Assembly: GCF_000959445.1 (NCBI RefSeq)
Contig: NZ_CP009630.1
Span: 2,108,001 to 2,172,000, forward strand
Reading direction: 5' to 3'
DNA length: 64,000 bases
Source of the DNA: Burkholderia vietnamiensis LMG 10929
GTDB taxonomy: Bacteria > Pseudomonadota > Gammaproteobacteria > Burkholderiales > Burkholderiaceae
How positions within the stretch are numbered: position 1 is the stretch's first letter; every line of letters begins with the position of its first letter. Below, piece after piece: positions 1 to 64,000 of this stretch. The notes under the pieces are model-generated. The model did no database searches. It was given only the letters and a program-made list of their open reading frames with translations, and was not told the origin of the DNA. The translations under genes and the position numbers were made by a program.

Positions 1-735
1 CTGCAACGGCGACGCCAGAAGATTCTCGAGGAGGCGCCGTCGCCTTCGCTTACGCCGGCGCAGCGCGACGCGCTGTGCGAGTCGGCGACGCGTCTCGCGC
101 GAGAAGTCGGCTACCGCAGCGCGGGCACGCTCGAATATCTGTACGACGACGCCCGCGGCGAGTTCTACTTCATCGAGATGAATACCCGCATCCAGGTCGA
201 GCATCCGGTGACCGAGGCGATCACGGGCATCGATCTCGTGCGCGAGACGCTGCGCATCGCCGACGGCGAGCCGCTGCGTTTCGCGCAGCAAGACATCGCG
301 ATGCGCGGCGCGGCGATCGAATGCCGGATCAACGCGGAAGATCCGTTGCAGGATTTCCGTCCGAACCCTGGACGCATCGATACGCTCGTGTGGCCGACCG
401 GCGCCGGCACACGCATCGACTCGCTGCTCTATCCGGGCTACGTCGTGCCGCCGTTCTACGACTCCCTGCTCGCCAAGCTGATCGTGCACGACGAGAGCCG
501 CGCGGCCGCGCTGCAACGCCTCGCGCGCGCGCTGGGCGAGCTGCACGTCGGCGGCGTGAAGACCACCGCACCGTTGCACCTCGCGCTGCTCGCGGACGAC
601 GACGTGCGGGCCGGCCGCTACCACACCAATTTTCTCGAAGCGTGGATGCCGCAATGGCGCGAGGCCGTGACGGCCCGCGCCCGGCAACACGCGGATACGG
701 AAGCAGACGCCGCGCGCGTCGGGGAGGCTCAGTGA
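1..735 (+). CDS. Biotin carboxylase subunit (AccC-like), 5' end outside window
   Basis: The frame is open from base 1 and ends at the TGA at 733-735, giving the last 244 residues of a biotin carboxylase. The family carboxylates the biotin of a carrier protein using ATP and bicarbonate. Visible signatures are RRRQKILEEAPSP near the fragment start, the catalytic EMNTRIQVEHPVTE stretch (about residues 59-72) and IECRINAEDP. The ATP-grasp N-terminus is missing. The stop codon overlaps the GTG start of the next gene (GTGA), so the two are translationally coupled. The neighbouring carboxyltransferase-type genes suggest that this subunit serves a dedicated urea-carboxylase-like or 5-oxoprolinase-associated enzyme rather than fatty-acid synthesis; that assignment is inference. 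Confidence 0.92.
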   Translation: MQRRRQKILEEAPSPSLTPAQRDALCESATRLAREVGYRSAGTLEYLYDDARGEFYFIEMNTRIQVEHPVTEAITGIDLVRETLRIADGEPLRFAQQDIAMRGAAIECRINAEDPLQDFRPNPGRIDTLVWPTGAGTRIDSLLYPGYVVPPFYDSLLAKLIVHDESRAAALQRLARALGELHVGGVKTTAPLHLALLADDDVRAGRYHTNFLEAWMPQWREAVTARARQHADTEADAARVGEAQ

Positions 736-1607
736 CGGCCCGTTATACCTTCGGCGGCGACGAGTTCGTGTTCGTCGAGATCAGCGAATCGATGTCGCTC
801 GACGCCTTCTTCAAGGGCACGGCGATCACGCGCGAACTGCAGCGCCGCGCGGTGCCAGGCATCACTGAAATCTGTCCGGCGAACGCGTCCTACCAGGTGC
901 GCTACGACCCCGACGTGATCGAGCCCGACGCACTCGTCGCGCTGCTCCAGACGATCGAGACGGAAGCAGGCGATGCGCCGCTCGAACTCGACACGCGGAT
1001 CGTCGAGGTGCCCGTGCTCTACAACGACCCGTGGACGCACGAGACGATGATGCGGTTTCGCGAGCGTCATCAGGATCCGACGTCGACCGATCTCGAGTAC
1101 GCCGCGCGCATCAACGGCAAGCGCGACGTCGACGAATTCATTGCCGCGCACTCCGGTTCGCCGTGGTTCGTGTCGATGGTCGGCTTCGTCGCGGGGCTGC
1201 CGTTCATGTATCAGATGGTCGAACGCGCGCGCCAGCTCGAAGTGCCGAAGTACCTGCGGCCGCGCACCGACACGCCGAAGCTCACGGTCGGCCACGGCGG
1301 CTGCTTCGGCTGCATCTACTCGGTGCGCGGCGCGGGCGGCTACCAGATGTTCGGCGTGACGCCGGCGCCGATCTTCGATCCCGCGCAGCGGCTCGACTAT
1401 CTGCACGACTTCATGGTGTTCTTCCGGCCCGGCGACATCGTGAAGTTCCAGCCGATCGATCGCGCTGCGTACGACGCAGCAGTGGCGGCCGTCGACGCCG
1501 GAACCTTCTCGCTGCGGGTGCGCCCCGTGAAGTTCTCGCTCGACGCGTTCCGGCGCGGTCCCGATGCGTATAACCGTTCTCTCGTCGAGGTGCTGCATGC
1601 CGACTGA
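732..1607 (+). CDS. Carboxyltransferase subunit 1 (PxpB/KipI, CT_C_D family)
   Basis: A 291-residue protein of the allophanate hydrolase subunit 1 / PxpB family. The GTG start at 732 is chosen because it overlaps the upstream stop and begins the conserved N-terminus (TARYTFGGDEF). The signature GHGGCFGCIYSVRGAGGYQ lies in the C-terminal half. The protein is longer than stand-alone PxpB (about 220 residues). It carries the extra DPWTHETMMRFRERHQDP region and IAAHSGSPWFVSMVGFVAG that I associate with the carboxyltransferase part of urea carboxylases. With the next gene it would form the two halves of the carboxyltransferase or ATP-dependent oxoprolinase. Substrate is unknown; urea, 5-oxoproline or another small amide are possible. 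Confidence 0.9.
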   Translation: MTARYTFGGDEFVFVEISESMSLDAFFKGTAITRELQRRAVPGITEICPANASYQVRYDPDVIEPDALVALLQTIETEAGDAPLELDTRIVEVPVLYNDPWTHETMMRFRERHQDPTSTDLEYAARINGKRDVDEFIAAHSGSPWFVSMVGFVAGLPFMYQMVERARQLEVPKYLRPRTDTPKLTVGHGGCFGCIYSVRGAGGYQMFGVTPAPIFDPAQRLDYLHDFMVFFRPGDIVKFQPIDRAAYDAAVAAVDAGTFSLRVRPVKFSLDAFRRGPDAYNRSLVEVLHAD

Positions 1608-2592
1608 TCCGCACGATCTGATCGAGGTTCTGAAACCGGGCCTCGCCACCTCCGTCCAGGATATGGGCCGGCAAGGCTGCTATCACGTCGGCATTCCGCC
1701 GTCGGGCTCGCTCGACCAGTACGCGTCGCGCGCGGCGAACCTGCTGGTCGGCAATCCCGAAGAGGTGGCCGTGCTCGAATGCACGCTGCTCGGCCCCGAA
1801 CTGCTGTTCCATATGGACGCGCTCATCGCCGTCACCGGCGCCGAGATGACGCCGAAGATCGACGGCATCGCGCAAAGCTGCGACGTCGCGCTCCGGATTC
1901 GCGCGGGCAGCGTGCTGTCGTTCCAGTACGTGAAGGCCGGTGCGCGTGCGTATCTGGCCGTCGCGGGCGGCATCGACGTGCCGGTCGTACTCGGCAGCCG
2001 TTCGACCTATACGCTCGGCGCGATCGGCGGCCTTGCGGGCCGGCGCCTGCAGAAAGGCGATCGGCTGCCGGTCGGCGCCGTGCACGGCGCGCCGCGCGAA
2101 GGGCGCGAACTGCCGGCATCGATGCGCCGGCCGCTCGACAGCCAGGTCGCGCTGCGCGTGCTGACGGGCCTGTACCACCACCGGCTGACCGACGCGTCGG
2201 CGCAGACGTTCTTCGACGACGAGTGGACCGTCGCGCCCGAGGCGGACCGCATCGGCTACCGCTACAAGAACGGGCGGCCGCTGCAGTTTCGGCCGCGCGA
2301 ACAACCGTTCGGCGCGGGCGCGGATCCGTCGAACATCGTCGACGCGTGCTATCCGGTCGGCTCGATCCAGGTGCCGGCCGGGCTCGAGCCGATCATCCTG
2401 CATCGCGATGCGGTCTCCGCCGGCGGCTACGCGACCATCGGCACGGTCATCAGCGCCGACATGGACCTGATCGGACAGATGCAGCCGAACCATCGCGCGC
2501 GCTTCGTGCCCGTGACGATGGCCGACGCGCTCGCGGCACGCCGCGCGTACCGCCAGCGCCTGGCGTTGCTGCGCGCCGCGCTTCAGGGCTAG
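1597..2592 (+). CDS. Carboxyltransferase subunit 2 (PxpC/KipA, CT_A_B family)
   Basis: A 331-residue protein matching allophanate hydrolase subunit 2 / PxpC. The ATG at 1597 overlaps the preceding gene by 11 bp and gives the canonical start LIEVLKPGLATSVQDMGRQG followed by the GIPPSGSLDQYASRAANLLV motif. Later family landmarks are YLAVAGGIDVPVVLGSRST and DLIGQMQPNHRARF near the C-terminus. It is the obligate partner of the upstream PxpB-like subunit. The operon order biotin carboxylase, PxpB-like, PxpC-like, permease points to uptake and ATP-dependent opening or carboxylation of an amide. An upstream in-frame ATG at 1564 exists but would lengthen the overlap and add a non-conserved N-terminus. 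Confidence 0.9.
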   Translation: MPTDPHDLIEVLKPGLATSVQDMGRQGCYHVGIPPSGSLDQYASRAANLLVGNPEEVAVLECTLLGPELLFHMDALIAVTGAEMTPKIDGIAQSCDVALRIRAGSVLSFQYVKAGARAYLAVAGGIDVPVVLGSRSTYTLGAIGGLAGRRLQKGDRLPVGAVHGAPREGRELPASMRRPLDSQVALRVLTGLYHHRLTDASAQTFFDDEWTVAPEADRIGYRYKNGRPLQFRPREQPFGAGADPSNIVDACYPVGSIQVPAGLEPIILHRDAVSAGGYATIGTVISADMDLIGQMQPNHRARFVPVTMADALAARRAYRQRLALLRAALQG

Positions 2593-2786
2593 ACGCCGCG
2601 CGGCCCGGCGCCGCCGGCACCTTTTCTCGCTCCGCATTCATTCCCGCGCGACCGCGTGCCGCGCGGCGGATGCGTGCGCGCCGTTTCAGCCGGACCGGTT
2701 GCCCATCCGACGTCGGGGCAACCCTGCGGAAGCAGTTGCCGCGGCCAGGACGTCGTTCGCAGCTTTGCTCATCGAGGAGCACCACC

Positions 2787-4142
2787 ATGGCCAACCTGGC
2801 TCATGCCGACGCCGACGAGGATCTCGACCTGTCGACGCTCGCCATTCCCGATCACGCGCGCATGCCGCCCTTCTCGCTGACGATGGCGTGGTGGGCCGTG
2901 TGCAGCGCGGTGTTCTACATCGTCGTCGGCGCGACGCTCGCGCTCAGCTACGGCGCCCGCAACGCACTGATCGGCATGGCGCTGTCGGTCGTGTCGTACG
3001 GCGTGGTCAATTCGATCATCAGCCGCTACGCGATTCGCACGGGCCTGTCGGTCGCGCTGTTCTCACGCGTGCTGTTCGGCAGCGCCGGCGCGGCGCTCGC
3101 CACCCTGATCTTCTTCGCGACGGCAATCTACTACGCGGTGTTCGAGGGTTCGGTGATCGCGGTCGCCGCGCATCACCAGTTCCCCGCGCTCGACTACAAG
3201 TGGGTCGCGCTGATCGTGGTGTGCTACAGCGTGCCGCTCGTGTTCGGCAGCGTGCAGCATTGGCTCGACAAGTTCAACGGCGCGCTGCTGCCGTTTTACC
3301 TGATCGGCCTGTGTGCCGCGGTCGGACTCACGACGGCGGAGTACGGCTACAACGCCGCCTGGCTCGATTTCGGACCGGCAGGCGGCGCGCCGGCCGGCGG
3401 CTGGTGGCAGTGCTTCGTCTACTACATGGGCGTGTGGGTGCTGATGATGTTCACGTTCGACTACGCGCGCTTCGGCCGCAAGGAGGACGCCAGCTATCAC
3501 GGCCGCTTCAACTTCGGCATGCCGTTCTATCTCGTGACGTTCCTGTTGAACGGCGCGGTGGGCATCTACGTCGTCAGCACGACGCCGGGGCTCGGCACGC
3601 TGTCCGAAGTATCGGTCGTGCTCGCGCTGCTGAAGCTGATGGGCGTGTGGGGGCTGCTGTTCGTGTGGGTCACGCAGTCGCGCATCAACACCGCGAACTA
3701 CTATCTCGCGACGGTCAACATGCAGGCGTTCTTTCAGAAAGTGGCCGGGCTGCGCGCACCGAAGTTCGTGTGGGCGGTCGTGGTGGGCGCGGTGGTGTAC
3801 GGCTTGATGATGGCCGACGTCTTTTCCCGGATTCTGCAGGCGCTCGCGTATCAGGGCATCTTCGTCGTCGCGTGGGTCGCGGTCGCGCTCGCGCACATTC
3901 TCTCGGACCGTTACGGACAACTCGTGGGCGACGACATCGAATGCCGCGACGCGCACGTGCCGACCTTCAATCCGGGCGGCCTGATTGCGTGGTTCGCGGG
4001 CGCGTTCGCCGGACTCGCGCTGAACCAGGCGTCGGGATTCGCCGCGTCGCTATCGGCGCCGGCGACCTTCGTGGTGTCGTGGCTCGCGTATCGCGCGCTG
4101 CTGGGCGCGGCGAAGCGGACGTGGTTCGTGCGGAACGTGTAA
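2787..4142 (+). CDS. NCS1-family purine/cytosine-type permease
   Basis: A 451-residue polytopic inner-membrane protein of the nucleobase:cation symporter-1 type, with roughly twelve hydrophobic segments starting at FSLTMAWWAVCSAVFYIVVG. The ATG at 2787 is preceded by GAGGAG at 2774-2779; the frame is open far upstream but that part is non-conserved. The family imports cytosine, purines, hydantoins, allantoin or related heterocycles with Na+ or H+. It lies 194 bp after the carboxyltransferase genes on the same strand, so it probably feeds them. 5-oxoproline or a ureide is therefore a reasonable substrate guess, but the sequence does not decide it. Confidence 0.88.
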   Translation: MANLAHADADEDLDLSTLAIPDHARMPPFSLTMAWWAVCSAVFYIVVGATLALSYGARNALIGMALSVVSYGVVNSIISRYAIRTGLSVALFSRVLFGSAGAALATLIFFATAIYYAVFEGSVIAVAAHHQFPALDYKWVALIVVCYSVPLVFGSVQHWLDKFNGALLPFYLIGLCAAVGLTTAEYGYNAAWLDFGPAGGAPAGGWWQCFVYYMGVWVLMMFTFDYARFGRKEDASYHGRFNFGMPFYLVTFLLNGAVGIYVVSTTPGLGTLSEVSVVLALLKLMGVWGLLFVWVTQSRINTANYYLATVNMQAFFQKVAGLRAPKFVWAVVVGAVVYGLMMADVFSRILQALAYQGIFVVAWVAVALAHILSDRYGQLVGDDIECRDAHVPTFNPGGLIAWFAGAFAGLALNQASGFAASLSAPATFVVSWLAYRALLGAAKRTWFVRNV

Positions 4143-4559
4143 GAGCGCGCATTGGCTGGTGTCGGGCGAGCGCTGTTTCAGCCGGTTTCGTTCTTCCGAA
4201 GGTGGATTGAACAGGCTGCTCGGTTCACTTTGCCCGCTGCCGACGTGACCCGACGCGGCGCGGAAATGCGGCTCGTCTCGCGCCTGGAAAGGACGAGCCG
4301 CGGAAAGCAAGGAGCGACCTGAACGGCACCGCCGGGTCGCCGAACGCACGCATGCCTGCTTTGCCGGCAGTTTCGGTAGACTATGCATTCGTTTCGAGCG
4401 TCATCTCGACGTTCTTGCTGCATTGCTCTCGCCGGCTACTGCCGTCATCTGCTCACGCTTCGTCGATGACCTGTGTCAGCCGGCCTTGGCATCGCAATGC
4501 GCTGCTGCGCGTCGCGCGCCGCAGCTACCCGTTCCGCAAACCAGCGACGACCCCGACCG
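4143..4559 (+). other. Gene-free stretch between permease and acetyltransferase
   Basis: A stretch of 417 bp with no reading frame of convincing codon usage or family resemblance and no clear terminator. It may hold the promoter of the acetyltransferase gene, but I see no strong -35/-10 pair. Confidence 0.5.
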
Positions 4560-5066
4560 ATGATCACGATCCGCCTGCTCGACGCCGCCGACGCGGCGCA
4601 ATTCAAATCCGTCCGCCTTCGCGCGATCGACACGTCGCCAACTTCGTTCCTGCCTACCCACGCCGAAGAAGTCGTGGTGCCGCTCGAAGCATTCGCAGCG
4701 CGCATCGCACCCACGCATGAGCGCGCGGTGTTCGGCGCATTCGACGGCGAGTCGCTCATCGGCACCACCGGCGTGTACCGCGATGCACGCGCGAAGGTCG
4801 CGCACAAGGCGACGATCTGGGGCGTGTTCGTCGATGCCGCCTATCGCGGGCGCAGCGTCGCGCAAACGCTGCTCGACAGCGCGTCCGCGCATGCGTCGCA
4901 GGCGTGGCAATGCGCGCAGCTGATGCTGTGCGTCAACGAGATCAACGGCGGTGCGCAGCGGTTGTACGAGTCGCTGGGATTCGTGCGGTTCGGCACGGAA
5001 CCGCGCTCGCTGTGCGTCGACGGCCGCTTCTACGACGAACACCATATGGTCAAGATTCTCGCGTGA
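4560..5066 (+). CDS. GNAT-family N-acetyltransferase
   Basis: A 168-residue cytosolic acetyltransferase. The N-terminus ITIRLLDAADAAQFKSVRLRA is the typical first strand and helix of GNAT proteins. The acetyl-CoA-binding motif A follows as WGVFVDAAYRGRSVAQTLLDSA, and the C-terminal NEINGGAQRLYESLGFVRFG is the family's motif B. The ATG at 4560 is chosen because the fold starts there; a longer in-frame start at 4473 adds an unconserved arginine-rich tail. The acceptor (amino acid, antibiotic, peptide or protein) cannot be told from sequence. It converges with the polygalacturonase gene. Confidence 0.88.
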   Translation: MITIRLLDAADAAQFKSVRLRAIDTSPTSFLPTHAEEVVVPLEAFAARIAPTHERAVFGAFDGESLIGTTGVYRDARAKVAHKATIWGVFVDAAYRGRSVAQTLLDSASAHASQAWQCAQLMLCVNEINGGAQRLYESLGFVRFGTEPRSLCVDGRFYDEHHMVKILA

Positions 5067-5074
5067 TGCGATCG

Positions 5075-5111
5075 CGCGCGCACTGGCCGACGGCGCAATG
5101 CAGTGCGCGCG
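5075..5111. terminator. Inverted repeat in convergent junction, possible bidirectional terminator
   Basis: Arms CGCGCGCACTG (5075-5085) and CAGTGCGCGCG (5101-5111) are a perfect 11-bp inverted repeat with a 15-nt loop. It sits between the convergent acetyltransferase and polygalacturonase genes. No T tract follows, so a classical intrinsic terminator is not certain. Confidence 0.4.
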
Positions 5112-5131
5112 AGCACCGCTCATCGAACGTA

Positions 5132-7132
5132 TCAGCGCCGATCCGTGATCGACGTGTCGACGACCTGCCCCGCGATCGTCACGTTCGCGAGCGTCATCGC
5201 GCTCACGTTGAACGCGTAGATCGGACCGGGCGACGTGACCGTCGCCGCTCCCGACGCGACCGGCGTGCCGAAGTCGCAGTTGCTGATCGTCACGCCGGAG
5301 ATCGGCTGCACGGCCGGCGTCGGCGGCGCGCCGTTGTAGTCGAACGCGACGGGCCCCTGCGCGACGATCGCCTGGAAGCACGACGCGCTCACGCCGTTCA
5401 ACGTCACGTTGCTCGCCTTCACGTCGGAGATCGTCACGTTCTGCACGACGGGCGGCCGCGTGCGCACCGCGTCGTTGGCCGGCTGATAGTCGCAGTCGAA
5501 CGTGACGATGCCGCCCTGTGCGGCCGACGGATTGCCGGCCGCCGCCGTGACGACGCCGAGCGCGACGCTCGCGTTGATCGGGCTGCCGGCGAGCAGCGCG
5601 CTGCCGTAGCCGCCGCCCTTCAGGTTCACGCCGTTCGGCAGCACGACGCCTTTCACGTGGAAGTCCTTCACGTAACCGCCGCGGTTCATGTTGGTCTTCA
5701 CGCGAATCGCGATGTTCAGCGGATTGGTCTGCCAGTTCGCGTTCAGCATCGACAGGTTGGTCGCATAGATCTGCTCGACGCCGCCGCCCATTTCGCTGCC
5801 GAGCGTAATCCCGCCGTGGCCGCTGTTCATCGTGCAGTCGCGAATCAGGTGTCGCTTCGCGGGCCCGTATTCGGTGTCCCGATCCTTGCCCGACTTGATC
5901 GCGATGCAATCGTCGCCGGTGTTGAACGTGCAGCGCTCGCACAGCACGTCGGTGCACGCGTCGGGATCGAAGCCGTCGTTGTTCGGACCGATGCTGTTGG
6001 TCGTCACGCCGCGGATCACGACGTTGCGGCTCGCGGTCGGATGATGCTGCCAGAACGGCGTGTTCTGCGTCTGGTAGTTCTCCATCAACACGTTCGTGCA
6101 GCCGATGAATTCGACCATGCACGGCCGCAGATAGTGGCCGAGCCCGAAGATGCGCCGCTCGACCGGCACGCCGGCTTCGGACAGTGCGGGCAGGTAGTTC
6201 TGGTCCTGCTGCCACGGCGTGACCGGCGAGGTGAGCAGCGCGTAGAGCGCGTCCGGAATCGCCGGTGCGACGAGCCGCAGATCCACGTTGTTCGGATTCG
6301 CGAACGCCTGGCTCGGCACGGACGCGTTCCCGCCATACGCGCCCGACGAGCCCTTGTAGGTCCACCAGCAGACGCTGCCGGCTCCGCTACCCGCGAAGGG
6401 CGTCATCGCCTGCCCGTTCAGCACCGACGTCGCGCCTTCGCCGGTCAGCGCGATGTTGGTCGCATTGCGCGCGTAGACGGGCGCGCCGTAGTTCAGACAG
6501 TCGTTCGCCTGCCAACGGCTGTAGTACAGCCGGCCGTTCGCGCCGCAGTCGACCGGGCCGTCCTTCGCGTAATCGGCCGGGTTCGGACTGAAGTAGATCG
6601 TGCAGTTCACGCTCAGATGGAAATTCACGTTGCTCTGCAGCACGATCGGCCCCGCGCAGTACCAGTTGCCGGCCGGCACGATCACACGGCCACCGCCTTC
6701 ACGCGCGCATGCGTCGATCGCCGCGAGAAATGCCGGGCGCGAGTCGAACGCGCCCGGCGCGGTCGTCAGTTCGGCGCCGGGGCTCACCGGCGATTTGGCC
6801 GACGGGTACGGCGACGTCTGCGCGACGGTCGCGCACGAGCGCGCGCCATAGTGCGTCACGTCGAATTCGCGGTGGCGGAACGCGCGCCGCGACACATGCG
6901 CGAGCGATGCGGCGATACGCGCGGCCGCGCCGTGCTCGCCCCAGATCGCGTCGGGCGCAACATCGGCTGCGGCGACGTGGGCGAACGCACGGGTGGCCGC
7001 GAGTGGACCGCCGAACACTGCCCCGCCGGCGAGCGCGCCGGTCCAGCCGATGAAGTCGCGGCGCGTCAGCCGCTTCGAAGAAGGCGAACGGGCGGGCAAA
7101 GACGAACGGCGACGGCTTGCGGCCATGGGCAT
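5132..7132 (-). CDS. Tat-exported polygalacturonase-type glycosyl hydrolase (GH28)
   Basis: A 666-residue protein with a twin-arginine signal (TRRDFIGWTGALAGG, residues 23-37), so probably exported folded. The right-handed beta-helix family GH28 hydrolyses alpha-1,4-galacturonide bonds of pectin. All four family motifs are present: the NTD equivalent NNDGFDPD (384-391), GDD (406-408), GHG (438-440) and the RIK equivalent RVK (477-479). The catalytic aspartates therefore look intact. A DSRPAFLAAIDACAREGG block near residue 130 is the usual GH28/pectate-lyase entry motif. The protein is longer than typical bacterial GH28 enzymes, with an inserted 240-330 region. A start two codons later (7126) is equally possible. 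It is transcribed alone. Confidence 0.88.
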   Translation of the reverse strand: MPMAASRRRSSLPARSPSSKRLTRRDFIGWTGALAGGAVFGGPLAATRAFAHVAAADVAPDAIWGEHGAAARIAASLAHVSRRAFRHREFDVTHYGARSCATVAQTSPYPSAKSPVSPGAELTTAPGAFDSRPAFLAAIDACAREGGGRVIVPAGNWYCAGPIVLQSNVNFHLSVNCTIYFSPNPADYAKDGPVDCGANGRLYYSRWQANDCLNYGAPVYARNATNIALTGEGATSVLNGQAMTPFAGSGAGSVCWWTYKGSSGAYGGNASVPSQAFANPNNVDLRLVAPAIPDALYALLTSPVTPWQQDQNYLPALSEAGVPVERRIFGLGHYLRPCMVEFIGCTNVLMENYQTQNTPFWQHHPTASRNVVIRGVTTNSIGPNNDGFDPDACTDVLCERCTFNTGDDCIAIKSGKDRDTEYGPAKRHLIRDCTMNSGHGGITLGSEMGGGVEQIYATNLSMLNANWQTNPLNIAIRVKTNMNRGGYVKDFHVKGVVLPNGVNLKGGGYGSALLAGSPINASVALGVVTAAAGNPSAAQGGIVTFDCDYQPANDAVRTRPPVVQNVTISDVKASNVTLNGVSASCFQAIVAQGPVAFDYNGAPPTPAVQPISGVTISNCDFGTPVASGAATVTSPGPIYAFNVSAMTLANVTIAGQVVDTSITDRR

Positions 7133-7614
7133 TTCTCCGGAAGGGGGTATCGGGTCGTGTGCGACGCGACCATATTCGTACGTCGTCGTATCATATGGGC
7201 AAGTCTAGGCGCGTTCGTGGTCGGGCATGTATTTGTCGTTTACCCTCGATTCTCGCTGCACAAATTCGGATGTGTGCGTGCACTCACGTGAGATCCGTGA
7301 GCGTCTGTGAGATATGTCGTCGTATGTTTATGCGCACAAATTGCTGCCTGCGCCCCCATCGCGTTCGATGAATCGGGACGGTTCTCGGGCACCTTCCGGC
7401 GTGCGAAAGACTCGAGCGCCACGTATGAACACCTTCACCGCGCCAACGGCTTCGCGTACGGCCGACATCTCGCCGTGTCGCCAATCGGCCATAACTCTGC
7501 AACACCTACGCGCAGCGCCCTTCGAATCGCCTACCTGCCTCCGTGATTCCGCCTCTGTTCAACGCCCCGCCCGGCGCGCTATCGTTGCTCCACCTTCACC
7601 ACCAGGAGCTGCCT
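7133..7614. other. Divergent regulatory region, GH28 gene / aminotransferase
   Basis: A stretch of 482 bp between two divergent genes with no convincing coding frame. It holds three CGTGAG-like hexamers at 7287, 7296 and 7306 (the last TGTGAG), spaced about one helical turn apart, and CATAT/ATATG arms around 7171-7197. These may be regulator sites for the polygalacturonase gene, but I cannot name a regulator. Confidence 0.4.
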
Positions 7615-8973
7615 TTGCCTTCCCGCCACGGAGTCGACCTGACCCGCGCCCGCGCACTGTTCGATCGCGAGCGCCATACATTCACCGAAGCCATGCCGGT
7701 TTCCCGCGCGCTGTCCGCGGAAGCGTCCGAGCATCTGCTGTTCGGCGTGCCGTTGCACTGGATGCAGGACTGGTCGACACCGTTCTCGCTGGTCGTGAAG
7801 GAAGCGCGCGGCGCGACCTTCACCGACGTCGACGGGCATCGCTACGCAGACTTTTGCCTCGGCGACACCGGCGCGATGTTCGGCCATGCGCCCGAACCCG
7901 TCGCGCGGGCGCTCGCCGAACAGGCGACGCGCGGCTACACGACGATGCTGCCGAGCGAAGACGCCGCGTGGGTGTCGCGCGAACTCGCGCGCCGCTTCCG
8001 GCTGCCGGTCTGGCAGTTCGCGCTGAGCGCGAGCGACGCGAACCGCTTCGTGCTGCGCTGGGCGCGCGCCGCCACCGGCCGCAACACGATCATCGTGTTC
8101 AACGGCTGCTATCACGGCACGGTCGACGACGTGTTCGTCGACCTCGTCGACGGGCGCCCGGTGCAGCGCGACAGCCTGCTCGGGCAGTCCTACGACCTGC
8201 TCGCGAACACGCGCGTGGTCGAGTTCAACGATCTGCACGCGCTCGAAGCCGCGCTGAAGGACGGCGACGTCGCCTGCGTGCTCGCCGAACCGGCGATGAC
8301 GAACATCGGGATGGTGTTGCCGGAACCGGGCTTCTGGGACGCCGCGCGCGCCCTGACGCGCCGTTACGGCACGCTGCTCGTGATCGACGAGACGCACACG
8401 ATCAGCAGCGGGCCGGGCGGCTACGCGGCCGCGCACGGGCTCGAACCCGACGCGCTGGTGGTCGGCAAGCCGATCGCCGGCGGCGTGCCGTGCGCGGTGT
8501 ACGGCTTCAGCGCCGAATTCGCGGAGCGCGCGAAGCAGGCGAAGCTGAACGCGCCGCCCGGCCATTCGGGGATCGGCACGACGCTCACCGCCAACATGCT
8601 CGCGATGCACGCGATGCGCGCGACGCTCGCGGAGGTCGCGACCGAAGCCGCGTACGCGCACATGTTCGAACTGGCCGCGCGACTCGCGACCGGGCTCGAG
8701 CAGACCATCGCGAAGCACGGGCTGCCGTGGTGCGTGACGCGCATCGGCGCGCGCACCGAATTCCAGTTCACGCCGGTGCCGCCGCGCAACGGCACGCTGG
8801 CGGGCGAACAGCTCGACAGCGAACTCGAGCACATCGTCCATCTGTACCTGCTGAACCGCGGCGTGCTGATCACGCCGTTCCACAACATGATGCTGGTGTG
8901 CCCGCAGACGACTGCCGACGACGTCGACAAGCTGGTCGCGCAGTTCGACGCGTGCCTGGGCGAACTCGTGTGA
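7615..8973 (+). CDS. Class III PLP-dependent aminotransferase
   Basis: About 452 residues, fold type I, related to glutamate-1-semialdehyde aminomutases and omega-transaminases. From the chosen start, the PLP-contacting aspartate is in LLVIDETHT (D258) and the Schiff-base lysine in LVVGKPIAGG (K285). SASDANRFVLRWARAATGR and FNGCYHGTVDD form the usual cofactor-binding loops. I prefer the TTG at 7615, which has AGGAG at 7604-7608, over the upstream ATG at 7543; that extension (IPPLFNAPP...) is not conserved in the family. Substrate is not deducible. It stands alone, converging with the exonuclease gene. Confidence 0.87.
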   Translation: MPSRHGVDLTRARALFDRERHTFTEAMPVSRALSAEASEHLLFGVPLHWMQDWSTPFSLVVKEARGATFTDVDGHRYADFCLGDTGAMFGHAPEPVARALAEQATRGYTTMLPSEDAAWVSRELARRFRLPVWQFALSASDANRFVLRWARAATGRNTIIVFNGCYHGTVDDVFVDLVDGRPVQRDSLLGQSYDLLANTRVVEFNDLHALEAALKDGDVACVLAEPAMTNIGMVLPEPGFWDAARALTRRYGTLLVIDETHTISSGPGGYAAAHGLEPDALVVGKPIAGGVPCAVYGFSAEFAERAKQAKLNAPPGHSGIGTTLTANMLAMHAMRATLAEVATEAAYAHMFELAARLATGLEQTIAKHGLPWCVTRIGARTEFQFTPVPPRNGTLAGEQLDSELEHIVHLYLLNRGVLITPFHNMMLVCPQTTADDVDKLVAQFDACLGELV

Positions 8974-9207
8974 TGCGGTGACGCGCGCTCGACGTCGCGG
9001 GAAGGTGCCGGCCGCGTCGAAGCGGCCGCACGTCGCGAAACGCGCGTGCGGCGTTCGGTGAGATCGACGAAGTCATGCGCTCAGTAGCGCGATGGACGTG
9101 ACGCACGAGAATGCGCGCGAGAATGCGCATGAACGTTCGGCTGGCGGCGCTGGCGAGCCAACGTGAGCGGACCCACTCCACCGCGCTCCCCCCACCCGCA
9201 AGCAGAA

Positions 9208-9825
9208 TCACCGCCCCGCCGCCGACAACGAACCGAAGAACGTCGCGACCTTCGCCTTGCTCGTCGTCTGCAGCCGCGACATGAGCCCGTGATCGACGTG
9301 CCGCAGCCCGTAAGTCTCGCCGATGTCGCGCTGCATCCGGCACCACAGATGGCTCGCGATCTCCGCGTCGACCATCGCGCGGTGCGCGCGGCCGGCCTGC
9401 GGCAAGCGCAGCAGGTCGGCGAGGCTCGACAGCCGGTGGCTGCGCGCATGCGGGTAGAGGCGCCGCGCCACCAGCATCGTGCACGCGAACGGATGATCGG
9501 CCGCGACGCCGAGCGAGCCGAGTTCGGCCTGCCAGAATCGCTTGTCGAACCCCGCGTTGTGCGCGACGACCGGATGGCTGCCGACGAACGCGGCGGCTTC
9601 CTTCATCACCTTCGACACCGGCGGCGCCGTGGCGATCATCTCGTTGGTGATCCCGGTGAGCGCGACGACGTCGGACGGAATGCGGCGTCCCGCGTTCATC
9701 AGGCTCTGATAGCGGTCGACGATCTCGCCGTCGCGCAGCAGGATCACGGCGATCTCGGTCGCCCTGTCGCCCAGGTTCGGGGAAAGCCCGGTTGTTTCGA
9801 AGTCGAGTACCGCTACGGTTTGCAT
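9208..9825 (-). CDS. DEDDh 3'-5' exonuclease (DnaQ-like)
   Basis: A 205-residue exonuclease domain protein. The acidic Exo I motif is VLDFETTGLSP at the N-terminus. Exo II is the VAHNAGFDKRFW stretch, and the HRAMVDAE motif supplies the DEDDh histidine and last aspartate. The family removes nucleotides from 3' ends of DNA or RNA using two metal ions. The ATG at 9825 was chosen because motif I follows directly; upstream in-frame codons encode unconserved sequence. It has no polymerase or UvrC domain, so it is a stand-alone nuclease, perhaps a repair or RNA-turnover enzyme. Confidence 0.9.
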   Translation of the reverse strand: MQTVAVLDFETTGLSPNLGDRATEIAVILLRDGEIVDRYQSLMNAGRRIPSDVVALTGITNEMIATAPPVSKVMKEAAAFVGSHPVVAHNAGFDKRFWQAELGSLGVAADHPFACTMLVARRLYPHARSHRLSSLADLLRLPQAGRAHRAMVDAEIASHLWCRMQRDIGETYGLRHVDHGLMSRLQTTSKAKVATFFGSLSAAGR

Positions 9826-10038
9826 GCGCGAATCAACGGAAAGATACGTGGCGTGTCGGTCGCGACGCGTCGCGCCGACGGAAAGGCGCCATAGTATCCC
9901 GGGACACGGCCACCGGCCGCAACTGCCGCGCACATACGCAGGCGCGGAGCCGCCGCCGTCGCCAGCGCGCACCCACAAGCAACCGCGGCGATGCTCGCGC
10001 CCATCGACCCGAGCGCCGCATCGCCGCTCACCGCTGCG

Positions 10039-11775
10039 TCAACGACAACTGAAGCTCGCCGCCGAATTCACGTCGCCCGAGCCGTTGTAGCGCGCGACCT
10101 GCGGATACGGACACAACGGACGCGTGCGGCCCGCGCCCCACGACGTCGGCACCTCCGCATTCGGCAGCACATTGCTCGCGTCGCGCGCAGTCGCGACGAT
10201 CGCGGCCGGCGCCTGTCCCTGCTCGACCCACGCGACGAGCGGCGTCAGCATGTCGAACTGGTCGGCGGCCGGCCCGCCCGAGCAGTGATTCATCCCCGGC
10301 ACCGGATAGAAGCGCGCGAAGCCCGACGCGTCGCCGCCGTTCGCCTGCGCGAGCCGCGCATACCAGTCGCTCGTGTCGTTGAACGAGAACACCGGGTCGC
10401 CGGTGCCGTGATAGACGAGCAGCTTCGCGCCGCGCGACTTCAGCGCCGCCAGGTTCGTCTCGTCGGGCGGCGTCATGAAGGCCCACGACGACTGCGTGTA
10501 CACGCCGTTCGACGCGAAAATCGCCGGCGCGTCGCGGTCCATGTCGAAGCCGAGCGCGAAGCCGGCGAGATTCGCGAGCGTCGCGGCGGTCTGCGGCGGC
10601 GTCATGAACGTGAACGCCATCGCGGCCGGGTCGAGCACCACCGAATTCGACTGCTTCCACGCGGCCCATCCGCCGCCCGCGATGCCCGGATCGTACGGGA
10701 AGCTCGCGTAGAGCGCCGCGCCCGCGCTGTTTCGCGCGCCCGCGAACACGTTCCCGATCGCGCGCTTCTGCGCGCTCGTCAGGCACGCGCCGGTGCGCGT
10801 GTCGTTCGCGCAGGTCGGGACGTCCGTGTCGATGCTGAAATGCGCCTGGCACGCGGCGACGTCCTGCACCATCCCGTCGGCCGCGCCATCGAGCGCGTCG
10901 CACTTGTCGAGAATCTTCTGGCCGACGAGCCGGCGCTCCGCGTCGGTGAAGCCGCTGCGGATATCGGGCAAGCCATTCGTGCCGGTCGCCGACGCGATCT
11001 GCGCGAACTGCTGCGCGCCGTACATCTCGCCGATCGCCGCCTTCGGCAGATGGAAGCCCGGATCGCCGGCGATGATCCCGTCGTAGTCGCCTGCGTTGCG
11101 CACGGCGGTGACCATCGCGTGCCGCCCGCCGTTCGAGCAGCCGCCGAAATAGCTGCGATCGGGCGCCTTGCCGTACGCGAGCCGGATCACCTGCTTGGCC
11201 ATCGGCGTGAGCGCGTCGACCGCGCCGTAGCCGTAGTCGAGCCGCGCCTGCGGATCGAGCCCGAACAGCGGGTTCTGCGCGGCGCTGTGCCCCGAATCGG
11301 AGCTGATCACCGCGAAGCCCTGGTTCAGCGCATTGGTCAGCGGCCCGCCGCCGCCCACCTCGCCCGTCGCGGTCACGACGTTGCCGTCGAGCCCGCCGTT
11401 CGCCTGGTAGAAGAAGCGACCGTTCCACGCCTTCGGCAAGCGCATCTCGAAGCCGATCGCATAGGTTTTGCCGTCCACCGCGCTCACGCGCTCGTTCATC
11501 TTCCCTTCGATCACGCAATGCTCGGCGATCGGCTTGCCGGCCACGGCGAGCGCGCCGGCGGCCGCGGTCGTCACCGACGTGAACGACGTGTTCGCATACG
11601 ACAGCTTCGCGGCGAGCGCGTCGCAGGTCTGCGTCATCGCGGCCGGCGTCGCGGCGCTCAGGTGCGCCGGCGCGGCGTTGACGGAATCGTCGCCGCCGCA
11701 GCCGGCGAGCAGGGCCGCTGCGGACAGCGGCGCAATGCACAACAGTGCAGATTTGCTGTTCAAGATGGCTCCCAT
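10039..11775 (-). CDS. Tannase/feruloyl esterase family lipoprotein
   Basis: A 578-residue alpha/beta-hydrolase of the fungal-tannase/feruloyl-esterase family. The N-terminus has a lipoprotein signal ending LLAGCGG, so the enzyme is probably a periplasmic or surface lipoprotein. The serine nucleophile is in GGCSNGGRHAM, the aspartate in YHGTGDPVFS and the histidine in PGMNHCSGG. Paired cysteines flank the triad, as is typical for this family. It would release ferulate, p-coumarate or gallate from esters. The gene is last in the MFS-porin-esterase unit, 16 bp after the porin stop, consistent with supplying hydroxycinnamates to the pathway upstream. Confidence 0.9.
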   Translation of the reverse strand: MGAILNSKSALLCIAPLSAAALLAGCGGDDSVNAAPAHLSAATPAAMTQTCDALAAKLSYANTSFTSVTTAAAGALAVAGKPIAEHCVIEGKMNERVSAVDGKTYAIGFEMRLPKAWNGRFFYQANGGLDGNVVTATGEVGGGGPLTNALNQGFAVISSDSGHSAAQNPLFGLDPQARLDYGYGAVDALTPMAKQVIRLAYGKAPDRSYFGGCSNGGRHAMVTAVRNAGDYDGIIAGDPGFHLPKAAIGEMYGAQQFAQIASATGTNGLPDIRSGFTDAERRLVGQKILDKCDALDGAADGMVQDVAACQAHFSIDTDVPTCANDTRTGACLTSAQKRAIGNVFAGARNSAGAALYASFPYDPGIAGGGWAAWKQSNSVVLDPAAMAFTFMTPPQTAATLANLAGFALGFDMDRDAPAIFASNGVYTQSSWAFMTPPDETNLAALKSRGAKLLVYHGTGDPVFSFNDTSDWYARLAQANGGDASGFARFYPVPGMNHCSGGPAADQFDMLTPLVAWVEQGQAPAAIVATARDASNVLPNAEVPTSWGAGRTRPLCPYPQVARYNGSGDVNSAASFSCR

Positions 11776-11791
11776 TCGTCAGGATCGCTGA

Positions 11792-12931
11792 TCAGAACAT
11801 GTGGCGCACGCCGACCATCGCGCCGAGCTGCCCCATCCCCGCGCCGGGCGTCGTGCCGGCGCCGCCGCCGCTGACCGCGTAGCGCGCATGCGCGCTGTTC
11901 CACAGATACGACGATTGCGCATAGACGGCCGTGCGCTTGCTCAGCAGATAGGTCGCGCGCAGCGTGGCCATCGTCGCGCGCGTGTCGTGCGCGCTGTTGA
12001 CGATCCGGTAGCCCTCGCCGTCGACGATGAACGCCGGCTTCACCGCATACGACGCGCCGACGAAGAACAGGTCCGAATGCGCACCCGGCGCCGCCGGCGA
12101 ACCGGTCGACACGCGCCGCCCGATCCAGCCCGCGCCGAGCCGCGCGCCGGCCGCCTGCGCATAGGCGCTCACGTGCGTGCGCGCATCCTTGCCGCCGCTG
12201 CTCGTGAACGGCACCGGCGCGACGCCGTCGAAGAAGTTCGCGGCCGCGCCCGTGCCGCCGCGCTGCTCCTCGTACGACGCCGCCGCGCCGAAATACGCGC
12301 TGTCGTACTTGAGCATCACCGACCAGTTGCGGCACTGGACGGCGTCGCCCGGCACCTGTCCCGCGCACGTGCCCTGCCCCGGCGAGTTGCCGGTGCCGGC
12401 GCCGTCGCGCCCGAACGAGTAGGCGGCGCCGAGCGTCACGCCGCGATACGTGCCGACGTAGGTCACGGCGTTGTCCGCGCGGCCGTTCGGCACGTAGGCG
12501 TCGAACGAGCCGAGCCCGTAGATGTCGGGGCCGATGATGTCGGCGCCCTGCAGCGCGAGATAGGTCATCGTGTACTGACGGCCGAAGGCCAGCGTGCCGA
12601 AGCCGCTCTTCAGCCCGACGAACGCCTGGCGCCCGAACAGCCGGCCGCCCTGGCCGAGATCGCCGCCGCGCACGTTGAAGCCGCTTTCCAGCGTGAACAC
12701 CGCCTGATAGCCGCCGCCGAGATCCTCCGTGCCGCGCAGCCCCCAGCGCGACGGCAGTTCGCCGGTCACGCCGGGCATGCGCACGACGTGATCGCCGGCC
12801 GCGTTCGCGTGCGACACGAACTCGACGCCCGTATCGATGATTCCGTACAGCGTCACGCTCGACTGCGCGTGGGCGCCGGACGCGGCGAGCGCGCATGCGC
12901 CGGCCGCCAGCAAGGCTTTGGTGTGCTTCAT
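11792..12931 (-). CDS. Gram-negative porin (OmpC-like, 16-stranded)
   Basis: A 379-residue outer-membrane porin with a signal peptide ([23 protein letters not shown] minus its last residues as the mature start region). The mature part begins SSVTLYGIIDTGVEFV, the standard beta-strand 1 of betaproteobacterial porins. It ends in a terminal phenylalanine (GVRHMF), the outer-membrane assembly signal. The ATG at 12931 is preceded by GGAGAC; an in-frame ATG at 12946 would add five residues before the signal peptide. Placement between the MFS transporter and the esterase suggests a role in aromatic-acid or ester uptake. Confidence 0.92.
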   Translation of the reverse strand: MKHTKALLAAGACALAASGAHAQSSVTLYGIIDTGVEFVSHANAAGDHVVRMPGVTGELPSRWGLRGTEDLGGGYQAVFTLESGFNVRGGDLGQGGRLFGRQAFVGLKSGFGTLAFGRQYTMTYLALQGADIIGPDIYGLGSFDAYVPNGRADNAVTYVGTYRGVTLGAAYSFGRDGAGTGNSPGQGTCAGQVPGDAVQCRNWSVMLKYDSAYFGAAASYEEQRGGTGAAANFFDGVAPVPFTSSGGKDARTHVSAYAQAAGARLGAGWIGRRVSTGSPAAPGAHSDLFFVGASYAVKPAFIVDGEGYRIVNSAHDTRATMATLRATYLLSKRTAVYAQSSYLWNSAHARYAVSGGGAGTTPGAGMGQLGAMVGVRHMF

Positions 12932-12998
12932 GTCGATTGTCTCCATACCTGCGTCGAATTCGCGCTCTGACGGCGCTCGTGGTTGAAAGTGGAAAGCC

Positions 12999-14204
12999 TC
13001 AGTCCTGCGCGGCCGGGCGCCGGATCAGCACCAGCGCGGCGATGGCGGCCACCAGCGTGACCGGGATGCTCGCGCCGATCACGACCGACGCGCTGCGGCC
13101 CATCGCGAGCAGCTGGGCGGCGGCGAGCGGCCCGACGACCGAACCGAGCCGGCCGACGGCCACCGCGGAACCGACGCCGGTGCCGCGCATCGCGGTCGGG
13201 TAGTAGATCGCGGCGAGCGCATAGAGCACCGACTGGCCGCCGACGACGAACATCCCGGCCGCGAACGCGGCCACGGACAGCCACAGCAGCCCCGGCGCGA
13301 TCGCCAGCGCCGCGAGCGACAGCACGATTCCCGCATACATGCCGCCGACCACGCGCGACGGGCGCAGCCGATCCATCGACATGCCGATGCCGAGCACGCC
13401 GAGGCCGCTGCCGATGTTGAAGAAGATCTGCACGATGCCGGCCTGACTGCGCGCGAGGCCCTTCGCGGCCATCAGCGACGGCAGCCAGTTCAGCAGGAAA
13501 TACAGCACGATCAGCGTGCAGAAGTAGCTGAGCCACAGCGCGAGCGTCGTGCCGGTGCGCGCGCCGCCGAACAGCGTGTGCCCGACCGTCGGACGCGCGG
13601 CGCCCGAGGCGCTGACGTCGAGGAACGCGCGCGATTCCGGCAGCAGCGCGATCAGCACCGGCGCGAGCAGCAGCGGCCCGACGCCGCCGACGTAGAAGAT
13701 GTGCCGCCATTCGGCGTCGCCGGCGAGCAGCACGCCGATCAGCGACGCGATCACGCCGCCGAACGGAATCCCGCAGTACATCACGGCGACCGCGCTGCTG
13801 CGCGAGCGCGGCTCGACCGATTCGGACGACAAAGCGATCAGGTTCGGCATCGCGCCGCCGAGGCCGAGGCCCGTGAGCGCACGCACCGCGACCAGCATCG
13901 CAAAGCCCGACACCTGCGCGGTCGCGATCGACAGCAGCCCGAACAGGCACACGGACGCGATCAGCACCTGCTTGCGGCCGATGCGGTCGGCGAGCCAGCC
14001 GCCGAGCATCGCGCCCGGCAGCAGGCCGAACGTGCCCGCGCTGAACGCGAGCCCCATCTGCGAAACCGACAACCCGAATTCGTGGGCCATGCGCGGCGCG
14101 GCGACGCCGACCGACTGCAGGTCGAGCCCTTCGAGCAACGCGATCGCGAAACACAGGCCGAGCGTCGTCGCGACGGCCGGCCTTGCGGCAACGGAAGTGT
14201 CCAT
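12999..14204 (-). CDS. MFS aromatic-acid transporter (AAHS-like)
   Basis: A 401-residue, twelve-helix major facilitator protein. The N-terminal helix carries the D-rich motif LLEGLDLQSVGVAAPRM, typical of the aromatic acid:H+ symporter group (PcaK/VanK-like). The loop 2-3 motif is GGWLADRIGRK. It probably imports ferulate, coumarate, vanillate or a related acid across the inner membrane. Two copies of the proposed MarR operator lie 80-153 bp upstream of its start. It is the first gene of a three-gene unit with the porin and the esterase. Confidence 0.92.
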   Translation of the reverse strand: MDTSVAARPAVATTLGLCFAIALLEGLDLQSVGVAAPRMAHEFGLSVSQMGLAFSAGTFGLLPGAMLGGWLADRIGRKQVLIASVCLFGLLSIATAQVSGFAMLVAVRALTGLGLGGAMPNLIALSSESVEPRSRSSAVAVMYCGIPFGGVIASLIGVLLAGDAEWRHIFYVGGVGPLLLAPVLIALLPESRAFLDVSASGAARPTVGHTLFGGARTGTTLALWLSYFCTLIVLYFLLNWLPSLMAAKGLARSQAGIVQIFFNIGSGLGVLGIGMSMDRLRPSRVVGGMYAGIVLSLAALAIAPGLLWLSVAAFAAGMFVVGGQSVLYALAAIYYPTAMRGTGVGSAVAVGRLGSVVGPLAAAQLLAMGRSASVVIGASIPVTLVAAIAALVLIRRPAAQD

Positions 14205-14283
14205 GTCGTCTCCAAACCGCGCGGCATGCCGGAAGGCAGCCGCGGCGTCCTTGCTTGTTATGGTGGTCGGGCCGCGCTAATTT

Positions 14284-14298
14284 ATCAGGTAGCCTGAT
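14284..14298. promoter_or_regulatory. Proposed MarR operator copy 1 (MFS promoter)
   Basis: ATCAGGTAGCCTGAT, 7-bp arms around a central A with one mismatch. It lies 80 bp upstream of the MFS start and matches two other copies in the window, one of them upstream of ech. Confidence 0.75.
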
Positions 14299-14342
14299 TA
14301 ACAGCCCGAAATAAAATCCCGTCGGGGACGCGATGATTTAAT

Positions 14343-14357
14343 AACAGGTAACCTGAT
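14343..14357. promoter_or_regulatory. Proposed MarR operator copy 2 (MFS promoter)
   Basis: AACAGGTAACCTGAT, one mismatch from the perfect palindrome. Its centre is 59 bp from copy 1, between the MarR and MFS genes. Two sites in one promoter suggest cooperative or looped repression. Confidence 0.72.
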
Positions 14358-14487
14358 ATTTCAAGTGCAGCGAGCGCGGTGTTAACCCGCAACGCAGCGG
14401 GAATCAAAGCCGCGTTGCATCGTGTTGCGGTGCGATGTGGGCAGCGGTGGGGTTGAGGGACGGGAAACTGCGAGGGGCAGGGGTAAC

Positions 14488-14516
14488 GCGAGGGCGAGGG
14501 CGAGGGCGAGGGCGAG
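14488..14516. repeat. GCGAGG microsatellite
   Basis: Four perfect tandem GCGAGG hexamers (14488-14511) plus a partial fifth, followed by degenerate GGC/GGA triplets. Non-coding; copy number may vary between strains. Confidence 0.8.
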
Positions 14517-14619
14517 CGCGAGGGAAGCGGAGGCGGAGGCGATAGCGGTAGCGGTAAGAACAAGCGCCACGACGCGGCAACGGCTACGGCGGCCACGGCC
14601 GCCGTAGCCGCCGCGATAC

Positions 14620-15144
14620 TCAGTCGCGCAAATTACGCACGAACAGTTCGAGCGTGCGCTGCACCTGCGCGACGTCGTCGCTGCTCACGTCGTCGCCGAG
14701 CATCCGGCGTTCGAGCGGCCGCAGCACCTGTTCGCATTCGCGCAGGATCGCCGAGCCGGCGTCGGTGAGGCGCAGCAGGATCACGCGACCATGGCTCGGA
14801 TCGGCCTCGCGCGTCACGAAGCCGCGCGCGGCCATCGCGACCATCACCTCGTTCGCGGATTGCGGCGTGATGAACGAGCGCACCGCGAGCTGCGCATTGG
14901 ACAGCGCGCCGCGCACCTCCAGCACCGACAACGCCGTGTACTGCGCGAGCGTCACGCCGAGCGGCGCGAGTGCATCGCTCATCTGGCGGCGCAGCAGCCG
15001 GTCGAGATTGCCGATCAGATAGGTGAGCCGCTGCTGCGCACGCATGCGCGGCCTGGCTTCGGTGGCGCGGGCCGTGCGCTTCGCGCCGGCCGGTTTGACG
15101 GGTGTCGAACTCATGAACGTGTCGGTAGGAGAATCGCGGGCCAT
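14620..15144 (-). CDS. MarR-family regulator of the hydroxycinnamate genes
   Basis: A 174-residue winged-helix regulator. The N-terminal 35 residues are basic and low in complexity (KPAGAKRTARATEARPRMRA). The MarR core begins with LTYLIGNLDRLLRRQM. The recognition region is ALSNAQLAVRSFITPQSANEVM and the wing is DPSHGRVILLRLTDAG. The ATG at 15144 has GAGG just upstream. It lies between the ech-vdh-fcs-acd unit and the MFS-porin-esterase unit, both preceded by the same palindrome. By analogy with FerC, CouR and HcaR, it would repress them until a hydroxycinnamoyl-CoA binds. No copy of the palindrome is obvious at its own promoter. Confidence 0.88.
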   Translation of the reverse strand: MARDSPTDTFMSSTPVKPAGAKRTARATEARPRMRAQQRLTYLIGNLDRLLRRQMSDALAPLGVTLAQYTALSVLEVRGALSNAQLAVRSFITPQSANEVMVAMAARGFVTREADPSHGRVILLRLTDAGSAILRECEQVLRPLERRMLGDDVSSDDVAQVQRTLELFVRNLRD

Positions 15145-15624
15145 CTTACCTCACCGGGGCGGCGTGACGGTCCGAGGATGCGCGGCTCGTCGATGCGCTG
15201 CGCGACGACCCGGCGCTCGCACGCTATCACTGGCTGCCGACGGTACGCGGCGACCTGCGCGCGAAGCTCGGCCGCGCCGCGGAGGCGACGCGCAACGCGC
15301 GCGAAAGGGCATTGCCGCTCGGACGCGTGGCCGATGCATGACCTGCGGTGGCGGATGCGGCACGTCGCGCGCGCGGGCCGCCTGCGCATGGCTGCGGCCA
15401 GCGGGCAACAGTCCGTGACAGGTGAAGCAGCGCGCCAGATTCAGACGCTCCACCCGGGACGTCCGAACGCGACGGCAACGACAACGGCGACTGCACCATG
15501 CCGCTGCGTGCGCCGTGCGGATGGCCCCGAAGCTCACCCACGAATCCCCCGCGCACCGACCCACAGGCACCCCGTCCCCGCCGCCGCCTCGCTCACCTTG
15601 GGCACACGGCAACGCAACGAGCCC
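15145..15624. other. Gene-free stretch containing a sigma-factor remnant
   Basis: A stretch of 480 bp between the acyl-CoA dehydrogenase stop and the MarR start. Apart from the pseudogene fragment at 15168-15341 I see no gene, and no terminator after the dehydrogenase. Confidence 0.55.
15168..15341 (+). pseudogene. C-terminal remnant of an ECF sigma factor (DUF6596 type)
   Basis: A frame running from just after a stop at 15165-15167 to the TGA at 15339-15341. It reads LVDALRDDPALARYHWLP, TVRGDLRAKLGRAAEA, then TRNARERALPLGR. This matches, from memory of the family, the TPR-like C-terminal tail of large ECF42/SigJ-type sigma factors. The usual segment between the LGR..EA helix and the TRNARER motif is missing, so the fragment also carries an internal deletion. 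No sigma2 or sigma4 region is present nearby. It is on the strand opposite to its neighbours and has no start codon. Confidence 0.55.
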
Positions 15625-17385
15625 CTACCCCGCCATAGCCGCCACACGCGGCAGCCCCGCGCGCAAGCCGGCATCGACCAACGCGAGCCGGTGCGTGAAT
15701 GCCGCGAGCGGATAGTCGAAGAAGTACCCACCGACCTCGCGCTTGTCCGCACGAAACGGATCGTCCGCCGCCCCCACACCGACGATGCGCAGCGTGCGCG
15801 CCCACGCGAACGCGAGCAGCAGCCAGCCGAGCAGCGCGAGATAGTCGTCCGCGACGCGGTACGGCAGCTCGGGATCGCCGTCGCTCGCGTCGAGCAGCGC
15901 CGCGCTCACGCGCTCGACCTCCGCGCACAACGCGGCCACCCGCGTTCCAGCGGCGCGCGTGAGCGGGTCCGCAGGCGCGTCGCTGCATGCGGCCGCTTCC
16001 GCGCGAATTCGCGCCAGCAGCGCGCCGAGCGCGTCGCCGCGATCGCCGAGCACCTTGCGCACCAGCAGATCGATCGCCTGAATCTCGTTGGTGCCCTCAT
16101 ACAGCATCGACACGCGGCAATCGCGCAGCGTCTGCTCGATCCCGTATTCGTGCACGTAGCCGTAGCCGCCGAACACCTGCAGCGCATTCGACGCGGTCGC
16201 GAAGCCGTTCGCCGTGAAGAACGCCTTCGCGACCGGCGTGAGCAACGACGCGAGCTTCGTCGCCGCGTCTCGCGCCGACGCGTCCGGGTCGTGCGCGGCG
16301 ACGTCGAGCCAGTGCGCGATCCAGTAGCCGATCGCACGCTCACCTTCGACCGTCGCACGCGCATCGAGCAGGATGCGGCGGATCGCCGGGTGTTGCGCGA
16401 TCGGCGCCGCGCGGCCCTGCACGCGTTCGCCCGCATACGCGGACGCAGCCTGCCACGCGCTGTGCGCGTGCCCGACGCCCTGCATCGCGACCTGCAGGCG
16501 CGCCGCGTTCATCATCACGAACATCGCGGCCAGCCCGCGATGCGCGTCGCCGACGAGCCAGCCGAGCGCCGCGTCGAAGCGCATCGTGCAGGTCGGGCTC
16601 GCCTTCAGCCCCATCTTGTGCTCGATGCCGTCGCACCAGATGCCGTTGCGCACGCGCCCGCCCGCCGCGTCGAGCCACTTCGGCACGACGAACAGCGACA
16701 GCCCCTTCGTGCCGGCCGGCGCATCGGGCAGCCGCGCGAGCACCAGATGCACGATGTTCTCGGTCAGATCGTGGTCGCCGCCGGTGATGAACAGCTTGCT
16801 GCCGCTGATGCGGTAGCCGTCGCCGGTCGGGTCCGGCGCCGCGCGCGTGCGCAGCAGCCCGAGATCGCTGCCCGCCTGAGGCTCGGTGATGCACATCGTC
16901 GTCAGCCATGCGCCGCTGGCGATCTTCGGCAGGATGTCGCGCTTCACGCGCGCGCAGCCGTGCGCGCTCACGCAGGCCACCGCGCCGTGCGTGAGCCCCG
17001 GCGACATCAGCCACGCGTGGTTCGCGCCCGCGAGCATTTCCTGCAGCGCGACGTCGAGCAGATGCGGCAGCCCCTGGCCGCCGCACGCCGGATCGAGCGC
17101 GAGCGTCGGCCAGCCGGCCGCGACGTAGTCGCGATACGCGTCGCGAAAGCCGGCCGGCATCGTCACGTCGGCGCCGTCGAAACGGCAGCCTTCGACGTCG
17201 CCGCTCGCATCGAGCGGCGCGATCCGCTCGGCGACGAAACGCGCGGCTTCGTCGAGCACCTGCTCGGCGACGCTTACGTCGAGATCGGCCCAGTCCGGCA
17301 CGCGGCGCCACAGCGCCGGCGCATCGAGCCATTCGCCGATCACGAACAGCATGTCGCGCAGCGGCGCGCGATAGGTGGCGCTCAT
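15625..17385 (-). CDS. Acyl-CoA dehydrogenase of the hydroxycinnamate operon
   Basis: A 586-residue FAD-dependent acyl-CoA dehydrogenase of the long (FadE-like) type, with a helical C-terminal extension after the catalytic domain. Visible landmarks are MCITEPQAGSDLG (FAD/substrate loop), the FGGYGYVHEYGIEQTLRD flavin contact, and MLYEGTNEIQA carrying the catalytic glutamate. It starts 10 bp after the feruloyl-CoA synthase stop. In this operon it probably desaturates phenylpropanoyl-CoA thioesters such as dihydroferuloyl-CoA to the cinnamoyl-CoA level, widening the substrate range. That role is inferred from context. Confidence 0.9.
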   Translation of the reverse strand: MSATYRAPLRDMLFVIGEWLDAPALWRRVPDWADLDVSVAEQVLDEAARFVAERIAPLDASGDVEGCRFDGADVTMPAGFRDAYRDYVAAGWPTLALDPACGGQGLPHLLDVALQEMLAGANHAWLMSPGLTHGAVACVSAHGCARVKRDILPKIASGAWLTTMCITEPQAGSDLGLLRTRAAPDPTGDGYRISGSKLFITGGDHDLTENIVHLVLARLPDAPAGTKGLSLFVVPKWLDAAGGRVRNGIWCDGIEHKMGLKASPTCTMRFDAALGWLVGDAHRGLAAMFVMMNAARLQVAMQGVGHAHSAWQAASAYAGERVQGRAAPIAQHPAIRRILLDARATVEGERAIGYWIAHWLDVAAHDPDASARDAATKLASLLTPVAKAFFTANGFATASNALQVFGGYGYVHEYGIEQTLRDCRVSMLYEGTNEIQAIDLLVRKVLGDRGDALGALLARIRAEAAACSDAPADPLTRAAGTRVAALCAEVERVSAALLDASDGDPELPYRVADDYLALLGWLLLAFAWARTLRIVGVGAADDPFRADKREVGGYFFDYPLAAFTHRLALVDAGLRAGLPRVAAMAG

Positions 17386-17395
17386 CGTGCGCCCC

Positions 17396-19300
17396 TCATG
17401 CGCGGCGCGGCGCGCTGGCGACGATCACGCCCGCGTCGGCCGCATCCGGCCCGTACATCGCGTCGACCACCGCCGCGCGATGCGCGAGCACCGCGCGCTG
17501 GTTGATCGAGCCCTTGTCGGTGATCTCGCCGAGATCGAGCGACGGCGGCGTGTCGAGCACGCACAGCCGCGTGACGAAGCTCGCGCTGCCGGTCGCATCG
17601 CGGTTCAGCCGCGCGAGCAAGTCCGCGAAGAACGCGCGCACCGCGCTCGCCTGCAGCACGGTGCGAATGTCCGCGTCCGCCGCCGCGCCGGCCAGGCGAC
17701 GGCAATCGTCGATGCGCGGGAAGATCATCACGCCGACGTCGTCGCGGTTCATTCCGGTGATCACCGCGTCCTGCACGTACGGCGCGCCGTTCGACACGAT
17801 GCGCGCGCGCATCGGCCCGACGCTCACGAACGTGCCCGACGACAGCTTGAAGTCCTCCGCGATGCGCCCGTCGAACATCAGGCCGATCTCCGGGCGCGCG
17901 GGATCGACGAAGCGCACCGCGTCGCCGCTGCGGTAATAGCCTTCGTCGTCGAACACTTCGCGCGCGTCGTCGCCGCTCGCGCGCCAGTAGCCGGCCATCA
18001 CGTTCGGCCCGCGAAAGCGCGCTTCGAGCTTGCCGTCGATCGGCACCAGCTTCGCGTCGCAGCCGGGTGCGGGCAGGCCGATGTAGCCGGCGCCCGACAT
18101 CGGCCCGGTCGTGAACATGCACGACGGTGCGGCTTCGGTCATCCCGAGGCCCGCCATGATGCGGATACGCTCGCCGCAGTGCGCGAGCGTCACGCGCTCG
18201 AGCCGGTCCCACGCCGCCTGCGACAGCCCCGCGCCCGCGAAGAAGTACATCCGGACGCGCGAGAAGAACGTGTCGCGCAGCGCGGCGTCGGTCTCGAGCG
18301 CGGCCGCGAGCTCCTCCCAGCCTTTCGGCACGTTGAAGTACACGGTCGGCGCGATCTCGCGCAGGTTGCGCAGCGTCTCGGCGAACTTGCCGGCGACCGG
18401 CTTGCCGTCGTCGATGTACAGCGTGCCGCCGTTGTACAGCGCGATGCCGACGTTGTGGCTGCCGCCGAACGTGTGATTCCACGGCAGCCAGTCGACCAGC
18501 ACCGGCGGCTCCAGCCCGAATTGCGGGAAGGTTTCGAGCAGCATCTGCTGGTTGCTGCACAGCATCCGGTGCGTGGTGGGCACCGCCTTCGGCAGCCGCG
18601 TCGATCCCGACGTGAAGAGGAATTTCGCGATCGTGTCGCCGGTGACCGCGTCGTGCGCGGCATCGACGCCCGCCGGCCGCGTGTCGAGCAGCGCCGAGAA
18701 CCGCGTGACGCCGTCCATTCCGTCGGGCGCCGTCACGACCACGCGCTCCACGTCGCTCGGCACCGCGGCGTCGAGCGCGGCGCGGAAGGCCGCGCCGTCC
18801 GACGCGAACACGAGCCCCGGCGTCAGCAGCGCGAGCGCATGGCGCAGCTTGCCGTAATCGCTCGACACGAGCGAATACGCGGGCGACAGCGGCGCATGCG
18901 GAATGCCGGCCCACATCGCGCCGAACGCGAGCTGCAGATGCTCGAGGTCGTTGCCGGACAGGATCGCGATCGGCCGCTCGGCCGACAGCCCGCGATCGAG
19001 CAGCGCCTGGCCGATCGCGCGGGCGCGCTCGAGCATCTGCGCATAGCTGATGCCGATCCACGCGCCGTCGGGGCCGCGCCGCGCGACCAGCCAGCGGTCC
19101 GGGTGCGCCTGCGCGCCGCTGACGAGCCGGTCGGTGAGCCGGCGCGGATACGCGCCGAGCGCGCTCGCCGCGCGCAAGGTCCAGCAGCCGTCGCGTTGCG
19201 CGATCTCCGGCGGCGCCGTGCCGATCGCCACGGGGCGATAGCCGGCGGGGACGGGCTGCACGACGGCCGCGTCGCGCAGTTGGGGTCGTTCCGCATCCAC
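17396..19300 (-). CDS. fcs: Feruloyl-CoA synthase
   Basis: A 634-residue adenylate-forming CoA ligase that activates ferulate, p-coumarate or caffeate with ATP and CoA. The P-loop motif is LFTSGSTRLPKAVPTTH and the aromatic pocket region is WLPWNHTFGGSHNVG. The hinge region is DGRIAEDFKLSSGTFVSVG, and the C-terminal catalytic lysine is in ITDKGSINQRAV. Replacement of the usual TGKxxR-type ending by DKGSINQ is typical of bacterial Fcs. It is the third gene of ech-vdh-fcs-acd, 99 bp after vdh. Confidence 0.93.
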   Translation of the reverse strand: MDAERPQLRDAAVVQPVPAGYRPVAIGTAPPEIAQRDGCWTLRAASALGAYPRRLTDRLVSGAQAHPDRWLVARRGPDGAWIGISYAQMLERARAIGQALLDRGLSAERPIAILSGNDLEHLQLAFGAMWAGIPHAPLSPAYSLVSSDYGKLRHALALLTPGLVFASDGAAFRAALDAAVPSDVERVVVTAPDGMDGVTRFSALLDTRPAGVDAAHDAVTGDTIAKFLFTSGSTRLPKAVPTTHRMLCSNQQMLLETFPQFGLEPPVLVDWLPWNHTFGGSHNVGIALYNGGTLYIDDGKPVAGKFAETLRNLREIAPTVYFNVPKGWEELAAALETDAALRDTFFSRVRMYFFAGAGLSQAAWDRLERVTLAHCGERIRIMAGLGMTEAAPSCMFTTGPMSGAGYIGLPAPGCDAKLVPIDGKLEARFRGPNVMAGYWRASGDDAREVFDDEGYYRSGDAVRFVDPARPEIGLMFDGRIAEDFKLSSGTFVSVGPMRARIVSNGAPYVQDAVITGMNRDDVGVMIFPRIDDCRRLAGAAADADIRTVLQASAVRAFFADLLARLNRDATGSASFVTRLCVLDTPPSLDLGEITDKGSINQRAVLAHRAAVVDAMYGPDAADAGVIVASAPRRA

Positions 19301-19399
19301 GTTCTGTCTCCGTTCGACTCCGCCCGGCGCGCTCGCGCATGCGGGCGGAGACTTCGTTGTGTCGTTATAGAGTGGCGGCGCCGCGGCGCCGGGTGCTGC

Positions 19400-20851
19400 T
19401 CAAATCGGGTAATGGCGCGGCGTGGTCTGGACGGTGATCCAGCGCAGGTCGGTGAACTCGGCGATCGACGCCTTGCTGCCGAACCGGCCGTAGCCGCTCG
19501 CCTTCACGCCGCCGAACGGCATCTGCGCCTCGTCGTGCACGGTCGGCCCGTTGATGTGGCAGATGCCCGATTCGATCCGCTTCGCGAGCTGCATCGCGCG
19601 CGCGATGTCGCGGCTGAACACCGCAGCCGACAAACCGTATTCGCTGTCGTTCGCGGCCGCGAGCGCCGCTTCGTCGCCGTCGACGCGCTGCACGGTCACC
19701 ACCGGCCCGAACGATTCGTCGGCGTAGAGCTGCATCTCGCGCGTGACGCCGTCGACGATGGTCGGCTGCATCACCGCGCCGTCGACCTCGCAGCCGAGCG
19801 GCAGCGCGGCGCCGTGCGCGTGCGCATCGGCGACCATCGCGGCGATCCGCTGCGCGGCCGCCGCGCTTTCCAGCGTGCCGAGCACGACGCCCGGCGCGGC
19901 CGGGTTGCCGGCCTTCAGCGTGCGCGCCTTGGCGACCAGCCGTGCGACGAACGCATCGGCGACCTTGCGATCGACGATCACGCGCTCGGTCGACATGCAG
20001 ATCTGCCCCTGGTTGAAGAACGCGCCGAACGCGACCGCATCGACCGCCGCGTCGAGATCGGCGTCGTCGAGCACGAGCACGGGCGCCTTGCCGCCGAGTT
20101 CGAGCAGCGCCGGCTTCAGGTGCTGCGCGGCGAGCGTCGCGACGATCCGGCCCACGCGCGTCGAGCCAGTGAAGTTCACGCGCCGCACGGCCGGGTTCGC
20201 GATCAGCCGCTCGACGATCGCCGGCGCATCCTGCGGCGCGTGCGTGATCACGTTGACGACGCCGTCGCCGAGCCCCGCGTCGTGCAGCACGCTGCCGATC
20301 AGCCGGTGCACGCCCGGACATCCTTCGGAGGCCTTCAGCACGACCGTATTGCCGCACGCGAGCGGCATCGCGAGAGCACGCGTCGCGAGGATCACCGGCG
20401 CATTCCACGGCGCGATCCCGAGCACCACGCCGCACGGCTGGCGCACGGCCATCGCGATGCTGCCCGGCACGTCGGACGGAATCACCGCGCCGTCGATCTG
20501 CGTCGTCATCGCGGCGGCCTCGCGCAGCATGTTGGCGGCGAGCATCACGTTGAAGCCGTACCAGTTCGCCATCGCGCCGGTTTCCGCGCGGCCGGTCTCG
20601 ATGAATTCGCCGGCGCGTGCGTCCATCCGGTCGGCCGCCGCCAGCAGCCGGCGGCGGCGCTCGGTCGGCGCCAGCGCCGCCCACGCGGGGAACGCGCGCG
20701 CGGCGGCCGCGACCGCGGCATCCGCATCGGCGAGCGTCGCCGCGGCCGCGCGCGACGCGACCTGCCCGGTCGCCGGGTCGATCCGGTCGAACGTCCCGCC
20801 GTCCGACGCGCCGCGCGACACGCCGTCGATCAACAAACTCACTTCGTGCAT
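19400..20851 (-). CDS. vdh: Vanillin/aromatic aldehyde dehydrogenase
   Basis: A 483-residue NAD(P)-dependent aldehyde dehydrogenase. The Rossmann entry is APWNAPVILATRALAMPLAC, the general-base glutamate is in LELGGKAPVLVLDDAD, and the nucleophilic cysteine is in FNQGQICMSTERVIV. The C-terminal ESFGPVV and MPFGGVKASGYGRFG motifs are intact. It oxidises vanillin or 4-hydroxybenzaldehyde released by the hydratase-lyase to vanillate or 4-hydroxybenzoate. AGGAG lies just before the ATG. It is the second gene in the operon, 33 bp after ech. Confidence 0.92.
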   Translation of the reverse strand: MHEVSLLIDGVSRGASDGGTFDRIDPATGQVASRAAAATLADADAAVAAAARAFPAWAALAPTERRRRLLAAADRMDARAGEFIETGRAETGAMANWYGFNVMLAANMLREAAAMTTQIDGAVIPSDVPGSIAMAVRQPCGVVLGIAPWNAPVILATRALAMPLACGNTVVLKASEGCPGVHRLIGSVLHDAGLGDGVVNVITHAPQDAPAIVERLIANPAVRRVNFTGSTRVGRIVATLAAQHLKPALLELGGKAPVLVLDDADLDAAVDAVAFGAFFNQGQICMSTERVIVDRKVADAFVARLVAKARTLKAGNPAAPGVVLGTLESAAAAQRIAAMVADAHAHGAALPLGCEVDGAVMQPTIVDGVTREMQLYADESFGPVVTVQRVDGDEAALAAANDSEYGLSAAVFSRDIARAMQLAKRIESGICHINGPTVHDEAQMPFGGVKASGYGRFGSKASIAEFTDLRWITVQTTPRHYPI

Positions 20852-20884
20852 TTCGGTGTCTCCTCTCAGGTCTGGCCGCGCGCG

Positions 20885-21712
20885 TCAGCGCTTGTACGCC
20901 TGCAGGCCCGGCTTGATGCTCTTGTCGTCGAGGAACTGCTTGAGGCCCTGCTCGCGCCCGCCTTCCGGGTCGCGATAGTTGGCCTGGTCGAGCTTCGCGT
21001 ACAGGTAGTCCTCGTTCTGCTCCCAGGTCAGCTCGCGGCAGCGCTTGAAGCCGTGCTTCGCGTTGCGGATCACGACCGGGTTCTTGTCGAGCAGCTTCGC
21101 GGCGAGCGCGCGCACTTCGTCACGCAGCTGCGCGCGCGGCACGCTCTTGTTGACGAGCCCCATCCGCGCGGCCTGCTGGCCGGTGAACGTATCGCCGGTC
21201 ATGATGTAGTAGAGCGCCTCGCGGTGCCCGACGGTGTCCGCCATCGCCTTGCTGACGAGGTTGCCCGGCGGGATGCCCCAGTTGATTTCCGACAGCCCGA
21301 ACACCGCCTCGTCGGCCGCGATCGCGAGGTCGCAGGCGACCAGCGGCGAGAATCCGCCGCCGAAGCACCAGCCGTTGACCATCGCGATCGTCGGCTTCGC
21401 GTACATGCGCAGCAATTGCCACTGCCAGCGGCTCGCGTCGCGGCGAATCTTCTCCTGCAGGATTTCCGGGCCCGCGTCGATCTCGCGGAAGTACTCCTTC
21501 AGGTCCATCCCGGCCGTCCATGCATCGCCTTCGCCGGTCAGCACCAGCACCTGCGCGTCGGCGTCGAGCTCGATCGCCTCGAGCACGTCGATCATCTCCG
21601 TGTTCAGCGTCGGGCTCATCGCGTTGCGCTTTTCCGGACGGTTCAGCGTCACCCATGCGATGCCGCCCGCGACCTCGACCTTCACCGTTTTCCAGCGCCC
21701 TTCGTAACCCAT
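20885..21712 (-). CDS. ech: Hydroxycinnamoyl-CoA hydratase-lyase
   Basis: A 275-residue crotonase-fold enzyme that hydrates feruloyl-CoA and cleaves it to vanillin plus acetyl-CoA. The start MGYEGRWKTVKVEV at 21712 has GGAG upstream, and this N-terminus is characteristic of HCHL proteins; an in-frame codon at 21757 would run into the promoter. The oxyanion-hole region is WTAGMDLKEYFREID. The conserved NGWCFGGGFSPLVACDLAIA and SEINWGIPPGNLVSKAMA follow, including the glutamate used in catalysis. It is first in the operon, 52 bp from a perfect operator palindrome. Confidence 0.93.
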   Translation of the reverse strand: MGYEGRWKTVKVEVAGGIAWVTLNRPEKRNAMSPTLNTEMIDVLEAIELDADAQVLVLTGEGDAWTAGMDLKEYFREIDAGPEILQEKIRRDASRWQWQLLRMYAKPTIAMVNGWCFGGGFSPLVACDLAIAADEAVFGLSEINWGIPPGNLVSKAMADTVGHREALYYIMTGDTFTGQQAARMGLVNKSVPRAQLRDEVRALAAKLLDKNPVVIRNAKHGFKRCRELTWEQNEDYLYAKLDQANYRDPEGGREQGLKQFLDDKSIKPGLQAYKR

Positions 21713-21763
21713 CTTCGTTCTCCAATGACAGTGCCGCCCCGTGCGACTCGCAACCAATTTACT

Positions 21764-21778
21764 ATCAGGTAACCTGAT
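21764..21778. promoter_or_regulatory. Proposed MarR operator copy 3 (ech/amidohydrolase promoter)
   Basis: ATCAGGTAACCTGAT, a perfect 15-bp palindrome in the 169-bp divergent gap. It is flanked by TTTAC on one side and GTAAA on the other, which extends the dyad and resembles overlapping -35-like elements for both directions. It probably controls ech leftward and the amidohydrolase rightward. Confidence 0.8.
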
Positions 21779-21881
21779 ATGTAAAGTAGAATGGAAGCGG
21801 CTCGGGACAAACCCCTAAACGGGCGCGCAAGGCGGTTTTGGCGCGGCGCCGGCCGGCCGCTCACGACATGAGGAGACACGC

Positions 21882-22775
21882 TTGGACATCGACAACCTGA
21901 TCGCCATCGACACGCACGTGCACGCCGAAGTGTCGTGCTGCCAGCCGCCGGACCTGTTCGCGAAGGCGTTCGACGACGCGGCCGACAAGTATTTCGGCAC
22001 GGTGCTGAAGCAGGGCCGCCGGCCGACGATTCCGGAGACGATCGCGTATTACCGCGAGCGCCGGATCGGCTTCGTGATGTTCACCGTCGATTGCGAGAGC
22101 AACATCGGGCGGCGGCGCATTCCGAACGAGGAGATCGCGCAATTCGCGCAGGACAACGCGGACGTGATGATCGCGTTCGCGAGCATCGACCCGCACAAGG
22201 GCCGCCTCGGCGCGCGCGAAGCGCGCCGGCTGATCGAGGAACACGGCGTGCGCGGCTTCAAGTTCCATCCGACGATGCAGGGATGCTTTCCGAACGACCG
22301 GCTCGCGTATCCGGTCTACGAGGTGATCGCCGAATACGGGCTGCCGGCCGTGTTCCACAGCGGGCATTCGGGAATGGGGTCGGGGATGCGCGGCGGCGGC
22401 GGGCTGCGTCTGAAGTATTCCGAACCGATCCATCTCGACGACGTCGCCGCCGACTTCCCCGACATGAAGATCGTGATCGCGCACCCGTCGTGGCCGTGGC
22501 AGGAACAGGCGCTGTCGATCGCGCTGCACAAGCCGAACGTGTACATCGACCTGTCCGGCTGGTCGCCGAAGTATTTCTCGCCGGAACTCGTCAAATACGC
22601 GAACACGTTGCTCAGGCACAAGGTGCTGTTCGCGTCCGATTTCCCGCTGATCCGGCCGGACCGCTGGCTGGAAGACTTTCACGGCGCCGGGTTCCGGCCC
22701 GACGTGCATCCGCTGATCCTGAAGGACAACGCGGTCGCGCTGCTGGCGCTGCGTCAGGAAGCGGCGCAGGCGTGA
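21882..22775 (+). CDS. Amidohydrolase-family (TIM-barrel) hydrolase
   Basis: A 297-residue metal-dependent hydrolase. The metal-binding IDTHVHAE starts at residue 9; FKFHPTMQGCFP, FHSGHSG, VIAHPSWPWQEQA and LFASDFPL give the remaining metal ligands and catalytic aspartate. The start is a TTG at 21882 with AGGAG at 21871-21875; no ATG fits. It is divergent from ech across the proposed operator. In some actinobacterial and alphaproteobacterial coumarate clusters a hydrolase of this superfamily cleaves hydroxyphenyl-beta-ketoacyl-CoA. That suggests a second, beta-oxidative side route here, but decarboxylase or lactonase activity is also possible. Confidence 0.82.
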   Translation: MDIDNLIAIDTHVHAEVSCCQPPDLFAKAFDDAADKYFGTVLKQGRRPTIPETIAYYRERRIGFVMFTVDCESNIGRRRIPNEEIAQFAQDNADVMIAFASIDPHKGRLGAREARRLIEEHGVRGFKFHPTMQGCFPNDRLAYPVYEVIAEYGLPAVFHSGHSGMGSGMRGGGGLRLKYSEPIHLDDVAADFPDMKIVIAHPSWPWQEQALSIALHKPNVYIDLSGWSPKYFSPELVKYANTLLRHKVLFASDFPLIRPDRWLEDFHGAGFRPDVHPLILKDNAVALLALRQEAAQA

Positions 22776-22800
22776 CGCGGCACGCCGCGCCCGGCCGCGC

Positions 22801-23703
22801 TCAGCGCGCGCGCTTGCCCGCGAAGCGCGCGGTCGGCAGCCCCGCGTAGCGCGTCGCGGCGACGAACACGCCGCCGGCTGCGGCATCGTCGGCGAGCGCC
22901 GCGTCGTCGAGCCCGACGCGCGCGCTGGTCACGTACAGCCGGCCCTCGCCGTCGAGCGCCGCGCAGCTCGGCTGCGCGGTCGGCACGGCGACGCGGTCGG
23001 TCTCGACGCCGTCCGGCCCGTAGCGCACCACGCGCCTGCCGCCCCACTGCGCGTTCCACAGCCCGCCGTCGCGGTCGACCGTCGAGCCGTCAGGATCGCC
23101 GTGCGCATCGGTCAGCCGCGCGAACGCGCGCACGTTGGCCACGTCGCCGCCCGCGCGGTAATCGCAGACGAAGATCTCGCGCACCAGCGAATCGCAGAAG
23201 TACATCTTCGCGCCGTCCGGCGAGAACGCGATGCTGTTCGCGATCGCCGCGGGCGGCAACGCGAGCCGCTCAAGCGTGAGATCGGCATCGAGCCGGTAGA
23301 ACCCGCCGAGCGCGCGCGGCGGCTCGCCGCCCTCGTCCTTCATGCCGAACACGAACGCACCGAATGGATCGCAGCGGCCGTCGTTCAGCCGCGTCGGCAG
23401 ATCGGGCTCGACGTCGACGATCCGCGTGAACGTGCCGCTGCGCAGATCGAAGAACGCGAGATGGGTCGCGAGCCCGACCAGCAGCACGTCGGACTCCTGC
23501 GTGAGCGCGAAGCACGCGAGCCGTTCGGGCATCGGCCACTGCGCGAGTTCGGAGCCGTCCGCGCGGCAGCGCCACAGCCGCGCGCCTTCGATGTCCGTCC
23601 AGTACAGCGTGTGCGTCGCGTCGCACCACGTCGCGCCTTCGCCGAGCGTATTGCGGCTGTCCACCAGCAGCTGGGCCGCCGCGCCCGGATGAGTCTGTTG
23701 CAT
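22801..23703 (-). CDS. SMP-30/gluconolactonase-like sugar lactonase
   Basis: A 300-residue six-bladed beta-propeller of the SMP-30/regucalcin family. Metal ligands are expected in NTLGEGATW (glutamate), TRLNDGRCDPFG, IANSIAFSPDG (asparagine) and DGDP-like HGDPDGSTVDRDG (aspartate). The family opens sugar-acid lactones. As the last gene of the arabinose operon (51 bp after araH) it would hydrolyse L-arabinono-1,4-lactone, and possibly D-galactonolactone, to the acid. It converges with the amidohydrolase gene, 25 bp away. Confidence 0.9.
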   Translation of the reverse strand: MQQTHPGAAAQLLVDSRNTLGEGATWCDATHTLYWTDIEGARLWRCRADGSELAQWPMPERLACFALTQESDVLLVGLATHLAFFDLRSGTFTRIVDVEPDLPTRLNDGRCDPFGAFVFGMKDEGGEPPRALGGFYRLDADLTLERLALPPAAIANSIAFSPDGAKMYFCDSLVREIFVCDYRAGGDVANVRAFARLTDAHGDPDGSTVDRDGGLWNAQWGGRRVVRYGPDGVETDRVAVPTAQPSCAALDGEGRLYVTSARVGLDDAALADDAAAGGVFVAATRYAGLPTARFAGKRAR

Positions 23704-23754
23704 GCCGTCTCCCGATATCTGTCTCGTTCGCAGGCGGCCGCGCGTTCGCGTCGG

Positions 23755-24780
23755 TCACATCTTCATCGCGCGCCGCTGGTTGCGACGATACTGGTCGAAC
23801 AGCACCGCGAGCAACAGAATTCCGCCGCGTATCAGATATTGGTAAAAGGTCGGCACGTTCAGCAGGCTCATCGCGTCCTGCACCGAGCCCATGATCAGCA
23901 CGCCGACCAGCACGCCGGAGATCGTCGCGACGCCGCCCGTCAGCGACACGCCGCCGAGCACGCACGCGGAGATCACGCCCAGTTCGAGGCCGACCGACGT
24001 TTTCGGGTCGCCGAGGCTCATCCGCGACGCGAGCATCACGCCGGCGAAGCCGGTCACGAGCCCCTGCAGCACGAACACCATGATCTTGATGCGCATCACC
24101 GGCAGCCCGGCGAGCAGCGCGGCCTCGCCGTTGCCGCCGACGGCCAGCACGTTCTTGCCGAACACCGTCTTGCGCAGCAGGAAGCCGAACACGACGAAGC
24201 CGACGATGTTGCTCCAGATCGGATACGAGATGCCGAGGAACGAGCCGCCGCCGAGATCGAAGAAGCGCTCCTCGGAGATCATCACCGCATCGCCGTTCGA
24301 CGTGATGAACGCGAGGCCGCGCACGACCTCCATCATCGCGAGCGTGACGATCAGCGAGTTGATGCGCCAGCGCGCGATCAGCACGCCGTTGACGAGCCCG
24401 ACCGCGCCGCCCGCGAGCACGCCGGCCACGACGCCGAGCACGACGCTGTGCGTCGCCGTGATGAGCGTCGAGGCGACGACGCCCGAGAACGCGACGATCG
24501 ACGCGACCGACAGGTCGACTTCGCCGAGCGCGAGCACGAACATCATCGTCACCGCGATCGAGCCGATCAGCGTGACCGACAGCAGCAGGCCCTGGATGTT
24601 GCGCGGCGTGAGGAAGTCCGGCACGGTCGCGGACAGCACCGCGAACAGCATGATGAACACCATCACGATGCCGGAGCGGTTGATCAATTGCCACGCGCCG
24701 CCGCGCGCGCGCGGCGGTACGGCCGCGGCCGCGGAATCGGGGGACGGAGAACTACGTTGGGGTTGCATTGCCTGGCTCAT
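23755..24780 (-). CDS. araH: L-arabinose ABC transporter permease AraH
   Basis: A 341-residue inner-membrane permease with about eight to ten hydrophobic segments and the sugar-ABC permease signature VLALGEVDLSVASIVAFSGV. The ATG at 24780 (SQAMQPQ...) is preceded by GGAAG; an upstream in-frame start would read through the inverted-repeat element at 24807-24877. It forms the channel with AraG and receives sugar from AraF. The gap to araG is 93 bp, much larger than other gaps in the operon, and is filled by that element. Confidence 0.92.
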   Translation of the reverse strand: MSQAMQPQRSSPSPDSAAAAVPPRARGGAWQLINRSGIVMVFIMLFAVLSATVPDFLTPRNIQGLLLSVTLIGSIAVTMMFVLALGEVDLSVASIVAFSGVVASTLITATHSVVLGVVAGVLAGGAVGLVNGVLIARWRINSLIVTLAMMEVVRGLAFITSNGDAVMISEERFFDLGGGSFLGISYPIWSNIVGFVVFGFLLRKTVFGKNVLAVGGNGEAALLAGLPVMRIKIMVFVLQGLVTGFAGVMLASRMSLGDPKTSVGLELGVISACVLGGVSLTGGVATISGVLVGVLIMGSVQDAMSLLNVPTFYQYLIRGGILLLAVLFDQYRRNQRRAMKM

Positions 24781-24806
24781 ATCGATTGCTTCCGGTTGAC
24801 TGCGGG

Positions 24807-24873
24807 CTAGGGCCTGTTCACGCCAATAACGGGCTTGCGCCGGCCCCACGACCGAATTTTTTCCAAACAGGCC

Positions 24874-24877
<4 letters not shown>
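24807..24877. repeat. 71-bp inverted-repeat element between araG and araH
   Basis: Perfect 12-bp terminal arms CTAGGGCCTGTT (24807-24818) and AACAGGCCCTAG (24866-24877) enclose 47 bp that include a T6 run. The right arm contains the araG stop codon (TAG read on the minus strand at 24874-24876). It may be a small palindromic repeat element or MITE, or an operon-internal processing hairpin that lowers araH expression relative to araFG. Confidence 0.7.
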
Positions 24878-26436
<1,559 letters not shown>

Positions 26437-26456
26437 CGCGTCGTCGCCCCGCACGT

Positions 26457-27461
26457 TCAGATGCCCAGCTCGGCGCGCACGGCCTGCCAGTTCGCGCGCG
26501 TCATCAGCTTGCCGCTCGTCTGCGTGTCGGCCGGCGGCATCTTGCCGTTGCGGATCCAGTCGACGAGGTTCTGCGTGCTGTCCTTGCCGTGGTTCGTCGA
26601 GCTGACCGCGATCGTCCCGTAGAAGCCGGTCGGCTCCTTCTTCTGGAACTCGGCGAACGCCTCGCCCGCACCGTTGATGCCGACGCCGATCACGTCCGCG
26701 GCCGGGATGTGCAGCTGTTCGGTCGCGCGCACCGCGCCGAGCACGGTCTCCTCGTTGAGCGCATAGACGACCCATTTCTTCACGTTCGGATGGCGCGCGA
26801 GCACCGGCGCGGCCGCGCTGAAGCCGCCTTCGTCGTCGGTCGTCTTCTGCGGCGCGTCGAAGATGTTCTCCTTGCGGAAGCCGTTCGCGAGCAGCGCCTG
26901 CGTCGCGCCGTCGGTGCGCAGCTTGGCGGTCGGCAGCTCGTAGTTGGTGATGCGCAGCGCGCCGACTTCCTCGGGCTTCCAGCCGCGCCGCTTCATCTCG
27001 TCGGCGATCGCCTGGCCGACCTGGTTGCCGATCTTGGTCGCCGACATGCCGAGGTGCGGCACGTTCGGCAGCGGCTTGCCGGTCGAGTCGACGAGCTGGT
27101 CGTCGACCGTCACGAACTTCATGTTGTAGCGCTTCGCGCGCGCGGCGATCGCCGGCCCGAGGCGCACGTCCGGCGCGCAGATCACGAAGCCCTGCGCGCC
27201 CTGCGAGCCGAGGTTGTCGATCGCGGCGAGTACCTTCTCGCCGTCCGGCGTGCCGATCTTCACGACCGAGAAGTTCTCCTTCTGGCCGAGCGCGGCGGCC
27301 GCGTTCTGCTCGTTGATGAACCATGCCTGCTCGGGCATCTTCACCAGGAAGCCGATCTTCAACGGCGCGTCGGCGTGGGCGGCGCCCTGCATCCCGAGCG
27401 GCGCGATGCAAAGCGCGGCGAGCAGCGCGCGCAGGGTGTGTCGGCGAATCGTGCGGTTCAT
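26457..27461 (-). CDS. araF: L-arabinose-binding periplasmic protein AraF
   Basis: A 334-residue type I periplasmic binding protein with a cleavable signal peptide ending near GAAHADAP. The mature start [14 protein letters not shown], the stretch [16 protein letters not shown] and GFVICAPD are close to E. coli Ara[15 protein letters not shown] and [11 protein letters not shown] are the usual C-lobe ligand contacts. It delivers L-arabinose, possibly also D-galactose, to AraGH. It lies 80 bp after the sugar dehydrogenase gene in the same operon. Confidence 0.93.
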
Positions 27462-27541
27462 GCGTGTCTCCTTGTATTGGCTTGGGTCTTCAAGTTGCTT
27501 CGTGCGCGGCCGCGCGCAGGATGGCGCGCGCCGGCACGGGT

Positions 27542-28495
<954 letters not shown>

Positions 28496-29425
28496 TCAGT
28501 GCGCCCAGCGCAGCACGAGCGGATCGAGCCGGCGCGCGATCGCGATCAGTTCCGCGCGGGTGTCCGGATGCAGCTCGGGCATCGGATGGCGCGGCCGCTC
28601 GCATGCGATCACGCCGCCTTCCTTCATCAGCGCCTTGGCGGTCAGGATTCCGGACTGGCGGTTCTCGTGGTTGATCAGCGGCAGCCACGTCTGGTAATGC
28701 GCGAACGCTTCGTCGTGGCGGCCGTCGCGGAACGCTTCGAGGATCGGCCGGATGCCGTCCGGAAAGCCGCCGCCGGTCATCGCGCCGGTCGCGCCCGCGT
28801 GCAGGTCGGCGAGCAGCGTGATCGCCTCCTCGCCGTCCCACGGCCCTTCGATCGCGTCGCCGCCGAGCCGGATCAGTTCGCGCAGCTTGTTCGCGGCGCC
28901 CGGCGTTTCGATCTTGAAGTACGCGACCTGCTCGATCTCGCGCGCCATCCGCGCGAGCAACGGCGCGGACAGCACGGTGCCGCTCGCGGGGGCGTCCTGG
29001 ATCATGATCGGGATGTCGATCGCATCGGACACGCGCGCGTAGAAGTCGAAGATCTGCGCTTCGGGCACGCGAAACGTCGCGCCGTGATACGGCGGCATCG
29101 CCATCACCATCGCCGCGCCGAGCTGCTGCGCGCGCAGGCTGCGCGCCGCACAGACCTGCGTGCCGTAGTGCGACGTCGTGACGATCACCGGCACGCGGCC
29201 GGCCACGTGTTCGAGGATGGTGCGCGTGAGCACGTCGCGCTCGTCGTCGGTGATCGCGAACTGCTCGGAGAAGTTCGCGAGGATGCACAGCCCGTCCGAG
29301 CCGGCGTCGATCATGAAATCGACCGCGCGCTTCTGGCTCGCGAGGTCGAGTTCGCCGGTGTCGGTAAACGTCGTCGGGACGACGGGGAAAATGCCGCGAT
29401 AGCGCGGCGTGCTGCTCGATGTCAT
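28496..29425 (-). CDS. L-2-keto-3-deoxyarabonate dehydratase (DHDPS family)
   Basis: A 309-residue (beta/alpha)8-barrel of the dihydrodipicolinate synthase family. The Schiff-base lysine is in EQVAYFKIETPG. The N-terminal IFPVVPTTFTDTGELDLASQ, CILANFSEQFAI and AMPPYHGATFRVPEAQI segments resemble the Azospirillum L-KDA dehydratase as I remember it, rather than KDPGal aldolases. It converts L-2-keto-3-deoxyarabonate to alpha-ketoglutarate semialdehyde. The dehydrogenase that should finish the route is not in the window. Confidence 0.88.
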   Translation of the reverse strand: MTSSSTPRYRGIFPVVPTTFTDTGELDLASQKRAVDFMIDAGSDGLCILANFSEQFAITDDERDVLTRTILEHVAGRVPVIVTTSHYGTQVCAARSLRAQQLGAAMVMAMPPYHGATFRVPEAQIFDFYARVSDAIDIPIMIQDAPASGTVLSAPLLARMAREIEQVAYFKIETPGAANKLRELIRLGGDAIEGPWDGEEAITLLADLHAGATGAMTGGGFPDGIRPILEAFRDGRHDEAFAHYQTWLPLINHENRQSGILTAKALMKEGGVIACERPRHPMPELHPDTRAELIAIARRLDPLVLRWAH

Positions 29426-29475
29426 GGTTCGGTCCTGCGTCGGTCGAAGCGGCGGTCAGCCGCAAAACAATCCAT

Positions 29476-30834
29476 TCATGATTCGCGGGCGAAGGCGCGC
29501 GCGGCCGGTTCGGGCGTGCGCAGCGCCGCGCGCACGACGAACGTCATCAGCACCGCGAACAGCAGCGTCGCCGCGAGAAAGTACAGGCCGGCCGCGAGGC
29601 TGCCGGTCGCCGCCTTGATCAGGCCGATGCCGTACGGCCCCGCGTAGCCGCCGAGATTCGCGAGCGAGTTGATCGCGGCGATACCGACCGCCGCGCTGGT
29701 GCCGCTCAGGAATTCGCCGGGCAGCGCCCACACGACCGCCTGGATCGAGTAGAGCGAGAACGCGGTCAGGCAGATGAACGCCAGCTGCAGCGCGGGCTGC
29801 CGCACCCATGCGCTCGCGGCCATCGTCAGCGCGGCCGCCGCCGATACGACGACGATGTGTCCGTAGCGCTCGCGCTTGCGGTCCGAATGGCGCGGCACGA
29901 TCAGCAGGCCGAGCACCGCGAACAGGTACGGCACCGCGGACAGCAGCCCGGTGGCCGCATCGCCGGCGCCGAATGCGTGGATGATCGTCGGCAGCCACAG
30001 CGACAGCCCGTAGATGCACAGCGGAAACGGCAGGAACAGCGCGGCGAGCAGCAGCACGCGGCGATCGCGCAATGCGGCGAGCGGGTTGCGGTGCGAATCG
30101 GGGCGATACGTGTCGCGGTCGGCGGCGAGCTGGTTCGCGATCCAGCGGCGCTCGACGTCGTTCAGCCAGCGCGCGTGCGCGGGCGACTCCGGCAGCAGCC
30201 GCAGCGTCGGCCACGTGAGCAGCACGGCCGGCAGGCCGCTGACGACGAACAGCGTCTGCCAGTCGGACAGGCCGAACAGCCCGTGCGTCGACAGCAGCCA
30301 GCCGGCCAGCGGGCCCGTGACGATGCCGGCGAGCGGCTGCGCGAGGACGAGCAGGCCGATCACGCGCGCCCGGTCGCGCATCGGGAACCATTGCGTGAGG
30401 AAGTACAGGATGCCGGGATAGAGGCCGGCTTCGGCTGCGCCGAGCAGGAAGCGCAGCACGTAGAAGCTGGTGGGGCCTTGCACGAGCGCCATCGCCATCG
30501 TGATCACGCCCCACGTCGCGAGGATGCGTGCGAACCACACGCGTGCGCCGAAGCGGCCGAGTGCGAGGTTGCTCGGTACTTCGCAGAGGAAGTAGCCGAT
30601 GAAGAAGAGTCCGGCGCCGAGGCCGTACGCGGCGTCGCCGATGCCGACCGCCGCGTTCATGTGCAGCTTCGCGAAGCCGACGACCGTACGGTCGACGTAC
30701 GCGACCACGTAGATCAGCGCGAGGAACGGCACCAGCTTGCGCGTGAGCAGGCGGGTCAGCTGCCGCTCGTCGACGGCTGCCGGCGAATCGGACTGTTCCG
30801 CCGCGGGGTGCGCGGGCGTGTACTGCGTCGTCAT
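29476..30834 (-). CDS. MFS transporter (ACS-like sugar-acid transporter)
   Basis: A 452-residue, twelve-helix major facilitator protein. The start region LVPFLALIYVVAYVDRTVVGFAKL and the AEAGLYPGILYFLTQWFP motif in helix 5 are typical of the anion:cation symporter subfamily (galactonate, tartrate, glucarate). RARVIGLLVLAQPLAGIVTG is the conserved loop. Embedded in the arabinose operon, it probably takes up L-arabonate or another aldonate as an alternative entry point. A 34-bp hairpin lies 14 bp before its start codon. Confidence 0.9.
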   Translation of the reverse strand: MTTQYTPAHPAAEQSDSPAAVDERQLTRLLTRKLVPFLALIYVVAYVDRTVVGFAKLHMNAAVGIGDAAYGLGAGLFFIGYFLCEVPSNLALGRFGARVWFARILATWGVITMAMALVQGPTSFYVLRFLLGAAEAGLYPGILYFLTQWFPMRDRARVIGLLVLAQPLAGIVTGPLAGWLLSTHGLFGLSDWQTLFVVSGLPAVLLTWPTLRLLPESPAHARWLNDVERRWIANQLAADRDTYRPDSHRNPLAALRDRRVLLLAALFLPFPLCIYGLSLWLPTIIHAFGAGDAATGLLSAVPYLFAVLGLLIVPRHSDRKRERYGHIVVVSAAAALTMAASAWVRQPALQLAFICLTAFSLYSIQAVVWALPGEFLSGTSAAVGIAAINSLANLGGYAGPYGIGLIKAATGSLAAGLYFLAATLLFAVLMTFVVRAALRTPEPAARAFARES

Positions 30835-30847
30835 CTTGTCTCCTGTC

Positions 30848-30881
30848 GGTCCACGTTGGCGCTTCAGCGCCTACGTGGACC
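30848..30881. promoter_or_regulatory. 34-bp hairpin in MFS leader
   Basis: Arms GGTCCACGTTGGCGCT (30848-30863) and AGCGCCTACGTGGACC (30866-30881) pair with one mismatch around a 2-nt centre. It sits in the 155-bp gap between the arabonate dehydratase and MFS genes, 14 bp from the MFS start. A diverged direct copy of the left arm occurs at about 30897-30912. It may modulate transcript processing or MFS translation. Confidence 0.65.
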
Positions 30882-30989
30882 CCATGCTTCGCGGTCGGTC
30901 CGCATTGGCGCTTTTGCTCGCACCGGGCGCATATCCCGATCTCCACCCGACCGCACCGCGCTCCTCATCCCTACGCCGCCACCCGCCGT

Positions 30990-32741
30990 TCAATGCGAAT
31001 GGCTCGGCACGTCCGCGCCGCGCGTGCCGACCAGGAAGTCGAGGTCGCAGCCCTCGTCGGCCTGCATCACGTGATCGATGTAAAGCCGCGCATACCCGCC
31101 CTTGCCGAGCTGCGCGGATACACCGGGCGCCGCGGTCGGATCGACGTCGGACAGCCGCCGCTGCAGTTCGTCATCCGTAATGTCCAGATGCAGCGTGCCG
31201 GCCTCGCAGTCGAGCTCGATCCAGTCGCCGTTGCGCACCGCCGCCAGCGGGCCGCCGGCCGCCGCTTCCGGCGCGACGTGCAGCACGACCGTGCCGTACG
31301 CGGTGCCGCTCATCCGCGCGTCCGAGATCCGCACCATGTCCTTCACGCCCTGACGCAGCAGCTTCGGCGGCAGCCCCATGTTGCCGACCTCGGCCATCCC
31401 CGGATACCCGCGCGGCCCGCAGTTCTTCAGCACCATCACCGAGCTGGCGTCCACGTCGAGCGATTCGTCGTTGATCGTCGCCTTGTAGTGCTCGAGGTTC
31501 TCGAACACCACCGCGCGACCGCGATGCTTGAGCAGCTCGGGGCTCGCCGCCGACGGCTTCAGCACCGCGCCGCGCGGCGCGAGATTGCCGCGCAGGATGC
31601 AGATGCCGCCGTCCGCGATCAGCGGCCGGTCGAGCGGACGGATCACCTCGTCGTCGTAGTTCGGCGCTTCGCGCACGTTGTCCCACAGCGACTTGCCGTT
31701 GACCGTCAGCGCGTCCGGATGCGGCAGCAGCCCGCCTTCGCCGAGCCGGCGCAGCACGGCCGGCAGGCCGCCCGCGTAATAGAACTCCTCCATCAGGAAG
31801 CGCCCGGACGGCATCAGGTCGACGATCGTCGGCGTGTCGCGGCCGATGCGCATCCAGTCCTCGAGCTCCAGCGGCACGCCGATGCGGCCCGCGATCGCCT
31901 TCAGGTGGATCACCGCATTGGTCGAGCCGCCGATCGCCGCGTTGGCGCGGATCGCGTTCTCGAACGCGGCGCGCGTCAGCACCTTCGACAGCACGAGCCC
32001 TTCGAGCGCCATCTCGACGATGCGGATGCCCGACATGTGCGCGAGCACGTAGCGGCGCGAATCGACGGCCGGAATCGCCGCGTTGTGCGGCAGCGCGACG
32101 CCGAGCGCCTCGGCCATGCACGCCATCGTCGACGCGGTGCCCATCGTGTTGCAGGTGCCGGCCGAGCGCGACATCCCGGCTTCGGCCGACAGGAAGTGAT
32201 GGAGGTCGATCTCGCCGGCCTTCAGCGCTTCGTGCAGTTGCCACACGGCCGTGCCCGAGCCGATGTTCTTGCCTTCCAGCTTGCCGTTCAGCATCGGGCC
32301 GCCCGACACGACGATCGCCGGCACGTCGCAGCTCGCCGCGCCCATCAGGAGCGCCGGCGTGGTCTTGTCGCAGCCGGCGAGCAGCACGACCGCGTCGATC
32401 GGGTTGCCGCGGATGGCCTCTTCGACGTCCATCGATGCAAGATTGCGCGTGAGCATCGCGGACGGCCGCAGGTTCGATTCGCCGTTCGAGAACACCGGGA
32501 ACTCGACCGGAAAGCCGCCCGCTTCGAAGACGCCGCGCTTCACGTGCTCGGCCAGCTTGCGGAAATGGGCGTTGCAGGGCGTCAGTTCGGACCATGTATT
32601 GCAGATGCCGATGATCGGCCGGCCGTCGAACTCGTGATCGGGGATGCCCTGGTTCTTCATCCAGCTTCGATACATGAAGCCGTTCTTGTCATTGGTGCCG
32701 AACCATTCGGTGGAGCGCAGCCTGGGTTTTGTTGCCGACAT
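30990..32741 (-). CDS. L-arabonate dehydratase (IlvD/Edd family)
   Basis: A 583-residue dehydratase that removes water from L-arabonate to give L-2-keto-3-deoxyarabonate. Iron-sulfur ligands are expected at the cysteines in ICNTWSELTPCNAHF, LLAGCDKTTPALLMG and SAGTCNTMGTASTM. The C-terminal RISDARMSGTAYGTVVLHVAPE is the conserved Mg/substrate block of pentonate dehydratases. It is the first gene of the eight-gene minus-strand operon and is divergent from the LysR regulator gene. Confidence 0.92.
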   Translation of the reverse strand: MSATKPRLRSTEWFGTNDKNGFMYRSWMKNQGIPDHEFDGRPIIGICNTWSELTPCNAHFRKLAEHVKRGVFEAGGFPVEFPVFSNGESNLRPSAMLTRNLASMDVEEAIRGNPIDAVVLLAGCDKTTPALLMGAASCDVPAIVVSGGPMLNGKLEGKNIGSGTAVWQLHEALKAGEIDLHHFLSAEAGMSRSAGTCNTMGTASTMACMAEALGVALPHNAAIPAVDSRRYVLAHMSGIRIVEMALEGLVLSKVLTRAAFENAIRANAAIGGSTNAVIHLKAIAGRIGVPLELEDWMRIGRDTPTIVDLMPSGRFLMEEFYYAGGLPAVLRRLGEGGLLPHPDALTVNGKSLWDNVREAPNYDDEVIRPLDRPLIADGGICILRGNLAPRGAVLKPSAASPELLKHRGRAVVFENLEHYKATINDESLDVDASSVMVLKNCGPRGYPGMAEVGNMGLPPKLLRQGVKDMVRISDARMSGTAYGTVVLHVAPEAAAGGPLAAVRNGDWIELDCEAGTLHLDITDDELQRRLSDVDPTAAPGVSAQLGKGGYARLYIDHVMQADEGCDLDFLVGTRGADVPSHSH

Positions 32742-32820
32742 CGTCAGTCCTGTGGTGACGGGATACCGGCGCAGTCTAGGCAGAATTTTGATAACTCGCT
32801 AATGACGTTTTAGGCGATTA

Positions 32821-32842
32821 CGATATCGATTCCGATATCGAT
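32821..32842. promoter_or_regulatory. Duplicated CGATATCGAT palindrome, likely LysR/promoter site
   Basis: Two identical 10-bp palindromes CGATATCGAT at 32821-32830 and 32833-32842, 12 bp start to start, in the 114-bp divergent gap between the arabonate dehydratase and LysR genes. An imperfect inverted repeat (GCTAATGACG.../...TTTTAGGCGATTA) lies just to the left. Confidence 0.55.
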
Positions 32843-32855
32843 ATAAACCCGTACG

Positions 32856-33806
32856 ATGACCGAAGCCAGCCCGTGGGGAAACCGCAATCGCCTGAAGACG
32901 CGCCAGTTGCTGCTGGTCGTCGCGCTCGCCGACGAAGGCAGCATTCACCGCGCGGCGGCCGCGCTGAGCATGACGCAGCCGGCCGCGTCGAAGCTGCTGC
33001 GCGAGCTCGAGGAGTCGATCGGCGCGGTGCTGTTCGAGCGGCTGCCGCGCGGGATGCGGCCGACGCTGTACGGCGACGCGCTGATCCGCCACGCGCGCGC
33101 CGCGCTCGGCAGCCTCGATCAGGCGCGCGAGGAGCTGGCCGCGCTGAAGGCCGGGCATCTCGGGCATGTCGCGGTGGGCGCGATCACGTCGCCGGGCCTG
33201 CGGCTGGTGCCGCCGGCCGTCGCGGCCGTGAAGGGCACGCACGCGAACGTGCGCGTGTCGGTCGCGATCGACACCAGCAACGCGCTGCTCGAGCACCTCG
33301 CGCAGGACAAGCTGGACATCGTGCTGGGCCGGCTGTCGGCCGAGCACGACAAGCTGCATCTGCGGTACGAGCCGCTGACCGGCGAGCCCGTCGCCGCGGT
33401 CGTGCGGCCGGGCCATCCGCTGCTCGCGCAGGCGCCGCTGTCGCTCGCCGATGTGCAGCGCGCCGCGTGGGTCATGCCGCCGGCCGGCAGCGTGCTGCGC
33501 CATCGCTTCGAACTGGTGTTCCAGCGCGCGAGCCTCGCGCCGCCCGTGAACGTGGTCGAGACGGCCGCACTGCTGTTCATCACGCAGCTGATCGAGCAGA
33601 GCGACATGATCGCGGTGCTCGCCGAGGATGTCGCCACGTACTACGCGCGCCACGGGATCGTGTCGGTGCTGCCGCTGCAGATGGATTGCCGGATGGACGA
33701 TTTCGGGATCATCACGCGCACCGACCGGCTGCCTTCGCCGGCCGTCGAGGTGATGGCCGATGCGCTTCGGGCAGCGGCGCGCGACGTTTATGGCGTCGCG
33801 CTCTGA
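32856..33806 (+). CDS. LysR-family regulator (GbpR-like)
   Basis: A 316-residue LTTR. The N-terminal winged helix-turn-helix is LLVVALADEGSIHRAAAALSMTQPAASKLLREL, split here as the HTH at about residues 21-48. The C-terminal half is the periplasmic-binding-like effector domain. The regulator resembles GbpR-type regulators of galactose/arabinose binding-protein operons, and its divergent position to the arabinose operon supports that role. Effector is probably arabinose, galactose or a pathway intermediate. It is followed by a convergent OsmC gene. Confidence 0.88.
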   Translation: MTEASPWGNRNRLKTRQLLLVVALADEGSIHRAAAALSMTQPAASKLLRELEESIGAVLFERLPRGMRPTLYGDALIRHARAALGSLDQAREELAALKAGHLGHVAVGAITSPGLRLVPPAVAAVKGTHANVRVSVAIDTSNALLEHLAQDKLDIVLGRLSAEHDKLHLRYEPLTGEPVAAVVRPGHPLLAQAPLSLADVQRAAWVMPPAGSVLRHRFELVFQRASLAPPVNVVETAALLFITQLIEQSDMIAVLAEDVATYYARHGIVSVLPLQMDCRMDDFGIITRTDRLPSPAVEVMADALRAAARDVYGVAL

Positions 33807-33898
33807 GGCGGAGGGGCGGGTGGGCGGGGCTGGCCGGCAGGTCGGCGGGCGCGGGTGGCAGGCTTGCCTTGTCGCGCGCCGCCGTCAAGCATCAAGCG

Positions 33899-34375
33899 TT
33901 ACGCGGCCGCGAACTCGATCACCGGTTCGCAGCGGATCGGAAAGTTCACCGAGTTCGCGATATAGCACTTCGCATGCGCATCGTGATGCAGACGCGCCGC
34001 CAGCTCGCGATCGTCGCCCGCGCGGATCGTCACATGCGGATGCAGCACGATTTCGCTGAAACAACCGTGATCGGGGCCGTCGAGCATCGTTCCGTGCGCG
34101 TCGTCGAGATACGCGAGCACGCGGACGCCGGCCTCCGCGCAGAGATGCAGATACCAGAGCTTGTGGCACGCCGACGCCGACGCCACCAGCAGATCCTCGG
34201 GGTTCCAGCGCTGCGCGTCGCCGCGGAACGCAGGATCGGACGAGCCCGGAATGTCGGGCTTCGAACCCGCGCGAATCACGTGATCGCGGCCGTATTCGCG
34301 ATACCCGGACGTGCCGCTGCCGCGGTTGCCGGTCCACTCCACAGCCACGCGGTACTTGTGTTCGCCATGCGCCAT
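33899..34375 (-). CDS. OsmC/Ohr-family thiol peroxidase
   Basis: A 158-residue OsmC-fold protein. The two redox cysteines are in SASACHKLWYLHLC (first, in the helix) and HAKCYIANSVNFPIRC (second). NPEDLLVASASACH is the classic family signature. The ATG at 34375 directly follows GAGGAGATCGAA, a strong ribosome site, so it is preferred over an in-frame codon at 34411. The family reduces organic hydroperoxides. Presence of extra cysteines in both motifs is a small oddity. It is transcribed alone. Confidence 0.9.
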   Translation of the reverse strand: MAHGEHKYRVAVEWTGNRGSGTSGYREYGRDHVIRAGSKPDIPGSSDPAFRGDAQRWNPEDLLVASASACHKLWYLHLCAEAGVRVLAYLDDAHGTMLDGPDHGCFSEIVLHPHVTIRAGDDRELAARLHHDAHAKCYIANSVNFPIRCEPVIEFAAA

Positions 34376-34799
34376 TTCGATCTCCTCGGTGACGGAACGT
34401 GAGGCCGCCATTGTGACACCGGAAGGCGGGTGATTCGGCGGGCGGGTGCGCGGTTGGTCACGCGGTCGGTCACGACGGCGGGTTTAGGCTTCGTGAGCAG
34501 CCATAGCGCGGGCGGGCCGATGGCGTGCGCGGTCTGGCCGTCTGGCCCGTTTCCCGAAGCGCCCGAAGCGCGGGCATACCGCGGCACTCGTGCGTCGCGC
34601 GTCGTGCGTCGTGCGTCGTGCGTCGTGCGTCGGGCTTCGGGCTTCGGGCTTCGGGCTTCGGGCTTCGGGCTTCGGCCATGGGCATCGGCATCGGCATCGG
34701 CATCGGCTTCGGCTTCGGCTTCGGCTTCGGCTTCGGCTTCGGCTTCGGCTTCCGTCATCGGCTTCGGCTTCGGCTTCAGCCATCGACTTCACCCACCCC
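34376..34799. other. Intergenic region dominated by microsatellites
   Basis: A stretch of 424 bp between the OsmC and LacI genes (both minus strand). Apart from the repeat tract at 34590-34777 nothing recognisable is present; open frames through it merely translate the repeats. Confidence 0.6.
34590..34777. repeat. Composite 7-mer/6-mer microsatellite tract
   Basis: Consecutive blocks of GTGCGTC-type heptamers (six, one variant, 34590-34631), GGGCTTC heptamers (six, 34632-34673), GGCATC hexamers (four, 34681-34704) and GGCTTC hexamers (eight, 34705-34752), then three more GGCTTC after a break. Each block appears derived from the previous one by point change or 1-bp loss. Confidence 0.9.
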
Positions 34800-35834
34800 C
34801 TACCCATCCACCCGCCTCCCCGGCACCGCACTGGTCGTCCCGCGCACGACCAACCGCGGCGCCGACGCGATCCGCACGCGCGACCCGTCGTCGATCCGGC
34901 CGCCCGCCTCGCGCAACGTATTGAGCAACTCGACCGCGAGCGCCGCCGCCTCGGCGGTCGGAATCGCGACCGTCGTCAGCGTCGGCCGCGTGTCGCGCGC
35001 CAGGTGGATGTCGGTGATGCCGACGATCGACAGGTCGTCGGGCACGCGCCTGCCGCGATCGGCCGCCGCGTGCAGCGCGCCGATCGCGGGCAGATCGTTG
35101 GTCGCGACCAGCGCGGTCAACTCGGGATGCGCATCGAGCAGCCGGCCGGCCGCGCGCACGCCGCCTTCGATCGAATCGGGCTCGGCCGCGACGATCGACG
35201 CGTCGAGCCCCGCTTCGCGCATCACGTCGACGAAACCGTCGTAGCGCGCCGCCTGCACGCCGCTCGCCGAGCCGCCGACGATCACGCCGATCGCCCGATG
35301 CCCGAGCTCGACCAGATGCCGCGTCGCGATCCGCCCCGCCTCGCGGAAATCCACCGCCACGCACGGCAACCCGTCGGGCGGCGCATCGGGCCGCTCCCAC
35401 AGACACAGCACGACCGGCACGCCGCGGCGCGCGACGTCGGCGAGGTCGGGCAGATGCAGGTTCGCGTTCGTCACCAGAATGCCCTCCGAAATCGTGCCGG
35501 CGATCTGGTCGAGATACGCGCGCCCCTGCAACGGATCTTCATTCGTGTTGCAGACGATCAGGAACTGCCCGTTGCGCCGCACCGCGCGCTCGACCGCCAG
35601 CGCGAACTCCGGATAGAACGGGTTCGCGATGCTCGACACCATCAGCGCGACCGTCGGAGCGCGCCCTTCGGCCAGCGCGCGCGCCGCCAGATGCGGCCGG
35701 TAGCCGAGCGCCTGCACGGCCTCGAGCACCCGCGCGCGCGTCGCTTCGCCGACCCGCCCGCGATCGCGCAGCACGTTCGACACCGTCGCGGCCGTCACGC
35801 CGGCGCGACGCGCCACTTCGTCGAGTGTCGCCAT
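34800..35834 (-). CDS. LacI-family repressor of the beta-galactoside genes
   Basis: A 344-residue LacI/GalR protein. The N-terminal HTH and hinge read TLDEVARRAGVTAATVSNVL and then GYRPHLAARALAEG. The periplasmic-binding-like domain starts at PTVALMVSSIANPFYPEF, and the C-terminal VGITDIHLARDTRPTLTTV is the usual dimer/ligand region. It is divergent from the ABC ATPase gene; a perfect TTAAGCGCTTAA palindrome in the gap is its likely operator. Inducer is probably galactose or a galactoside. Confidence 0.9.
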   Translation of the reverse strand: MATLDEVARRAGVTAATVSNVLRDRGRVGEATRARVLEAVQALGYRPHLAARALAEGRAPTVALMVSSIANPFYPEFALAVERAVRRNGQFLIVCNTNEDPLQGRAYLDQIAGTISEGILVTNANLHLPDLADVARRGVPVVLCLWERPDAPPDGLPCVAVDFREAGRIATRHLVELGHRAIGVIVGGSASGVQAARYDGFVDVMREAGLDASIVAAEPDSIEGGVRAAGRLLDAHPELTALVATNDLPAIGALHAAADRGRRVPDDLSIVGITDIHLARDTRPTLTTVAIPTAEAAALAVELLNTLREAGGRIDDGSRVRIASAPRLVVRGTTSAVPGRRVDG

Positions 35835-35974
35835 GATTTGCCCACTATATGAGAGGTGAATCCAGTATTTGCTTCGCTACCCGAAGCAGCGCACTATCGC
35901 CGCACACCCTGCCGCTCGACCAACGAGCGCGACTCGGCCGCGATCGCAATCGCCTATTTTTTTGATCGCGATGA

Positions 35975-35986
35975 TTAAGCGCTTAA
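35975..35986. promoter_or_regulatory. Likely LacI operator TTAAGCGCTTAA
   Basis: A perfect 12-bp palindrome with a central CG, typical of LacI-family operators, 38 bp upstream of the ABC ATPase start and within the 190-bp divergent gap. A degenerate half-like copy (AAGCGCATTAA) follows at 35997-36007. A TGCTTCG/CGAAGCA inverted repeat lies nearer the LacI gene at 35870-35888. Confidence 0.7.
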
Positions 35987-36024
35987 GCATCGATCGAAGC
36001 GCATTAAAACATGGAGCGGAGACA

Positions 36025-37173
36025 ATGGCGAGCATCTCGATGCGTCGCGTGCAGAAGGCTTATGGCGAGCACGCGCCGGTCATACGCGACGTCGATCTGG
36101 ACATCGGCGCGCACGAGTTCTGCGTGTTCCTGGGCCCGTCGGGCTGCGGCAAGTCGACGTTGCTGCGGATGATCGCGGGCCTCGAGGATCTGAGCGACGG
36201 CGAGCTGTCGATCGACGGCCGCCGCGTCGACGACGTGCCGGCCGCCGAGCGCGGCGTCGCGATGGTGTTCCAGAGCTACGCGCTGTTTCCGCACATGACC
36301 GTCTACGAGAACATGGCGTTCGGCCTGAAGCTCGCGCGCGTGCAGAAGGCCGAGATCGACCGCAAGGTGCGCGACGCCGCGCGGATCCTGCAGCTCGACA
36401 CGCTGCTCGAGCGCAAGCCGAAGGCGCTGTCCGGCGGACAGCGGCAGCGCGTCGCGATCGGCCGCGCGATCGTGCGCGAGCCCGGGGTGTTCCTGTTCGA
36501 CGAACCGCTGTCGAACCTCGACGCGGCATTGCGCGGCCAGACGCGCATCGAGATCGCGAAGCTGCATCGGCAGTTCGAGCGCGCGAGCGTCGTCTACGTG
36601 ACGCACGACCAGACCGAGGCGATGACGCTCGCCGACAAGATCGTGCTGCTGCACACGGGCGCCGACACCGCGCGGCACGGCAGCATCGCGCAGGTCGGCG
36701 CGCCGCTCGACCTCTATCACCATCCGGCCAGCCGCTTCGTCGCCGGCTTCATCGGCTCGCCGCGGATGAACTTCCTGCCGGCCGTCGTCGTCGCCTGCGA
36801 CGCGCGGCGCACGACCGTCACGCTCGTGGCGTCGGGCGAATCGTTCACGCTGCCGCGCGACGGCTCCGCGCTCGCACCGGGCGCAGCCGTCACGCTCGGC
36901 ATCCGCCCCGAACATCTGACGCTCGGCGCCGCGCCCGACGCGACGACGCTCGCGCGCGACGTCGCGCTGGTCGAGCGTCTCGGCGAGCAGACCTACGTGC
37001 ATCTCGATCAGCCCGGCGGCACGCCGCTGATCGCGAAAGTGCCCGGCGACGCGGCCGTGCACGCCGGCGAGCGCGTGCACGTGCATGCAGCGGCGGCCGC
37101 GTGTCATCTGTTCAATGAAGACGGCCGCGCGGTGCCCGCGTGCGCCGACCTTCCCGTCCACCATTACGCATAA
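36025..37173 (+). CDS. Sugar ABC transporter ATPase (MalK/UgpC type)
   Basis: A 382-residue ATPase. Walker A is GPSGCGKST, the signature is LSGGQRQRVAIGRA, Walker B is VFLFDEPLSNLDA and the switch histidine is in VYVTHDQTEAM. The last 130 residues form the TOBE/regulatory domain of CUT1 importers. The ATG at 36025 has GGAGCGGAGAC upstream; the longer open frame runs back through the operator and is unlikely. It starts the five-gene galactoside operon (ATPase, GH42, binding protein, two permeases). Confidence 0.92.
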   Translation: MASISMRRVQKAYGEHAPVIRDVDLDIGAHEFCVFLGPSGCGKSTLLRMIAGLEDLSDGELSIDGRRVDDVPAAERGVAMVFQSYALFPHMTVYENMAFGLKLARVQKAEIDRKVRDAARILQLDTLLERKPKALSGGQRQRVAIGRAIVREPGVFLFDEPLSNLDAALRGQTRIEIAKLHRQFERASVVYVTHDQTEAMTLADKIVLLHTGADTARHGSIAQVGAPLDLYHHPASRFVAGFIGSPRMNFLPAVVVACDARRTTVTLVASGESFTLPRDGSALAPGAAVTLGIRPEHLTLGAAPDATTLARDVALVERLGEQTYVHLDQPGGTPLIAKVPGDAAVHAGERVHVHAAAAACHLFNEDGRAVPACADLPVHHYA

Positions 37174-37182
37174 GGATCGGGC

Positions 37183-39162
37183 ATGCGCCTCGGAGTCTGT
37201 TACTACCCGGAACACTGGCCGGAATCGATGTGGGCCGACGACGCCCGCCGCATGAAGGCGCTCGGCATCGCGCAGGTGCGGATCGGCGAATTCGCATGGA
37301 GCCGCATCGAGCCGTCGCCGGGCGAATACGCGTGGGGCTGGCTCGACCGCGCGATCGACGTGCTCGGCGCGGCCGGCCTCGAGATCGTGATGTGCACGCC
37401 GACGGCGACGCCGCCGAAATGGCTCGTCGATCGTCATCCCGACATCCTCGCGATCGGTGCCGACGGCCTGCCGCGCAAGTTCGGCTCGCGCCGCCATTAC
37501 GACTTCTCGTCGCCGACCTATCTGGAAGCGTCGCGCCGCATCTGCACTGCGGTGGCCGAACGCTACGGCCGCCATCCGGCCGTGCGCTACTGGCAGACCG
37601 ACAACGAGCTCGGCTGCCACCAGACCGTCGTCAGCTACTCGCCGGCCGCGCTCCTGCGTTTTCGCGCCTGGCTGAAGGCGCGCTACGGCACGATCGACGC
37701 GCTGAACCGCGCGTGGGGCACCGTGTTCTGGAGCATGGAGTACCGGCATTTCGACGAGGTCGATGCGCCGGTGGGCACCGTGACCGAAGCGCATCCGTCG
37801 CATCGCCTCGACTACCGCCGCTTCGCGTCCGACGAGCTGGCGCGCTATCACCGGATGCAGGTCGACGTGATCCGCGCGCATTCGCCGGGCCGCCCCGTCG
37901 CGCACAACTTCATGCAGCTGTTCACCGAGTTCGACCACTATGCGGTCGCGCGCGACCTCGACGTCGCGACCTGGGACAGCTATCCGCTCGGCGCGCTGGA
38001 GGAGCTGTGGTTCGCGCCCGACGTGAAGGCGCGCTGGCTGCGCACCGGCCACCCGGACTTCGCATCGTTCAATCACGACCTGTATCGCGGCATGTCGAAG
38101 CAGCCGTTCTGGGTGATGGAGCAGCAGCCGGGCCCGGTGAACTGGGCGCACTGGAACCCGGCGCCGCTGCCGGGGATGGTGCGTCTCTGGAGCTGGGAAG
38201 CGTTCGCGCACGGCGCCGGCTGCGTGTCGTATTTCCGCTGGCGGCAGGCGCCGTTCGCGCAGGAGCAGATGCACGCGGGCCTGCACACGCCCGACGATCG
38301 GCTCGACGAAGGCGGCCGCGAAGCGCAGCGGGTCGCGGGCGAAATCGCCGCCGTGCTCGACGCCGATGCCGACGGCGCGGTGCGCGCCCCCGTCGCGCTC
38401 GTGTTCGACTACGAAGCGAAGTGGCTGCTCGAAGTCCAGCCGCAGGGCGCCGATTTCCACTACCCGCGCTTCGCGTTCGAGTATTACTCGGCGCTGCGCG
38501 CGCTCGGCCTCGACGTCGACATCGTCTCGGCGCACGCGCCGCTCGACGGCTACCGGCTCGTCGTCGTGCCGCCGCTGCCCGTCGTGCCGGACGACTTCGC
38601 GGCGCGGCTCGCCGCCTCGGGCGCGCATGCCGTGTTCGGCCCGCGCACCGGATCGAAGACCGTCGACCTGCAGATTCCGCCGGCGCTGCCGCCCGGCCCG
38701 CTCGCGTCGCTCCTGCCGTTGCGCGTGTGGCGCGTCGAATCGCTGCGCCCGAACGTGACCGAGCGCATCGACGGCGCGCTGCGCGACGGCTCGCCGCTGA
38801 GCGGCGACGCGCGCCACTGGCGCGACCTCGTCGAGCTGCACGACGAGGCGCGCAGCGTCGTGCACGCGCGCTTCGCCGACGGCCATCCCGCGTGGGTGTC
38901 GCACGGCGCGTTTCACTATTGGGCCGCGCTGTTCGACGATGCGACCGCGTTGCGCGGGTTCGCCGACGTCGCGGCCGAAGCGGGCCTCACGCCGACGCCG
39001 CTTGGCGACGACGTGCGCGTGAGCCGGCGCGGCGGCCTGACCTACGTGTTCAACTACGGCAGCACACCGCACACGATCGATGCGGTGGCGCCGTCCGCGT
39101 TCGTGGTCGGCGCCGCGCAGGTCGAGCCGCAAGGCGTCGCCGTGTATCGAAGCCGTCCGTAG
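37183..39162 (+). CDS. Beta-galactosidase, GH42
   Basis: A 659-residue family 42 glycosidase, no signal peptide, so cytoplasmic. It starts with the family opening [23 protein letters not shown]. The acid/base glutamate is E142 in WQTDNELGC and the nucleophile is E313 in [13 protein letters not shown]. The trimerisation and C-terminal beta domains follow; total length matches the family. It starts 9 bp after the ATPase stop. The operon would import beta-galactosides (galacto-oligosaccharides, galactan fragments) and hydrolyse them inside the cell. Confidence 0.94.
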
Positions 39163-39220
39163 CATCGCCCCCGGCGCACGCGCCGGTCACGCACAACGAC
39201 ATACAGGAATGGAGACAGAC

Positions 39221-40480
39221 ATGACACATCGCCCCCTTCGCGTCGCCGCCCGGCTGGCGAGCGCCGCCGCCATCGCGTTCGCCTCGCTCGGCGCCGCGGC
39301 GCCCGCCGACGCCGGCACGCTGACGATCAACATCGCGTTCAAGGGCGCGAGCCAGCGCGCGGTCTGGCAGTCGACCATCGACGCGTTCCACAAGGCGCAT
39401 CCGGACATCGACGTGAAGCCCACCTACGTCGACGAGGAAGCGTACAAGGTGCAGCTTCCCGCATGGCTCACCACCGTCGCGCCCGATGTCGTCAATTGGC
39501 ACGCAGGCGAACGGATGGCGTACTACGCGCGGCGCGGGCTGTTCGAGGACCTGAGCGGCGACTGGAAGAAGAACGGCTGGGATGCGATGTACGCGTCGAC
39601 GCGCAGCGCATCGTCGTACAACGGCAAGCAGTACGCGGCGCCGACCGTCTACTACTCGTGGGGCCTCTTTTATCGCAAGGACCTGTTCGGCAAGGTCGGC
39701 ATCGCCGACGAGCCGAAGACCTGGGACCAGTTTCTCGATGCGTGCAAGAAGCTGAAGGCGGCCGGCATCACGCCGATCGCGGTGGGCGGCCGCGACGCAT
39801 GGACGCTCGCCGGCTGGTTCGACTATCTGGACCTGCGCCTGAACGGCAACGCGTTCCACCAGCAGTTGATGGCCGGCGACGTGCCGTACACCGACGCGCG
39901 CGTGAAGAAGGTCTACACGACGTGGAAGTCGCTGATCGACGCGGGCTACTTCATCGACAACGCGCTGTCCTACGATCTCGACGGCGCGCAGCCGTTCCTG
40001 TTCCAGGGCAAGGCCGCGATGATGCTGATGGGCACCTTCATCGCGGCGGGCTTTCCGCCGAACGTGAAGCAGGAGATGGGCTATTACCGCTTCCCCATCA
40101 TCGACCCGAAGGTGCCGACCGCCGAGGACGGCCCGGTCGAATCGCTGCACATCCCGACCAAGGCGAAGAACAAGGCCGATGCGCATACGTTCCTCGCGTT
40201 CGTCGAGACGCCGGAGATGGGCGCGAAGCTCGCGGAAGGGCTCGGCTCGTTGTCGGCGAACAGCAAGTCGCCGGAGCCGGCCGATCCGATCTCGCGGATC
40301 GGTTTCCGAATCCTCGCCGACACCAAGGGCGGCGTCGCGCAGTTCTACGATCGCGACATGACGAAGGAAATGGCCGACGAAGGGATGAAGGCGATGCAGC
40401 AGTTCGTCTCGAACCCCGCGCAGCTCGACAGCGTGCTCGCGCAGCTCGAGCAGACCCGCAAGCGGATCTACAAGAAGTAA
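39221..40480 (+). CDS. Sugar ABC transporter substrate-binding protein (CUT1)
   Basis: A 419-residue periplasmic binding protein. The signal peptide covers about residues 1-31, ending PADAG. The mature protein opens LTINIAFKGASQRAVWQSTI and contains APDVVNWHAGERMAYYA, the typical ligand-cleft region of cluster-B binding proteins. GKAAMMLMGTFIAAGFP is another family landmark. The ATG at 39221 follows GGAGAC; an in-frame ATG at 39209 would add four residues. It presents the galactoside to the two downstream permeases. Confidence 0.92.
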   Translation: MTHRPLRVAARLASAAAIAFASLGAAAPADAGTLTINIAFKGASQRAVWQSTIDAFHKAHPDIDVKPTYVDEEAYKVQLPAWLTTVAPDVVNWHAGERMAYYARRGLFEDLSGDWKKNGWDAMYASTRSASSYNGKQYAAPTVYYSWGLFYRKDLFGKVGIADEPKTWDQFLDACKKLKAAGITPIAVGGRDAWTLAGWFDYLDLRLNGNAFHQQLMAGDVPYTDARVKKVYTTWKSLIDAGYFIDNALSYDLDGAQPFLFQGKAAMMLMGTFIAAGFPPNVKQEMGYYRFPIIDPKVPTAEDGPVESLHIPTKAKNKADAHTFLAFVETPEMGAKLAEGLGSLSANSKSPEPADPISRIGFRILADTKGGVAQFYDRDMTKEMADEGMKAMQQFVSNPAQLDSVLAQLEQTRKRIYKK

Positions 40481-40538
40481 CCGTGCGACCCGTGCGGCGG
40501 CCCCGCGCCGCCGCATCCGTTGTTTCAGGAGGCTTGCC

Positions 40539-41495
40539 GTGTCCAGTCCGACCACGTCCCGATCCGTTCGAACGCCTGCCGGCGGGGCCGCCGCACCGCC
40601 GGCGCGCGGGCCGAGCGCCGCGCTGCCCGCGCGCCGCCCGTCGCCTGCCGCGCGGCGGCAGCGGCGCGCCGCCTGGCTGTTTCTCGCGCCGGCCTGCGCG
40701 ATGGTGGCCGTCTATGTGATCTGGCCGATCCTGTCGACGCTGTGGTTGAGCCTGTGCAACTGGGACGGGATGACCGAGCGCACCTTCGTCGGCCTCGCGA
40801 ACTACGCCGAGCTGCTGCACGCGCCGACGTTCTACACCGCGCTGCGCAACAACGTGATCTGGCTCGCGATGTTCATGCTCGCGCCGCCGCTCGGCCTCGC
40901 GCTGGCGCTGTACCTGAATCAGGCCGTGGCCGGCATCCGGCTCGTGAAGTCGCTGTTCTTCGCGCCGTTCGTGCTGTCGGGCGTGGTCGTCGGGCTGATC
41001 TTCTCGTGGTTCTACGATCCGACCTTCGGGCTGCTCGCGCTGATCGCCGGGCACGGCATTCCGGTGCTCGGCGATGCGCGCTACGCGACGTTCGGCATCG
41101 TGCTCGCCGCACTGTGGCCGCAGACCGCGTACTGCATGATCCTGTACCTCACCGGCCTCACGTCGGTGAACCCCGAGCAGATCGAAGCGGCGCGCATGGA
41201 AGGCGCGCGCGGCTTCGCGCTGCTGTGGCACGTCGTGCTGCCGCAGTTGCGGCCGACCACGTTCATGGCGATCGTCGTCACGGTGATCGGCGCGCTGCGC
41301 AGCTTCGACCTGATCTCGGTGATGACGGGCGGCGGCCCGTTCGAGAGTTCGACCGTGCTCGCGTATTACATGTACGACCAGGCGATCAAGTACTACCGGC
41401 TCGGCTATTCCGCGTCGATCGCGGTCGTGCTGTTCGCGATCATGCTCGTCTACATCGTGTTCCAGTTGCGCCGCATGCTGCGCAACGAGCAGTGA
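40539..41495 (+). CDS. Sugar ABC transporter permease (MalF/UgpA type)
   Basis: A 318-residue permease with six predicted membrane segments after a proline/alanine-rich N-terminal tail of about 45 residues. The EAA loop that docks the ATPase is EQIEAARMEGARGFALLWHV. The start is GTG at 40539 with AGGAGG at 40527-40532. Together with the next gene it forms the heterodimeric channel of the galactoside importer. Confidence 0.92.
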   Translation: MSSPTTSRSVRTPAGGAAAPPARGPSAALPARRPSPAARRQRRAAWLFLAPACAMVAVYVIWPILSTLWLSLCNWDGMTERTFVGLANYAELLHAPTFYTALRNNVIWLAMFMLAPPLGLALALYLNQAVAGIRLVKSLFFAPFVLSGVVVGLIFSWFYDPTFGLLALIAGHGIPVLGDARYATFGIVLAALWPQTAYCMILYLTGLTSVNPEQIEAARMEGARGFALLWHVVLPQLRPTTFMAIVVTVIGALRSFDLISVMTGGGPFESSTVLAYYMYDQAIKYYRLGYSASIAVVLFAIMLVYIVFQLRRMLRNEQ

Positions 41496-41515
41496 CTTTC
41501 GGGAGTTCACTCATC

Positions 41516-42367
41516 ATGTTTCCGACACCCGTTGCCCAGTGGAAGCCGGTATCGCGCCGGCTGTACAAGCTGTCGCTGCCCGTCGCGCTCGTGATCTGGC
41601 TGCTGCCGATGATCGCCGTGTTCGTCACGTCGGTGCGCTCAACCGAGGAGCTGGTCGAAGGCCACTACTGGGGCTGGCCGCGGCATTTCTCGATGATCGA
41701 GAACTATCGCGATGCGCTGACCACGTCGCCGATGCTGCATTACTTCTGGAACAGCGTGCAGATCACGGTGCCGTCGGTGCTCGGCTCGATCGCGCTCGCG
41801 GCGATGGCCGGCTTCGCGCTCGCGACGTATCGGTTTCGCGGCAATACCGCATTGTTCGGCACGTTCGTCGCGGGAAATTTCGTGCCGGTGCAGGTGCTGA
41901 TGATTCCGGTGCGCGATCTGTCGCTGCGGCTCGGGGTGTTCAATACGGTCGAGGCGCTGATCCTGTTTCACGTCGCGTTTCAGACGGGCTTTTGCACGCT
42001 GTTTCTGCGCAACTTCATCAAGCAGCTGCCGTTCGAGCTGATCGAGGCGGCGCGCATCGAAGGCGCGGGCGAGTGGACGGTGTTCTGGCGGATCGTTCTG
42101 CCGTTGATCCGGCCGGCGTTGGCCGCGCTCGCGATTCTGGTGTTCACGTTCGTGTGGAACGACTACTTCTGGGCGCTGTGCCTCACGCAAGGCGACGAGG
42201 CCGCGCCGATCACGGCGGGCGTCGCGGCGCTGAAGGGGCAATGGACGACGTCGTGGAACCTCGTGTCGGCCGGGTCGATCCTCGCGGCGTTGCCGTCGGT
42301 CGCGATGTTCTTCGCGATGCAGAAGCACTTCGTCGCGGGGCTGACGTTCGGGGCGACGAAGGGGTGA
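41516..42367 (+). CDS. Sugar ABC transporter permease (MalG/UgpE type)
   Basis: A 283-residue permease with six membrane segments. The EAA loop is FELIEAARIEGAGEWTVFWR. The ATG at 41516 is preceded by GGGAG and lies 20 bp after the first permease stop. It is the last gene of the operon. A GC-rich hexamer/heptamer repeat and then an intrinsic terminator follow. Confidence 0.92.
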   Translation: MFPTPVAQWKPVSRRLYKLSLPVALVIWLLPMIAVFVTSVRSTEELVEGHYWGWPRHFSMIENYRDALTTSPMLHYFWNSVQITVPSVLGSIALAAMAGFALATYRFRGNTALFGTFVAGNFVPVQVLMIPVRDLSLRLGVFNTVEALILFHVAFQTGFCTLFLRNFIKQLPFELIEAARIEGAGEWTVFWRIVLPLIRPALAALAILVFTFVWNDYFWALCLTQGDEAAPITAGVAALKGQWTTSWNLVSAGSILAALPSVAMFFAMQKHFVAGLTFGATKG

Positions 42368-42369
42368 GG

Positions 42370-42465
42370 GTGGCGCGGTGCGCGGTGCGCGGTGCGCGGT
42401 GGCGGTGGCGGTGCGCGGTGGCGGTGCGCGGTGGCGGTGGCGGTGCGCGGTGGCGGTGGCGGTCG
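42370..42465. repeat. GTGGCG/GTGCGCG microsatellite
   Basis: About 95 bp of interleaved GTGCGCG heptamers and GTGGCG hexamers directly after the permease stop and before the terminator. It is non-coding and probably slippage-prone. Confidence 0.85.
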
Positions 42466-42499
42466 CAGATCAGGAGTTCGTCCTCTTCATCGAGAGGTT

Positions 42500-42521
42500 G
42501 CCCGCTTCGGCGGGCTTTTTT
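42500..42521 (+). terminator. Intrinsic terminator of the galactoside operon
   Basis: GCCCGC-TTCG-GCGGGC stem-loop followed by six T residues (42516-42521), about 130 bp after the last permease gene. Confidence 0.85.
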
Positions 42522-42672
42522 CTGGCGATCCGGGGAACGTTATCGATTTTCGACCGAGGACACCAGAGTAACTGTTGAGCGCTATCACGAAGCCACGCTA
42601 GCCAATTGCTACTCATGTCTGCGGCCGACCGTACACACATTCTTGAAATTGTCCGTACATCCCGATGCTACG

Positions 42673-43353
42673 TCAGTAATGGAAGCCATGACTTCTTACA
42701 CCATCGGAGTCCCCTCTCATTCCACGATAAAAATCCGATAATCCCAGCAATTTCATGATTTTTTTCGTCCTCAAAACTCCGAACAATTCATCCCTTAAGG
42801 TCGCAAGAAAAAACAGTGTGCTGATGGAAATAGTCGCCACAAACAACATGCAGATCACCAAACGCAGTTCATTCCACGAATTTATCGCGAATGAAAATAA
42901 TATCAACGCGCCAAAAAATAGTATCGTATTCACTATCAAAAACATGTAGAAAACCATCTTGCCAAAGCCATTTTTCAACACTTCGGGCAGGCCCGGCGCG
43001 AACACGATAACCCGCTGCTCGGGATTATTTACTGCGACCAGATGGCCCTCGCCTTTAAAGACAACTGCAACTTTATCCCCATCCTTGAAGGGAACCGTCT
43101 CAAACCATCCACGCATTAGCTTCCCGGCCATCTCCATCTCGATCCAATACCCTTCAGGCAACTTCGGGCGTGCCCTATCGGAATCATTTGCTATCGCACT
43201 GTTTAGCGCCATCGCATCATCGCCGATCGCCGCAAGCATCAAAGGCGCGACTTCCCTAGCCACATCTTCGAAATCACCAAATTTAGATCGTTGATAGTGG
43301 GCGCGCGTTGAGCGCAGGTTCGATACAACGCAACCAAGCGAATGAAAAATCAT
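42673..43353 (-). CDS. AT-rich orphan membrane protein, putative type VI effector-like family
   Basis: A 226-residue protein with markedly lower GC than every neighbour. The N-terminal half is soluble and contains WIEMEMAGKLMRGWFETVPF followed by KDGDKVAVVFKG, a short beta-rich module. Two hydrophobic segments follow (MVFYMFLIVNTILFFGALIL and LVICMLFVATISISTLFFL), then a 45-residue charged tail. The RGW..PF..GD.V.VV pattern plus twin helices resembles a family that databases label putative type VI secretion system effector; I base this on recollection only. No VgrG, PAAR or immunity gene is adjacent, so function is open. Composition suggests horizontal acquisition. Confidence 0.7.
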   Translation of the reverse strand: MIFHSLGCVVSNLRSTRAHYQRSKFGDFEDVAREVAPLMLAAIGDDAMALNSAIANDSDRARPKLPEGYWIEMEMAGKLMRGWFETVPFKDGDKVAVVFKGEGHLVAVNNPEQRVIVFAPGLPEVLKNGFGKMVFYMFLIVNTILFFGALILFSFAINSWNELRLVICMLFVATISISTLFFLATLRDELFGVLRTKKIMKLLGLSDFYRGMRGDSDGVRSHGFHY

Positions 43354-43755
43354 TGTTCCTCCCAGCGATGGCGGCGACTTATTTTACTGTTGCAGCGCAG
43401 CTTGAAGAGCGATGCACGCATACGGACCAAGTTAATGCGGCGGTGCCACCAGTCGAGGACGGCGGGAGGTATCAGCATCCCCGACGGCGCGACACGCCTC
43501 TGCGATACACCTCGGCGCAGCTACGGAAACGCGCCGCGCGTGACTCGACTGCGATGGCATAGCGCATCGCAATTCGCTGGGTACATGCTTGTCCGCGCGC
43601 TGGGTGGCGGCTGGAATGTCCCGGCATGAATTTGGCGTCCGCATCGGTAGCATCCCGGGGCACTCGACGGCCTGCGCTAGCGGGCATCACCGTGGCCCGC
43701 CCAAACAACACCACACCGCACCGCCATCACCGGCCGCTCACCATCGACATCCGCA
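43354..43755. other. Gene-free stretch next to AT-rich gene
   Basis: A stretch of 402 bp with no credible coding frame on either strand, no repeat and no terminator recognised. It marks the return from AT-rich to normal composition. Confidence 0.5.
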
Positions 43756-43944
43756 TCAGCGACGCGTCATATCGACGGACAGGATTTCGAACCCCGGTTC
43801 GGCGTGTTCGTTCGCCGCCGCGAGTGCTTCGTCGTAGGACAAAAAGGACATGGCGTCCTCGATCACGGGCGCGAGGCCGATGTCGCCGTCCTCGCCGGTG
43901 CAGAGGAATTGCTCGCCGGTTTTAACCACGTAGATGTTCGCCAT
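43756..43944 (-). CDS. Small protein of unknown function
   Basis: A 62-residue acidic protein starting ANIYVVKTGEQFLCTGEDGD and ending EPGFEILSVDMTRR. I do not recognise the family. The composition (hydrophobic strands alternating with acidic turns) looks like a genuine small folded protein, and the codon third positions fit the genome. The start at 43944 (with GAGG upstream) is chosen over an ATG seven codons earlier at 43965, which also has a GGAAG site. It is isolated between the AT-rich gene and the helicase. Confidence 0.6.
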   Translation of the reverse strand: MANIYVVKTGEQFLCTGEDGDIGLAPVIEDAMSFLSYDEALAAANEHAEPGFEILSVDMTRR

Positions 43945-44120
43945 GTGGCCCTCGATGGTTTGCATGGGGGAACTTCCAGTCTAGCTGTCATGGTCCGGTT
44001 CGCAACTTCGACGGCAGGCCGGCCAGCCGGATTGCCGCCGCTGCCTGGAAGAACCTTGCGCCCGTATGTACCCGCCGCAACGCGTACGAGCCTTCGCCCG
44101 AACGCGGATCAGCAACAGGC

Positions 44121-45572
44121 TCAGCCTTTGCCGCGCCCACCCGTCGCTTTGCCCGCCGAGCCCGAACCACCGCCCGGCTTGCCGCCCGATTTACCGCGCG
44201 GCTTCTGCACGCTGAACGGGCTGCCGCTGATCACGCTTTTCGCGCCTTTCCCGCTTGCCGCACCCGCGCCGCCCGCGCGCTTCGCCCCCGGCTTGCCGCT
44301 CCCTTCCCCACTCCGCGGCCGCGCCTGCTTGCCCGGCATCGGCTTGGCGGCCGGCGCGGCCTGCAACACTTTCGGCTTCTTCGGCTTTTTCGGTTTCTTG
44401 ATGAGCTGGCCCGTCGCGCTGGTTTCCGGCACGCGATGCTCGGCTTCGAATCCAGGCTCTTCCTCGCGGCGCAACGTCTTGCCGATCAGCGCCTCGATCG
44501 CAGCCAATTGCGGCGCTTCGTCCGCGCACACGAGCGACACCGCGACGCCGCTCGCACCCGCACGCCCGGTCCGGCCGATGCGGTGCACATAGTCCTGCGC
44601 GACGATCGGCAGATCGACGTTGATCACCATCGGCAGATCGTCGATGTCGAGGCCGCGCGCCGCCACATCGGTGGCGACGAGCATCTGCACGTCGCGCGCC
44701 TTGAAGCGCTCGAGCGCGCACAGACGCGCCGGCTGCGGCTTGTCGCCGTGAATGGTGTCGACCGCATAGCCGGCCTCGTCGAGCATGGCCGCCAGGTAAT
44801 CGACGCCCGCGCGCGTCTTGACGAACACCAGCGCGTGCTCCCACTTGTTCTCCGCCACCAGATGCATGAACAGTTCCGGCTTGTTGCGCTTGTCCACCGG
44901 CACCACCCACTGCTTGATCCGGCTGGCCGTCGTGTTCGGCGGGCTCACGCTGATGTTGACGGGGTTGCGCAGAATGGTCGCCGCCATCGCGCGGATGTCG
45001 TCGGTGAACGTCGCGGAGAACAGCAAGGTCTGACGCCGGGCCGGCAATGCGGCGAACACGGCGTTGAGCTCGCGGGCAAAGCCGAGGTCGAGCATGCGGT
45101 CGGCTTCGTCGAGCACCAGCGTTTCCACCTGATCGAACTGCACCGCGTTCTGGCGGTTCAGGTCCAGCAGACGGCCCGGCGTGGCGACCAGCACGTCCAC
45201 GCCTTTGCGCAGCTTCATCATCTGCGGGTTGATGCTGACGCCGCCGTACGCGGCCAGAAAGCGCAGGTCCAGGCCCTTGCCGTATTCGACGAAGCTCTGC
45301 AGCACCTGCTCGGCCAGCTCGCGCGTCGGCACGAGGACCAGCACGCGCGCGCGGTTGCTCGACACCGCCGGGCCATGCTGCACCAGCCGCTGCAGCAACG
45401 GCAGCGCAAAGCCGGCAGTTTTTCCGGTGCCGGTTTGTGCCGCGGCCATCACGTCCTTGCCGCCGAGCACCGCAGGAATCGCGTTGGCCTGCACCGGCGT
45501 CGGTGTCTGGTAGTTGAGATCCTGCAGAGTGCGCAGCAGAGGATCGATCAGGCCAAGCGAGGCGAAGGACAT
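44121..45572 (-). CDS. rhlE: DEAD-box RNA helicase (RhlE type)
   Basis: A 483-residue helicase. In order: Q motif TPTPVQ, motif I AAQTGTGKT, Ia PTRELAEQ, Ib TPGRLLDL, II VLDEADRMLD, III SATF, V ARGLDIDDLP and VI HRIGRTGRAG. The last 120 residues are a basic, glycine/lysine-rich tail (QLIKKPKKPKKPK and several GG runs), typical of RhlE-like proteins and likely to bind RNA non-specifically. It unwinds RNA duplexes in ribosome assembly or decay. It is transcribed alone. Confidence 0.93.
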   Translation of the reverse strand: MSFASLGLIDPLLRTLQDLNYQTPTPVQANAIPAVLGGKDVMAAAQTGTGKTAGFALPLLQRLVQHGPAVSSNRARVLVLVPTRELAEQVLQSFVEYGKGLDLRFLAAYGGVSINPQMMKLRKGVDVLVATPGRLLDLNRQNAVQFDQVETLVLDEADRMLDLGFARELNAVFAALPARRQTLLFSATFTDDIRAMAATILRNPVNISVSPPNTTASRIKQWVVPVDKRNKPELFMHLVAENKWEHALVFVKTRAGVDYLAAMLDEAGYAVDTIHGDKPQPARLCALERFKARDVQMLVATDVAARGLDIDDLPMVINVDLPIVAQDYVHRIGRTGRAGASGVAVSLVCADEAPQLAAIEALIGKTLRREEEPGFEAEHRVPETSATGQLIKKPKKPKKPKVLQAAPAAKPMPGKQARPRSGEGSGKPGAKRAGGAGAASGKGAKSVISGSPFSVQKPRGKSGGKPGGGSGSAGKATGGRGKG

Positions 45573-45641
45573 GGACGTATTCCGGGCTAAAACCGCAATT
45601 CTAGCGGTTGCCGCGCCGCCGGCCCGCGGCTGCGCGCATTC

Positions 45642-47123
45642 CTACGCGCGGCCCGCGCCCGTCTTCCGCAGCCGCATGTCGACCGCGCCGACGTTCTTCT
45701 CGTGCGCGACCAGCATCAGCGACAACGCGTGATGGATATCCGGGTTCGCGAGCGTGGGCAGCAGCGCCTGCAGCCTGCGCACGACCCAGCGCTGCCCGCG
45801 GTTCAGGAACGCCATGCGCTCGCCCAGATCGTCGATCGCCATCGCCTTTTGGTAGAACGCGCCGGTCGCACGCGTCGGCGTGGCTCCGAGCGTGCGGATC
45901 GCGTCCACCAGCACGCTGCACCAGTGCGCTTCGTCCTGACGAATATGCGCGATCAGCCGATGCAGGTCGGGATCGTCGTCGATCTCGGCCGCCGTCTCCG
46001 ATGCGACGCGTGCGCCCGCGCGCTCGGCCTCCAGCAGTTCGTCGAGCGCGGCCAGCAACGCGCTGCGGTCGGCGTCCGCGTCGGCCGGGCGCGCCGCGCC
46101 GGTGCCTTGGCCGAGGCGCGCCGCCGCATCGAGCGCGATCCGGCGCAGCACGTCGCCGGCCGGCTCGATCGCCCGGATGCGGCCGACGCCCGTGCCCGCA
46201 TACAGCGCCATCGCCTCGAAATCGCCGGTCATCGTGCGCAGCGGAGAATCGGTGCTGAACAGATAGATCGGCCGCCCTTCCTCGTCGCCGATCACCACGC
46301 GCGCGTCGCCGAACGGATCGCCGCGCTCGCCGCGCGTGACGCTCGACGGCAACACGCGCACGCGCGCGCCGCGCGGCCAGTTGATGTGAAAGACGTCGGT
46401 CAGCAGCGTGTCGCCGTCGCGTGCGTCGACGATCCGCTGCTGGTGATATGGATGCGCGAACGACTCGTGCGTCGCGATGAACGCGGTGCCGATCACCGCG
46501 CCCTGCGCGCCGAGCGCCATGGCGGCGGCCACGTCGGCACCTTCGGCGATCCCGCCCGCGGCCAGCACCGGCAAGCGCGTCGCGCGCACCACCTGTGGCA
46601 ACAGCTCGACGAGCGGCCGATCGCCGCGCACATGCCCGCCGGCCTCGTGCCCCTGGACGATCAGCGCGTGCGCGCCGGCCGCGTCGGCCGCCTGCGCGTC
46701 GTCGAGCGAGCCGACCTGATGAACCACGCGCACGCCCGCATCGCGCAGGCGCCGCACGACGTCCGGCATCACGTCCCAGAACAGCGCGACGACCGGCACC
46801 CGCAATTCGATGCATGCATCGAGCTGCGCGTCGAGCAGTTCGCGCGGCGTCGACGCCGGAATCAGGTTCACGCCGAACGGTTGCGCGGTGGCCGCGCGAA
46901 CCCGCTCGACCTCGCGCCGGATCAACGCGACCGGCTCACGCACCATCCCGAGAAAACCGAACCCGCCGGCGGCGCTCACCGCACTCGCCAGCTCGGCCCG
47001 CGCGACACCGCCCATGCCCGCGAGCACGATCGGCCAGGCACAGCCGAGCAGGTCGCACACGGGGCGATGCAGAATCTCTACGGCGCGGGCGTCGAGCCCG
47101 TCGCCACGCGTCGGAATCGACAT
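45642..47123 (-). CDS. Nitronate monooxygenase fused to ferritin-like DUF6306 domain
   Basis: A 493-residue protein. Residues about 1-340 are an FMN-dependent nitronate monooxygenase (2-nitropropane dioxygenase) TIM barrel: PIVLAGMGGVARAELASAVS, PFGVNLIPAS, VQGHEAGGHVRGDRPLV with the family AGGH histidine, VLAAGGIAEGADVAAAMALG and GAVIGTAF. Residues about 355-493 are a four-helix domain with ELLEAERAGARV, IRQDEAHWCSVL, GAFYQKAMAIDD and MLVAHEKNV. I recognise this as DUF6306, with carboxylate/histidine spacing like ferritin-type diiron domains. The ATG at 47123 follows AAAGGAGGACG. The barrel detoxifies nitronates; the C-terminal half may bind metal or oxygen species, which is inference. Confidence 0.88.
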   Translation of the reverse strand: MSIPTRGDGLDARAVEILHRPVCDLLGCAWPIVLAGMGGVARAELASAVSAAGGFGFLGMVREPVALIRREVERVRAATAQPFGVNLIPASTPRELLDAQLDACIELRVPVVALFWDVMPDVVRRLRDAGVRVVHQVGSLDDAQAADAAGAHALIVQGHEAGGHVRGDRPLVELLPQVVRATRLPVLAAGGIAEGADVAAAMALGAQGAVIGTAFIATHESFAHPYHQQRIVDARDGDTLLTDVFHINWPRGARVRVLPSSVTRGERGDPFGDARVVIGDEEGRPIYLFSTDSPLRTMTGDFEAMALYAGTGVGRIRAIEPAGDVLRRIALDAAARLGQGTGAARPADADADRSALLAALDELLEAERAGARVASETAAEIDDDPDLHRLIAHIRQDEAHWCSVLVDAIRTLGATPTRATGAFYQKAMAIDDLGERMAFLNRGQRWVVRRLQALLPTLANPDIHHALSLMLVAHEKNVGAVDMRLRKTGAGRA

Positions 47124-47940
47124 GCAGCGTCCTCCTTTCTGGATCGGCGGCGCACCACGGCCGACCGCCCGCGGCGCGCATTGCGCGACAGCGAAACGGA
47201 GCGTGGCGAACCGCACATCGAATTGCTCACATTGTGACATATCCGACCGTTCGGCCGCGGCGGCAACCGGTATTGCCCGATATTCGTCGCTACAGCGGCG
47301 GCGGCGCATCGGCCCGCTCGATGCGAGTCATGTCGATCACGACAGCGGCAACTGTCGACCGCATCACACACTGCGATTCGTCGCGCTCGCAGGTGCAGCC
47401 AACGCACGCTCGGACATGCTCGCGCAGCAGCGCTGCCGGCCCTGACCGAAGGGATGCGCCGTCACCGCATTGTAGAACCGCGCACGCCAGAGATCGTTCC
47501 GCCTCCACAGCCGCATGCGGCGATGAAGCGCGCTGATGTCGCGCCGGCCAGCCCGAAGGCCACGATCGGCCTCGCCCCCGGTCTGCGCACCGACGGAGGC
47601 AGGCGCTGCACCCACCGGCGGCACGATCGACGACAGTAGCACGTCAGCGCATACCGGAACTTGACGCGCCGCCGGGCACGATCGCGCCTGGGCTTGACGC
47701 CGCCCGGGGCGCTACGCGCGCGTATGGGGATATGATCCACAGTGGCCGCACCGCGTTTCCGGGCGCGCCGCGCGCGGGCTTGCCCGAAGGCGGCGCGCCG
47801 GTCACGGCGGGCGGCCGTATTGCGGGCGCGATCGGTGTGTCCGGCGTAGAGTCCGGACCGGATGCACGGCTCGCCCGCGCGGCATACAAAGCGTCGCGGC
47901 CTGATCCGCGCGCGTTTTCCATTCCCCGGGAGGAATCACG
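47124..47940. other. 817-bp gene-free region before malate synthase
   Basis: No reading frame here looks like a known family or has convincing codon usage, which is unusually long for this window. It must hold the divergent promoters of the nitronate monooxygenase and glcB genes. I see only the small TCACA-T-TGTGA dyad and a GGGAGGAATCACG ribosome site just before 47941. Confidence 0.5.
47227..47237. promoter_or_regulatory. TCACA-T-TGTGA dyad upstream of nitronate monooxygenase gene
   Basis: A perfect 5-bp dyad around one central base, 104 bp upstream of the gene start. Possible operator; the regulator is unknown. Confidence 0.35.
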
Positions 47941-50115
47941 ATGATCGACCAAGCAGGACTGCAAGTCGCGCCAGCGCTGAGCCAGTTCATTGAAGACGAA
48001 GCACTGCCGGGCACCGGCATCGACAAGGCCGCATTCTGGAGCGGTTTTTCGGCGCTGGTGCACGAGTTCGCGCCGCGCAACCGCGAATTGCTCGCGGAGC
48101 GCGAGCGCCTGCAGCACGAACTGGACGCGTGGCACCGCGCGCACCCCGGCCCGGTACGCGACCATGCCGCGTACCGCGCATTCCTCGAACGAATCGGCTA
48201 CCTCGTGCCGGTCCCGTCGAACGTCGCGGCAGCCACCGCGAACGTCGACAGCGAGATCGCGACGCAGGCCGGCCCACAGCTCGTCGTGCCGCTGTCGAAC
48301 GCGCGCTACGCGCTGAACGCCGCGAACGCGCGCTGGGGCAGCCTGTACGACGCGCTGTACGGCACCGATGCGCTGCCCGAAGACGGCGGCGCCGAGCGCA
48401 CCACGGCCTACAACCCGACGCGCGGACAGCGCGTGATCGACTACGCGCGCAACGTGCTCGACAACGCGGCGCCGCTCGCGAGCGGTTCGCACCGCGACGC
48501 GCTGCGCTACCGCGTGGAGGACGGCCAGCTCGCCGTCGAAACCGCCAGCGGCGTCGTGCACCTTGCGCAGCCTGCGCAGTTCGTCGGCTACCAGGGCGCA
48601 GCCGGCGCGCCGTCCGCGATCCTGCTGAAGCACAACGGCCTGCACGTCGAGATCCAGATCGATGCGTCCACACCGATCGGCCGCGCGGACCTCGCAAACG
48701 TGAAGGACGTCGTGCTCGAAGCGGCGGTCAGCACGATCATCGACTGCGAGGATTCGGTCGCGGCGGTCGACGCCGACGACAAGGTCCAGCTGTACCGCAA
48801 CTGGCTCGGGCTGATGCAGGGCACGCTGGTCGAGGAAGTCGCGAAGGGCGGCAAGACCTTCACGCGCCGCCTGAACGCCGACCGCGAATACACGACGCCG
48901 GCCGGCGGCACGCTGACGCTGCACGGCCGCTCGCTGCTGTTCGTGCGCAACGTCGGCCATCTGATGACCAACGGCGCGGTGCTCGATCGCGACGGCAACG
49001 AGATCCCGGAAGGGATCCTCGACGGCGTCGTCACGACGCTGTGCGCGCTGCACGACCGGAAGGCCAAGCGCAACTCGCGCACCGGCTCGATCTACATCGT
49101 GAAGCCGAAGATGCACGGCCCGGTCGAGGTCGCGTTCGCCGACACGCTGTTCGCGCGCATCGAGGATCTGTACGGGCTGCCGCGCAACACGCTGAAGATG
49201 GGCATCATGGACGAGGAGCGCCGCACCAGCGTGAACCTCGCCGCCTGCATCGCGGCGGCGGCCGGGCGCGTGGCGTTCATCAACACCGGCTTCCTCGACC
49301 GCACCGGCGACGAAATGCACACCGCGATGGAAGCCGGCCCGATGATCCGCAAGGGCGACATGAAGTCGTCGGCGTGGATCGCCGCCTACGAGCGCAACAA
49401 CGTGCTCGCGGGCCTGTCGGCCGGCCTGCGCGGCCGTGCGCAGATCGGCAAGGGCATGTGGGCGATGCCCGACCTGATGCACGCGATGCTCGAGCAGAAG
49501 ATCGCGCATCCGCGCGCCGGCGCGAACACCGCGTGGGTGCCGTCGCCGACCGCGGCGACGCTGCATGCGCTGCATTACCACCTCGTCGACGTGCAGGCCG
49601 TCCAGCAGGCGCTCGAAAAGACGCCGTACGCGAGCGAGCGCGACGCGCTGCTCGAAGGGCTGCTGACGGTCCCGGTGGTCGAACGCGCCGAGTGGAGCGA
49701 CAGCGAGATCCTGAGCGAAGTCGAGAACAATGCGCAGGGCATCCTCGGCTACGTCGTGCGCTGGGTCGAACAAGGGGTCGGGTGCTCGAAGGTGCCGGAC
49801 ATCCACGACGTCGGCCTGATGGAAGACCGCGCGACGCTGCGCATCTCGAGCCAGCACATCGCGAACTGGCTGCGCCACGGCGTGATCACCGAGGCGTTCG
49901 TACTGGACGTGTTCAAGCGGATGGCGCGCGTCGTCGACCAGCAGAACGCGGGCGATCCGAACTACCGGCCGATGGCGCCCGACTACGAGCAGTCCACCGC
50001 GTTCGCCGCGGCATGCGCGCTCGCGCTGCAGGGCACGTCGCAGCCGAGCGGCTATACCGAGCCGCTGCTGCATCGGTTCCGGCTCGCGTTCAAGGCGCAA
50101 CAGCAAAGCGCGTAA
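47941..50115 (+). CDS. glcB: Malate synthase G
   Basis: A 724-residue single-chain malate synthase, the normal length for isoform G. It condenses glyoxylate with acetyl-CoA. Recognisable parts are the N-terminal helical clasp, [38 protein letters not shown], the [18 protein letters not shown] stretch with Mg-binding glutamate, and [20 protein letters not shown]. The region [21 protein letters not shown] and [10 protein letters not shown] near the C-terminus carries the catalytic aspartate. GGGAGG precedes the ATG. It completes the glyoxylate bypass, useful when growing on acetyl-CoA from ferulate side chains. Confidence 0.96.
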
Positions 50116-50154
50116 GCAGCCGCACGCGGGATTTCCCGCATGCGTTTTGACGAG

Positions 50155-50184
50155 ACGGGTGGCCGATTTCGGCCGCCCGTTTTT
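50155..50184 (+). terminator. Intrinsic terminator of glcB
   Basis: ACGGGTGGCC (50155-50164) pairs with GGCCGCCCGT (50171-50180) around GATTTC and runs into TTTT. It lies 39 bp after the glcB stop. Confidence 0.85.
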
Positions 50185-50538
50185 CAATATGAATATCGCG
50201 GCTCGCGTCCGCGCAATCGGTCACCCAATTGCCTTCCGCGCGCAATTTGCAAGTAGAGGTTAAAACCCCAATTTGATCCGAATCAACGGTGCGCGACATA
50301 TTCAGCGCCACTTGATGCGCGCGTTATACTCGGACCCATCTGCGGCACGATTCGTACGACCTTCGATTCACGAATAAACCCATCCGCGAACGCAATCTGA
50401 TCGGTTCGCCCGGATGCGATTGCCGATGATCGGCATTCGTCTTTCGATGGTCCGTCAGCGCGGGCGCCCCGGGGGCGCGTATCGGACCGCCACCCACATG
50501 TCACACGAATAAACGCATCGGCTCGCCGTCCGGCCGCG
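50185..50538 (+). promoter_or_regulatory. Upstream region of diguanylate cyclase, possible promoter
   Basis: A stretch of 354 bp, AT-richer in its first half, with no gene. A TATACT at 50325-50330 with TTCAGC 18 bp upstream is a weak sigma70-like candidate. The leader from there to the start codon is about 200 nt. Confidence 0.35.
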
Positions 50539-52122
50539 ATGCCCATCGTTCCACGCACCATGGCTGAAACCGACTACGCAGTGCCCAGCGAATCCCGCCG
50601 GACCGGCCGCGTCGTCGCTCGCGTGCGCCGTGCGCTGCTGCCGCACCTGATCTTCTACTCGGGGCTGCTGATCGGTCTGCTGCTGTTGCTGCTGTGCGCG
50701 ATCGTGCTGTACGAAGGCCGCATCGACGCGCGCGACCGCGCCCGCACCACGCAGCAGAACATCGCGCTGATGGCGTCGTGGGACATCGAGCGCAACATCG
50801 AAATCTACTCGCTGTCGCTACAGGCGGTCGTCGACGGCGCGAACGACCCGGCAGTCGCGAATCTGCCGATGCCGCTGCGGCGCCAGGTGCTGTTCGACCG
50901 CGCGACCACGGCCAAATACCTCGGCGGCATCTACGTGCTCGACGCGAACGGCGACATCGCGGTCGACGGCAAGACCGACATCCCGCGCAAGTTCAACTTC
51001 GCCAACGAAGCGTATTTCGCCGTCCATCGCGATCATCCGGACGTCGGGCTGTACGTGAGCGACCCTTACCATTCGCGGCTGCGCGACGGCTCCCTGAGCA
51101 TCGCGCTCAGCCGACGGATCACGCGGCCCGACGGGTCGTTCGGCGGCGTCGCGGTGATGTCGATCCGGCTCGAATATTTCCAGAACCTGTTTGCGCGGCT
51201 GGCGCTCGGCGATCGCGGCTCGGTCGCGCTGATCAAGACCAACGGCCGGATGGTCGCGCGTCAACCGTACGATCCGTCGATCGTCGGCCGCGACATCAGC
51301 CATGCAAGCACGTTCCGCCATTTCATGACGGCAAGCGAGGGCAGTTTCACCGACACCGCGACGATCGACGGCGTGCGCCGCCTGTACGTGTTCCGCCACC
51401 TCGAGAACCTGCCGCTGATCCTGATGGTCGCGCGCTCCGAAGCCGACACCTACGCCGCGTGGTACGACCGCGCGATCCCGATCGGCTCGGCGATGGTCGC
51501 GCTCGCGATCGGCTTCATCGGGCTGTCGCTGCTGCTCGACGTGCAGTTGCGCAAGCGCCAGCGCGCGGAAGCCGAGCTGCAGGCGCTGGCGCGCACCGAC
51601 GGCCTCACCGGGCTCGACAACCGCCGCATGCTCGACGTCACGCTCGCGCGCGAATGGCGGCGCGCCGCGCGCTCGCAGCACGCGCTGTCGCTGCTGTTCG
51701 TCGACGTCGATCATTTCAAGCGCTACAACGACACACAGGGCCATCAGGCCGGCGACGATGCGCTCGCCGCGGTCGGCCGCTGCATCGCCGGCTGCCTGCG
51801 CCGGCCGGCCGATTACGCGGCCCGCTACGGCGGCGAGGAATTCGTCGTCGTGCTGCCCGACGTCGACACGGACGGCGCCGTCGCGATCGCCGAGACGATC
51901 CGCACCGGCATCCTCGATCTCGGCATCCGCCACGATGCGGGCATGTGCGGCCGCGTGACCGCGAGCATCGGCGTGACGACCTGCTATCCGGAACGCGGCG
52001 ACACCATCCAGGCCGCGCTGAAACTCGCCGACGACGCGCTGTATCGCGCGAAGGCGAGCGGGCGCAACCAGGTCGTCGTGCACACGGCGGCCGACGGCGA
52101 GCGCGCACCGCGCCGCGCCTGA
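50539..52122 (+). CDS. Membrane diguanylate cyclase with periplasmic Cache sensor
   Basis: A 527-residue protein. One membrane helix (about residues 36-58), a periplasmic dCache-like domain (about 60-310) and a second helix (about 312-335) lead to a GGDEF domain. The active site is GGEEF (431-435). RPAD at 422-425 sits exactly five residues before it, a canonical RxxD inhibitory site for c-di-GMP. Hence it is likely an active, feedback-inhibited cyclase. The second Met (position 50560) is an equally possible start. The Cache domain probably senses a small extracellular ligand. The two-component genes follow 116 bp later. Confidence 0.93.
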   Translation: MPIVPRTMAETDYAVPSESRRTGRVVARVRRALLPHLIFYSGLLIGLLLLLLCAIVLYEGRIDARDRARTTQQNIALMASWDIERNIEIYSLSLQAVVDGANDPAVANLPMPLRRQVLFDRATTAKYLGGIYVLDANGDIAVDGKTDIPRKFNFANEAYFAVHRDHPDVGLYVSDPYHSRLRDGSLSIALSRRITRPDGSFGGVAVMSIRLEYFQNLFARLALGDRGSVALIKTNGRMVARQPYDPSIVGRDISHASTFRHFMTASEGSFTDTATIDGVRRLYVFRHLENLPLILMVARSEADTYAAWYDRAIPIGSAMVALAIGFIGLSLLLDVQLRKRQRAEAELQALARTDGLTGLDNRRMLDVTLAREWRRAARSQHALSLLFVDVDHFKRYNDTQGHQAGDDALAAVGRCIAGCLRRPADYAARYGGEEFVVVLPDVDTDGAVAIAETIRTGILDLGIRHDAGMCGRVTASIGVTTCYPERGDTIQAALKLADDALYRAKASGRNQVVVHTAADGERAPRRA

Positions 52123-52238
52123 GCGGCGGCCGGCCGGCACCGACCGTCGCCGCGCACCGCAAAATCGCCGACAATGTCGGCTCGCCGCGCCGCCGCGCGC
52201 AGCACGCGTGCGCACCGCCGCGCCCGCTTCGGACCACC

Positions 52239-53621
52239 ATGAGACTCAAGGCGAAGATATTCCTCCTGGCCATCGTGCCGTTCCTGCTCGCGATCGCCGG
52301 GATCGGCTTCGGCGTGCGCCAGCAGGCGACCTCGCTCGCTCGCACGCAGCACGCGACGATCGAGGCGGCGTATCTGGCGAGCAAGGAAGGCGAGCTCAAG
52401 CATTACGTCGAGCTCGCGACCAGCGCGATCATGCCGCTGTACGAAGCGAGCGGCCGCAACGGCCGCGACGACGCGATGCTGCGCACGCAGGCGCTCGCGA
52501 TGCTGCAGAAGATGGACTTCGGCCCGGACGGCTATTTCTTCGTATACGACCTGCACGGCAATTCGCTGATGCATCCGCGCGAGCCGGAGCGGGTCGGCCA
52601 CAACTTCTGGTCGATGCGCGACCCGCAGGGCGCGCTGACGATGCAGCAGCTGATCGGCGCCGCGTCGCACGGCGGCGGCTACGTGCGCTACGCGTGGCAG
52701 CGGCCGTCCACCGGCAGGATCGCACCGAAACTCGGCTACGTCGTCGCGCTCGATCGCTGGGGCTGGATGCTCGGCACCGGCATCTATCTCGACGACGTCG
52801 ACACCGCGCTGCAGCGCATCGACGCGCGCGCGTCGGCGAACATCGAGCGCACGATGAGCTGGCTCACCGCGATCGCGCTGACCGGCGCCGCGGCGATCGC
52901 CGTGTGCGCGCTGGTGCTCAACGTCAGCGAGTCGCGCAGCGCCGACGCAAAGCTCAAGCAGCTCGCGCAGCGCGTCGTCGAATCGCAGGAACAGGAGCGC
53001 GAGCGCTTGTCGCGCGAGCTGCATGACGGGATCAGCCAAATGATGGTGTCGGCGAAGCTGATGCTCGAATCCGCGCTCGCGCGCTTCGAGCGCGGCGCGA
53101 CGCGCATGCCCGCAGCCGAGCAGGCGCTCGCGTCGGGCATCGGCCGGCTCGGCGACACGCTGCGCGAGGTGCGGCGCATCTCCCATGCGCTGCGCCCGGC
53201 GATGCTCGACGATCTCGGCCTCGCGGCCGCGCTCGAGCAGCTCGTGCGCGAACTCGGCGAGCAAAGCGGCATCGACATCGGCTACACGCAGGTCGCGCAC
53301 AGCGGCGCGCGGCCGTTGCCGGCGCCCGTCAACACGGCGCTGTTCCGGATCGCACAGGAAGCGCTCAGCAACATCGTGCATCATGCGCATGCGTCGCGCG
53401 CGGCCGTCACGCTCGACGTCGGCGCGCATGCGGTCACGCTGAGCATCGCCGACAACGGCTGCGGCTTCGATGCCGAGCGCACGCAAACCGACGCGCGCCG
53501 CGGAATCGGGCTGCGCAACATGCGCGAGCGCCTCGACGCGCTCGGCGGCACGCTGACGATCGCGTCGCAGGTCGGCCATACCGTCGTGGCCGCGCGCGTG
53601 CCGCTGCGCGCCGCCGCGTGA
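52239..53621 (+). CDS. Cache-domain sensor histidine kinase (NarL-type partner)
   Basis: A 460-residue kinase. Membrane helices at about 7-24 and 207-228 bracket a single Cache domain with DGYFFVYDLHGNSLMHP and GTGIYLDDVD. The dimerisation domain is HisKA_3-type, with the phosphorylated H262 in ERERLSRELHDGISQMM. The ATPase domain has the N box in IAQEALSNIVHHAHAS and G boxes in DNGCGFD and GIGLRNMRERL. It should phosphorylate the response regulator encoded just downstream. The ligand is unknown; this class often senses small carboxylates. Confidence 0.93.
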   Translation: MRLKAKIFLLAIVPFLLAIAGIGFGVRQQATSLARTQHATIEAAYLASKEGELKHYVELATSAIMPLYEASGRNGRDDAMLRTQALAMLQKMDFGPDGYFFVYDLHGNSLMHPREPERVGHNFWSMRDPQGALTMQQLIGAASHGGGYVRYAWQRPSTGRIAPKLGYVVALDRWGWMLGTGIYLDDVDTALQRIDARASANIERTMSWLTAIALTGAAAIAVCALVLNVSESRSADAKLKQLAQRVVESQEQERERLSRELHDGISQMMVSAKLMLESALARFERGATRMPAAEQALASGIGRLGDTLREVRRISHALRPAMLDDLGLAAALEQLVRELGEQSGIDIGYTQVAHSGARPLPAPVNTALFRIAQEALSNIVHHAHASRAAVTLDVGAHAVTLSIADNGCGFDAERTQTDARRGIGLRNMRERLDALGGTLTIASQVGHTVVAARVPLRAAA

Positions 53622-53653
53622 CGGCGCGCCACCATAACCGGAGACCTTTGCCG

Positions 53654-54298
53654 ATGAGCCCACCCGACACCGCCCGGCCCGCCGCCCGACTGCTGCTCGT
53701 CGACGATCACCCGCTGGTGCGCGACGGGCTGCGGATGCGGCTCGAGGCCGCCGACCTGTCCGTGGTCGGCGAAGCCGGCAACGCGGACGAAGCGCTCGCG
53801 CTCGCCGCGTCGCTCGAGCCCGATCTCGCGCTGATGGACGTCGGCATGAACGGGATGAACGGCATCACGCTCGCCGGCGTCTTCCACGAACGCTTTCCGG
53901 CGATTCGCGTGCTGATGCTGTCGATGCACGACAACCTCGAATACGTGACGCAAGCGGTGCGCGCCGGCGCGAGCGGTTATCTGCTGAAGGATTCGCCGGC
54001 GAGCGAGATCGTGCGCGCGATCGGCGCGGTGCTGGCCGGGCAGACGTTTTTCAGCGAAGGGCTGGCCGCGCGCATGATCCACGCGAGCGCGACCGCGTCG
54101 CCGCTCGACCGGCTGACGCCGCGCGAACGCGACATCCTCGACGCGCTGGCCGAGGGGCTGTCGAGCAAGCAGATCGCGCAGCAGACGGGGCTGTCGGTGC
54201 GCACGGTCGAGACGCACCGGCTCAATCTGAAACGCAAGCTCGACATCGAAGGGCAGGCGGAGCTGATCAAGTTCGCGGTCGAGCATCGGCGGCGGTAG
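53654..54298 (+). CDS. NarL/FixJ-type response regulator
   Basis: A 214-residue regulator. The receiver domain has LLLVDDHPLVRDG at the start, the phospho-acceptor D62 in LALMDVGMNGMNG and the lysine in SGYLLKDSP. The LuxR-type HTH is TPRERDILDALAEGLSSKQI continuing through SVRTVETHRLNLKRKL. The ATG at 53654 has GGAGA ten bases upstream; a GTG at 53618 overlapping the kinase stop is less likely. It is cotranscribed with the kinase, 32 bp apart. Confidence 0.93.
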   Translation: MSPPDTARPAARLLLVDDHPLVRDGLRMRLEAADLSVVGEAGNADEALALAASLEPDLALMDVGMNGMNGITLAGVFHERFPAIRVLMLSMHDNLEYVTQAVRAGASGYLLKDSPASEIVRAIGAVLAGQTFFSEGLAARMIHASATASPLDRLTPRERDILDALAEGLSSKQIAQQTGLSVRTVETHRLNLKRKLDIEGQAELIKFAVEHRRR

Positions 54299-54497
54299 CG
54301 GGGCTGGGCAGGGCGCGCGCGTGCGTCGCGTGGCAGTTCCACCGTCGCGCAGTGGCCATGTGCGGCGGCGGCGACCGCAAAAGGAGGTCGTCGCCTGCCG
54401 AGCGGATGGCCCGCCACGGCATCGCCCCGTTCACGCGACGTATATCACCCCGTCGACCGCTTGCGCACGCCAGCTGGATTTCGGCCGCACGCCAATG

Positions 54498-54522
54498 AAA
54501 AAGGGCGCCCTGGAGCGCCCTT
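54498..54522 (-). terminator. Intrinsic terminator of the MlaC-like gene
   Basis: On the minus strand, AAGGGCGC and GCGCCCTT pair around a 6-nt loop (54501-54522) and run into a short T tract (the A run at 54498-54502 of the plus strand). It lies 30 bp after the stop of the MlaC-like gene and may also stop transcription from the response regulator side. Confidence 0.75.
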
Positions 54523-54551
54523 GATTCATACGGACCGACCGAGCGCGTCGC

Positions 54552-55148
54552 TCAGTTCGTGCGCGCGTTGTGCTTCTGCAGATACGCGATCAAGCCGTCG
54601 ATGCCGCCCGACGCGAGCTGGCTCTTGAACTGGCCCTGATAGACCTGGATCAGCCATGCGCCCGACATGTCGATGTCGTAGATCTTCCAGTCGTTGCCGA
54701 CCTTGCCGAGCCGGTAGCCGACCGACTGGCTGTCGCCGGGCGTCGTCACCGTCGATTGCACCAGCGCATCGGCGCCCGATGCACCGCCGGCCTTGAACGA
54801 GAACTTCGCGTCCTGGCTGCCGAGCTGCGCGAGCGACGCCGCATAGGTGCGCGTCATCAGCAGCTTGAACTGCTTGTACAGCTCCTGCTGCTGTTGCGGG
54901 TTCGCCTGCTTCCAGGCGTCGCCGACCGCGATGCGCGTCGTGCGCTCGAAGTTCGTCGCGGGCAGGAAGCGCTGCTCGACGACTTGCGTGACCTTCGCCA
55001 TGTTGCCGCTGCGCGCGACCGGATCGGCCTTCATCGCATTGACGGTGCCTTCGACCGCATTGCGGACGACGTCGACCGGCGCGCTCTGCGCGAAAGCGGA
55101 AACCGACACGGCGGCCGCCGCGACGAAAGCAAACAGATGACGTTTCAT
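54552..55148 (-). CDS. MlaC/HpnM-like periplasmic lipid-binding protein
   Basis: A 198-residue secreted protein of the MlaC/Tgt2 (toluene-tolerance) family. The signal peptide is MKRHLFAFVAAAAVSVSAFA, and the mature chain opens QSAPVDVVRNAVEGTVNAMK. The family stretch FLPATNFERTTRIAVGDAWK and the C-terminal DWKIYDIDMSGAWLIQVYQGQF are clear. It has no MlaFEDB neighbours here but is divergent from hpnN and close to an MlaA gene. HpnM, a hopanoid-locus member of this family, is therefore the best match. It would carry phospholipid or hopanoid between membranes. Confidence 0.87.
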   Translation of the reverse strand: MKRHLFAFVAAAAVSVSAFAQSAPVDVVRNAVEGTVNAMKADPVARSGNMAKVTQVVEQRFLPATNFERTTRIAVGDAWKQANPQQQQELYKQFKLLMTRTYAASLAQLGSQDAKFSFKAGGASGADALVQSTVTTPGDSQSVGYRLGKVGNDWKIYDIDMSGAWLIQVYQGQFKSQLASGGIDGLIAYLQKHNARTN

Positions 55149-55476
55149 ACGGATATTCGCACTCGATGAGAAAAAACGGCCGGCGCATTGCACCGATTGC
55201 AGCGGCCGGTGGGTCGAAGTATAGCGGCCCGCACGCGCGCCTGCCGTGCCGTGACCGACTGTTACCTTTCAGCCCCCTTTGTCACAGCCGCTGCATAGCG
55301 CGGCGAGGCGTGCCGATTATTAAGCACACGCTTACCAATTGCCGGTGCGCGGGGCCGATTCCCGCTATGCGGAGCAAATATCCTTCCCGCCCCTTTACGA
55401 GCCATCGTCACGACCGAGCGCACGTTGCGCCGGTATACTCGTTGCTTTGCCCTTGCCAGCCGCTCCCCACCGCCAA
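55149..55476. promoter_or_regulatory. Divergent promoter region, MlaC-like / hpnN
   Basis: A stretch of 328 bp with no gene. A TATACT at 55434-55439, 38 bp before the hpnN start, is a weak -10 candidate for hpnN; no matching -35 is clear. Confidence 0.35.
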
Positions 55477-58110
55477 ATGGTGACATCTCTCATCATCCGA
55501 CTCGTTGCATGGTCGGTACGCCGCCCCGTCCTGGTCGTCGTGCTGTCGCTCGTCATTGCCGCATGCAGCGGCGTGTACGTGGCACAGCACTTCAAGATCA
55601 ACACGGACATCAGCAAGCTCGTCGATGCCGAGCCGCAATGGGCCGCGCTGGGTCAGGCGGTCGACAACGCGTTCCCGCAACGTAACGGCACGATCCTCGC
55701 GGTCGTCGAGGCGCCCGCGCCCGAGTTCGCGACGGCCGCCGCGCACGCGCTCACGGGCGCGCTGCAAAAGCAGTCCGACGCGGGCCGCATCGGCCAGGTC
55801 GCCGAGCCCGGCGGCGGGCCGTTCTTCGAGCACAACGGCCTGTTGTTCCTGTCGCCGCAGGAAGTGTCGGACACGACGACGCAACTCGCGAGCGCGCGGC
55901 CGCTCGTCAACGAGCTCGCGAAGAACCCGAGCCTGACGGGCCTCGCGACGACGCTGTCCACGCTGCTCGGCCAGCCGCTGCTGACCGGCCAGGTAAAGCT
56001 GCCCGAGATGGCCAAGCTGCTCGCGCGCAGCGCCGCGACGGTCGACGACGTGCTGGCCGGCAAGCCGGCCGCGTTCTCGTGGCGCGGGCTGGTCGACGCC
56101 GACGCCGCACGGCAGCCGGCGCGCGCGTTCGTCACGGTGCAGCCGGTCGTGAACTACGGCGCGCTGAAGGCCGGCGCCCAAACCACGCAGGTGATCCGCG
56201 ACACCGCGAAGGCGCTCGACCTCACGCAACGCTATGGCGCGGTCGTGCGCATCACCGGCGAGCAGCCGCTCGCCGACGACGAATTCGCCTCGGTCGAAGA
56301 CGGCGCCGCGCTCAACGGCGTGCTCACGCTGCTCGCGGTGCTCGTGATCCTGTGGCTCGCGCTGCGCTCCAAGCGGATGATCGGCTCGGTGCTGGTCACG
56401 CTGTTCGTCGGCCTCGTCGTGACGGCCGCGCTCGGCCTCGCGATGGTCGGTTCGCTGAACATGATCTCGGTCGCGTTCATGGTGCTGTTCGTCGGCCTCG
56501 GCGTCGATTTCTCGATCCAGTACGGCGTGAAGTACCGCGAGGAACGCTTCCGCGACCCGCGCATCGATCACGCGCTGATCGGCGCCGCGCACTCGATGGG
56601 CATGCCGCTCGCGCTCGCGACCACGGCGGTCGCGGCGAGCTTCTTCTCGTTCATTCCGACCGCCTATCGCGGCGTGTCCGAGCTCGGCCTGATCGCGGGC
56701 GTCGGGATGTTCATCGCGCTGCTGAGCACGCTCACGCTGCTGCCGGCGCTGCTGCGCCTGTTCGCGCCGCCGGGCGAATCGAAGACGCCGGGCTTCCCGT
56801 GGCTCGCGCCGGTCGACGATTTCCTCGATCGCCATCGCAAGCCGATCCTGATCGGCACGCTCGGCGTCGTGATCGGCGCGCTGCCGCTGCTGCTGTTCCT
56901 GCGCTTCGACTTCAACCCGCTGCACCTGAAGGATCCGCACAGCGAATCGATGGCGACGCTGCTCGCGCTGAAGGATTCGCCCGAAGCGGCCGTCAACGAC
57001 GTCACGCTGCTCGCGCCGTCGCTGGCCGCGGCCGACGCGGCCGCCAAACGCCTCGACGCGCTGCCGGAAGTGGGGCGCACGACCACGCTGTCGACCTTCA
57101 TTCCGACCGACCAGCCGGAGAAGCGCGCGGCGATCGCCGCGGCCGCGAGCGATCTGCTGCCCGCGCTCACGCAGCCGGCCGCGCCGCCCGCCACCGACGC
57201 GCAGCGCGTCGCCGCGCTCAAGCGCGTGTCGGACCTGCTGAGCTACGCGGCGGAAGATCATCCGGGCCCGGGCGCGGCCGCCGCGCAGCACCTGTCGGCA
57301 TCGCTCGCGAAGCTCGCCGCAGCCGACGCCGCGACGCGCGATCGCGCCGAACACGCGTTCGCCGACACGCTGCGCATCGCGCTCGAGCAGCTCGCGACGC
57401 TGCTGCAACCGCAGGACGTGACGCGCGAATCGTTGCCGCCGCAACTGGTGCGCGACTGGGTCGCGCCGGACGGCCACGCGCTCGTGCAGATTTCGCCGAA
57501 GGTGCCGAAGGGCGTCGACCCGAACGACGACACGATGCTGCGCCGCTTCGCGAAGGCCGTGAAGGCGGCCGAACCGGGCGCGATCGGCGGCCCGATCTCG
57601 ATCCTGCATTCCGCGGAGACGATCATCAAGGCGTTCCAGCACGCGGCGCTGTGGTCGATCATCTCGATCACGATCCTGTTGTGGATCACGCTGCGCCGCT
57701 TCGGCGACGTGCTGCGCACGCTGGTGCCGCTGCTCGTGTCGGGGCTCGTGACGCTCGAGATGTGCGTCGTGCTCGGCATGTCGCTGAACTTCGCGAACAT
57801 CATCGCGCTGCCGCTGATGCTCGGCGTCGGCGTCGCGTTCAAGGTGTACTTCGTGATGGCGTGGCGCGCCGGGCAGACGGGGCTGCTGCATTCGAGCCTC
57901 ACGCACGCGGTGCTGTTCAGCGCCGCGACGACGGCGACCGCGTTCGGCAGCCTGTGGCTATCGCACCATCCGGGCACGTCGAGCATGGGCAAGCTGCTCG
58001 CGCTCGCGTTGACCTGCACGCTGATCGGCGCCGTGGTATTTCAGCCCGTTCTGATGGGCAAACCGCGCGTGAAGCGCGTCAAGAACCAATCGCAAGGAAA
58101 CAATGAATAA
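55477..58110 (+). CDS. hpnN: Hopanoid-associated RND transporter HpnN
   Basis: An 877-residue RND-family membrane protein of the MmpL/HpnN type. There are two repeats, each with one helix, a large periplasmic loop and five further helices. The first repeat has [20 protein letters not shown] then [17 protein letters not shown], and the core [20 protein letters not shown] (proton-relay region). The second has [20 protein letters not shown]. The ATG at 55477 is used since the open frame upstream contains the promoter region. It likely moves hopanoids to the outer membrane. Its end overlaps the mlaA start by 8 bp. Confidence 0.92.
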
Positions 58111-59170
58111 GGTGCGAATCATGACGGTGACCGTCGCCGCCGGCGCTCTGCTGAGCGGCTGCGCGACGGGCCCGAACCGCAACCCCAACGACCCGTTCGA
58201 GCCGGTGAATCGAGCGGTGTACACGTTCAACGACACGGTCGACACGCACATCGCCCAGCCGATCGCGAAGGGCTATCAGAAGATCACGCCGACGCCGCTG
58301 CGTACCGCGATCAGCAACTTCTTCTCGAACCTCGGCGACCTCGGCAACATCGCGAACAACCTGTTGCAGCTGCGCATTACCGACGCGACGCAGGATCTGA
58401 TGCGCGTCGCGATGAACTCGGTGTTCGGCGTCGGCGGCCTGATCGACATCGCGACGCCCGCAGGGCTGCCGAAGCATCACCAGGACTTCGGGCTGACGAT
58501 GGCGCGCTGGGGCATGCCGGCCGGTCCGTACCTGGTGCTGCCGGTGTTCGGGCCGAGCACGATCCGCGACGGCGTCGGCCGCGCGGTCGACGTGCGCTTC
58601 AACCTGCTCAACTACATCGAGCCGGCCGTGCGCAATCCGATGTACATCGCGCAGTTCGTCAGCGCGCGTTCGGACCTGCTCGGCGCGACCGATCTGCTGA
58701 AGCAGGCGGCGCTCGATCCGTACTCGTTCGTCCGCGATGCGTATCTGCAGCAGCGCAAGTCGCTCACGTTCCACGGCGAATCGGCGTCGGCCGAAGCGCC
58801 GAACTACGCGCAGCCCGATGAATCGGGCGCGGCGCCGGCGGCCGCGCCGTCCGCGCCGGGGCTGCCGAATTACGAAGATCCGGGCGACGCGGGCGGCGCA
58901 GCGGGTGCAGCGCCGAACAATGCGCCGGCCGCGGCCGGCTTGCCGCAGTACGACGATCCGGGCGCGGACAGTGCGATGCCTGCGAGCCCGGCGGCTGCTT
59001 CTGCCGTGCCTGCCGCGTCCGCCGTGCCTGCTGTGTCTGCAGCACCCGCTGCGGCGCTGGCAACGCCTGCATCGGCGTCGACCGGCGCAACGACTGCGCC
59101 GGCCGCCAACGGCGCACCGATCGCGCCGGCAATGCCGACGCTCCCCGCGAGCGCGCCTGCCGCGCAGTAA
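58103..59170 (+). CDS. mlaA: MlaA/VacJ-family outer-membrane lipoprotein with repeat tail
   Basis: A 355-residue lipoprotein. The lipobox is LLSGCATG, and the core starts [18 protein letters not shown], the MlaA signature. [20 protein letters not shown] and [20 protein letters not shown] form the rest of the conserved domain to about residue 220. The remaining 130 residues are Ala/Pro-rich and disordered, with three related elements ([34 protein letters not shown]). MlaA extracts mislocalised phospholipid from the outer leaflet. Translational coupling to hpnN suggests a shared lipid-transport function. Confidence 0.92.
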
Positions 59171-59198
59171 CGCGGCACCGCGCCGGCCGCAATGCCGG

Positions 59199-59223
59199 CG
59201 AGCGCTGCATCATGCAGCGCTCG
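59199..59223. repeat. 25-bp perfect palindrome after mlaA
   Basis: CGAGCGCTGCAT (59199-59210) and ATGCAGCGCTCG (59212-59223) around one central C, 28 bp after the mlaA stop and directly before the intrinsic terminator. Confidence 0.8.
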
Positions 59224-59234
59224 AACCGTCGACG

Positions 59235-59268
59235 AACCCCATGTTTCTCGGAACATGGGGTTTTGTTT
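59235..59268 (+). terminator. Intrinsic terminator of hpnN-mlaA
   Basis: AACCCCATGTT (59235-59245) pairs with AACATGGGGTT (59252-59262), then TTTTGTTT. It is a strong stem with a T-rich tail. Confidence 0.9.
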
Positions 59269-59404
59269 CTTGGGCGGCAGCATGGTTGACGCGGTATGGC
59301 GCGATCCGTTCGAGCAAGCCCGCGAGATCGCTACCAGGTCGCCGTCACGAAGCCGTGTAGAAGCCCCCGCACGCGTGCCCGACGCGCAGCGCAACCGCTC
59401 GCCG

Positions 59405-60568
59405 TTACACGATGGCGAGGTCCCCGTGAAGGCACACCCGGTTGCGTCCCGAGCGCTTCGCCTCGTAGAGGGCTGCGTCCGCTCTCGCGCTCAGGTGGTC
59501 CAGGGTTTCGCCCGCTCGCCAGCCGGCCACGCCGCAACTGATGCTGTATCGACACGGCCCGGCGGCGGTCGTCATGGGCTGGGCGGCGACTGCATGGCGC
59601 AGTCGCTCCGCGATGGCCCGCGCGTCGTCCAGCGCCGTTGCCGGCAGCAGCACGGCAAATTCTTCGCCGCCCATGCGGCCAAGCACGTCGCCACGCCTCA
59701 GTTGCATCTGCGTCACGCGGACGAATTCGCGCAGCACGGCGTCCCCGCCAGCATGGCCGAGCGTATCGTTGATCGCCTTGAAATGATCGAGATCGACGAT
59801 CAGCAGCGCGGTCGGCGAACCCTGCCTGCCCGCTTCCGCCAACTGGACGTGTGCAACGGCTTCAAAGCCCTTGCGCGAAAGCGCGCCGGTGAGGAAGTCG
59901 CGGTTCGCGGCCTCGCGCGCGTCGGCGAGCAGTACGTCGTGCACCATCATCATCGAGGACATCGATAGCGTCGGCATGATCGCCGCGGCCGCGACCAGCA
60001 AGATCACGTTGCCGGTGGAGGCGAACATCAGCGGGCTCGACGCTTCGTCCAGCGTCATGAAATAGATCCCGCGCGCGATCTGGCATAACGCGAAGAGGAA
60101 TGCCATCGCGGCGGTCACGCGATAGGAATAGGCCGAGCGTCCGGACGGGCGGTGCCGGAGCACCAGAAGCGCGACCGCGATGCAAACCGCAGCAGTGAAC
60201 AGCGTGGTGACGAGTACACGAAGCGGAATGCTGTCGACCGCATAGCGCCAGTAGACGAGCGCGATTCCCAGCGGCAGAAGGGAGACCATCAGCACCGGCC
60301 AGTGGGCCGGACGCCCCAGAAAACGGGCACAGCCGGCATAGTAGGCGACGGCCGCCCATGCCATCAGCATGTTTGCAGCAACGACGGACAGGGTATCCGG
60401 AATCCTGAACCGCATCAGGAACAGCGGCAGAGCGATGACGGTCGCGACATTGGCGGCGAACCATTCGAGCACGCCCGGTATCCCCGATCGGAGCAGCGAA
60501 CCGAGCAGCACCAGCAGCACCGCGCTCATGAGTGCGGACGTGGCGATAGCCATGGCAGGATCGAGCAT
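59405..60568 (-). CDS. Membrane-bound diguanylate cyclase (GGDEF)
   Basis: A 387-residue protein with about six hydrophobic segments in residues 8-200 and a C-terminal GGDEF domain. The active site is GGEEF (300-304), with RRGD (291-294) placed five residues upstream as an RxxD inhibitory site. IVDLDHFKAINDTLGHAGGD is the substrate-binding half. The membrane part has no recognised sensor name (MHYT- or MASE-like folds cannot be excluded). The ATG at 60568 starts just before the first helix; the frame is open further upstream into hpnG. It lies 187 bp downstream of hpnG on the same strand, so partial cotranscription is possible. Confidence 0.9.
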   Translation of the reverse strand: MLDPAMAIATSALMSAVLLVLLGSLLRSGIPGVLEWFAANVATVIALPLFLMRFRIPDTLSVVAANMLMAWAAVAYYAGCARFLGRPAHWPVLMVSLLPLGIALVYWRYAVDSIPLRVLVTTLFTAAVCIAVALLVLRHRPSGRSAYSYRVTAAMAFLFALCQIARGIYFMTLDEASSPLMFASTGNVILLVAAAAIMPTLSMSSMMMVHDVLLADAREAANRDFLTGALSRKGFEAVAHVQLAEAGRQGSPTALLIVDLDHFKAINDTLGHAGGDAVLREFVRVTQMQLRRGDVLGRMGGEEFAVLLPATALDDARAIAERLRHAVAAQPMTTAAGPCRYSISCGVAGWRAGETLDHLSARADAALYEAKRSGRNRVCLHGDLAIV

Positions 60569-60755
60569 GTCAGTCGTAGACCAAATCGGGGTTCGCCAGA
60601 TTACCGCGGAACGCGGCGCGAATCTCGACGACGATGTGCTGCTCATCGCGGCAGCCGCAATCCCGACGCTCGATTTTCCGCGAACGACGCTCGTGTGCGC
60701 GTGCGCGAAATCAGGCAACGCAGCGGCACGAGAAACGAAACGCGGCGCGCGCCGC

Positions 60756-61463
60756 TCAGACCATCCGCATCGCGCCCGCACGCTCGAACGCGTGCCGCGC
60801 CTGGATCAATGTCGTGCGCGCCGCGCGCGCGTCGGCGGCCACCTGCAGCAGCGGGCCGAGCTGCGACGGCTGCTTCAGCAGTTCGCGCAGGATCGGCAGG
60901 ATGGCCGTGCTGCCGTCGTCGCGCAGCCCGGCCGTCGCCGCGCGCGGCAGCGTGCGCCAGGCGGGATCGACGATCGCGCGGCACACCGCGAACGGCACGC
61001 CGCGCGACGCCGCGAACGCGGCTGCGATATGCGATTCCATGTCGACCGCGAGCGCGCCCTTGGCGCGATGCAGCGACGTCTTTTCCTGCTCGCTGACCAC
61101 CGGTGCGCCGACGGCCGCCATCGTGCCGCGCGTGACGCGCGACCACACCGGCGTGTCGTGCAACGCGGCGACGAGCCGCGTGCTCCACGCCGGATCGGTC
61201 TGCACGCGGCCGAACGGCCCGTCGATCGCGTCCGCGATCACGAGCGCGCCCGGCGCCAGATCGGGCGCGAGCCCGCCCGCCGTGCCGAAGCTCACGATGC
61301 CCGCACAACCGCGCGCGGTCGCCTCGGCGAGCGCGCGCTCGAGCCGGTCGGCGCGCGCGGCGAATACGGCCTCGACGCCGTGACCGCGCGCGATGCGCGC
61401 CTCGAACGCCATCCCCGTGACGGCGATGACGGGCAACGTGCCGGTGTGCAGCGTCGCAGCCAC
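60756..61463 (-). CDS. hpnG: Hopanoid phosphorylase HpnG
   Basis: A 235-residue nucleoside-phosphorylase-fold protein. PVIAVTGMAFEARIARG opens the fold, GIVSFGTAGGLAPDL is the phosphate/substrate glycine loop, and ALAVDMESHIAAAFA carries the family glutamate. In hopanoid producers HpnG removes adenine from adenosylhopane to give phosphoribohopane. It begins 3 bp after the squalene-hopene cyclase stop, confirming operon organisation. It could be mistaken for MTA/SAH nucleosidase, but the context argues for HpnG. Confidence 0.92.
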   Translation of the reverse strand: MAATLHTGTLPVIAVTGMAFEARIARGHGVEAVFAARADRLERALAEATARGCAGIVSFGTAGGLAPDLAPGALVIADAIDGPFGRVQTDPAWSTRLVAALHDTPVWSRVTRGTMAAVGAPVVSEQEKTSLHRAKGALAVDMESHIAAAFAASRGVPFAVCRAIVDPAWRTLPRAATAGLRDDGSTAILPILRELLKQPSQLGPLLQVAADARAARTTLIQARHAFERAGAMRMV

Positions 61464-61466
61464 GCG

Positions 61467-63440
61467 TCAGATCCCGACCGTCACGCGCGTCGCGTTGGCG
61501 CGCTTCAGGTTGCGGTAGCGCGCGAGCGCCCACAGCGGGAAGAACTTGCGATAGCCGTGGTAGCGCAGATAGAACACGCGCGGGAAGCCGGTGGCCGTGA
61601 AGCGCGTCTCGTCCCACAGGCCTTCGTCGTTCTGCTGCGCGATCAGGTAGCCGATCCCGCGCTCGACCGCCGGGTGGTTCACTTCACCGGCGGCCATCAG
61701 GCCGAGCAGCGCCCACGCGGTCTGCGACGCCGTGCTCGGCGCCGGTTCGAAGCCGCGGTAGTTGAGCTTGTAGCTGTCGCCGTCCTCGCCCCAGCCGCCG
61801 TCCTTGTTCTGGATCGACAGCAGCCACTGTGCGGCGCGCTTCACGCGCGGATCTTCCGGCCCGAGGCCGGCCGCGTTCAGCGAGCACAGGGCCGTCCACG
61901 TGCCGTACACGTAGTTCATCCCCCAGCGCCCGTACCAGCTGCCGTCCGGCTCCTGCTCCTTGAGCATGTAGTCGAGCGCGCGGCGGGCCGGCTCGCTGCT
62001 CAGCGCGCTTTCGCCGAGCTGCGCCAGCATCGACAGGCAACGGCCCGACACGTCGGCCGTCGGCGGATCGAGCAGCGCGCCATGATCGGAGAACGGGATG
62101 TTGTTCAGGTAGTACTGCGTGTTTTCCGGCTCGAACGCGCCCCAGCCGCCGTCGCTGCTCTGCATGCCGACGACCCATTCGCGCGCGCGCGCGATCGATT
62201 CGCGATACGTGTCCGTGTTCTGCAGCTTCTGCGCGCGATCCATCGCCATCACGACCACGGCCGTGTCGTCGACGTCGGGGTAGTGCGCGTTCGCGTACTG
62301 GAACGCCCAGCCGCCGGGGCGCACGTTCGGACGGCGCGAGATCCAGTCGCCGCGCACGTCGAGGATCTGCAGCGGACGCAGCCAGTCGAGGCCGCGCAGC
62401 ACAGCTTGCTCCGCACGCGCGTCGCCGGTTTCGAGCAGCGCATGCGCGACGAGCGACGTGTCCCACACCGGCGACAGGCACGGCTGGCAATACGCTTCGT
62501 CGTCGTGCACGACGAGCAGCTTCTCGATCGACTTGCGCGCGATCGCCCGATTCGGATGATCTTCGGGATAGCCGAGCACGTCGTACATCATCACCGCGTT
62601 GGCCATCGCCGGATAGATCGCGCCGAGCCCGTCCTCGCCGTTCAGGCGCTCGTCGACGAACGACACGGCCTGGCGGATCGCGCGTTCGCGCGTGTAGCTC
62701 GGGAACAGGCCGTCCGCCGCGCGCAGCGCGTGGTCGACCACGCGGAAGAACGCGAACCAGCCGGGGCTCTGGTGGCCCTGGCGCGGCAGCAGCCCGGCGT
62801 TGACCGGCGGGTCGATGAACAGCTCGTCGATCCGCACGCCGCGCGGGTTCTTCGCGAGCGGCCGCTTCGCGTTCAGCACCAGCAGCGGCACGATCACGGT
62901 GCGCGCCCAGTACGACACCTTCGACAGGTGGAACGGGAACCACTGCGGCAGCAGCATGATCTCGACCGGCATCATCGGCACCGCGCGCCACGGAATCGCG
63001 CCGAACAGCGCGAGCTGGATGCGCGTGAACACGTTCGACATCTCGGCGCCGCCCATCGCGTGGATCGCGCGCCGCGCGCGCTGCATGTGCTCGGCATTCT
63101 CGTCGTCGCCGATCACCTTCAGCGCGAAATACGCCTTCACGCTCGCGCTGACGTTCGGCGCGCCGTCGGTGAACAGCGGCCAGCCGCCGTCGGCCTGCTG
63201 GATGCGGCGCAGATAGCGGCCGATCTTCTGTTCGAGCTCGAGATTCGGCGTCTCGCCGAGAAAGTGGACGAGCAGCACGTATTCGGCGGGAATCGTCGAA
63301 TCGGCTTCGAGTTCGTAGACCCAGTGTCCGTCCGCGTTCTGTGCGGCCAGCAGCGCGTCGGTCGCGCGGGCGACGGACGCGTCGAGTCCGGCCGGCACGG
63401 TGCCGGCGGACAGGTTAGCCATATCGGTGAGATCGTTCAT
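61467..63440 (-). CDS. shc: Squalene-hopene cyclase
   Basis: A 657-residue class II triterpene cyclase, full family length. The protonating DXDD motif is DVDD at 389-392. QW-type repeats are visible at QQADGGWPLF (81-90), MQSSDGGWGAF, QNKDGGWGEDG and QQNDEGLWDE. It binds the membrane monotopically and folds squalene to hopene and hopanol. It starts 15 bp after the hpnE stop and is followed at once by hpnG. Confidence 0.96.
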   Translation of the reverse strand: MNDLTDMANLSAGTVPAGLDASVARATDALLAAQNADGHWVYELEADSTIPAEYVLLVHFLGETPNLELEQKIGRYLRRIQQADGGWPLFTDGAPNVSASVKAYFALKVIGDDENAEHMQRARRAIHAMGGAEMSNVFTRIQLALFGAIPWRAVPMMPVEIMLLPQWFPFHLSKVSYWARTVIVPLLVLNAKRPLAKNPRGVRIDELFIDPPVNAGLLPRQGHQSPGWFAFFRVVDHALRAADGLFPSYTRERAIRQAVSFVDERLNGEDGLGAIYPAMANAVMMYDVLGYPEDHPNRAIARKSIEKLLVVHDDEAYCQPCLSPVWDTSLVAHALLETGDARAEQAVLRGLDWLRPLQILDVRGDWISRRPNVRPGGWAFQYANAHYPDVDDTAVVVMAMDRAQKLQNTDTYRESIARAREWVVGMQSSDGGWGAFEPENTQYYLNNIPFSDHGALLDPPTADVSGRCLSMLAQLGESALSSEPARRALDYMLKEQEPDGSWYGRWGMNYVYGTWTALCSLNAAGLGPEDPRVKRAAQWLLSIQNKDGGWGEDGDSYKLNYRGFEPAPSTASQTAWALLGLMAAGEVNHPAVERGIGYLIAQQNDEGLWDETRFTATGFPRVFYLRYHGYRKFFPLWALARYRNLKRANATRVTVGI

Positions 63441-63455
63441 CGGTCCCTCTGTTGC

Positions 63456-64000
63456 TTACTGTGTCTGGAGCACGTCCGCGGCCAGCTGGCCGGAACGGAT
63501 CGCGCCCTCGATCGTGGCGGGCAAACCGGTGGCAATCCAGTCGCCCGCCAGCACGAGATTGGTCCAGCGCGTGCGCACGGCCGGACGTTTCATTTCCTGC
63601 GACGGCACCGCCGCAAAGCCCGCGCGCGGCTCGACCACGAGCTGCCACGCGGGAAGCGGTTCCGGACGCGCGCCGCTCACGCGCGCGACATCTTCCCAGA
63701 TGCGCCGCGCGAGCGCATCGCGCGGCATGTCGAGCCAGCGGCCCGCATCGCGGATCGTCGCGGCGAGCGCGCCGGCGCCGCTGCGCACCGCGTCGACGAC
63801 GCCGTTGATCACCGTCGTCTGCAGCGCACTGCCTGCCTCCGGCGTGTCGTGCGCGAAATACGCGGTCACGACCGCGCTGAACGCATCGGGCGCGGTGAGC
63901 TCGGGCACGAGCGGCTGCGCGACCTCGGGCGGCACGGCCAGCACGACCGCGTCGCCCGGCGCGAGATCGATGCGCTCGCCGCCGATCGCGACCGCGTCGA
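63456..64000 (-). CDS. hpnE: Squalene-associated FAD-dependent desaturase HpnE, 5' end outside window
   Basis: The frame is open to the window edge and gives the C-terminal 181 residues. GDAVVLAVPPEVAQPLVPEL is the flavoprotein mid-domain strand, and the FAD-contacting C-terminus is LVLAGDWIATGLPATIEGAI with GQLAADVLQTQ at the end. This fits HpnE, which acts with HpnC and HpnD in squalene formation from farnesyl diphosphate. HpnC/HpnD would be expected just beyond the window. The N-terminal Rossmann motif is not visible. Confidence 0.88.
   Translation of the reverse strand, partial: DAVAIGGERIDLAPGDAVVLAVPPEVAQPLVPELTAPDAFSAVVTAYFAHDTPEAGSALQTTVINGVVDAVRSGAGALAATIRDAGRWLDMPRDALARRIWEDVARVSGARPEPLPAWQLVVEPRAGFAAVPSQEMKRPAVRTRWTNLVLAGDWIATGLPATIEGAIRSGQLAADVLQTQ

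Follow-up and report, generated by a model that had tools for sequence, protein, structure and literature searches.

A cluster of predicted hydroxycinnamate genes has been examined in Burkholderia vietnamiensis LMG 10929, within a stretch of 64,000 nucleotides that is here called the window. The genes at this locus have been assigned from profile matches as follows.

10039-11775, minus strand: fae, tannase/feruloyl esterase family (PF07519, E 6.9e-130)
11792-12946, minus strand: porin (Porin_4)
12999-14204, minus strand: mfs, aromatic acid transporter of the MhpT type (NF008586 at 614 bits, cut-off 410)
14620-15144, minus strand: marR, HcaR-type MarR-family regulator of 174 aa (profile matches; HcaR E 9.9e-30)
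15625-17385, minus strand: acd, acyl-CoA dehydrogenase (profile match)
17396-19300, minus strand: fcs, feruloyl-CoA synthetase-like AMP-binding enzyme (feruloyl role suggested by context)
19400-20851, minus strand: vdh, aldehyde dehydrogenase (Aldedh; vanillin role suggested by context)
20885-21712, minus strand: ech, p-hydroxycinnamoyl-CoA hydratase/lyase (NF006588, 505.4 bits against a cut-off of 276)
21882-22775, plus strand: amh, Amidohydro_2 protein, divergent from ech (profile match)

The ech product meets the curated equivalog model for p-hydroxycinnamoyl-CoA hydratase/lyase (NF006588), while the best model for fcs, PRK12582, scores 692 bits, under its cut-off of 777. The true start of ech is likely the ATG at 21712 and not the listed TTG at 21757, which falls inside the predicted ech promoter. 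A 54-aa open frame in the gap between acd and marR (15177-15341, plus strand), with some likeness to a sigma-factor tail, had no match in Pfam or NCBIfam and was set aside.

Three copies of a palindrome have been located at the promoter ends of the two gene groups, and a repeated search placed them where an earlier note on this DNA had reported them.

21764-21778, minus strand: O1, perfect copy of ATCAGGTAACCTGAT; predicted ech promoter, 17-bp spacer
14343-14357, minus strand: O2, one mismatch; predicted mfs promoter P1, 17-bp spacer
14284-14298, minus strand: O3, one mismatch, with no -35 and -10 boxes in the same register

The acd, fcs, vdh and ech genes lie downstream of O1, and fae, porin and mfs downstream of O2 and O3, all on the minus strand; the neighbours that the note had named on both sides, and the MarR gene between the two units, were confirmed in this way. 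With up to three mismatches allowed and both strands read, ATCAGGTAACCTGAT occurs at these three places only in the window (six rows), while dinucleotide shuffles averaged 0.16 matches and never exceeded 2 (n = 100). No further place with two or fewer mismatches was found in the organism's own genome (6,930,496 bases), where a search at up to three mismatches returned 27 rows for ATCAGGTAACCTGAT vs 17 for the reversed control pattern, the places beyond O1, O2 and O3 all having three mismatches.

The regulator encoded between the two units carries a MarR winged-helix domain (PF12802, 38.7 bits; PF01047, 32.7 bits, both over their gathering scores). No NCBIfam equivalog reaches its cut-off for this protein, and the closest solved structure is that of HcaR from Acinetobacter (3K0L, 4RGR, 4RGS, 4RGU, 4RGX, 5BMZ), at E 9.9e-30, with the next match at 3.5e-15. 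The recognition helix PQSAN, also present in the HcaR structure sequence, was found in all 27 readable alignment rows out of 31 (L139, L149, L150 and L151 being fragmentary, and L142 missing); a first alignment (A1) held 17 of the 26 proteins tried. The marR gene is linked to the hydroxycinnamate genes ech, vdh and fcs in the window, in relatives and in other genera. Taken together, the palindrome ATCAGG-N3-CCTGAT is very probably the operator of this regulator, a Burkholderiaceae HcaR predicted to repress the genes for uptake and breakdown of hydroxycinnamates, phenolic acids from plant cell walls; the operator is a prediction from comparative genomics.

The arrangement of the predicted promoters indicates how such repression might operate.

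21757-21762, minus strand: predicted ech promoter, -10 box GTAAAT, a single base away from O1
21780-21785, minus strand: predicted ech promoter, -35 box TTTACA, a single base away from O1, register conserved
21787-21792, plus strand: predicted -10 box of the divergent amh promoter, TAGAAT (TANAAT conservation)
21803-21814, minus strand: ech promoter, second conserved element GGGTTTGTCCCG (promoter comparison)
14336-14341, minus strand: predicted -10 box of P1, TTAAAT
14359-14364, minus strand: predicted -35 box of P1, TTGAAA
14377-14388, minus strand: second conserved element of P1, GGGTTAACACCG (sequence and promoter comparison)

Across relatives, the ech and mfs promoters mostly follow the consensus CTT-N4-T-[15 bp]-A-N-TAAAT. 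The three copies of the palindrome are not equivalent in these predictions, with O1 and O2 filling promoter spacers and O3 lying downstream of the mfs promoter, by arithmetic some 30-45 bases past the predicted P1 start. O1 also overlaps the -35 position of the predicted amh promoter, and the divergent TANAAT box was seen in 12 of the 12 promoters with amh on the divergent side vs 1 of the 14 without it, among 26 hand-chosen promoters. A MarR dimer on O1 or O2 would fill all 17 bp that separate the -35 box from the -10 box and exclude RNA polymerase from the ech-vdh-fcs-acd and mfs-porin-fae promoters, with O1 additionally masking the -35 position of the amidohydrolase promoter, while O3 might tighten repression as a roadblock or cover a second weak promoter. 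Once hydroxycinnamates enter the cell, a compound of the pathway would release the repressor, the presumed inducer being either a free acid, which has been proposed for HcaR, or a hydroxycinnamoyl-CoA, which releases CouR and FerC. Release would then lead to joint induction of ester cleavage, uptake and CoA-dependent breakdown. The single switch for these three functions that the earlier note had proposed is supported by the sites, synteny, conservation and co-occurrence.

It has also been considered that the protein may activate transcription, or both activate and repress it, instead of being a pure repressor; such behaviour has been reported for Pseudomonas fluorescens FerR. FerR is listed as R/A in a review table (PMC10458429, in the part available), and FerR of strain BF13, which provides MarR-type control of non-beta-oxidative ferulate genes as here, is described in the passages available as both activator and repressor, unlike the repressor proposed for the window. 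Upstream of the -35 box, the second conserved element, which scores at least 8 of 10 in 27 of 33 hand-chosen promoters, likewise suggests another regulatory input. Nonetheless, a dimer filling the -35/-10 spacer would be expected to block polymerase, and the portions of the literature covered present HcaR, CouR and FerC as repressors, leaving activation or dual control an unlikely reading.

Conservation of the palindrome in relatives is in keeping with an HcaR-type operator. Among 60 related genomes, which are non-independent samples, 87 distinct sites differ from the palindrome at one position or none, of which 84 lie inside the hydroxycinnamate cluster, and the backward control pattern gave one match across the same genomes. 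The palindrome's absence from orthologous promoters had been named in advance as the finding that would count against the regulon; a site was present upstream of all 54 ech genes examined and, judged by coordinates, upstream of ech in G038 as well, and the regulon reading was not refuted. Two layouts occur, form A being that of the window, marR-[promoter]-mfs, and form B having the ech operon between marR and mfs. The site stands upstream of mfs in the fetched loci of form A (11) and form B (38), as well as in 8 of 20 loci from other genera, picked by hand among the matches listed, and it persists where gene order or orientation differs or where the ech-vdh-fcs genes are not the same.

The regulator tracks the motif in both directions, being present with it and nearly absent without it: a marR homologue occurs in all 20 of the motif-picked loci from other genera, whereas 47 hand-selected motif-negative genomes contained MarR in three cases (E 1e-25) and ech in one (E 1e-90), this single ech carrying a site with one mismatch. 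A class-wide MarR search at E 1e-28 found the regulator in the organism's own genome only, among 274 genomes, a result that says little because the threshold is strict and these genomes span 222 genera. The co-occurrence of MarR and motif argues against the proposal that another regulator binds the palindrome and the adjacent MarR has other targets, which is distinctly improbable although some genomes are in keeping with it. In G030 the operators are kept (the ech copy perfect, the mfs copy differing from the 15-mer at two positions) and no HcaR-type marR was found; either, then, operators can persist for some time once their regulator is gone, or they are bound by another factor. Against the latter, G030 appears to have lost marR by recombination, and the loss looks recent, with some 1.1 kb matching the window at 98.5-100% identity. 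Four further genomes have MarR without ech: G032 shows two degenerate sites downstream of the MarR gene, G029 no site in a stretch that stops at a contig end, and G133 and G194 no convincing site within about 1.5 kb. A reading without any regulatory protein, in which the palindromes reflect chance or mere conservation of the promoter, is hardly credible. O1 and O2 do lie between promoter boxes, a position at which a degree of conservation would be expected, but O3 and the sites upstream of marR fall outside the promoter register, and over 15 hand-chosen promoters of wide diversity the operator arms are 96% identical pairwise, against 26-46% for the stretches outside the promoter boxes. Promoter spacer sequence is normally not conserved.

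Control of marR itself differs between the window and some relatives. The earlier note had found no copy of the palindrome at the marR promoter, which holds in the window, where the best candidate in 320 bp has three mismatches in 12 arm bases and lies 281 bp away. It does not extend to six relatives in which marR is preceded by about 3 kb, all of which have an operator-like site in that stretch, five with at most two mismatches and the sixth weaker; in L143 the van-gene insert is present, yet no operator was found upstream of marR. The window marR would probably be expressed by read-through from the ech operon, or from another promoter.

The repressor-operator logic is of a known kind, and several related genera show the same DNA site and arrangement of promoters. 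HcaR, which shares the PQSAN helix with the window protein as its closest solved relative, is reported in the review passages available to control hydroxycinnamate genes. An Acinetobacter indicus plasmid carries ech-vdh-fcs-acd, mhpT, marR and van-type genes together, a gene set very similar to that of the window; its ech promoter is similar as well, whereas the candidate operator matches at only 11 of 15 bases (by eye) and no esterase is annotated in the stretch, unlike the window with its fae, in a gene table that may be incomplete. In the related beta-proteobacterium Cupriavidus basilensis B-8, a MarR, a transporter and a porin are jointly annotated as hcaR, hcaK and hcaX (PMC3560178); this is at annotation level, the passages available giving no operator or promoter and one of them calling HcaR an activator (PMC3560178). 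CouR (Rhodococcus jostii RHA1, Rhodopseudomonas palustris) and FerC (Sphingobium SYK-6) are described, in the text available, as MarR repressors released by hydroxycinnamoyl-CoA, the RHA1 CouR pathway being beta-oxidative and so differing from the window system. By sequence comparison the window MarR is not a close relative of CouR: entry 6c28 matches at E 1.8e-6 only, far weaker than HcaR, and 5CYV (RHA1 CouR) is absent from the 45 structure matches at E 0.01. Distant support for the operator comes from the A. indicus gene set and ech promoter and from Rhodococcus opacus, where a palindrome of the form ATCAG-N5-CTGAT lies between ech and marR; no such site with up to one mismatch was found beside MarR in Neorhizobium, Pseudonocardia (L053) or a second Rhodococcus cluster. 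No account of this operator in Burkholderiaceae was found in the literature listings and passages covered, and an earlier prediction may exist. The analysis offers a concrete operator and promoter layout for the catabolism of hydroxycinnamates, which are lignin phenolics, in a family of soil- and plant-associated bacteria, and suggests a single switchable unit that comprises the esterase, the porin, the importer and the catabolic enzymes. The model can be checked against naturally occurring variants, in which marR is lost, genes are swapped or the divergent promoter has decayed, and the operator could double as a ferulate or coumarate sensor part.

Comparison of the two layouts bears on the history of these promoters and the genes behind them. 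Co-occurrence of regulator and site also fits plain co-inheritance of a compact cluster; against co-inheritance alone, the site survives rearrangements and a swap of structural genes. Among 10 form A relatives, acd was detected only in L054, L061 and L062 (tblastn E 1e-20). A derivation of form A from form B by loss of the ech operon, leaving a ghost promoter, was considered and its direction dropped because marR-[promoter]-mfs occurs in other genera (L140, L141, L143, L153 and L154) and because form A ech and vdh are closer than those of form B to most other genera, with five representatives per form compared. The promoters next to marR in the two forms are homologous, with 63% identity over 33 upstream bases (shuffled control: mean 28%, maximum 58%, 2000 draws). 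In most sister Burkholderia, by a count of 38 out of 52 fetched ech-bearing relatives, ech-vdh-fcs lies behind this predicted promoter, and its window homologue precedes the transporter operon instead. It is conceivable, as a tentative reading, that hydroxycinnamate promoters of the Burkholderiaceae constitute a portable two-input cassette, combining the spacer-filling HcaR operator with GGGTTTNNACCG for a second regulator, which stayed fixed while the genes behind it, including an apparently foreign ech-vdh-fcs operon, were exchanged. The GGGTTTNNACCG element begins 31-37 bp upstream of the operator.

The three copies of the palindrome ATCAGG-N3-CCTGAT that an earlier note had placed in the window were confirmed at their positions, and this number is far above chance, shuffled sequences having given a mean of 0.16 matches and a maximum of 2 in 100. 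In a search of the whole genome of the strain, no further place was found within two mismatches of the palindrome. The naming of the flanking genes likewise agrees with curated models and Pfam families: ech (p-hydroxycinnamoyl-CoA hydratase/lyase) and mfs (an MhpT-type transporter) score above the cut-offs of curated models and fae is a member of the Tannase/feruloyl esterase family, with putative functions for fcs, vdh, acd, the porin and the amidohydrolase coming from family-level matches or from context. The sites, hereafter operators, and the predicted promoter boxes are as follows:

21764-21778, operator O1, inside the predicted ech promoter (TTTACA at 21780-21785 and GTAAAT at 21757-21762)
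14343-14357, operator O2, inside the predicted mfs promoter (TTGAAA at 14359-14364 and TTAAAT at 14336-14341)
14284-14298, operator O3, with no boxes in register, about 30-45 bases downstream from where transcription is predicted to start

Over 33 hand-chosen promoters (25 of ech or fae and eight of mfs) the majority pattern reads CTT-N4-T-(15-mer)-A-N-TAAAT, in which the operator and one base on each side make up a 17-bp spacer; a repressor occupying this spacer would be expected to exclude the polymerase. Among 15 promoters of wide spread, pairwise identity was 96% in the operator arms, 70% in the -35 block and 83% in the -10 block, and 26-46% beyond. An additional element, GGGTTTNNACCG, was detected at no fewer than 8 of 10 positions in 27 of the 33 promoters (window copies at 21803-21814 and 14377-14388), whereas shuffles averaged 0.9 and reached 5 at most, a control that is optimistic because the consensus was derived from the same 33 sequences. 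In 32 of the 33 promoters, the distance from the start of its best match to the downstream operator is 31-37 bp. The element keeps this near-constant spacing across genera and is a possible site for a second regulator.

On the far side of O1, at a distance of 8 bp and read away from ech, lies TAGAAT (21787-21792). The pattern TANAAT, spotted before it was counted over 26 promoters, occurs in 12 of 12 with the amidohydrolase gene amh on the divergent side (four of these behind marR) and in one of 14 without it (L067), and the five relatives that share the window's gene order (form A) and lack amh carry CGGAAT or CGGATT at the same position. Since the pattern tracks amh, it speaks for a divergent promoter with its -35 position beneath the operator, the cases not being independent events because the sequences are related and one genome, G030, shares the window's own tract.

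A scan of related genomes for the 15-mer upstream of orthologues, suggested in the earlier note as a check, has revealed a retained palindrome just upstream of ech in 54 of 54 cases (one in the window, one in each of 52 relatives and one in a further ech operon of G012). With up to one mismatch, the 15-mer was present in 52 of 60 Burkholderia genomes, and the backward pattern used as a control matched once across all 60. The 95 match rows correspond to 87 distinct places, since eight perfect palindromes were counted on both strands; 82 of these lie within cluster loci and can be assigned to ech, mfs or marR, two lie in the G038 cluster, and three (G036:C2:412107, G025:C2:337079 and G060:C1:263466) are the sole one-mismatch sites outside the cluster in the 60 genomes. 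ech (E 1e-60) was detected in 53 genomes and a window-type MarR (E 1e-40) in 54, with both in 52. No site within one mismatch was found in any of the seven genomes without ech, and G055, the only genome with ech yet without such a site, carries one with two mismatches in the ech promoter. The second ech-vdh-fcs-acd operon of G012 (L108, on C90) has its own spacer operator, ATCAGGTCGCCTGAT, and no marR homologue was found at E 1e-20 in its 20-kb stretch. In G032, where ech was not found at E 1e-60, marR is retained with two degenerate operators downstream (L071, 9633 and 9698), an apparent remnant of the cluster.

Two gene orders occur: fae-porin-mfs-(site, site)-marR-(acd)-fcs-vdh-ech-(site) in form A (the window and ten relatives) and typically marR-(site)-ech-vdh-fcs-(site)-mfs-porin-fae in form B (38 relatives), where L105 shows no vdh match in the interval from ech to fcs and L096 stops at a contig end. 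In L069, vdh is reduced to a short remnant. When five representatives per form were compared, porin (92%) and fae (90%) were as alike between forms as within them, but the same was not true of ech (82%), vdh (76%) and fcs (70%); for ech and vdh, moreover, form A is closer to the majority of the other genera in the comparison than it is to form B. By these comparisons the form B ech-vdh-fcs genes look foreign, with the same operator nonetheless. The form B ech promoter is a homologue of the one around 14343 in the window: over 33 upstream bases the two are 63% identical, against a mean of 28% after shuffling. A single promoter beside marR would thus serve transport in the window and catabolism in form B. 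As marR-(promoter)-mfs is found in other genera too, form B is more likely than form A to be the derived state.

The absence of a palindrome at the promoter of marR itself holds in the window, where 480 bp separate marR from the operon. In six form A relatives (L055 and L057-L061) this gap is about 3 kb, and a site within two mismatches lies upstream of marR in five of them, the sixth, L058, having one with two arm mismatches; no such site was found when marR sits close behind the operon (L054, L056, L062 and L063), nor upstream of marR in L143, from another genus. On the strength of this distribution, marR is probably autoregulated, through read-through or its own operator. In L059 (7597-10563), the one of the six whose gap was read, it contains a GntR gene (Pfam) and vanA- and vanB-like genes (by eye), and L143 (10786-13900; vanA by Pfam) likewise has GntR and vanAB-like genes, which connects vanillate demethylation with the cluster; these genes are accompanied by repeats of TGTATACA upstream of marR. 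Elsewhere in the window genome, a vanA-like gene lies at C2:243602 (75% to L143). In G030 both ech and mfs keep operators, the marR that belongs to the form B layout is missing, and the best MarR-profile match scores 52 bits (window, 269). Over about 1.1 kb (L070 8700-9832; sgl end, amh, operator, ech start) G030 is 98.5-100% identical to the window, amid flanks matching the form B relative L084 at 94-96%, which suggests that a recombination tract took the place of marR; the model would predict constitutive expression. In the window, the marR-mfs gap is 418 bp (276-289 bp in ten form A relatives), with GAGGGC-type short repeats at 14485-14560 between marR and O2. A 54-aa frame in the acd-marR gap (15177-15341, + strand), without a match in Pfam or NCBIfam, is possibly a gene remnant.

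The window MarR is 93% identical to that of B. seminalis, 92% to B. multivorans and 91% to B. cepacia and B. dolosa, relatives that would place the source Burkholderia near the B. cepacia complex. Across 299 family genomes, a composite motif (operator and -10 box, up to two mismatches) was found in 107 genomes and nine of 25 genera, the backward control giving zero among the matches listed. Twenty loci from other genera were hand-selected for spread among the matches listed, blind to MarR, and in all of them tblastn found a MarR homologous to that of the window (47-73% identity), directly opposite ech across the operator in 13; L155 has no ech within its stretch, its motif being upstream of fae, and L139 and L142 are apparently broken or partial. 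Among 47 hand-picked motif-negative genomes, MarR (E at most 1e-25) occurred in three and ech (E at most 1e-90) in one, the latter having ATCAGGTAGCTTGAT, one mismatch away from the 15-mer, in the promoter of that ech; no convincing site was found around MarR in G133 and G194. The recognition helix PQSAN is present in 27 of 27 readable MarR proteins and in HcaR, which is the nearest relative among proteins with a solved structure.

According to reviews, the MarR-type HcaR, CouR, FerC and FerR govern hydroxycinnamate genes, mostly via CoA thioesters, and the HcaR crystal contains a free aromatic acid (PMC10458429, PMC5487221, PMC4737184). An annotation of Cupriavidus already lists HcaR, HcaK and HcaX as a set (PMC3560178), and HcaR also receives a mention for one Burkholderia strain (PMC6880542). 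This kind of regulator is thus already known; no description of the present operator was found in the accessible parts of the literature searched. The MarR-controlled hydroxycinnamate regulon proposed earlier is supported by the site at every ech gene in the flank analysis and MarR in every selected locus, and points to an HcaR-type regulon with a well-defined predicted operator and promoter layout, for which we infer binding, inducer and direction of control.

More distantly, one plasmid of Acinetobacter indicus combines acd-fcs-vdh-ech with mhpT, marR, gntR and van-type genes. The ech promoter there reads CTTGAAT-GTAAGCTTAACTGAT-ATTAAATT, with 11 of 15 bases as in O1 (by eye), and its spacer is possibly shorter by one base. 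In Rhodococcus opacus, ATCAGTGACTCTGAT separates ech from the gene of a MarR that shares 38-39% identity with the window protein but has the helix TAQSM in place of PQSAN, and ATCAGGGTCTCTGAT lies at a second promoter nearby; from two strains, a thin basis, ATCAG-N5-CTGAT is suggested as an old core. A second ATCAG-N5-CTGAT palindrome of R. opacus lies near ech-marR, flanked by genes for an IclR regulator and an alcohol dehydrogenase (L171 8278 and L173 7279).
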